Positions 1 to 26,043 of a stretch of DNA of 26,043 nt are shown here, in pieces (position 1 is the first letter of the stretch; the number at the start of each line of letters is the position of its first letter). Both the position numbers and the translations under genes were made by a program. The DNA lies in the IMG/VR virus record IMGVR_UViG_3300019886_000021, positions 1 to 26,043 of that record. The stretch is one strand, 5' to 3'. The notes beneath the pieces were generated by a model. That model ran no database searches. It was not told the DNA's origin and was given only the letters and a program-made list of their open reading frames with translations. This DNA is from a virus.

Positions 1-492
1 GTCTTCGAGGACCACCCGACGATCGACGCCGAACGCGCGAAGCTCTGGCCCCTGATCCGCGCCACGCCGATGCTCGACTGGCAGCTGCTCACGAAGCGCC
101 CCGAGCGGATGGCGGCGAATCTGCCCTGGGACGCATACGGCGACCCCTGGCCGAACGTGTGGCTCGGGACGAGCATCGAGAGTCAGGACTATCTCACTCG
201 CGCGCGGATCCTCGCGACGATCCCGGCCGCCATCCGCTTCATCAGCGCCGAACCGCTGTTGGGGCCCATCGACTTCGACAGCGTGCTGTCGTCGATCGAC
301 TGGCTGATCGTCGGCGGGGAGAGCCAGCCCGGCTGCCGGCCGATGGATCCTGATTGGGCGCGCGAGATCGTCGCGAGCTGCGCGGTCGCGAACGTCCCGG
401 TATTCCTGAAGCAGCTCGGCGGCCATCCCGATGCGCGCGCACACGCGAAGGCGACGATCGATGGCGAGCGGTACGTGGAGATGCCGGCATGA
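1..492 (+). CDS. DUF5131 (phage Gp37/Gp68 family) protein, 5' end missing
   Basis: The frame is open from base 1 and stops at 490-492, so only the C-terminal 163 residues are present. LLTKRPERM, NVWLGTSIES, RFISAEPLLGP and DWLIVGGESQPG, followed by VFLKQLGG, are the usual landmarks of DUF5131 (phage Gp37/Gp68). Full-length members also have an N-terminal three-cysteine motif, which would lie upstream of this window. The biochemical role of the family is unsettled; a radical-SAM-like fold has been suggested, and it is common in phage and mobile DNA. The stop overlaps the next start by four bases (ATGA), so the two are probably translated together. The family call is firm; the function is not. 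Confidence 0.88.
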   Translation, partial: VFEDHPTIDAERAKLWPLIRATPMLDWQLLTKRPERMAANLPWDAYGDPWPNVWLGTSIESQDYLTRARILATIPAAIRFISAEPLLGPIDFDSVLSSIDWLIVGGESQPGCRPMDPDWAREIVASCAVANVPVFLKQLGGHPDARAHAKATIDGERYVEMPA

Positions 493-923
493 ATCGGAAT
501 GCCGAGCAGGCGCTGCGCTTCGCGGCACGCCAGGACGCGGCGCGCCGCTGCGAGACATGCGGGCGTCCGGCCCAGCGCCTTCATCGCTGGTGCGCGCGCT
601 GCGCGAACCACCGCGAGACGATCGCCGCCCAGCAGCGCACGTACCGAGAGCGCCACCGCGAGACGATCGCCGCCAAGCGGCGCACGTACTACGAGCGCCA
701 CCGCGAGACGATCGCCGCCCAGCGGCGCACGTACTACGCGCGCCACCGCGAGACGATCGCCGCCGGGAAGCGCGCAGCGTGGCAGCTCAAGCCGCCGCGC
801 TGCGAGCGGTGCGGTCAGCCCTTGGAATACCGTGGCCGCGGGCGTCCGCCACGCTACTGCGCCAAGGACAAGCCGCGGCCATCGCGGCAGGACCTCATCC
901 TCTCACCGGAACGCTCGATATGA
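489..923 (+). CDS. Zinc-finger protein with four 15-residue tandem repeats
   Basis: 144 residues. The ATG sits in an ATGA overlap with the DUF5131 stop, which fixes the start. An N-terminal CxxC pair (C21, C24) and a second pair (C35, C38) form a probable zinc ribbon. Four repeats of the type HRETIAAxxRTYxxR follow at residues 41-100, basic and probably helical. The C-terminal part has C105xxC108 and C124, a second possible metal site. Arg-rich repeats of this kind occur in phage proteins related to HNH or recombination zinc-finger proteins, but I see no HNH catalytic motif. A nucleic-acid-binding role is inferred from charge and zinc ligands. It is coupled to the ParB-like gene by another ATGA overlap. 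Confidence 0.7.
   Translation: MNRNAEQALRFAARQDAARRCETCGRPAQRLHRWCARCANHRETIAAQQRTYRERHRETIAAKRRTYYERHRETIAAQRRTYYARHRETIAAGKRAAWQLKPPRCERCGQPLEYRGRGRPPRYCAKDKPRPSRQDLILSPERSI
609..788 (+). repeat. Four in-frame 45-bp tandem repeats
   Basis: Units begin at 609, 654, 699 and 744 with the same core (caccgcgagacgatcgccgc) and keep the reading frame, giving 15-residue protein repeats. The first three are nearly identical; the fourth diverges after its core. Such an array can gain or lose units by slippage, so copy number may differ between related phages. Confidence 0.9.
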
Positions 924-2597
924 CCACCGACGTCGCGTCCTCCGCCGGAGCCACCCTCCAGCTCATCCCGCTCCGGGATCTGCACGAGTCGCCGCTCAAC
1001 CCCCGGCGGCATTTCGACCCAGTCAAGCTCGCGGCGCTGACCGAGTCGCTGCGCCTGCACGGGCAGCTCACGCCGATTCTCGTCCGCCCGAACGCCGCGG
1101 GGTTCGAGATCGCCGCCGGCCACCGCCGCTATCGCGCCGCGAAGGCCGCGGGGCTCACCGAGCTGGAGGCGAAGGTCCGTAAGCTCGCCGACCCCGAGTT
1201 CGTCGAGATCCTCACGATCGAGAACGACGAGCGCGAGGGCGTGCACGCCCTCGAGCAGGCGGAGGGCTACCGGCTGCTGATGGAGAAGGCGGGCTACGAC
1301 GTCGCCAAGATCGCGGCGCGCGTGCAGCGCTCGCACGACTTCGTGCGCGACCGGCTCCGGTTGCTGGAGCTGGTGCCGGAGCTCAAGGCGCAGTTCCTCG
1401 AGAACCGCTTCCTACTCACCCATGCGATCATCCTGGCCAAGCTGGCGCCGGAGCAGCAGCAGCGCGCCAGCCGCACCCAGCCGGTCAACCGCTACGAGGG
1501 CCATCGAGACGCCGGTGGCCTCTACCGCGAGGATCTCACGCCCGGGCGAGCTGCAGGAGTGGGTGAACGCCCACTGCCGCTTCACGCCCGACGCCGTGCA
1601 GCTCGAGGAGGATTTCCCGGAGACCGCGGTGCTGCTCGAGGCCGCCCACGAGACCGGCACACAGACCGTGTACATCACGGACGGCTTCATGGTCTCCCGC
1701 GGCGCGCGCGACGTGAACGAGAAGACGATCCCGGAGCGCTCCTGGGAGCGCGCGGACGGCGAGCAGGGCTCGAAGACCTGCGACCGCGCGGTGGTGGGGA
1801 TCTACGCGGACGGCGACCGCCGCGGGGAGGCGATCGGCGTCTGCATCGCGCGGACGAGCTGCACCGTCCATTGGCCGGCCGAGGTGAAGGCCCGCCAGGC
1901 GCGCGAGGCGAAACGGGCCAAGAGCGGCGCGGCGCCGGCCAAGGCGAAGAAGCCCGCGGCGCTGACCGCCTACACCCCGGAGCAGATCACGCAGAAGCGT
2001 CTCGTCTCGCTCCGCCTCGCCGCCGTGAAACCCGTCGAGCAACTCCTCGCGCACGCGCATCTGAAACCGTCGAGGAAGCTGGTGGCGGCCGCGCGGGCCT
2101 GGGTGGCCAAGGAGGCCGGGGTCACCGGCTCCCTCAACGCGGAGCAGCTCCTGGTGGCGCTCTTCGTGGAGTCTTTTGGAGACGTTTTGGAGTGGAAGCT
2201 GAGGGAGCGCCCCCAGACGCTCGCCGTGTTCGGCGTCGACGCGATCCTCAAGACGGTGACGGTCGACACCTGCCTCTACTGTGGCTGCAGCCAGGAGAAT
2301 GGGTGCCGGCTCGGCGAGGACACGCACTACCGCGCCATCACCTGCAAGTGGATCTCCAAGACGCCGCTCGTGTGCAGCAATCCGATCTGCCGCGCGCAGT
2401 TCGAGAAGGGCAGCGTCTTCGGCGCGGCCGCGGTGGCGCCGGCGAAGGCGCCAAAGCCGAAACGCGCCAAGATTACGCCAGTGACCGCGGCGAAGGCGAC
2501 GGCGAAACGTGCGGCGCTCTTCCCCGGGGCGGCGACGAAAGACGGCGTGTTTGTCCTCGATGAGGATGACGAAGAGGGCGACGGCAATGAGGACTAG
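920..2597 (+). CDS. ParB-like nuclease/partition protein, reading frame broken near 1544
   Basis: Residues 1-208 (from 920) form a ParB/Spo0J-type N-terminal domain: SPLNPRRHF, then the ParB box AAGHRRYRAA (65-74), ENDEREGVHALEQAEGY (101-117) and a helix-turn-helix at about 123-147. Homologous-looking sequence then continues in the +1 frame (ELQEWVNAHCRF...) to the TAG at 2595-2597. Removing one G of ggg at 1544-1546 joins the halves as a 558-residue protein. The C-terminal part has a Lys/Ala-rich linker and a cysteine cluster (CLYCGC... TCKW... CSNPIC), a probable zinc site often seen in phage ParB-like proteins. The start is set by an ATGA overlap. Likely roles are DNA binding, plasmid-prophage partition or regulation. 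The break may be a sequencing error, a mutation or a true +1 frameshift. Confidence 0.72.
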
Positions 2598-2976
2598 CGC
2601 GCGGCCGACGCAGGGTGACGGCCACACGGCGACATCGACGCTCGAGCCCGCGCGCTGCTCGTGCGGCGCGCACCTGGTCCTTGCCTGCGAGCAGGGGTGC
2701 GGCGAGACGAACCCGGAACTCGGGATCATGGGCCCGAGGGATCCGATCGCCCGACTCCGCGCCCCGCGCTCGGACCTGGGGCGCCGGCATCGGACCACGC
2801 GCGCGTCGGCGCCGCAGAAGATGAACATCTGCGCGCGCTGCCGCGGGGCGTTCCCGACCACCTCCGGCCGGCAGCCGAAAGTGGGGCCGTGCTGCGTGAC
2901 GGCGCAGGAGCTCGCGTTGCGCGCGGCGAAGCAGAAGCTCAACGCGAAATACATCGTGCGGAGGGCAGCCGGATGA
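2587..2976 (+). CDS. Small protein with two cysteine clusters
   Basis: 129 residues, with an ATG that overlaps the end of the ParB-like gene by 11 bases. CSCG plus C34 and C38 make one possible zinc site near the N-terminus. CARC (82-85) with C102 and C103 makes another near residue 100. The C-terminal tail is a basic helix (ELALRAAKQKLNAKY). I do not recognise the family. Paired zinc ribbons with a basic tail suggest nucleic-acid or protein binding, which is inference. Codon use is like the neighbours, and the cysteine spacing argues that the frame is genuine. Confidence 0.6.
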   Translation: MRTSARPTQGDGHTATSTLEPARCSCGAHLVLACEQGCGETNPELGIMGPRDPIARLRAPRSDLGRRHRTTRASAPQKMNICARCRGAFPTTSGRQPKVGPCCVTAQELALRAAKQKLNAKYIVRRAAG

Positions 2977-3011
2977 CGCGCAGGAATACCCGATGAGGAT
3001 GGCCGCGTAGG

Positions 3012-3950
3012 ATGCCACGTATTCGATCGATCAAGCCGCAGTTCGCGAGCGACGAGAAGCTGACCCTCGTCAGTCGCGACGCCCGCCTGACGTATGTGCT
3101 CATCTGGACCCAGTCCGACGACGAGGGGCTGCTCGGTGCGTCGACTCGCCAACTGCTTGGTGAACTCTACCCGTTGGATGATACGGTGACAGGAGCCGTG
3201 CTCGAGAGCTGGATCGCCGAACTGCTCGCCATCAAGGTCATTCGGATGCGCGAGACCCGGGACGGCGCGCGCGTCATCGAGACCGTGAAGTGGAAGGACC
3301 ACCAACGGATCGACAGGCCACAACCGTCGAAGCTGCGCGCACTTCTGAAGCCGCTGGCGGCGCATTCGACGAACGATTCGACGAACGATTCGACGAACGA
3401 TTCGACGAACGATTCGACGAACGATTCGCGACTGGAGGTAGGAGTAGGAGTTAAAAGCTTAACAGCGGGTAGTACTCACAGATCTGTGTTAGGGAGAAGC
3501 GCGTCCACAATTCGTGTGGATAACTCAAGCGCACCGCCCGCTGACCAGCCACCACCCGCTGAACCGCAACCACCCGCTCCGCTGTCCTCTCGCGAGGACG
3601 TGAACGGCAACGGCGCCAGCAACGGCCCCCGCCCGCTGCTGCCCGAGGCCGCCTTCAACCTCCTCGCGGCGTTCTACCGGCGTGCCACTCCCGAGCGCTA
3701 CGCCGACGTGCTCCGCCAGCTCGGGGAGACGCTCACTGATGGCGGCACCAGGTTCGAGCGCGACTGGGTGCGTGCCGTCGACGACAAGCACCTCGAGTGG
3801 GCCTGCGTGCAGACCATCCGCGCCGGACCCCAAGATCACGGCAAGGCCATCGTGTTCGTGCTGAAAAAGCTGCGCGACACGCGGCTCGAGGTGCTCTCGG
3901 CCAGGACCAAGGTGAGCGAAGCGCGGCCCCCTCTTCCCGCGGAGACCTGA
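3012..3950 (+). CDS. Replication-initiator-like protein (winged helix, low-complexity linker, C-terminal domain)
   Basis: 312 residues. The N-terminus RIRSIKPQFASDEKL..SRDARLTYVLIW..SDDEG is the hallmark of a widespread phage protein group with an N-terminal winged helix, usually annotated as replication or hypothetical proteins; the domain spans about 1-105. Residues 120-139 are five TNDS repeats, followed by a Pro/Ser-rich linker to about 205. The C-terminal part (about 208-300) has helical segments (LLAAFYRRATPERYADVL) and could contact a replisome partner. The layout, an initiator with repeats and an A+T-richer tract inside its own gene, resembles lambda O and its internal origin; that parallel is inference. 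Only a weak Shine-Dalgarno (gagga, 2995-2999) precedes the ATG, with 12 bases of spacing. Confidence 0.68.
   Translation: MPRIRSIKPQFASDEKLTLVSRDARLTYVLIWTQSDDEGLLGASTRQLLGELYPLDDTVTGAVLESWIAELLAIKVIRMRETRDGARVIETVKWKDHQRIDRPQPSKLRALLKPLAAHSTNDSTNDSTNDSTNDSTNDSRLEVGVGVKSLTAGSTHRSVLGRSASTIRVDNSSAPPADQPPPAEPQPPAPLSSREDVNGNGASNGPRPLLPEAAFNLLAAFYRRATPERYADVLRQLGETLTDGGTRFERDWVRAVDDKHLEWACVQTIRAGPQDHGKAIVFVLKKLRDTRLEVLSARTKVSEARPPLPAET
3369..3428 (+). repeat. Five perfect 12-bp direct repeats (iteron-like)
   Basis: acgaacgattcg is repeated five times without a mismatch and without spacers, encoding TNDS five times. G+C is 6 of 12 per unit, well below the surroundings. The array lies in the linker of the replication-initiator-like gene, next to an A+T-richer tract, where lambdoid phages carry origin iterons. 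Confidence 0.9.
3504..3523. promoter_or_regulatory. DnaA-box-like site within an inverted repeat
   Basis: tccaca (3504-3509) and tgtgga (3515-3520) form a perfect inverted repeat around a five-base centre. The right arm extends to tgtggataa, a perfect DnaA box on the minus strand. It lies 86 bases after the last iteron. A chance match of nine bases is possible but is less likely in DNA this rich in G+C. Confidence 0.45.
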
Positions 3951-3955
3951 CCCGG

Positions 3956-4171
3956 ATGCGCGCGCAGCGACCCGCGGAACTGGATGATCTCGACCGATGT
4001 GCACGGCCGGTGGTCGCGCGGGGTGTCGCCGACGTCGACGCCGCCTGTCGCGAGCTGGAGGCGTCACACCAGCGCCACGTGCGCCGAGCCCGCGCCGTGC
4101 GCGTCGCCGCGTGGTGCTGCTTCGCGATCGCGCTCGCCATGTGCGCGGCCGTCGCCTGGTCCAGGCCGTGA
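3956..4171 (+). CDS. Small single-pass membrane protein
   Basis: 71 residues, starting six bases after the previous stop. The N-terminal 45 residues are charged (AELDDLDRCARPVV... ELEASHQRHVRRARAVR). One hydrophobic helix follows at about 48-68 (VAAWCCFAIALAMCAAVAW), ending close to the C-terminus. This gives a tail-anchored or N-in topology. No family is recognised. Holin or spanin roles are conceivable for phage membrane proteins, but no lysis gene is adjacent, so I leave it unassigned. Its stop overlaps the next GTG start (GTGA). Confidence 0.6.
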   Translation: MRAQRPAELDDLDRCARPVVARGVADVDAACRELEASHQRHVRRARAVRVAAWCCFAIALAMCAAVAWSRP

Positions 4172-4602
4172 CCACCACGCTTCAGGTCGCCACGGCGCCG
4201 CATGTCCGGAGCGAGAAGGCGGAGGAGCATCGCTGCGATACCTTCGCCGCGTGCTACGCGGGCCGCGATCGCGTCGTCCGGTTCTCGCAGCCGCGGCACA
4301 CGATGCAGACCTTGGGCATTCCCGATCGCCGGTACCGGCTCGCCGGCGTGGCGTTCTGGTTTGAGGTCAAACACCAGGCCGGACGGTTGAGAACTGAGCA
4401 GGTAGAGTTCCTGGAGGCCGAGCTCGCGTATGGGTGCCCAGCCGCGTGCGGGACACTGGACGATCTCGTGGCCTATGTCAGCGCGCTCGTGGGAGCACCC
4501 TACGGCGCGTCGCGCGTGGCGCTCGCGTGCGAACTCGGGAAGCGTCTGATCGAGAAATACCGGGTGCCGGCGAAGGTCGCCCGGCGTGGCAAGCTCCGGT
4601 GA
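4168..4602 (+). CDS. VRR-NUC-like nuclease
   Basis: 144 residues with a GTG start in a GTGA overlap. The pattern of the VRR-NUC branch of PD-(D/E)XK nucleases is visible: an early acidic helix (EKAEEH, about 16-21), GIPD (50-53), FEVKHQAGRL (65-74) containing the E-x-K pair (E66, K68), then Q78 and FLEAELAYGC, with DDLVAYV resembling the usual terminal strand and helix. VRR-NUC proteins are stand-alone phage nucleases or part of Fan1-type enzymes and act on branched or flapped DNA. Here it probably serves replication, recombination or packaging. The C-terminus is basic. The fold call is moderate to good; the substrate is unknown. Confidence 0.72.
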   Translation: MTTTLQVATAPHVRSEKAEEHRCDTFAACYAGRDRVVRFSQPRHTMQTLGIPDRRYRLAGVAFWFEVKHQAGRLRTEQVEFLEAELAYGCPAACGTLDDLVAYVSALVGAPYGASRVALACELGKRLIEKYRVPAKVARRGKLR

Positions 4603-5057
4603 GGAATGCCAGCAACCGCCCGGTGCCCCGCCGCTTCGCGCGTGAAGCCGTCCGCGAGCCGCACGCCCTGTGCCGCGTGCCTGGTTGCGCGGGGTCGCTG
4701 CGCTTCGTGACGGATAGCTTGGGCCGCATCGTCGACATCTGCCTCGGCTGTGAGCGGCGCGTGGAGTACGTCCGTGCGCTCGAGGCGATGTGCGGCATCA
4801 GTCGGCCGCCCGGCGCCCCCTGCCGCCCGCCCGCCCGCGCGCGCATTGCGGGGGCGACACCGCTCAAGATCCTCGCGCTCCTCAAGCGCCATGCGCGCGC
4901 GGTCGGCGTCGCGCGCATCGCCACGGAGCTCGGCAGTCCGCGGGGCCGAGTGGACGCGGCCTGTTCGGGCTTGGTGCGCGACGGGCTCATCACGCGCGAG
5001 CGCCGCGGGCGCTACACGCTCGCGCCCGCCACTCCACCTCCGCTGAGGTCCGCATGA
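4599..5057 (+). CDS. Zinc ribbon plus winged helix-turn-helix DNA-binding protein
   Basis: 152 residues with a GTG start in a GTGA overlap. An N-terminal zinc-ribbon-like site is formed by C25 (CRVPGC), C30, C48 and C51 (CLGC). A Pro/Arg-rich linker follows, then a winged helix at about 87-141: PLKILALLKRHARAVGVARI, SPRGRVDAACSGLVRDGLI as recognition region, and TRERRGRYTLA as wing. Such proteins usually regulate transcription. Its place just before the terminase genes makes a switch to late genes conceivable, but that is inference. The next gene starts in an ATGA overlap. Confidence 0.68.
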   Translation: MRNASNRPVPRRFAREAVREPHALCRVPGCAGSLRFVTDSLGRIVDICLGCERRVEYVRALEAMCGISRPPGAPCRPPARARIAGATPLKILALLKRHARAVGVARIATELGSPRGRVDAACSGLVRDGLITRERRGRYTLAPATPPPLRSA

Positions 5058-5296
5058 CCCCACCACGCCCGGAAGATTGGGATTACCGCATCCTGCAGAT
5101 CCGCGACGCGCCGAGTTTGGAAGCGGCCACGGCCGTCGGCTGCGAGATCTTCACCAAGGACGGCTTCGAAGTCCTGCAGTACGTCGGGCTCGACACGGCG
5201 GTGCATCCGCCGGCCTTCCGGTTCCTCGCGCGGCGGCGCAAGAAGCAGATCGTCATAGCTGATCGCTTGCCTAGCGGGCCGGAGCACGTAGCGTGA
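5054..5296 (+). CDS. Small hypothetical protein (weakly DUF4177-like)
   Basis: 80 residues. The start is fixed by ATGA overlap with the previous gene and the end by GTGA overlap with the terminase small subunit. WDYRILQI, then a helix (SLEAATAVGCEIFTKDGFEV), LQYVGLD, and a basic FRFLARRRKK strand follow the layout of DUF4177-type proteins (YKVV..., GWELV..., FLKR). The match is only by eye, and no function is known for that family. The coupling on both sides supports it as a real gene. Confidence 0.55.
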   Translation: MTPPRPEDWDYRILQIRDAPSLEAATAVGCEIFTKDGFEVLQYVGLDTAVHPPAFRFLARRRKKQIVIADRLPSGPEHVA

Positions 5297-5805
5297 CCGG
5301 TATGGGGAAGACGCGCGCGCGCCCGGTGCACCACAGGACACCACATCGCCGGCCGCCGGTGAAGCGGTTCCTGTCGGCGAAGCAGGAACGGTTCTGCGTG
5401 CAGATCGTCGCCGGCGGCACCGCCACCGACGCGTACCGCCTGGCGTACGGCTCACGCGCGAAGCCGAAGACCGTGCACGAGCTGGCGTCGCACCTCCTGG
5501 CGAACCCGAAGATTCAAACGCGCGTCGCGGCGCTGCGCGCGCCGGTTATCCAGGCGGCGCAGCTCACGCTGGCGGACCATCTCGACGAGCTCCGCGTGAT
5601 CCGCGACCGCGGCAAACGCTCCCGCAACTTGCGCGTGGCGCTGAACGCCGAGGAGCTCCGGGGCAAGGCGAGCGGCCTCTACGTCGAGCGGAAAGAGATC
5701 ACGGGCAAGGGCGGCGCGCCGCTGGGCCCCGTGTACGACTTCTCGCAACTCACGGACGAGGAGCTCGGCACGGCCGAGGCCTTGGTGGAGAAGGCGAAGC
5801 GCTGA
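5293..5805 (+). CDS. terS: Terminase small subunit
   Basis: 170 residues from GTG 5293; an ATG at 5302 is an alternative start three codons in. LSAKQERFCVQIVAGGTATDAYRLAYG followed by VHELASHLLANPKIQTRVAAL is the classic Terminase_2 N-terminal helix-turn-helix region, which recognises the packaging site. The middle (LTLADHLDELRVIRDRGKRS.. ALNAEELRGKASGLYVERKE) is the oligomerising helical part. The acidic C-terminal helix (DEELGTAEALVEKAKR) would contact the large subunit. It is coupled to the fibre gene by TGATG, not to the large subunit, which lies 3.7 kb downstream. No cos or pac site could be located by eye. Confidence 0.9.
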   Translation: MTGMGKTRARPVHHRTPHRRPPVKRFLSAKQERFCVQIVAGGTATDAYRLAYGSRAKPKTVHELASHLLANPKIQTRVAALRAPVIQAAQLTLADHLDELRVIRDRGKRSRNLRVALNAEELRGKASGLYVERKEITGKGGAPLGPVYDFSQLTDEELGTAEALVEKAKR

Positions 5806-7619
5806 TGCCGGCCGTGGCCCTGTTCGACCTGGACGCCGCCGTCGGGCCGCTCGGTCAGGACTTGACGGGGCTGACGGCGAACGACATCGACGTCGTCCTG
5901 CTGTCGGTGCGCGGCTTCCAGACGAGCGACGTGCTCACGGGCGCCGTCTTCACGGCGAAGGTCGCCCTCACCGACAGCGACACGGCGCCGACGACGATCC
6001 AGAAGACGTGGACGCCGACAACCCCCACGGGGCCGCTCCTGCCGAGCATAACGGCGCTCAGCCCCACGGCCTTCCTGCTCGCCTTCCCGCTCGTGCAGAG
6101 CGACACCCTGGCCCTCCTCGTGCCGCGGTTCTACAGCGTGCGCGTGAGCCTCCTGCGGCAGGGCATTGCGTACACGCGCACGCTCCAGACGGGCGTGGTG
6201 TCGGCCGTGCTGGGCTGGACGACCTTGGGGGGCGCATACGACGCGATCACGCTGCAGGCCGCGGAGCGCGTGGCCCTCACCGGGCAGTTGGGGTTCGTCA
6301 CGGCGGGCGCGATGACCGACGCGCACCTGCTCGCGGCCGTGGGGCTGGGGTGCTACTGGAAATACTCCGGCAGCTTGGGATCGCGCAGCGACCTCAACCC
6401 CTTCACGCGCGCGAGCACCGCCTATCAGCTGAGCGCATCCGGCATCTGGACGAGCGTGGGCAACAACGTGCTGCGCGACGGGCACTATCTCCTCGACGGC
6501 CTCCAGCGCACGCTGCTGGAGCGCGCGTCACTGAATAGCGCGCTCTGGTCGAGCGATGCGTCGAATGCGGCATGGGGGAAGGCCAACCTCGGCACGCTCA
6601 CGCCGGTCACCTCGTGTATCGCCGGGCAAGTCGCGCAGAAGCTGACGACCGCCGGGCTCGGGAATCCGGGTCAGGTCTTTCAGAATATCGGAACATTTGT
6701 CAACGGACAGACGGATACCCTCTATTTCATCGTCGAGAACGTCAATGCGGTTGCCTCGTCGCTCGGGATTTACGATGCTACGGCCGGCGCGTGGGTCTGT
6801 CTCGTGAATTATACGTGGGCGACCGGGGCGACGACGCTGAATCAGGGGACGGGGACCTTCGGCTCGCTCCTGCTCAAGGCCGTGGGGCCGAACGATGGCG
6901 CGCTCGCGCTGATCTGGGTGAGTGGTACTGGCACGGGCGCGGGCACCGGCGCGGCTGGGAATGGTCGTAGGGTCTATCTCTATCCGACCGGAACCGGAAG
7001 CAACGCGCTCGCCACGATCTTCCATCACGGCCAGTTCGAGGCGACCTTCGCGAACTCGACGAGCCCGATCGTAACGGGCGCCGCGGGCGTCTCGCGGTCG
7101 GTCGACAGCACGCTCAACTTCCCCTTCGTCCCGACCGCCGCGCAGTGCGCCGCGCTGGGCGTGACACTCTACGACGACCTCATCATGCTTCGCGCATCGC
7201 TGCAGACCTTCCAGAGTGCGACCACCGTGCTGGGTGGCACGCAGGTCGGCGGAGTGAACATCTTCGAGCTCTGGAATGGCTCCGCGGGCGAAGGCCAGCC
7301 CGTGACGGCGCAGCTGCGCGGCGCCGCTGGGACAACGTCCGAGTCGGATGCGACGGCGCTCGCCTTCGTGCCGGGCGATCGACTGCAACGCATGGTGACG
7401 ATCTCGCCGCTCGGCGCGGTCACGATCACGGTCGTCAAGAATGGCGGGTCGCCCTCGACGACGACGGGGACGGGGCTCGCCGGGGGCTGGCCGGCGGCCT
7501 TCACCGCGGCCGTCCTCACACTCAACGACAACAACGCCAACCGCAGCGGCGACATGGCGCGCACGACGGCGGTGCTCGCCCTTGGCGTCCAGACCTTGGC
7601 GACGATGGCGGCGCTCTGA
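5805..7619 (+). CDS. Fibre-like virion protein with Ig-like N-terminal module and carbohydrate-binding-type domains
   Basis: 604 residues. Residues 1-135 carry a module with VFTAKVALTDSDTA and TTIQKTW, then SVRVSLLRQG, typical of BppU-like or Ig-like upper-fibre domains. NPFTRAS (198-204), LLERASL (237-243) and SDASNAAWGK (250-259) are the usual opening of the carbohydrate-binding-type beta domains seen in phage fibres. VSRSVDSTLNFPF and later strands look like a second lamin-G-like sheet domain. A receptor-binding or decoration role is inferred. Its position between the terminase genes is unusual. Bases 6661-6780 drop to 60 of 120 G+C, suggesting a swapped module. The short gene at 8609 is a paralogue of the N-terminal module. 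Confidence 0.72.
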   Translation: MPAVALFDLDAAVGPLGQDLTGLTANDIDVVLLSVRGFQTSDVLTGAVFTAKVALTDSDTAPTTIQKTWTPTTPTGPLLPSITALSPTAFLLAFPLVQSDTLALLVPRFYSVRVSLLRQGIAYTRTLQTGVVSAVLGWTTLGGAYDAITLQAAERVALTGQLGFVTAGAMTDAHLLAAVGLGCYWKYSGSLGSRSDLNPFTRASTAYQLSASGIWTSVGNNVLRDGHYLLDGLQRTLLERASLNSALWSSDASNAAWGKANLGTLTPVTSCIAGQVAQKLTTAGLGNPGQVFQNIGTFVNGQTDTLYFIVENVNAVASSLGIYDATAGAWVCLVNYTWATGATTLNQGTGTFGSLLLKAVGPNDGALALIWVSGTGTGAGTGAAGNGRRVYLYPTGTGSNALATIFHHGQFEATFANSTSPIVTGAAGVSRSVDSTLNFPFVPTAAQCAALGVTLYDDLIMLRASLQTFQSATTVLGGTQVGGVNIFELWNGSAGEGQPVTAQLRGAAGTTSESDATALAFVPGDRLQRMVTISPLGAVTITVVKNGGSPSTTTGTGLAGGWPAAFTAAVLTLNDNNANRSGDMARTTAVLALGVQTLATMAAL

Positions 7620-7966
7620 TGCCCTCGACGCTCTTCCGCCGCGCCACGGCGCCGCTGCTGACGTGGCAAGATGTCGGCGGCTCGCTGGAGAGCAGCCCCG
7701 ATCCGCGCTACGTCGTCGTGAGCGCACCGCTCGGCGACGGCTCGCTGGTCATCCACGGCCAGCCGGGCGCGCCGATTCCCGCCGACGCGATCGCGACCGT
7801 CTTCGACGGCACGGCCGCCTGGACGTGGCTCGCCTACGGCGTCGGCCCGAGCGCGCTCACCGCGCGCACGTTCTGCACGCCGCATGAGTGGGCGGGCGAG
7901 CCCAGCGCGCTCGGCGTCACGCCCACGCAGTACCCGAAGCTCGCGTCCGTCGCTGTCCTCGCCTAA
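7619..7966 (+). CDS. Hypothetical protein next to fibre gene
   Basis: 115 residues, started by TGATG overlap with the fibre gene. It looks like a small all-beta protein: TWQDVGGSLE, DPRYVVVSAPLGDGSLVIHG, TAAWTWLAYG and a short tail. No family is recognised and there is no signal peptide or membrane segment. Tight coupling to the fibre gene suggests a fibre chaperone, fibre-tip or decoration component, but the sequence does not show which. Confidence 0.55.
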   Translation: MPSTLFRRATAPLLTWQDVGGSLESSPDPRYVVVSAPLGDGSLVIHGQPGAPIPADAIATVFDGTAAWTWLAYGVGPSALTARTFCTPHEWAGEPSALGVTPTQYPKLASVAVLA

Positions 7967-7978
7967 CGGAGTCCGCTC

Positions 7979-8596
7979 ATGTCGGGTAAGTCCTCGTACG
8001 CCGATGCCGTCGTCAATGCCGCCGCCGCCGCTGAAGCGGCGCTCTACAACTCGGGCAAGCTCGTGATCTACGCAGGGCCCGCGCCCGCGAGTGCCAACGC
8101 GGCCCTCGCGGGCGACACGGTGCTCGCCACACACACGTTGGCCGTGACGGCGTTCGGCGCGCCCGTCGCGGGCCTCATCACGGCCGCCGCCATCGCGGCG
8201 GTCACCATCGTCGCCTCGGGCGTGGCGAACTTTTTCCGCCTCTTCGCCGCGGACGGGGCGAGCGATTGCATGCAGGGCAACATCGCGAATCAGACGGTGA
8301 CCTTGACCGCACTCGTGGCGGTGAACGCCGTGTCGATCGCCGTCGCCGCCCTCGCGGCCCCGCTCTACGCAGGGCAAGACCTCTGGTTCAACGACGGCGG
8401 CGTGTTGAAGATCGTGAGCGTCTCGGCGATCGCGGCCGTGGGCGCAACGGCCGTGACCTGCACGGCGGTGCCCGTCGCGATCGCGAATGGGGCGGCGGCG
8501 AGCGGGTGCGTGATCGTGGGATCGCCGAACTACCAGATCGGCGCCCAGAGCGCCATCAGCGCGCTCGCCGTGCAGGTCAGCGAGAGCGGGACGTAA
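7979..8596 (+). CDS. Ala-rich phage structural protein (fibre or decoration type)
   Basis: 205 residues with a modest Shine-Dalgarno (cggag, 7967-7971). The N-terminal helix (SSYADAVVNAAAAAEAALYN) is followed by a beta domain of a type common in phage virion genes: LVIYAGPAPASA, DTVLATHTLAVTAFGAP, IVASGVANFFRLFAADGASDCMQG. Those proteins usually sit among head or tail-fibre genes and are annotated as hypothetical. The second half repeats short Ala/Val strands and has WFNDGGVLKIVSVSAIAAVG. No enzymatic motif is present. A virion component is the best guess. Confidence 0.6.
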   Translation: MSGKSSYADAVVNAAAAAEAALYNSGKLVIYAGPAPASANAALAGDTVLATHTLAVTAFGAPVAGLITAAAIAAVTIVASGVANFFRLFAADGASDCMQGNIANQTVTLTALVAVNAVSIAVAALAAPLYAGQDLWFNDGGVLKIVSVSAIAAVGATAVTCTAVPVAIANGAAASGCVIVGSPNYQIGAQSAISALAVQVSESGT

Positions 8597-8608
8597 GGGG
8601 CGCCCGAG

Positions 8609-8988
8609 ATGCCCCCTGTCGCCGTCTTCGATGTCGACGCGAGCGTCGGGCCGCTCGCGCAGGACCTCATGGGCGTCCCGATCGCGGACACACCAGAGAT
8701 CCTCGTCAACGTGCGCGGATTTCTCGCCGGCGACACGATCGCACAGGCGTCGTTCACGGCGAAGGTGGCGCCGGCGGACGCCGACAACGCGCCCACGACC
8801 GTGCAGGTCGTCTGCCACTCGGCGCGAGTGGCACCGCGTATCAGTTCGTGTTTCCCCTCTCACCCGCGCAGACCGCCGTCCTCGCCACGCTCCACGGCTA
8901 CGACATCCGCGTCTGGGTCACGCGCGCGGGCGCCACCATCGACCACACCGTACAGCGCGGGCAGATCCTCTGCCCGCTCACGGCGTAG
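8609..8988 (+). CDS. Stand-alone paralogue of the fibre N-terminal module, frame broken near 8807-8822
   Basis: From ATG 8609 the protein VAVFDVDASVGPLAQDL, VNVRGFLAGD and ASFTAKVAPADADNAPTTVQ aligns throughout with the first 66 residues of the fibre at 5805 (VALFDLDAAVGPLGQDL, SVRGFQTSD, VFTAKVALTDSDTAPTTIQ). After about 8807 the matching continuation (LGASGTAYQFVFPLSPAQ, GYDIRVWVTRAGATI) is in the -1 frame and ends at the TAG at 8986-8988. One base appears to be missing inside or beside a perfect 9-bp hairpin at 8813-8833. The intact product would be about 126 residues, one module with no carbohydrate-binding part. It may be an accessory decoration or fibre-anchor protein. Error, mutation and recoding are all open. 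Confidence 0.6.
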
Positions 8989-8990
8989 CC

Positions 8991-9554
8991 ATGTCCAGAC
9001 AGTCCCACTTCGCGCGCGCGATGCGCACGCGTCAAGACGGCTCCTCCTCTTACCTCCGAGCGCTCATGCAGCCCGTCACGATCACCAACAAGCAGGTCAT
9101 CGACCACCACCAGGCGTTGATGTTCGTCGCCGCGACGAATGGGCTGGCCGCGGTGAAGCTCTCCAAGATCCGCGCGGCCGTGAAGGCCGCGCACCAAGCC
9201 CTCACCGAGACGATCGACGCACTCGCGAAGACCCACGCGACCCTCGGCGACGACGGGAAGCCCGTTCCGAAGATCGGCCCCGTCACGCCGGCGACTGAGA
9301 CGATGCCGGAGCGACTGGGCGAGCCACAGTTCTTCCGGTTGACGAACACGCCGGCGTACGAGATGGTGCCGGATCACGAGGCGGCGTTCATCCGCGAGCT
9401 GGACGCCACGCTCGCGGCCCCGGTCGTGCTCACCGTCGCCCGGCTCACCGAGCTCGACGTCTCAGGCTTGGGCTGCGCGGGACAGAACGGCGTGCCGCAG
9501 CCGATCCCTGAGCCCGTCGCGGCGGCCGTTGCCTGTTTCACCGACGTCACGTAA
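8991..9554 (+). CDS. Hypothetical phage protein upstream of the large terminase
   Basis: 187 residues, beginning two bases after the previous stop; ATG 9066 (MQPVTITNKQ) is an alternative start. The core VTITNKQVIDHHQALMFVAA, a helical stretch with KIRAAVKAAHQALTETIDAL, then FIRELDATLAAPVVLTVARL resembles a loose group of short phage proteins (some called DUF1617) that have a helical body and an E-L-x-x-L plus beta C-terminus. The resemblance is by eye and function is unknown. It overlaps the proposed TTG start of the terminase by 26 bases. Confidence 0.5.
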   Translation: MSRQSHFARAMRTRQDGSSSYLRALMQPVTITNKQVIDHHQALMFVAATNGLAAVKLSKIRAAVKAAHQALTETIDALAKTHATLGDDGKPVPKIGPVTPATETMPERLGEPQFFRLTNTPAYEMVPDHEAAFIRELDATLAAPVVLTVARLTELDVSGLGCAGQNGVPQPIPEPVAAAVACFTDVT

Positions 9555-11169
9555 CGGGCGCGGGCTCGACGCCGCGCGCGCCGAGGCGATCGAGGACGAA
9601 GTCGCGCGGCGCTCCTTCCCAGGCTGGGCGCGCCAGCGGTTTCACATCCTCAACAAACGCGAACGCGACGAGCTCCTCGTCCTGAACCGCCCACAGCGCG
9701 AGCTCCTGGCGGCCGAAGCGCGCATGCTGCACGAGGCCGGCCGCGCGCGCCTCATGGCGCTGAAAGGTCGCCAAGGCGGCGTGACCACGTATGCGCAGGC
9801 CCGGGCGCTCCACGCGGTCTTCGAGGAGTACGGCGCCGCGGCGCTCACGGTCGCCGACACCGGCCAGCGCACCACCGACATCTTCGACAAGGTCACTGGC
9901 TACGCCGTCCAGCGCTACGATCCGAGGAAGCGTCCGGTGCTCGGCAAGGCACGCACCCACGAGATCACCGTGCCCGCGCTCTCCTCCTCGTTCTACACGG
10001 CGACCGCGGGGACGGGGGACACCGGCCTCGGGCTCACGCTCCGCCGCATTCACGGCTCGGAGTTTGCGTTCTGGGAGAAGCCCCGGGCGACCTTGAACGC
10101 GATGGCGCCCTCGGTGAACCGCGACGGCACGACGATTCTCCTGGAGACCACGGCCTCGGTGTTCGGCTCCGAGGCTCACGCCTTCTGGCGTGAGGCGCGC
10201 GACGGGAAAAATGGCTACCGCGCGATCTTTATTCCGTGGTGGCTCTGCGATCCGCTGACCTATCGCGCCCCGCTCGGTGCACCCGATGAGCTCGGCCGCT
10301 TGGAAGAGGACGAGACGCTCCTCCACACGCGGCACGGCGTCACGCTCGAGGAACTTAAGTGGCGCCGGCTCCAGATCCGGGAGTACGGCGGCCGTGACGA
10401 GTTCCTGCAGCAATACCCCGAGGACGACGAGAGCTGCTGGCTCTCCGCGGGCGGCATGTACTTCAGCGGCGAGCACCTCAAGGCCCTGCTCTTGCAGGCG
10501 CCGGCGCCGCTCCGCATCGAGCGCGGTGGCGAGCTCGAAGTGTTCAGCGAACTCCAGGCACGGGAACGCGCGATCGGCGGCTGCGACACGGCCGAGGGCG
10601 TCGGCGGCGACAGCGCGACGATCGTCTTTCGCGCGTTCCCGTCGTGGCGGCTTTTGCGCACCTACACGTCGAACACGGTCCGGCCGAAAGAGTTCGCCGC
10701 CATCGTGAATGAAGAGGCGCGTGGCTTGGGGCGCGCCTTCCTCGTCATCGAGAAGAACATGCACGGCATCACCGTGCTCACCCATCTCCGCGACGATCAC
10801 CGCTACCCGGTCCAGGCGCTCTATCACCGGCAGCCGTTGGACCAAGCGCAGCGCGAGGCGGGGGCGCGGATCGGGTGGGCCACGACGGAAGAATCGAAGC
10901 CGCTCATGCTCAGCGCCGGGCGTGAGCTGCTCACCGCCGCCGTCGCAGGCCACGCCGGCGTGCCGTGCGCCGCCGTACTGCGCGACGCGTTCCAAGTCAG
11001 GCGCGACGACAAGGGGAGGTACGACCTGAACGGCAAGGATCTGCTCGTCGCGGAGATGCTGTGCTGGCTCGGTCGTACGCCCGCGCCTGGCGGCGCGAGC
11101 GGCTTCGCGGATTTCGCGCGGGCCAAGCGCGCCAAGCCGATCGCAGAACCGGAGAGCGACGGCTTCTAA
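9529..11169 (+). CDS. terL: Terminase large subunit
   Basis: 546 residues from a TTG; no ATG or GTG lies upstream in frame before conserved sequence, so the exact start is uncertain. The ATPase domain has a Walker A variant LKGRQGGVTT (78-87), Walker B region RIHGSEFAFWE (173-183) and coupling motif TTILLETTAS (201-210). EFLQQYPEDDESCWLSAG links to an RNase H-like nuclease domain with IGGCDTAEGVGGDSA (D353), FLVIEKNMHG (E408) and KDLLVAEML (D504), the expected three acidic metal ligands. It pumps DNA into the prohead and makes the cuts at the start and end of packaging. Fibre-like genes separate it from the small subunit. A gap of 92 bases follows. Confidence 0.93.
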   Translation: MPVSPTSRNGRGLDAARAEAIEDEVARRSFPGWARQRFHILNKRERDELLVLNRPQRELLAAEARMLHEAGRARLMALKGRQGGVTTYAQARALHAVFEEYGAAALTVADTGQRTTDIFDKVTGYAVQRYDPRKRPVLGKARTHEITVPALSSSFYTATAGTGDTGLGLTLRRIHGSEFAFWEKPRATLNAMAPSVNRDGTTILLETTASVFGSEAHAFWREARDGKNGYRAIFIPWWLCDPLTYRAPLGAPDELGRLEEDETLLHTRHGVTLEELKWRRLQIREYGGRDEFLQQYPEDDESCWLSAGGMYFSGEHLKALLLQAPAPLRIERGGELEVFSELQARERAIGGCDTAEGVGGDSATIVFRAFPSWRLLRTYTSNTVRPKEFAAIVNEEARGLGRAFLVIEKNMHGITVLTHLRDDHRYPVQALYHRQPLDQAQREAGARIGWATTEESKPLMLSAGRELLTAAVAGHAGVPCAAVLRDAFQVRRDDKGRYDLNGKDLLVAEMLCWLGRTPAPGGASGFADFARAKRAKPIAEPESDGF

Positions 11170-11261
11170 GGCGCGCTCTTGCCCACCGCGCCGGTGGCCG
11201 CAGGTTGCGGATACCGGTTTCGATATCGCCACTCTCGACTCTCGCTTGCGAGGACTCGGTC

Positions 11262-11780
11262 ATGCCGCTCCCCAACTTCACGTATCTCGCCCCGCCGGGC
11301 CTGACGCCAGGCTCCACCGTCCAGCTCCACGACGGCACGACGGTCGTGGTCAGCGCGGCCGGCACGGTGGTGGCCTCGTCCCTGTACTACAACGAGCTGG
11401 AGACCTCAGGGTTCACCGCCCTCGTGGCGACCGCCGCGAAGTACACGGCCAACGTCACGGTCGGCGCAACCGTGGCCGCCGTGGGCGACTTGACAGGTGC
11501 GTCCCAGTGCGTCGCGACCTACTCGGCGGTTGGTGCGGCGAACTTGACGACGCGCACCGCCGCGCAGATGATCGCCGACGGTGGCCTCGCGATCGGGCAG
11601 ACCTACGTCCTCCGCCTCATCAACTCCAGCGCCGGCATCACCACGGTGGTGGGCGGGACTGGCGTGACGATCACCGGCACGGCGACGCTCGCGGTGGGCT
11701 CCTTCCGCGATTTCATCGTCACCGTCACCGGCGCGGCCGCGATGACGTTCCAGAGCGCCGGCACCGGCACCACCTCGTAA
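11262..11780 (+). CDS. Beta-rich decoration-like structural protein
   Basis: 172 residues; gcgagga (11248-11254) is a fair Shine-Dalgarno seven bases before the ATG. The N-terminal part has FTYLAPPGLTPGSTVQLHDG. The C-terminal domain, with TAAQMIADGGLAIGQTYVLR, SSAGITTVVGGTGVTITGTA and FRDFIVTVTGAAAMTFQSAG, is a beta-sandwich-like repeat I know from many phage head or decoration genes. Its place just before the portal fits a head component. No cysteine, signal or membrane segment is evident. Confidence 0.62.
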   Translation: MPLPNFTYLAPPGLTPGSTVQLHDGTTVVVSAAGTVVASSLYYNELETSGFTALVATAAKYTANVTVGATVAAVGDLTGASQCVATYSAVGAANLTTRTAAQMIADGGLAIGQTYVLRLINSSAGITTVVGGTGVTITGTATLAVGSFRDFIVTVTGAAAMTFQSAGTGTTS

Positions 11781-11794
11781 CGGAAGCGCTGACA

Positions 11795-11819
11795 CGCGTC
11801 GGGCTTCGTCCCCGACGCG
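11795..11819 (+). terminator. G+C-rich hairpin before the portal gene
   Basis: cgcgtcggg and cccgacgcg form a perfect 9-bp stem with a 7-base loop, 14 bases past the decoration gene stop. No T run follows, so a classic intrinsic terminator is doubtful; it could be a weak terminator or an RNA stability or processing element. Confidence 0.4.
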
Positions 11820-11850
11820 CGTCTGCGCCCGGGCCCTCTCATGGCGTCGC

Positions 11851-14133
11851 ATGGCTAGTCCCTCCGGTAAAGGCGGCATCGTGACGCGCTTCGCCAGCGC
11901 GGTCATTGATCGCATCACAGGGCGGGTGCCGAATGATCCGGTCGCGCTCGGTGCGCGCGCGCTCACCGCGGCCGACGGCCCCGAGGGACGCGACGCGTTC
12001 GAGGGCGGCGACCGCCCGTACTTCCCGCCGGGTCGGCCGCTCCGGCCCGTTGCGCCGAAAGGGTCGACCACCGGTCGGCGGTGGGATTACCCGAGCTTCA
12101 TCAACCTCACGTATGCGCCGCGCGCCGAGCCCGGTGAGAACGCGATCGGGTTCAAGACGCTCCGCGTGCTGGCGGACCCCGCCGAGGGCGGCCTCGACGT
12201 GCTGCGGCTCGCGATCGAAACGCGGAAGGATCAGTTCGCGGCGCAGAAGTGGGCGATCCGCGGCCGGGCTCGCGGGGACAACGGCGGGAAGACGGCGCGG
12301 CAAGTGGAGGAGTGGCTCCGCCGCCCCGACGGCATCAACCCGTTCGGCGTGTGGGTGCGCATGGTGCTCGAGGATCATTACGTGCTGGATGCGCCGACGA
12401 TCTTCTGTTCCACGCATGGCGGCCGCCCGCTCTTCGAAGTCGTCGACGGCGCGACGATGAAGCTCGTGATCGACACGGCCGGGCGCCGGCCGCAGCCACC
12501 CTTGCCCGCCTTTCAGCAGGTCATCAAAGGCACGCCGGCCGAGTTCTACACGGCGGACGAAGTGGGCTATTACCCCTACAACCTGCGCCCGAACAAGCTC
12601 TACGGCATGGGCCGCGTCGAGCAGGTGCTGACGACGGTGAACATCGCGCTGAACCGTCAACTCTCGCAGCTCTCGTTCTACACGCAGGGCACGCTGCCGG
12701 ACGCGTTGATCTCGCTGCCGAAAGAATGGACGATGGAGCAGATCGACGATTACCAGAAATGGTTCGACGCGCTGCTGACGGGCGACGTCGCCGAACGCCG
12801 GAAGGCGTTCTTCATTCCCGACGGCGCGAAACCCGTCTTCACGAAAGAGCCCGCGCTCAAGGAAGAGATCGACGAGTGGATCGTACGCGTCATCTGCTAC
12901 TGCTTCTCGCTGCCGCCGACGGCGTTCGTGCGCCAGATGAACCGCGCCACGGCCGAGAACGCGAAGCAGCAGGCGCAGGAAGAAGGACTCGAACCCGACA
13001 AGCTCTGGTTCAAGGACGTGATGGACGATCTGCTTCAGCGCATGGGCCAGCCCGGGCTCGAGTGGTATTGGGAAGACGAAGAGATCGTCGATCCGCAGGT
13101 GAAGGCGACGGTTGCCGTGTCGCTCTACGGCGGGGCGGCCGGCACGAGCAAACCGATCATGACCTTGGCCGAAGTGCGCGAGATGATGAACCTGAGCCCG
13201 GCGACCGCGGAGCAGCTGCTCGAGCTCCAGCCGCCGGCACCCGAGCCTGAGCCCGGCGACGATGGTGGCAACGGAAACGGGAACGGGAACGGCAATGGCG
13301 ACGGGACGCCCCTGCGCGTAGTGAAAGCGGCCGGGAGCAACGGCCGCGGGAGGTCCCTTCGATCGCTGGAACCGTCTGCGCGGATACGAAAAGCCGTAAG
13401 CGAGGCGATCGGGGCGACCGCGCGCACCGCGTTCCGCGCGCAGTTGGACGCCCTCCACCAGGCGCTCGGCGCCGCGCACGTAGGGAAAGCCACCGGCAGC
13501 GAACCCGTGACCGACGAGACGCTCGAGCAGCTGCGGAAGGCGCTCGAGGCGTTCTCGTGGGACGCGGCCGGGCAGGAGGCACTCCGGTCGGCGCTCGCGG
13601 ACATGGCGGCGGACCAATCCACGGCGGCGATCGAGCAGCTGCGGGACTATCTCCCCGGTGGCGACGATGAGATCGCCACCCTGCTGCGCCAGGCGAACGA
13701 GGAGAGTGTCCGCTGGGCCGAGACGCGCGTCGGCAACCTGGTCACCGGCGTGTCGGAGACGACGCAGCACGCGATCAACCAGCTGGTCGCCGACGCGATC
13801 CGTGACGGCGAGACGAACGAGGAGCTCGCCCGCACGCTCAGCGACGTGTTCCAGTTCTCGGACGACCGCGCGCTGCTGATCGCGCGCACGGAGACGGCGA
13901 AGGCCGAGACGATGGGCGCCTTGATCGGCTATCGGGCGTCGGGCGTCGTGGAGCAGAAAGAATGGCTCGCCAGCCCCGACGCGTGCGACGACTGCGCGGA
14001 GCTCGACGGCCAGATCGTCGCCGTGGACGACGTCTTTTCCAACGGCGAGGACGGGCCGCCAGATCACCCGAATTGCGTGTGTGTCCTCCTGCCCGTGGTC
14101 GGCACCGCCGCCACGGCCGCCACGACATCTTAG
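11851..14133 (+). CDS. Portal protein fused to a MuF (head morphogenesis) domain
   Basis: 760 residues; an ATG ten bases upstream (11841) meets a stop after five codons, so 11851 is used. Residues of about 60-440 form an SPP1/DUF935-like portal: FKTLRVLADPAEGGLDVLRL, ETRKDQFAAQKW, GRVEQVLTTVNIALNRQLSQ, VICYCFSLPPTAFV and NRATAENAKQQAQEEGL. A linker of repeated Asn-Gly (about 471-484) leads to helices and a C-terminal MuF region (ARTETAKAETMGALIGYRAS, SPDACDDCAELDGQ, DDVF, PPDHPNCVC) with C712, C715, C742 and C744 as a likely metal site. The portal forms the dodecameric DNA channel; MuF domains act inside the procapsid. The fusion is known in other phages. Confidence 0.9.
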   Translation: MASPSGKGGIVTRFASAVIDRITGRVPNDPVALGARALTAADGPEGRDAFEGGDRPYFPPGRPLRPVAPKGSTTGRRWDYPSFINLTYAPRAEPGENAIGFKTLRVLADPAEGGLDVLRLAIETRKDQFAAQKWAIRGRARGDNGGKTARQVEEWLRRPDGINPFGVWVRMVLEDHYVLDAPTIFCSTHGGRPLFEVVDGATMKLVIDTAGRRPQPPLPAFQQVIKGTPAEFYTADEVGYYPYNLRPNKLYGMGRVEQVLTTVNIALNRQLSQLSFYTQGTLPDALISLPKEWTMEQIDDYQKWFDALLTGDVAERRKAFFIPDGAKPVFTKEPALKEEIDEWIVRVICYCFSLPPTAFVRQMNRATAENAKQQAQEEGLEPDKLWFKDVMDDLLQRMGQPGLEWYWEDEEIVDPQVKATVAVSLYGGAAGTSKPIMTLAEVREMMNLSPATAEQLLELQPPAPEPEPGDDGGNGNGNGNGNGDGTPLRVVKAAGSNGRGRSLRSLEPSARIRKAVSEAIGATARTAFRAQLDALHQALGAAHVGKATGSEPVTDETLEQLRKALEAFSWDAAGQEALRSALADMAADQSTAAIEQLRDYLPGGDDEIATLLRQANEESVRWAETRVGNLVTGVSETTQHAINQLVADAIRDGETNEELARTLSDVFQFSDDRALLIARTETAKAETMGALIGYRASGVVEQKEWLASPDACDDCAELDGQIVAVDDVFSNGEDGPPDHPNCVCVLLPVVGTAATAATTS

Positions 14134-14176
14134 GCGGCGTCTTGTCCACCGTCCTGGGCGCCGTATTCATGCGTCC

Positions 14177-15718
14177 ATGCCCGGTGCCGCGCTCCAGCTC
14201 TTCATCCCGTTCACCAAAGTCGACGAGGAACGTCGCGAGGTGGCAGGGCGCCTGACGCAGGAGATGGTGGACCGGGACCGCGAGATCATGGACTTCGAGA
14301 CCTCGCGCCCCTATTTCGAGGCGTGGTCGGACTGGTTCGGCAAGGCGACCGACGGGAAGAGCCTCGGCAACCTGCGCGTGATGCACCGCAAGGACATCGC
14401 CGCCGGCCGCCTGACGAACATCACGTTCGACGACGAGACGAAGGCGATCGACATCGTCGCGCATGTCGACGACGACGCCGAATGGGCGAAGTGCATGGCC
14501 GGCACCTACACCGGCTTCTCCGCCGGCGGCAGCGTCGTCCGGAAGTGGAGCGAGCCGGGCAGCCCAGGCGTCAAGCGCTTCACGGCGAACCCGACCGAGG
14601 CGAGCCTCGCGGATTTCCCGGCCGTCCCGACCGCGACGTTCACGCTCGTGAAAGTCGGCGGCGCCACGGAAGAACGCCATTTCGCGAAGATCGCCGCGCG
14701 CACCGACGTCGACCCGAAGGAAGGGAAGGACACGTACGGGTCCGTCGAGTTCGCCGATCCGACCAACAAGAAATATCCGATCGACACCGAAGCGCACGTG
14801 CGCGCCGCGTGGGCCTACATCAACATGCCGAAGAACGCCGCGAAGTACTCGAGCGCCGACGTCGAGGCGATCAAGGGTCGCATCGAAGCGGCGGCGAAGA
14901 AGCACGGCATCACGATCGCGAAGGTCGCCACGGCGGACGGCGCCGCGTTCGCGAAGGGCCTCTACGACGTCGGCCGCCTGGCCGAGCTCGTCCAGTCGCT
15001 CGTGTATCTCCGCGACTGCTCTGCCAACGAAGCGCTCTACGAGCAGGACGGCTCCGGCCTCCCGGCGATGCTCAACGAACACGTGCAGGGCCTCGCGGAA
15101 TGTCTCCGCGCGATGGTGGACGAAGAAACCGCGGAGCTTGCTCAACTCACCGCACTCGAGGGAACGATCATGGAGAACAAGACCACGACCGGCGCCGGCG
15201 AACCCTTCACGAAGGCGCATCTCGAAGCCCATATGAAAGGGCTCGCCAAGGCACATAAGAGCGCCGTGGCGCTCCACAAGGCGGTCGGCGAGCATGCCGA
15301 GCACCTGGGCTCGATGGTCGAGAGCTCCGACGCCGAGAAGATCGCCGGCAGCGCGGGCAGCGCGGACGACTTCCAGAAGGTCGCCGACCGTGTCACAGCG
15401 CTCGAGGCCGAACTCAAGAAAACGGTCGGCGAGCGCGATGAGCTCGCGAAGACCGCGAAGGAACTCGCCGAACTCGGCGAGCAGCTGGTCGGTACGCGGC
15501 GCGCGGCGCTCCGCATCGTCGGCAAGGACGCAGACGATGGCGGCGCCGGCGGTGAGTCGACCAAGACGGCCAGCGGCGACCCGCTCGACCAGACGATCGC
15601 CGACACCACGCTCTCGCCCGAGGACCGCGCGAAGGCCGCCTTCAAGAAGGCCTTCCAGAACCCGCACGTGCAGGAGCTCGACTTCGGCAAGGCCGCGAAG
15701 GCCGCGGGCGCGAAGTAA
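14177..15718 (+). CDS. Prohead protease fused to a scaffold-like coiled coil (XkdF-like)
   Basis: 513 residues. The N-terminal domain matches XkdF-like serine proteases: LFIPFTKVDEERREVAGRLT, DRDREIMDFE, RVMHRKDIAAGRLTNI with likely catalytic H70, and GTYTGFSAGGSVV with likely S115. A middle segment at about 175-245 (TDVDPKEGKDTYG, PTNKKYPIDTEAHVRAAWAY, KNAAKYS) is often found in these proteins. The C-terminal third is helical with a heptad stretch at 397-438 (FQKVADRVTALEAELKK), the expected scaffold, ending in a basic tail that may bind capsid protein. The protease would cleave the scaffold and capsid during maturation. An internal ATG (residue 332) may make the scaffold alone. Confidence 0.82.
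   Translation: MPGAALQLFIPFTKVDEERREVAGRLTQEMVDRDREIMDFETSRPYFEAWSDWFGKATDGKSLGNLRVMHRKDIAAGRLTNITFDDETKAIDIVAHVDDDAEWAKCMAGTYTGFSAGGSVVRKWSEPGSPGVKRFTANPTEASLADFPAVPTATFTLVKVGGATEERHFAKIAARTDVDPKEGKDTYGSVEFADPTNKKYPIDTEAHVRAAWAYINMPKNAAKYSSADVEAIKGRIEAAAKKHGITIAKVATADGAAFAKGLYDVGRLAELVQSLVYLRDCSANEALYEQDGSGLPAMLNEHVQGLAECLRAMVDEETAELAQLTALEGTIMENKTTTGAGEPFTKAHLEAHMKGLAKAHKSAVALHKAVGEHAEHLGSMVESSDAEKIAGSAGSADDFQKVADRVTALEAELKKTVGERDELAKTAKELAELGEQLVGTRRAALRIVGKDADDGGAGGESTKTASGDPLDQTIADTTLSPEDRAKAAFKKAFQNPHVQELDFGKAAKAAGAK
15170..15718 (+). CDS. Possible separate scaffold from an internal in-frame start
   Basis: ATG 15170 is in frame with the protease gene and is preceded by gaggga (15158-15163) six bases upstream, as good a Shine-Dalgarno as any in the window. 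The product (182 residues, starting MENKTTTGAG) would contain only the helical scaffold part with its coiled coil and basic end. Lambda makes its scaffold Nu3 the same way from gene C. That this start is used here is inference. Confidence 0.4.
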   Translation: MENKTTTGAGEPFTKAHLEAHMKGLAKAHKSAVALHKAVGEHAEHLGSMVESSDAEKIAGSAGSADDFQKVADRVTALEAELKKTVGERDELAKTAKELAELGEQLVGTRRAALRIVGKDADDGGAGGESTKTASGDPLDQTIADTTLSPEDRAKAAFKKAFQNPHVQELDFGKAAKAAGAK

Positions 15719-15788
15719 ATAGCGCGCGCGCGCGCCCAGACCCTCTCTCTTGCACCACGACCCCAACCGGCAGCAGCAGCCACAGGCC

Positions 15789-17330
15789 ATGAACATCAAC
15801 GAAACCGTCGCAGCGATGAAGGCCGCCATCAAGGAAGGCGATGGCGGCGGCCAGCCGTTCGGCAAGGCGTACACCGTCGGGCTGGGGTTGGTCAACTACG
15901 ACCTCGAGGCAGGCGCGAAGCTGCTCTTCCCGTGGGGGGAGAAGATCACCCCGCTCCGGAACATGGTGCCGCGCGACACCTCGGTCCGCGGTGACACGGC
16001 GCACCGGTGGAAGCAGATCACCGCTATCAACACCGGGCACGTCCCGCCGGGCCTCTCGGAAGGCAACCGCGGCGGGGTGATCGCCACGACCGTGCAGAAC
16101 ATGCTCTCGAACTACGTCGGGCTGGGCGAAGAGGACTACGTCACGTACGAAGGGAAATACGCGGCGATGGGTTTCGACGACGTGCTGGCGATTGCCTCGT
16201 CGAACCTCCTCAAGTCGCTGATGATCGACGAGGAGCGGATGATCCTCGGCGGCAACGGCATCGGCGGCCTGAACGGCAACGTCACGCAGGTACAGCTCGG
16301 GACGCCGACCACGCCGACGCTGACGGGGTCGGCCACGACCGGCGGCGCGCTCTCCAACGGCACGTTCTACGTCAGCGTGGTGGCCCTCACGCAGGACGGC
16401 TTCCAGCGGGCGTCCGTGGCCACGGGCGTCGTGCAGCAGATTAGCCGGACGAACGCCGATCTCTCGAGCGACACCATCAGCGGCGGCACGAGCATCCCCT
16501 CTGCCGTCGCGAACGTGACGCTCGCGGGCGGCACCTCCACGCAGACGCTTCCGATGTCCACGCCCGTCGTGCTGGGCGCCGTCGCGTATGCGTGGTACAT
16601 CGGCACGGCGGCCGCGCACCAGTACCTCGCGGCCATCACGACGATCAACTCCTTCGTGCTCACCACGGCCGTGCCGGCGACCACGTTCCAGGACGCGCAA
16701 ACGCTTACGGCCGTGGACTACTCGAACATCGGCACGTACGGGTTTCCGGGGTTCCTCTACCAGGGACCGTTCGTCGCGGCGTCGGGCGCGTACTACGCGG
16801 CGCTCGGCACCGGCGTCGCCGGCGCGGGCACGCAGCTCACGACCGACAACGCCGGCGGCATCGCGCAGATCAACGCGATGCTCAAGGACCGGTACGACAA
16901 CTACCGGCTCTCGTTCGACACACTCTGGCTCTCCTCGCAGGAGATGCTCTCGCTCAAGATCCTGATCGTGAAGAACGGCGGCGCGCCGCTGATCCGCCTC
17001 ATCGGGAACCTGGATGCCGGCACCATCAAACTCACGGCCGGCACCATCGTCGGAGTGTACATCAACCCGATCACGGGCGACGAGATCCCGATGCGCGTGC
17101 ACCCGTTCCAGACGCCGGGGACGATCCTCGGGACGACGCGCGACGCGCCGTACGCCGACAGTCGGCTCTCGACCTTGTTCGAAATGAAGTGCCGGCAGGA
17201 GTACTACTCCGTGCTCTGGCCGCAGACGACGCGCAAGTACCAGTACGGCGCGTATGTCGACGAGACCCTGGTCTACTACTTCCCGCCGGGGCTCGGTGCC
17301 ATCACGAACATCGCTCCAACCCTCAGCTAA
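15789..17330 (+). CDS. Major capsid protein with an apparent Ig-like insertion
   Basis: 513 residues from ATG 15789; a TTG at 15750 is an alternative start. The N-terminal 165 residues (YDLEAGAKLLFPWGEKITPL, VPRDTSVRGDTAHRW, DEERMILGGNGIGG) and the C-terminal part (QINAMLKDRYDNYRLSFDTL, PIRLIGNLDAG-like LIRLIGNLDAG, EIPMRVHPF, KYQYGAYVDETLVYYFPPG) are those of an HK97-fold capsid protein. Residues of about 168-300 are Thr/Gly/Val-rich beta (TPTLTGSATTGGALSNGTFY, VVLGAVAYAWYIG) and read as an Ig or Fn3-like domain inserted at the surface. It lies after the protease-scaffold and is followed by a terminator, typical for the most expressed head gene. Confidence 0.88.
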   Translation: MNINETVAAMKAAIKEGDGGGQPFGKAYTVGLGLVNYDLEAGAKLLFPWGEKITPLRNMVPRDTSVRGDTAHRWKQITAINTGHVPPGLSEGNRGGVIATTVQNMLSNYVGLGEEDYVTYEGKYAAMGFDDVLAIASSNLLKSLMIDEERMILGGNGIGGLNGNVTQVQLGTPTTPTLTGSATTGGALSNGTFYVSVVALTQDGFQRASVATGVVQQISRTNADLSSDTISGGTSIPSAVANVTLAGGTSTQTLPMSTPVVLGAVAYAWYIGTAAAHQYLAAITTINSFVLTTAVPATTFQDAQTLTAVDYSNIGTYGFPGFLYQGPFVAASGAYYAALGTGVAGAGTQLTTDNAGGIAQINAMLKDRYDNYRLSFDTLWLSSQEMLSLKILIVKNGGAPLIRLIGNLDAGTIKLTAGTIVGVYINPITGDEIPMRVHPFQTPGTILGTTRDAPYADSRLSTLFEMKCRQEYYSVLWPQTTRKYQYGAYVDETLVYYFPPGLGAITNIAPTLS

Positions 17331-17343
17331 CGCGCGCGCAACA

Positions 17344-17374
17344 GGGGAGTGAGGGATTCGCTCACTCCCCCTTT
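17344..17374 (+). terminator. Probable intrinsic terminator after the capsid gene
   Basis: ggggagtgag (17344-17353) and ctcactcccc (17361-17370) pair perfectly over 10 bp with a 7-base loop, followed by cttt. The T run is short, so it may be partial and lower downstream expression relative to the capsid gene. It starts 13 bases after the capsid stop. Confidence 0.65.
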
Positions 17375-17385
17375 GCGGCGCATCC

Positions 17386-17391
17386 AGGAGG
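17386..17391 (+). promoter_or_regulatory. Perfect Shine-Dalgarno deciding the next start
   Basis: aggagg lies seven bases before ATG 17399, so that start is chosen over the ATG at 17392, which is in another frame and overlaps the site. It is the strongest ribosome site seen in the window. Confidence 0.8.
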
Positions 17392-17398
17392 ATGCGGC

Positions 17399-17695
17399 AT
17401 GGTTCGACTGTACGGGAAGGGCGCGGTCGTGCTCTCTCACGGCCACACGGAGTACCGCGCGACGGCGGGCGTGCTCACCGTGCCGCCGCAGCTCGTGCCG
17501 CGGGCGCGCGCGTTGGGGTTCACGCCGCACCGGCCCGCGGAGATGGAAGAACCCACCGGCCCTGTGGGCCCCGCGACGGCCGAGATGGCGCTGCCCGCAG
17601 ATCATCCGGCGGCCGGCGCCGCCGCGGCGATCGCCCGCGGCGCGCGCGACCACCGGGCCGAGGCGCCGCCGACGAGCGCCCCGCGGAAGCGCTGA
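17399..17695 (+). CDS. Small head-region protein
   Basis: 98 residues. MVRLYGKGAVVLSHGHTEYR followed by GVLTVPPQLVPRARALGFTP is a small beta-alpha module seen between capsid and connector genes in many siphoviruses; its role there is unknown, and a capsid-associated or connector-assembly function is a guess. The C-terminal half is Pro/Ala-rich and disordered, ending in PRKR. It is the first gene after the terminator and has its own strong ribosome site, so it is expected to be well translated. Confidence 0.62.
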   Translation: MVRLYGKGAVVLSHGHTEYRATAGVLTVPPQLVPRARALGFTPHRPAEMEEPTGPVGPATAEMALPADHPAAGAAAAIARGARDHRAEAPPTSAPRKR

Positions 17696-17711
17696 GGATC
17701 GCTACGTCCGC

Positions 17712-18329
17712 GTGAGTCAGCTGGCGCTGCCGGACCTCTGCACCGTGAGCCAGGTGAAGCAGTTGCCGGGCATCCCGGCAACGACCACGGCGGACGATCC
17801 GCTGTTGCAACTTCTCGTCGCCGACGCGAGTGCCGCCATCCGCGAGTTCACGAAGCGCGACCTCTCCTCGGTCAGCTACACCGAGGTCTACGACGGCACG
17901 AACACGCCGCGCCTGACCTTGGCGCAGCGACCCGTGACCGCCGTGGCGTCGGTGGCGGTCGGCACGCCGTCCGGTGGCGCGCGCGTTCCGCTCACCCTGA
18001 ACACGGACTACGTCTGGGACGACACGGCGATCACCCGGCTCTCGGGCGTGCGCTTCTGCCGGGGACCGCAGAACGTGGCGGTCACGTACACGGCCGGCTA
18101 CGTCGTCCTCCCGCGCGACTTGGAGCTCGCGTGCTGTCGTATCGTGCAGCTCCGCTACAAGCAGTCCCAGCACATGGGGCAGAAGTCGAAGAGTATGGGC
18201 GGCGAGCTCGTGACCTTCGACATGGCCGAGTGGCCGGAGGACGTGCTCGCCACGCTCCAGCGGTACCAGAGCCGGACCTACGTGCGCACCTTCGCCGCGG
18301 CGCCGCCCGTGCTCGCGGAGATGGCATGA
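17712..18329 (+). CDS. Head-tail connector (HK97 gp6-like adaptor)
   Basis: 205 residues from GTG 17712; gagga at 17694-17698 lies 13 bases upstream. LCTVSQVKQLPGI then DDPLLQLLVADASAAIREFT is the N-terminal helical pair of the gp6/gp15-type adaptor. RLTLAQRPVTAVASVAVG, DYVWDDTAITRLSG, NVAVTYTAGYVVLPRDLELA form the beta part, and IVQLRYKQSQHMGQKSKSMG the C-terminal helix. Such adaptors form a ring under the portal and bind the tail. The ATGA overlap with the next gene supports co-translation. Confidence 0.85.
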   Translation: MSQLALPDLCTVSQVKQLPGIPATTTADDPLLQLLVADASAAIREFTKRDLSSVSYTEVYDGTNTPRLTLAQRPVTAVASVAVGTPSGGARVPLTLNTDYVWDDTAITRLSGVRFCRGPQNVAVTYTAGYVVLPRDLELACCRIVQLRYKQSQHMGQKSKSMGGELVTFDMAEWPEDVLATLQRYQSRTYVRTFAAAPPVLAEMA

Positions 18330-18853
18330 GCGCGCCCGGGGGCGTCACCATTGTCGCGCGCATCGTGGGCGCGCCCGCGGTCGTGCGTCAGCTCGGGGCC
18401 ACGCTGCCGCAATCGGCGCGGGCGCGGCTCCGGACGACGATCGAGTCCTTGGGCTTCCGGCTGCAACGGATGATTCAGGAGCAGCGTCTCTCGGGCCAAG
18501 TGCTCCGCGTGCAGAGCGGCCGGTTGCGCCGCTCGATCAACACGCGCGTGCAGGACACGGCGCAGAGCGTGACGGCCTCGGTCGGCACGTCGGTCTCCTA
18601 CGGCCGGTTCTGGGAGCTCGGCTTCCACGGCGTCGAGCACGTGAATGCCTACGTGCGCCGGGTCTCAGGACGCGACGTCCGCCGGGCGATGGAGGGCGGC
18701 ACCAGGGCGCGCGTCGCGGCCCGAGGGATCGGCTACATGCGCGCGCACACGCGGCGCGTGGACGTCGAGCCGCGGTCGTTCCTCCGCTCGGCGCTGACGG
18801 AGATGGCGCCGACCATTCGCGAGGAGCTCGCCCTGGCGATGCGCGGCCTGTAA
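18326..18853 (+). CDS. HK97 gp10-like head-tail protein
   Basis: 175 residues, ATGA-coupled to the connector. The pattern VRQLGATLPQSARARLRTTI, LRVQSGRLRRSINTRV, GTSVSYGRFWELG and FLRSALTEMAPTIREELALA is that of the HK97 gp10 family, small proteins that complete or regulate the head-tail interface. The sequence is basic overall. It has the usual family length and sits in the usual position between connector and tail terminator. Confidence 0.82.
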   Translation: MSAPGGVTIVARIVGAPAVVRQLGATLPQSARARLRTTIESLGFRLQRMIQEQRLSGQVLRVQSGRLRRSINTRVQDTAQSVTASVGTSVSYGRFWELGFHGVEHVNAYVRRVSGRDVRRAMEGGTRARVAARGIGYMRAHTRRVDVEPRSFLRSALTEMAPTIREELALAMRGL

Positions 18854-18855
18854 CG

Positions 18856-19344
18856 ATGCCCCCGGCGGGCCGCGAGTCCCTGTTCGCCGCGCTCTTCGCG
18901 CTGCTGGAGACCGTCGCGCCCTTCGCGTTCACGACGCGGCTCTGGCAGAGCTGGGACGATACGCCGCCGGCGGAGAAGCCGGCGATGTTCATGACGAAGG
19001 GCCCCGAGGATTCGACGCCCAAGCTCCCGCTCCCGGCGCTCCGGCGCTATACGGCGCGGCTCGTCATGTACTTCTCGGCTGGCGGACCCCAAGGCCGCTC
19101 GACCCCGCCGTCGACGCAGATCAACAACGCGCTGGACGCGCTGGATGCGGCGCTCGCCCTGCAGGCGGGCGAAGCCCCGAGCCCCGTGGCGCGCTTTGCG
19201 CCGCCCACGCTGGGGGCCGCCACCACGCTGGGCGGGCTCTGCTACGGCGTGGCGATCGACGGCGCGGTCGAGACGTTGGAAGGCATCGCCGACGGCGGCG
19301 ACGCCATGTGCATCGTCAACCTCGTCGTGTTCACCACCGCGTAA
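18856..19344 (+). CDS. Tail terminator / completion-like protein
   Basis: 162 residues, ATG two bases after the gp10-like stop. RESLFAALFALLETVAPFAF, TRLWQSWDDTPPAEKPAMFM, RYTARLVMYFSAGGPQG, TQINNALDALDAAL and a beta end (CIVNLVVFT) match proteins annotated as tail terminator or minor tail protein between gp10 and the tail tube in many siphoviruses and prophages. It would cap the growing tail and join it to the head. Position supports this more strongly than sequence. Confidence 0.68.
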   Translation: MPPAGRESLFAALFALLETVAPFAFTTRLWQSWDDTPPAEKPAMFMTKGPEDSTPKLPLPALRRYTARLVMYFSAGGPQGRSTPPSTQINNALDALDAALALQAGEAPSPVARFAPPTLGAATTLGGLCYGVAIDGAVETLEGIADGGDAMCIVNLVVFTTA

Positions 19345-19361
19345 CCCTCAAGGAGTCTCCC

Positions 19362-20099
19362 ATGCTGCTCTTCGGTTCTGGAATCGCGGTGCTCGTGCCG
19401 CCGGGTGCGACCCCGACGCCGGTCGTCTGCGCGACGCTGCAGGACGTGTCGGTCGACGAGAAGTGGACCGAGAAGGAGCTCTACGGCCGCTATCAGGCGC
19501 CCGAAGACGTGGCGCGCTCCGAGCTCAAGGTGTCGGGGAAGATCAAGATCGCGCGCATCAACGCGGCGTTCCTCTCCGCCGTGCGCGCGGGGTCGACCGT
19601 GGCCACGGGATCGACGCAGCTCTCGCTGAACGAGACGAGCGCGATCCCGACCACGCCGTTCACCATCACCGTGACCCACTCGGCGACGTGGGTCGCCGAC
19701 CTGGGCGTCTATGACGCCACCGCCGGGATCAATATGGCGCGCGTCGCGAGCGCCCCGGCGACCGGCCAGTACACGGTCGCGGCCGGCGCCTACCTGTTCG
19801 CCGCCGCAGACACGGGGCACAGCGTCCAGATCACCTACACCTACACCGTCGTGACCGGCTTTACGGTCACGTACCTGAACCAGCTCATGGGGGCGGCGAC
19901 CACGTTCGGGCTCCATCTCTGGAACTCCTACGTCTCGAGCGCGGGGCTCGCGGCACAGGCGTACACCAAGTTCGGCGCCGTGCGCATCCCCGGGCTCTCG
20001 GCCTCGATCAAGAACACCGACTACACAATGTACGACCTGGATTATTCCATCTCGGCCGACGCGAGCGGGCTGATCTCGACCACCTCGACGACGGACTAA
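19362..20099 (+). CDS. Major tail tube protein
   Basis: 245 residues; aaggag (19350-19355) is a near-perfect Shine-Dalgarno six bases before the ATG. LLFGSGIAVLVPPGATPTPV, LQDVSVDEKWTEKELYGRYQ, LKVSGKIKIARINAAFLSAV, then YDATAGINMARVASAPATGQ, YTVAAGAYLFAAADTGHSVQ and an Asp/Ser/Thr-rich C-terminus are the usual layout of tail tube proteins of Gram-negative siphoviruses. It stacks in rings along the tape measure. The strong ribosome site suits a protein needed in many copies. Confidence 0.82.
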   Translation: MLLFGSGIAVLVPPGATPTPVVCATLQDVSVDEKWTEKELYGRYQAPEDVARSELKVSGKIKIARINAAFLSAVRAGSTVATGSTQLSLNETSAIPTTPFTITVTHSATWVADLGVYDATAGINMARVASAPATGQYTVAAGAYLFAAADTGHSVQITYTYTVVTGFTVTYLNQLMGAATTFGLHLWNSYVSSAGLAAQAYTKFGAVRIPGLSASIKNTDYTMYDLDYSISADASGLISTTSTTD

Positions 20100-20104
20100 T
20101 CGCG

Positions 20105-20485
20105 ATGACGGCGCCAGCAGCTCCGACGCTCACCCTCGGCGGGCGCGTGCTTGCCCTGCACGGGCTCCGCATGCAGCATGCCCGCGCAGGCATCCTCGAA
20201 AAAGTGAAGCTCGCCTCGGCCGAGCTCGCGCCGGACGCGACGGCGATCTCGCCCGCGCGGCTCGAAGCGATGATCGACGTCGTGTACGCGTCGGTGGACG
20301 ATCAGATCGCGCGAGCCGAGTTCGACGGGCTCTTGAACGCGCTCGGCATCATCGCCGGGCCCCGGCTGATCGCGAACGCCCTCGGTCCCGTGCTCGACGT
20401 CTCCGACTTCGGCGTGGAGGCCAAGGATGGCGCGGGGGAAGCCGCCAGCCCGGCGACGTCGACGTCGCCGGGCTCTACGGCCTGA
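20105..20485 (+). CDS. Tail assembly chaperone, short form (lambda G-like)
   Basis: 126 residues when read to the 0-frame stop TGA 20483-20485. RVLALHGLRMQHARAGILEK, DATAISPARLEAMIDVVYAS and DDQIARAEFDGLLNALGII give a small helical protein of the size and place of lambda gpG, between tube and tape measure. The last 20 residues after the GGGGGAA run are Ser/Thr/Pro/Ala low complexity, typical of the tail end of the short form beyond a frameshift site. These chaperones hold the tape measure protein during tail assembly. Confidence 0.75.
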   Translation: MTAPAAPTLTLGGRVLALHGLRMQHARAGILEKVKLASAELAPDATAISPARLEAMIDVVYASVDDQIARAEFDGLLNALGIIAGPRLIANALGPVLDVSDFGVEAKDGAGEAASPATSTSPGSTA

Positions 20486-20751
20486 TCGTCACGGCCACGG
20501 GATGGACCTTCGGCGAGGTGGACCAGCTGCTCCTGCGCGACGCGCTCCTGCTCACGCGGCACTGGGCGCGCACGCCGCCGGCGTTCGTCTCGCTCGCCCG
20601 CATCGCGCGCTGGCTGGGTGCGGCGCCGGCGCCGAGCACGGGCGCTGCGGATGCGGCATCGCCGACGCACGAGCCCGGCGCGCCGCTCGCGTACTCGACC
20701 AAGGACGAAATCCTCGCGTTCCAGGCGCGCGTGAACGGCGTGCAGCGGTGA
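20105..20751 (+). CDS. Tail assembly chaperone, -1 frameshifted long form (lambda GT-like)
   Basis: If ribosomes slip back one base near 20434-20440, translation continues in the other frame without a stop to 20751, giving about 215 residues. The second frame carries a real-looking protein: GDVDVAGLYGLIVTATGWTF, EVDQLLLRDALLLTRHW, then a Pro/Ala linker and KDEILAFQARVNGVQR. It has no good start of its own near the frame's first conserved residues (GTG 20518 lies inside them). Lambda, HK97 and many siphoviruses make G and GT by this mechanism, at the same gene position. Confidence 0.72.
20434..20474 (+). promoter_or_regulatory. Programmed -1 frameshift element
   Basis: The 0-frame codons gcg ggg gaa contain ggggg followed by aa (20434-20440); slipping back keeps perfect pairing of the glycine codon in the P site. 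Six bases later, 20447-20474 is a perfect 28-nt palindrome (agcccggcgacgtc and its complement), able to form an RNA stem of up to about 12 bp with a small loop, just where stimulatory stem-loops sit. The A-site match after slipping (gaa to gga) is imperfect. Confidence 0.62.
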
Positions 20752-20758
20752 GCGCCTC

Positions 20759-22456
20759 GTGAGTAATCCGGTCGGCAGCATCGACGTCGAGATCGCGGGC
20801 TCTGTCTCGGGGCTCACGGAGTCGATGGCGCGCGCGGCGGAGTCGGTCGAGAAGACGACCACGACGATGGGTACGGCGTTCGAAGGGATGCAGCACCGGA
20901 TCGAACATTCCGGCGTGCTCATCGCCTTCGCCGTGCAGAACATGCTCGATGGCCAGCAGACGGGCATTCAGCGGGCGATGCACTCGATCGCGCTCCTGGG
21001 GTTCGCGTTCGGCCCCGTACCGGGCGCGATCGCCACGGCCGCGGCGCTGACGATCGAGCACCTGCACAACCTGACGAAGGCCGCCGAGAAGGAGGTCGCC
21101 GAGTTCCAGAAGAAGATGGGCGACGCCGTGAACGCCGGGAACGTCGCCGAGCTGCAGCGGCAGTTGCAGGACGTGCTGGTCGGCACGCCGTTCGATCCGA
21201 AGAGCGGCAAGCTCGTGGCCGCGAGCCTCCTCGTACCCGGCACGTTCAAGGGCTCGCTGGAAGATTTGAAAGCGACGTGGGACAAACTGAACGCGGCGAA
21301 AACGGCGGCACTCCACGATCTGGGCGGCGCCGCCGAGGTGCGCAGTCTCCAAGGACAGCTCGACGACATCGGGAAGCAGTATCAGATCAAGAAGCAGGAG
21401 GCCGAGGCGCTCCAGGCCGATTTGGATGCGGCCGAACTCCAGCGTGAGCGCGCCGGCGCCGGCGACCTCGCCCCCGTCAAGGTCAGCGGCGGCCTGAGCG
21501 ATGAGGCCGCCAAGAAGAAAGCTGCTGCGGCGGCCGTCCAACTGCACCGCGCTCTGAACGCGATGTTCGAGGAGATGGACAAGAAGAGCGAGAAGGTCTT
21601 CGAGACCACGCTCGACGACGCGCTCAGGGCCACGAGCAAGTCCGTGCAGAAGCGCCTCGAGGAGAACGAGAAGGCCGCGAAAGAGGAGGAGGAGCTGCGG
21701 CGCCGAGCGCTCCAGGCCCAGGCGGCGGACGTGAAGATGTTCGACGCCGAGGTCGCCGCCGACCAGCGGCGCACGGTCGAGGAGATGACCGCCGAGTGGA
21801 CACGCGGCTTCGAACGGATTCAAGGCGCGGTGGAAACCACGTTCACGCAAATGCAGCACGCCGGCGCGCACGCCGGCGACTTCATGCGGAAGCTCGGGCA
21901 GGCGCTCGTGGCCGACTTCGTCCGGGGCGAGCTCAAGATGCTCGAGGTCCATCTTGCGACGAAGCTCGCGCAAACGGCGGCGGACAAAGCGGCGGCAGTC
22001 GCAGGCAAGGCCATTCATGTGCAGGACGCGCTCTCGAGCTTGGCCGCGAGTGCGTCGAAGGCGGCGGGGGAAGCCTTCGCCGCGATGGCCTCGATTCCGT
22101 ACATCGGGCCAGAGCTGGGTGCCGTCGCGGCGGCGGCGTCCTTCGCGGCGGTCATGGCGTTCGGGGCGCTCGCCTCGGCCGCCCAAGGCTTCGACGTGCC
22201 GGCCGGCCTGAACCCCGTCACCCAGCTGCACTCGGAGGAGATGGTGCTCCCCGCACACCTCGCGAACGCCGTGCGCGACATGGCCGGTGGCGGGAGCGCG
22301 GGTGGCCAGCCCGTGCACCTGCACATCCACACGATCGACGCGGTGGACACGGCACGCTGGGCGCGCACCAACGCGCCGATCTTGGGGGCGGCGGCGCTGT
22401 CGCACATGCAGGGCGGTGGTGGTGGCGGCACGGGCGGCGTGGGGCGGCGCGGATAA
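20759..22456 (+). CDS. Tape measure protein
   Basis: 565 residues from GTG 20759, directly after the chaperones. The N-terminal region has GSIDVEIAGSVSGLTESMAR and helices; the middle is charged coiled coil (SLQGQLDDIGKQYQIKKQEA, KSVQKRLEENEKAAKEEEEL). The C-terminal part is the common hydrophobic end of phage tape measures: MASIPYIGPELGAVAAAASF, VMAFGALASAAQGFDVPAGL, QLHSEEMVLPAHLANAVRDM, then Gly-rich. It sets tail length; at the usual 1.5 angstrom per residue, this predicts a short tail near 85 nm. It occupies the expected place. No peptidase or lytic domain was seen. Confidence 0.88.
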   Translation: MSNPVGSIDVEIAGSVSGLTESMARAAESVEKTTTTMGTAFEGMQHRIEHSGVLIAFAVQNMLDGQQTGIQRAMHSIALLGFAFGPVPGAIATAAALTIEHLHNLTKAAEKEVAEFQKKMGDAVNAGNVAELQRQLQDVLVGTPFDPKSGKLVAASLLVPGTFKGSLEDLKATWDKLNAAKTAALHDLGGAAEVRSLQGQLDDIGKQYQIKKQEAEALQADLDAAELQRERAGAGDLAPVKVSGGLSDEAAKKKAAAAAVQLHRALNAMFEEMDKKSEKVFETTLDDALRATSKSVQKRLEENEKAAKEEEELRRRALQAQAADVKMFDAEVAADQRRTVEEMTAEWTRGFERIQGAVETTFTQMQHAGAHAGDFMRKLGQALVADFVRGELKMLEVHLATKLAQTAADKAAAVAGKAIHVQDALSSLAASASKAAGEAFAAMASIPYIGPELGAVAAAASFAAVMAFGALASAAQGFDVPAGLNPVTQLHSEEMVLPAHLANAVRDMAGGGSAGGQPVHLHIHTIDAVDTARWARTNAPILGAAALSHMQGGGGGGTGGVGRRG

Positions 22457-23070
22457 TGTCGCAAGCGGTCCTTCCGGTGCTCCCGGGATTGCAATGGGAG
22501 AACGCCACGACGCCCTCCTTCGAGACGAAGATTCAGACGTCGGTCGGCGGCAGCGAGGTCAGGGCGGCGTTCATGCCGTACCCGATCCGCCAGTACACGC
22601 TCGTGCACGGGTTCCTCCGGCAGTACGGGGCGTTCACGGAGATGGCGACGCTGCACGCGTTTTTCTGCGCGCGGCAGGGGGCCTTCGATTCCTTCCTCTT
22701 CGACGACCCTTCAGATGACACCGTGACGCTGCAGCAGATCGCCACGGGCAACGGCGTGCTCACGACCTTCCAGCTCGGGCGCACGATCGGCGGCGGCTTC
22801 GGCGTCGGGTTCTTCGAGCCCATCTACAACACGAACGCCACGCCCCTGATCTACGTGAACGGCGTGCTCAAGACGGCCGGCACCGACTACACGATTTCGG
22901 CGACCGGGCTCATCACCTTCACCGTCGCACCCGGTGCCGTCGCCATCGCGTGGACCGGCACCTACTACTGGCGGTGCCGCTTCGAGGAGGACGCGCTGGA
23001 GTTCACGGAGTTCGCGAATCTCTTCTGGGCGCAGAAGGCCTTGCGGTTCCGCACGGTGCTGAACGCGTGA
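22456..23070 (+). CDS. DUF2460 distal tail (Dit-like) protein
   Basis: 204 residues, with TAATG coupling to the tape measure. The family signature is clear: PGLQWENATTPSFETKIQTS, IRQYTLVHGFLRQYGAFTEM, LHAFFCARQGAFDSFLFDDP, IYVNGVLKTAGTDYTISATG, YYWRCRFEEDALEFTEFANL and LFWAQKALRFRTVL. In the gene transfer agent of Rhodobacter, the DUF2460 protein is the distal tail protein linking the tube to the hub. The gene order downstream (DUF2163, NlpC/P60, tip) is the same here. Confidence 0.9.
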   Translation: MSQAVLPVLPGLQWENATTPSFETKIQTSVGGSEVRAAFMPYPIRQYTLVHGFLRQYGAFTEMATLHAFFCARQGAFDSFLFDDPSDDTVTLQQIATGNGVLTTFQLGRTIGGGFGVGFFEPIYNTNATPLIYVNGVLKTAGTDYTISATGLITFTVAPGAVAIAWTGTYYWRCRFEEDALEFTEFANLFWAQKALRFRTVLNA

Positions 23071-23195
23071 CCATCCCTGACGACGGCGCGGCTGCGCCCG
23101 AGCTCACGTTCTGGCAGCTGCTCGAGCGCCTCGCGCAGGCGTGGGGCGCGCGCCTCACCAAGTGGCGTGGCCGGCAACGGAAGCGCGTCACATGA
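23067..23195 (+). CDS. 42-residue ORF coupled on both sides
   Basis: GTG 23067 overlaps the DUF2460 stop (GTGA), and its own stop overlaps the next ATG (ATGA). The protein has a short acidic N-terminus, an amphipathic Trp-containing helix (ELTFWQLLERLAQAWGARL) and a strongly basic end. Double coupling suggests genuine translation. No family is recognised. Alternatively its main effect could be to keep ribosomes moving to the hub gene. Confidence 0.45.
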   Translation: MTIPDDGAAAPELTFWQLLERLAQAWGARLTKWRGRQRKRVT

Positions 23196-24091
23196 AGCAG
23201 GCGTCCGCTGGGCTGATCTCCTTTCTCAACGGCTTGGGGCCGACGGCGCAGCCCTTGATCGCCGACCTGCTCACGATCGTACAGCAGGACGGCACGATCA
23301 CGCGGCTCACCTCGGCCGCGCTCAACGTCCAGTCGAAATCGCTCGCCATCAGTTTCAGCGATTCGACCGTGTACACCTTCCTCGCCGGCGGCGTGACGTT
23401 CTCGCGCACGCGCGTGTCGACAAAGGTCGGCCTGGAAGTCGGCGACATGCGGCTCACGCTCGCCATCCCGCCGACGGCCACGCTCGAAGGCGTGCCGTGG
23501 CCGCAGGCGGTGGACCAAGGGGCGCTCGACGCCGCGGTGATCACCCTGGAACGCGCGTTCATGGCGACCTGGGGGGTGACGACCGCCGGCACGGAAATCA
23601 TCTTCAAGGGCTACACCGGCGAAGCGAAAGTCTCGCGGAGCACGATCGACCTGCAGGTCAGGGCCGGCATCGCCATCCTCGCGAATCAGATGCCCCGGCG
23701 CCTCTGGCAACCGGCCTGCCTGCATGTGCTGTACGACGCGGGGTGCGCGCTGGTGAAGGCGAGCTTCACGGTGACGGGCGCGGTGGCGGCGGGCTCCACG
23801 GTCTCCGTGGTGCACACCGGCCTCACGCAGGCCGATCACTATTTCGAGCTCGGCGTGATCACCTTCACGAGCGGCGTGAACGTGGGGCTCTCGCGCCGGG
23901 TGTACCAGTCCCTCAACGCGAGCGGGGCCGTGAGCGTCGTGCCGCCCTTGCCGGCCGCACCGGCGACGAGCGACACGTTCTCGATCTACCCGGGGTGCGA
24001 CAAGACCCAACAGACGTGCGTGAACAAGTTCGCGAACCTCGCGCACTTCGCGGGCGTCCCCTATGTGCCGGTGGCCGAGGCCGCGGTATGA
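23192..24091 (+). CDS. DUF2163 tail hub protein, probable Fe-S ligand cysteines
   Basis: 299 residues with an ATGA start. The N-terminal DUF2163 domain has VQQDGTITRLTSAALNVQSK, YTFLAGGVTFSRTRVS and GLEVGDMRLTL; the C-terminal part ends GCDKTQQTCVNKFANLAHFA then GVPYVP, the standard finish. Four cysteines, C176 and C185 (ACLHVLYDAGC), C269 and C276 (GCDKTQQTC), match the pattern that binds a 4Fe-4S cluster in lambda gpL and in the gene transfer agent hub. It forms the ring or hub between Dit and the tip. The insert between the cysteine pairs is an 80-residue beta domain. Confidence 0.88.
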   Translation: MKQASAGLISFLNGLGPTAQPLIADLLTIVQQDGTITRLTSAALNVQSKSLAISFSDSTVYTFLAGGVTFSRTRVSTKVGLEVGDMRLTLAIPPTATLEGVPWPQAVDQGALDAAVITLERAFMATWGVTTAGTEIIFKGYTGEAKVSRSTIDLQVRAGIAILANQMPRRLWQPACLHVLYDAGCALVKASFTVTGAVAAGSTVSVVHTGLTQADHYFELGVITFTSGVNVGLSRRVYQSLNASGAVSVVPPLPAAPATSDTFSIYPGCDKTQQTCVNKFANLAHFAGVPYVPVAEAAV

Positions 24092-24339
24092 AGGGCGTGC
24101 GGCACGACCTGCCCGCCGGCACGGGCTACCACGAGCTCGCGGTTGGCGAATACGGGAAGGCGGCGGACGGCAAGTTCTACTGCCGCACGCCGGACGGCCG
24201 TATCGGCGGGCTCGCAAACCACACCATCACCGAGCATGAGGATGGGACGATCACGGTCTCGCCGTCGATCCTGGTGGACAGCGGAAACGGCGAACGGTGG
24301 CACGGCTTCCTCGAGCGCGGCGTGTGGCGCGCATGCTGA
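24088..24339 (+). CDS. Small phage protein with WHGFLERGVW end
   Basis: 83 residues, ATGA-coupled to the hub gene. YHELAVGEYGKAADGKFYCR, then NHTITEHEDGTITVSPSILV and WHGFLERGVW is a compact beta protein pattern found in many phage genomes, generally unannotated (possibly related to DUF6527-type proteins; that name is uncertain). The one cysteine near the middle and one at the end do not make a clear metal site. Its role in tail-tip assembly is suggested only by position. The next gene starts inside it, overlapping by seven bases. Confidence 0.6.
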   Translation: MKGVRHDLPAGTGYHELAVGEYGKAADGKFYCRTPDGRIGGLANHTITEHEDGTITVSPSILVDSGNGERWHGFLERGVWRAC

Positions 24340-24827
24340 CGCGATCGCCGGCGCCGCCGCGGCCGTACCTCCCGTTCGATCGCTACCTCGCGATCGCGCG
24401 CGAACGCATCGCCGTCGTCGCCGAAGCAAGGACGTGGATCGGCACCCGCTTCCACCACGCGCAGGCGGTGAAAGGGGCGGGCGTCGACTGCGCGCGGCTC
24501 GTGGCGGCCGTGTACACGGCGTGCGGCGTGATCCAGGTGCCCGCGATCGGCTACTACGCGCCGGACTGGTTTCTCCACGAGACCACGGAACGCCTCGAGC
24601 GCGCGGTGGCCGAGTGCTGCGTGCCCGTGGAACGCCCGGACCGCGGCGATCTCGCGCTCTTCCGGTTTGGCCGCGCGTCGGCGCATTCGGCGATCGTCAC
24701 CGCGTGGCCCGCGATCATCCACGCCGATCGCGGCGTCGATCGCGTGCGCGAGGACGCGGTCGACCCGGACGGGCCACTCGGCCGCCGCTTCGTCGGCGCC
24801 TGGTCGCCGGCGGGCTGGCACACGTGA
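24333..24827 (+). CDS. NlpC/P60 family peptidase of the tail tip
   Basis: 164 residues from ATG 24333, which overlaps the previous gene by seven bases. VAEARTWIGTRFHHAQAVKG leads to GAGVDCARLVAAVYTACG with the catalytic Cys (C53); SAHSAIVTAWPAIIHAD supplies the His (H118) and the third polar residue region (H130). This is the phage cell-wall hydrolase usually found between hub and tip genes (orfg14 in gene transfer agents, the C-terminal half of lambda gpK). It would cut peptidoglycan locally as DNA enters. Length is near the family norm. Confidence 0.88.
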   Translation: MLTRSPAPPRPYLPFDRYLAIARERIAVVAEARTWIGTRFHHAQAVKGAGVDCARLVAAVYTACGVIQVPAIGYYAPDWFLHETTERLERAVAECCVPVERPDRGDLALFRFGRASAHSAIVTAWPAIIHADRGVDRVREDAVDPDGPLGRRFVGAWSPAGWHT

Positions 24828-24895
24828 GACTCCGCGCGCTGAACGCGCACTTCCTCGGCGGCTGGCACGACGATCGCGCGGCTGGCGGCACGTGA
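24824..24895 (+). CDS. 23-residue ORF, probable remnant or leader
   Basis: GTG 24824 overlaps the peptidase stop (GTGA), and its stop TGA overlaps the next GTG (GTGA). The peptide LRALNAHFLGGWHDDRAAGG resembles the N-terminus of a phage protein group that begins LRALxAxFxGG and normally runs over 100 residues, so this may be a deletion remnant kept because it couples translation of the tip gene. That recollection is not certain and the sequence is too short for a firm call. Confidence 0.35.
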   Translation: MRLRALNAHFLGGWHDDRAAGGT

Positions 24896-26043
24896 GCAAT
24901 CTCATGCGGCACTTGGGGGTCGGCCCCAAGGCGCCGGCGTTCAGCACGTTCTACTACGTGCAGGCCGCCTCGTACGGCGTGCCGATCCCGATCGTGTACG
25001 GGCTCAACCGCTGCGCGCCGACGATGATCCACCTGCCGCTCCCGCTGCAGAAGCAGGGCGGAAAAAAAGGTGGCGGCGGCAAGGGCGCGCAGTTCTTTGG
25101 TCCCGTGATCTTCGGCATCTGCGAGGGCCCGATCACGGGGCTCGGGCTCATCTGGGTGGACAAGGGCCAGCCGACGTTCTACTCGGGGCACGCGGTGTCG
25201 ACGGGCGGCGGCGGCACGGGCGTCATCAAGAACCAATCGGACGAGCTCGACACCGTCCCGGCCACGGGGCCGTATACGATCATCGTCCAGGCGGTCGGCG
25301 GCGCCGGAACCTACCTCGCCGACATCAACGTCTACGACAACACGGCGGGGACGTGGCTCACGCGCATTCCCGATAACGCTGTGCCCTCGCCCGCGGCCGG
25401 GCAGTACCAGCTCGATGGCACGCTGAACGGGAAATACTACTTCAACAGCGCGCAGCACTCCCATGCGGTCATCATCAACTACTACTACGGGACGACGAGC
25501 CCGACGCCGGCGTTTCCGGGCTCATGGGTGCTCCGGCTCGGCACGTCGCCGCTGCAAACCGTGTGGAGCGAGCTCACGGCGGCCGTCCCGGCGCAGGCGG
25601 TCACGTACCCGGGGATCGCCTACATGGCACACCCGGCGGCCCTGTTCCCGGGTGGGCAGGCGCAGCAGTTCAGCTACGAGGTGGCGGGCCTCGCGCAGTT
25701 CGCCCCTGGGGCCTCGCCGCCGATCTACGACGCCAACGGCGCCGACATCCTTACGGATTTCCTGACCAACGCTCTCCACGGCGCGAACTTCCCCGCCGCG
25801 GCACTCGGGGACCTGACGGCGTACCGCGCGTACTGCGCCGCATTCGGGCTCTTCTCGTCGCCGGTCATCAAGGACCAGCAGGCAGCCAGGAGCCACCTGG
25901 ACGAACTCTTTGAGGTCACGAACGCCGGCGCCTACTGGAGCGATGGGCTCCTGAAAGTGGTGCCGTACGGCGACACGGCGATGACCGCCAACGGCTACAC
26001 CTATACGCCGAACACCACGCCGCTCTACAGTCTCACCGACGTG
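24892..26043 (+). CDS. Tail tip / host-specificity protein, 3' end beyond the window
   Basis: Open from GTG 24892 to the right edge (384 codons, no stop). STFYYVQAASYGVPIPIVYG and FGPVIFGICEGPITGLGLIW with a Lys/Gly loop are the N-terminal landmarks of tip proteins of the gene transfer agent orfg15 or lambda J type. A beta insertion follows with GTYLADINVYDNTAGTWLTR and GQYQLDGTLNGKYYF, then SWVLRLGTSPLQTVWSELTA, YPGIAYMAHPAALFPGG, YDANGADILTDFLTNALHGA and LRVV-like LLKVVPYGD. It contacts the receptor and opens the tail. An A7 run in the Lys loop (25062-25068) is unusual for this base composition. Confidence 0.8.
   Translation, partial: MSNLMRHLGVGPKAPAFSTFYYVQAASYGVPIPIVYGLNRCAPTMIHLPLPLQKQGGKKGGGGKGAQFFGPVIFGICEGPITGLGLIWVDKGQPTFYSGHAVSTGGGGTGVIKNQSDELDTVPATGPYTIIVQAVGGAGTYLADINVYDNTAGTWLTRIPDNAVPSPAAGQYQLDGTLNGKYYFNSAQHSHAVIINYYYGTTSPTPAFPGSWVLRLGTSPLQTVWSELTAAVPAQAVTYPGIAYMAHPAALFPGGQAQQFSYEVAGLAQFAPGASPPIYDANGADILTDFLTNALHGANFPAAALGDLTAYRAYCAAFGLFSSPVIKDQQAARSHLDELFEVTNAGAYWSDGLLKVVPYGDTAMTANGYTYTPNTTPLYSLTDV

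Follow-up and report, generated by a model that had tools for sequence, protein, structure and literature searches.

Positions 3364-3523 of the DNA analysed here very probably serve as a phage replication origin that lies within the gene encoding its own initiator and works by the mechanism proposed below. The window (i.e. the whole stretch of DNA that was analysed) is the IMG/VR virus record IMGVR_UViG_3300019886_000021, 26,043 bases of one strand with 69% G+C, and its terminase, portal and tail genes mark it as that of a tailed phage. Judged from sequence comparison, this in-gene origin is most probably lambda-like in build and belongs to a sequence family distinct from that of lambda O. A two-part stretch (iterons, followed by a GGA tract) recurs in the initiator gene of phages from many bacterial groups, and the comparison of homologous genes shows both parts to be selected at the DNA level across the family. 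The elements of the window are the following:

3012-3950, + strand: replication-initiation protein gene (312 aa), assigned by a phrog_1408 match, tblastn to phage initiators and an AlphaFold2 model; the product has a winged-helix N-domain (about residues 1-110), then a disordered linker, then a helical C-terminal domain
3363-3475, no strand: A+T-richer stretch over iterons and tract, a candidate unwinding region, about 20 points below the record mean
3364-3428, + strand: iterons, 5.4 copies (five full) of ATTCGACGAACG, a unit that includes the 9-base dyad TTCGACGAA; recognized by Tandem Repeats Finder, synonymous recoding and the dyad class of homologues
3434-3452, + (coding) strand: short GGA array (GGA at 3434, 3441 and 3447), supported by recoding and aligned to the tract of the close relative L005
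3504-3520, no strand: inverted repeat TCCACA-N5-TGTGGA, also present in L005, where the spacer has 6 bases
3515-3523, - strand: exact DnaA box TTATCCACA, with TTGTCCACA at the same place in L005

The initiator gene and its product

The protein encoded at 3012-3950 matched the PHROG ‘replication initiation protein’ profiles phrog_1408 (E = 5.5e-23) and phrog_2149 (E = 9.1e-20), and tblastn searches recovered initiators of Streptomyces, Mycobacterium, Gordonia, Arthrobacter, Enterobacter and Myxococcus phages, with 30-40% identity over the first 110 residues. Pfam and PDB sequence searches with the window protein gave nothing useful (no Pfam match). AlphaFold2 confidently modelled the N-domain as a winged helix (residues 11-110, approximately, at pLDDT > 90) and most of the linker at values below 50; the linker is predicted to be disordered, and the model bears out the earlier placement of the repeats in the linker of a winged-helix protein. 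Foldseek matches of the N-domain model were weak (best E = 4.6e-3) and included among the best, likewise weakly, 4pql and 4pt7 (E about 7e-3, TM about 0.49 on target), which we take to be plasmid RepA_N initiator structures from the work covered by the review PMC5703833.

In isolates, replication genes adjoin the homologues (DnaC-like in Mx8, helicase and SSB in Gsput1, DnaB-like helicase and SSB in Pitbull); downstream of the gene in the window itself, the profile search returned only weak nuclease-type matches. Elsewhere in the record, a ParB-like gene (920-2597; ParB_N, HTH_ParB) is seemingly split by a frame change near 1480-1500, continuing in the next frame; the cause may be an artefact of sequencing or assembly, or else a genuine frameshift. 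A 45-base tandem repeat (608-764, 3.5 copies, units like RRTYYERHRETIAAQ) lies within the ORF 354-923, and the left end of the record (70-492) encodes the C-terminal part of a DUF5131 protein.

Homologous linkers and selection on DNA

Profile searches recovered several hundred homologous loci (165 non-redundant at 75% identity; n = 160 in the recoding tests), and a single IMG/VR scan contained more than 500 candidate relatives; the family has members in phages of Proteobacteria, Actinobacteria and others; P0001 alone as scan query found no relatives, and profile scans were needed. The search for nearer relatives of the window returned only L005, whose phage (G001) otherwise shares with the window only a 45-base-repeat gene, at 84% DNA identity. 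The N-domain was also met on Klebsiella plasmids (hits H42-H54, annotated ‘DnaT-like ssDNA-binding domain-containing protein’), which suggests phage-plasmids or integrated phages.

The linkers share one plan, in which the end of the N-domain (...HQ..D.P..S...) is followed by short dyads and then by a tract of GGA units on the coding strand. The commonest dyad iterons are TCGCGA, TCG[AT]CGA (TCGWCGA) and TCANTGA, spaced by 10 or 11 bases or multiples thereof (about one helical turn), and because of this spacing a given word falls in different reading frames. Thus, TCGCGA, 20-fold enriched in the linker, has 62, 53 and 81 occurrences in the respective frames, TCG[AT]CGA (9-fold enriched) occurs in all three, and the common linker sequence SSRILANPRESS is a single DNA word in three frames. 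Where a word is present at least three times, at least two frames are used in 86 of 100 loci, and all three in 44.

We compared the repetitiveness of each linker with that of versions recoded synonymously according to the gene’s own codon usage. The real linkers were more repetitive in 132 of 160 cases (82%) at p <= 0.05 and in 115 at p <= 0.01, as against 7%, 16% and 18% in control zones of those genes. Since the iteron words stand in three frames and 82% of the linkers exceed recoding, selection acts on the DNA and not on the protein. The alignment of homologues, proposed as a check by the sequence-only reading, turned out in its favour: the iterons persist in place while the protein linkers vary. 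About one fifth of the linkers have no significant repeats, and that of Mx8 carries an endonuclease-like domain instead (p19, L002 about 9600-9860, GIY-YIG type T5orf172/MUG113). Endonuclease-like domains within the linker were also seen in L149 (HNH, 4002-5105) and, as an HNH-like Cys motif recognized by eye, in L070 (5001-6134).

The iteron word is associated with the class of the N-domain (Fisher 2e-14, confounded by descent): RMLAS-type N-domains had TCGCGA in 40 cases and TCGACGA in none, LKxE-type N-domains TCGACGA in 22 and TCGCGA in three. On the N-domain tree the word is clustered, with about 12 changes. The association supports, without proving, recognition of the word by the protein’s own N-domain, as shared descent contributes to it.

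The iteron array of the window

Tandem Repeats Finder delimits the array at 3364-3428 (period 12, 5.4 copies, 100% matches, consensus ATTCGACGAACG), and the five perfect 12-bp direct repeats noted beforehand are thereby confirmed, with full units starting at 3364, 3376, 3388, 3400 and 3412. The dyad TTCGACGAA first occupies 3365-3373 and recurs every 12 bases up to 3421. The longest short-lag self-match measures 53 bases, compared with 11-13 in dinucleotide-model shuffles, so that the repeat is beyond chance. Against synonymous recoding, the window’s linker gave p < 0.005 both in the iteron zone and in the tract zone, and its dyad class is also found in homologues (e.g., L069, L076, L079).

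The array is in frame (12 bases making four codons, STND) and of low complexity, its spacing of 12 bases is an outlier in a family with 10-11, and both unit and spacing differ in L005, the only close relative. Given how unusual this spacing is in the family, the perfect array may partly represent a recent in-frame expansion, and the perfect identity of five units, seen in one genome alone, could be explained by recent slippage. The selection on DNA that had been read from this identity is hence upheld by the family comparison, not by the identity itself.

The GGA array

In the family, GGA is threefold commoner in the 100 bases past the iterons than in the sequence further on, and neighbouring GGAs lie 5-8 bases apart in 78% of cases (40% exactly 5), versus 9% in the background. 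The array lies about 25 bases 3' of the iterons, with units such as GGATCAA, GGACC, GGAAG and similar; at least three GGA pairs at 5-8-base spacing occur in 109 of 160 linkers, and 108 exceed synonymous recoding (p <= 0.05). The signal is strand-specific, with a purine tract in the top 0.1% of its own locus at 105 of 161 loci and a pyrimidine tract at 11 of 161, and the iterons lie entirely upstream of the GGA tract in all 72 loci having both. Such arrays are also present in low-G+C members, in Actinobacteria phages and in one Bacteroidota genome. The tract of the window is a short counterpart of the longer arrays of its homologues, with more GGA pairs than synonymous recoding yields (p = 0.02); some 2.9 occurrences of window-like GGA triplets are to be expected on each strand of the record, and the tract taken alone is therefore unremarkable.

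The literature that we searched (coverage incomplete) describes in-gene origins (PMC7466680, PMC8022706, PMC5703833) and yielded no description of a GGA array. The array appears to be the new part, with a putative role at the origin. That it represents an undescribed class of origin element, serving strand opening or capture in place of an A+T-rich tract across several phyla, is in our estimate a serious possibility, somewhat short of probable.

A rather unlikely alternative, concerning the GGA tract only and compatible with the origin reading, is that the tract acts as RNA (Shine-Dalgarno-like, as CsrA-type sites, or through an R-loop during transcription) instead of as a DNA unwinding element. 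CsrA sites have GGA at their core, R-loops formed by purine RNA are stable, and the restriction of purine richness to the coding strand would fit either; however, the arrays extend to Actinobacteria phages and a Bacteroidota genome (groups that, to our knowledge, do not have CsrA), they stand 3' of the iterons wherever both occur, and an Rfam search of the window stretch matched no RNA family.

The A+T-richer stretch and the DnaA box

The A+T-richer tract that had been pointed out at 3431-3530 is borne out by a G+C content of 48% in a record of 69%; the iterons (3364-3428) reach 49%, and no 100-base segment of the 26 kb has less G+C than 3363-3462, which is equalled by one at 6673. Folded as a single strand, 3431-3530 is unremarkable (z = -1.0). 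Equally, the exact complement of a DnaA box at 3515-3523 does lie in an inverted repeat (3504-3520), the right arm of TCCACA-N5-TGTGGA being included in the box, and chance alone would give 0.01 exact matches to the box in the window. In L005 the left arm lies in a different reading frame and the spacer has 6 bases instead of 5, yet the dyad is retained, a further sign that the DNA is under selection. Past the GGA tract and ahead of the DnaA dyad stands a perfect 12-base palindrome (CACAGATCTGTG, 3477-3488), and its core AGATCT is also found in L005.

The A+T tract and the DnaA box are present in the window and do not extend to the family at large, where the mean G+C dip amounts to about 2-3 points and TT[AG]TCCACA occurs, from the linker onward, in only 4 of 149 homologous genes (DnaA boxes being accordingly rare). 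Both were dropped as general family features after these homologue tests.

Proposed mechanism and alternatives

We reason that the winged-helix N-domain would bind the TTCGACGAA dyads, with roughly one copy of the protein for each helical turn, in an O-some-like complex, which would strain and open the adjoining GGA/A+T-richer tract. The opened strands might be held by the initiator or by a helicase loader, and the C-terminal domain would then recruit the replicative helicase of the phage or of the host. In the window phage and its nearest relative, DnaA of the host may assist after recruitment through the DnaA-box dyad. The linker of the protein would be mainly a tether, accepting whatever amino acids the DNA signal encodes.

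A minimum of the cumulative GC skew, envisaged as a further check, is absent at the site, where the curve is near its maximum (a test of little power); over a set of nine related phages (that of the window and eight others), the rank of the initiator gene on the skew curve is scattered (0.01-0.94) and uninformative. The gene being unmarked by skew would suit an improbable alternative, namely that the repeats form an autoregulation operator or another binding cluster of the same initiator, with the origin elsewhere, and the iterons of plasmid initiators often do serve also as regulatory sites. Against it, the sites lie more than 350 bases into the coding region and not at a promoter, their place matches that of the origins of lambda and P22, and a second conserved element of the DNA comes after them; moreover, the annotators of P22 and L put the origin in the matching part of the initiator genes (PMC8022706). 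That the array is a functionless product of slippage in a disordered linker is highly improbable: its perfect, in-frame, low-complexity units, its deviant spacing and the different unit and spacing of L005 would agree with it, but homologues spaced at 10 or 11 bases read one DNA word in different frames, for which slippage with selection on the protein does not account, nor do repeats in the protein, and both the excess over recoding in 82% of linkers and the fixed order of the two elements speak against it.

Implications of the origin reading

The in-gene origin that we favour can be summarized as a rule: some 350 bases past the start of the initiator gene, short dyad iterons recur at intervals of one helical turn, and a GGA array comes after them. 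The rule predicts origins for a large initiator family (the more than 500 candidates of the IMG/VR scan). For most of these phages, no mapped origin is known to us. The GGA array offers a testable candidate for origin opening in a G+C-rich genome that has no strong A+T tract, and the occurrence of one DNA word in all three frames shows clearly how a signal in the DNA can impose the amino acids of a protein.

Comparison with known in-gene origins

In plasmids of the pSK41 type, the winged-helix N-domain of the RepA_N Rep protein binds Rep boxes located centrally in the rep gene, and the origin-encoded linker is dispensable as protein (PMC5703833). The window resembles these plasmids in that its putative origin falls in the linker-coding part of the gene, and 4pql and 4pt7 are among the best, though weak, structural matches of its protein; unlike here, those plasmids are from low-G+C Firmicutes and have an A+T-rich origin, and the two show no sequence match. 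Among RepA phages, no repeats were found in Miko and Jeeves, whose origin was placed within or beside repA (PMC7157519), whereas the RepA-like proteins that we find in the family of the window protein are those of BigNuz and Pitbull, with linkers that contain iterons and purine GGA-type tracts.

In phage L, repeats within the initiator gene 18 were proposed as origin (PMC8022706). The annotated rep_origin of P22 covers nucleotides 353-497 of gene 18 and the phage L repeats about 397-473. The window shares with both the location of repeats inside the initiator gene; it differs in the sequence of its units (that of phage L has 11 bases, TGTCCAACGGA) and in having a GGA array where they have an A+T-rich tract.

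Lambda carries its origin iterons in the middle of gene O, followed by an unwinding region (PMC7466680). In keeping with the claim that the repeats occupy the same relative place as those of lambda O, the annotated lambda iterons (NC_001416) span nucleotides 349-433 of O and those of the window nucleotides 353-417 of their gene, in both cases between the DNA-binding N-domain and the C-terminal part and at equal distance from the start codon. G+C dips by about 10 points after or over the iterons in lambda and P22, and from 60-69% down to 48% in the window. The lambda iterons measure 18 bases at a spacing of 20-24, in contrast to dyads of 6-9 bases at 10-12 here, and an A+T-rich tract takes the place of the GGA array. 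With hhalign, neither lambda O nor P22 gp18 showed detectable similarity to the window protein (probability < 1%), and the N-domain HMM leaves lambda O (E = 0.65), P22 gp18 (0.41) and phage L gp18 (0.08) outside this sequence family. ‘Lambda-type’, as the sequence-only reading had it, thus holds for the architecture of the putative origin, not for kinship of the protein sequences.

Follow-up and report, generated by a model that had tools for sequence, protein, structure and literature searches.

In the window (the whole stretch of DNA analysed, 26,043 nucleotides, which is one entire IMG/VR virus record), the gene for the major tail protein and that for the tape measure are separated by two overlapping reading frames, and a perfect palindrome follows closely after a run of five G in their overlap. 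This locus raises the question of whether the two frames are joined by a ribosomal slip, and whether the palindrome takes part in it. From the sequences of the window and its relatives, we consider it very probable that a tail assembly chaperone gene of the G/GT type carries here a cassette for -1 programmed frameshifting. The grounds for this reading are found in the relatives, i.e., the constant -1 relation of the frames, the in-phase slip site, the recurring stem and the peak of Shine-Dalgarno (SD)-like pairing. The features of the locus are as follows.

19362..20099, + strand: major tail protein gene, phrog_8234 (PHROG E 1e-38), directly upstream of G
20105..20485, + strand: G, predicted 0-frame tail assembly chaperone, 126 aa, phrog_7947-like, placed by synteny between the major tail protein and the tape measure
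20416..20420, + strand: GGAGG, putative SD-like stimulator, separated by 13 nt from the first base of the heptamer
20434..20440, + strand: slippery heptamer G_GGG_GAA, with the five-G run at 20434-20438; in phase in 122/122 relatives
20434..20751, + strand: T extension in the -1 frame, phrog_8018-like, stop at 20749-20751; predicted G-T fusion of 215 aa
20441..20446, + strand: 6-nt spacer, by sequence; 6 is the modal spacer among the relatives too
20447..20474, + strand: putative stimulatory hairpin, 12-bp stem with a UCGA loop; perfect DNA palindrome, -25.6 kcal/mol
20759..22456, + strand: tape measure protein gene, phrog_2854 'tail length tape measure protein' (E 2e-21)

Gene neighbourhood and reading frames in the window

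The G gene begins five bases past the major tail protein gene, and the -1 frame stops seven bases ahead of the tape measure gene. The two frames occupy the space in which G/GT tail assembly chaperones are normally encoded. The upstream gene probably encodes the major tail protein, as judged from its position and profile membership, and its homologues were found in Acinetobacter phage 5W, Pseudomonas phage KT1 and the Brevundimonas phages Strzyga and Polewnik. The G family corresponds to phrog_7947 and the T family to phrog_8018, both of which stand in PHROGs without an assigned function; the G and T of the window are themselves too divergent for these profiles and were joined to them through alignments. 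The 'tail assembly chaperone' profiles phrog_344 and phrog_183 gave weak matches to single members only (E about 0.002), and searches of Pfam and PDB with G and T gave no credible match. The position and the frame relation, together with the weak profile matches, point to a chaperone, and a likely function would thus be assigned to two families that had none, phrog_7947 as G and phrog_8018 as T. A peptide-pattern search of IMG/VR detected no close relatives of the window's own G or major tail protein.

The slip region at 20430-20440, GCGCGGGGGAA, is read as GCG GGG GAA in the ORF 20105-20485 and is followed by GCC, and thus the bases are as described in the earlier note, which had placed a ggggg run followed by aa in the G frame. 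The third-codon-position G+C peak changes its frame at about 20434, from positions 1 mod 3 before to positions 0 mod 3 after, which is the expectation for a change of the reading frame. In the T frame, the first ATG, GTG or TTG appears only at 20518 (GTG), within the conserved core. The open -1 frame with a conserved protein past the site, which had been noticed earlier, is borne out by this coding signal and by the 122 relatives described below.

G_GGG_GAA does not allow full re-pairing of both tRNAs as in X XXY YYZ, and it is no textbook site of this type because tRNA-Glu re-pairs imperfectly on GGA in the A site. The slip site had been regarded as nonstandard, but GGGGGAA turned out to be established in such genes (PMC10885494; PMC5506516; Bxb1). 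It is the sole form of the 'fivetwo' motif of PRFect, with about a thousand cases in SEA-PHAGES tail chaperones, and the same paper notes the imperfect re-pairing and suggests that G:U pairing aids the A-site tRNA at GGGGGAA (PMC10885494). GGGGGAA is common but little studied as a slip site.

Frame relation and slip site in the relatives

The relatives were traced via the major tail protein and then via the major capsid protein, which gave 67 IMG/VR loci. A search with an alignment of the T part gave 80 further loci and 8 loci in alphaproteobacterial MAGs, of which two are on long contigs and are thus probably prophages. For searches of the collections, the narrower alignment A3 was effective, whereas A1 and A2 were too broad and divergent. 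Iterated profiles of the two proteins identified both parts at 122 loci from IMG/VR, phages and bacterial MAGs; these include near-identical contigs, and 83 loci are distinct around the site.

T was in the -1 frame of G at all 122 loci. Fusion of the two proteins in one frame, which the earlier note had named beforehand as evidence against the frameshift, was sought and was found at 0/122. The overlap contained an in-phase heptamer in every case, GGGGGAA at 116 loci and GGGGGAG at 6. As in G/GT genes, the second ORF is thus shifted by -1 against the first and overlaps its 3' end, mostly with no start of its own, and a conserved slippery site is in phase within the overlap. In 5W, KT1, Strzyga and Polewnik as well, the gene after the tail protein contains the heptamer (GGGGGAA or GGGGGAG) in this phase, and the -1 frame encodes a T-like protein downstream of it. 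A sequencing error or a decayed gene, which might be suspected in a metagenomic assembly with a G-rich run, has a practically negligible probability as the cause of the broken frame, because the -1 relation is identical at the 122 loci, cultured phages and MAG contigs among them.

T might instead be a separate gene with its own start, reached by re-initiation or coupling, with no frameshift. Public records show an internal-start ORF in Acinetobacter phage 5W and the Brevundimonas phages, and a GTG is present in the window as described above. However, this GTG is within the conserved T core, no ATG, GTG or TTG is found in the T frame ahead of the core at 65 of the 83 non-redundant loci, and the conservation of GGGGGAA in phase would be left unexplained. 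Independent initiation of T is therefore very improbable. The public annotations start T at internal codons (7104-7337 in Acinetobacter phage 5W, our locus L002; 5776-5970 in L004; 7289-7483 in L005) and thereby truncate the conserved core. Annotations in this phage group thus miss or truncate T.

One further locus, L054 (5379-5426), is outside the 122 since the G profile missed it. Its site is C_CCG_GAA, followed by a 12-position stem after the usual 6-nt spacer; the -1 position of T is retained. CCCGGAA is the commonest form of the 'threetwotwo' motif of PRFect (PMC10885494). The second product could also be produced by transcriptional rather than ribosomal slippage on the G run, and a homopolymer run is indeed present in nearly all relatives. 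However, the run has only five G in the relatives, and known transcriptional slippage runs exceed five bases. In addition, L054 has no such run, and the hairpin at 4-7 nt and the SD-like element 10-15 nt upstream match the geometry of the ribosome. We consider this explanation still less probable than a separate start of T. The -1 ribosomal frameshift was therefore retained, and slippage in transcription, a separate start of T and an error of assembly were all rejected.

The hairpin downstream of the slip site

In the window, AGCCCGGCGACGTCGACGTCGCCGGGCT (20447-20474) is its own reverse complement and begins six bases past GAA, with the arms at 20447-20458 and 20463-20474 and the loop at 20459-20462. 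The perfect 28-nt palindrome six bases after the slip, as claimed earlier, was thus confirmed, and simulations and shuffles indicated that it is not a product of chance. The next longest perfect palindrome in the whole window has 20 nt, and no palindrome of 28 nt appeared in 150 simulated windows with equal dinucleotide content. Perfect hairpins of at least 12 bp with loops of 3-8 occurred at 0.075 per simulated window, counted at any position (n=150). At its exact place, the stem exceeded 1000/1000 dinucleotide shuffles and 98% of the recodings that preserve the -1-frame protein. The 96-nt fold including the site was mildly unusual (z -1.4), because the region has about 69% G+C and folds strongly regardless. 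Position-specific stem tests were chosen for this reason, since the fold of a wide region is insensitive at this G+C content. A search of Rfam gave no match. The nearest relatives of the window (L006, L007 and L008) have different stems, and the case for the window's stem is made by the family and by its own improbability.

The stem test was performed with 23 divergent representatives, in which a stem starting 3-9 nt past the heptamer was scored at p < 0.05. A significant stem was detected in 18/23 against dinucleotide shuffles (Fisher 1e-21; 5e-20 without the window) and in 17/23 against synonymous recodings that keep the -1 protein (Fisher 4e-18; similar without the window), where the Fisher values assume independence and the stems of L024, L039, L061 and L158 look homologous. 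The significant stems start 4-7 nt after the heptamer, with a mode of 6, and their sequences are mostly unrelated between clades, as seen from the arms AGTCCGTAGAG/CTCTACGGACT in L007, GCAACCTCAGAG/CTCTGGGGTTGC in L015, GGGCGAAGAGC/GCTCTTCGCCC in L051 and GCTCCAGCTCAG/CTGAACTGGAGC in L054. In the largest clade (61 sequences), the stem is GCCCCCGGG/CCCGGGGGC, and 99% of the stem cells pair. Eleven cells were altered on both sides, as compared with a shuffled mean of 3.6; the both-side changes (GC to AU) are carried by two pairs, on which the covariation of this clade rests. G-U variants are also present, and sliding the partners lowers the pairing. Compensating changes, for which a search had been proposed in the earlier note, were found in these two pairs of the largest clade, beside the G-U variants; the nearest relatives of the window have other stems. 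Unrelated stems at a fixed distance of 4-7 nt, with G-U and compensated pairs, argue for selection on RNA pairing at this place. A stem 5-9 nt past the heptamer that is conserved as RNA pairing, as in dnaX, thus has its counterpart here at offsets of 4-7.

It is conceivable that the frameshift at G_GGG_GAA is real and the palindrome is incidental or otherwise used, e.g., as a DNA-level site or for transcript stability. The lambda site G_GGA_AAG has no significant stem (p 0.81), and neither do 5 of the 23 representatives, including Acinetobacter phage 5W. On the other hand, no DNA motif is common to the stems, and this idea does not accord with stems of unrelated sequence that return at 4-7 nt and include G-U and compensated pairs. 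We regard it as unlikely, and prefer the hairpin as a part of the frameshift signal.

Two further observations were made on the relatives. In Acinetobacter phage 5W (7060-7110), the 0-frame stop codon TAG lies directly after GGGGGAA and there is no significant hairpin; the stop codon may replace the stem as a pausing element in this phage. In the main clade (L014, L022, L048 and about 58 others, alignment A4), the slip-site GGGGG could also be a pairing partner for the CCCCC of the 5' arm, which would give a competing structure. A speculative proposal, to which we give a low probability, is that the hairpin is under strong positional and weak sequence selection and has been re-invented repeatedly 4-7 nt from GGGGGA(A/G), and that the C5-G5 pairing in the main clade could be a switch tuning the G:GT ratio.

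The upstream element, proposed mechanism and known systems

GGAGG in the window forms a duplex of -8.6 kcal/mol with the anti-SD, which beats every phase-matched control place in the G gene. Over 32 loci, the anti-SD pairing showed a peak 10-15 nt upstream of the heptamer; the 8-nt windows starting 13-17 nt before it had means of -3.2 to -4.0 kcal/mol, against a background of about -1.2 kcal/mol (sd 0.5). The element is missing in some relatives, e.g., L007 and L014. As in dnaX, an SD-like element is thus found about 10 nt upstream of the heptamer, both as the mean peak of the family and as the GGAGG of the window.

In the proposed mechanism, most ribosomes would read G (126 aa) through to the stop at 20485. 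With the decoding centre on GGG GAA, three elements would retain the ribosome and favour a slip of one base backward: the internal SD-like GGAGG would pair with the 16S rRNA, the five-G run would allow the glycyl-tRNA to re-pair on GGG one base back, and the 12-bp hairpin would be positioned at the mRNA entrance. A minority of the ribosomes would then proceed in the -1 frame and produce the G-T fusion of 215 aa. The G protein of lambda coats the tape measure, the tail tube protein is brought in by T, and the ratio of the two matters (PMC5009743). By analogy, G would coat the tape measure protein here and the T part would bring the major tail protein, with a fixed G:GT ratio presumably required in tail assembly.

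A contrast set of 13 cultured phages, the annotated ones found with an approximate generic actinophage chaperone query, had GGGGGAA in phase in 9/13, including Bxb1. Significant stems were detected in Bxb1, Power and Hoot, and none in Amethyst, Attoomi and lambda. The lambda G/GT genes (Xu, Hendrix and Duda 2004; PMC5009743) resemble the present case in the flanking major tail protein and tape measure genes, in a -1 shift that occurs shortly before G ends and in the products, a short G and a fusion. However, lambda slips at G_GGA_AAG with no significant stem, whereas the window has G_GGG_GAA with a strong hairpin and an SD-like element; this is a comparison of layout. The actinophage 'fivetwo' chaperones (PMC10885494; Bxb1) share the identical in-phase heptamer near the end of G in annotated joined genes, and some (Power, Bxb1 and Hoot) have significant downstream stems, as here. 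They differ in their actinobacterial hosts, no similarity to the G and T families of the window was noted, and the stems of the few phages examined are less regular and not as strong. Corynephage phi16 has a proposed internal SD (GAGG), GGGGGAA and a downstream RNA structure, but that structure is an H-type pseudoknot, unlike the simple hairpin with a 4-nt loop in the window, and the text consulted covers one genome and contains no comparative test (PMC5506516). E. coli dnaX shares the upstream SD-like element, the slippery heptamer and the downstream hairpin with a near-identical geometry, an 11-bp hairpin and a 5-nt spacer against 12 bp and 6 nt in the window (PMC8861025, PMC7282821). On the other hand, dnaX is a bacterial gene with another function, and both tRNAs re-pair fully on its A_AAA_AAG, with an efficiency of 50-80% (PMC8861025, PMC7282821). 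The known GGGGGAA and the dnaX-like three-part layout place the present case within a known phenomenon.

The stem had been called more extreme than usual in the earlier note. Its length of 12 bp is ordinary among frameshift stimulators, of which dnaX has 11 bp and HIV 12 bp (PMC8861025); the claim holds in part for tail genes, since structure after the slip site is described as rare in such genes in a paper on a Burkholderia phage, with reference to Xu et al. 2004 (PMC3091744). For a known phage frameshift, the predicted hairpin of the window is unusually clear and widely conserved. In the literature searched, which covered few subscription journals, no tail-gene site was found described with as much comparative support as that of this putative hairpin. 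The relatives provide a natural series of hairpins, in which the slip site and spacing are constant and the stems are varied, and with this series one could test in what way the frameshift efficiency at GGGGGAA depends on the length of the stem, the loop and an SD element.

Repeats were observed elsewhere in the window. A strong inverted repeat with 20-nt arms (85%) is located at 17337-17377, immediately past the stop codon of the gene for the major capsid protein, and contains a perfect 10-bp hairpin at 17344-17370 with no T run after it; it is possibly an mRNA-stability or terminator element. Two tandem repeats are within coding sequence, one at 608-764 with 3.5 copies of a 45-bp unit (RETIAAQRRTYYERH-like), and the other at 3364-3428 with 5.4 copies of a perfect 12-bp unit (NDST repeats).
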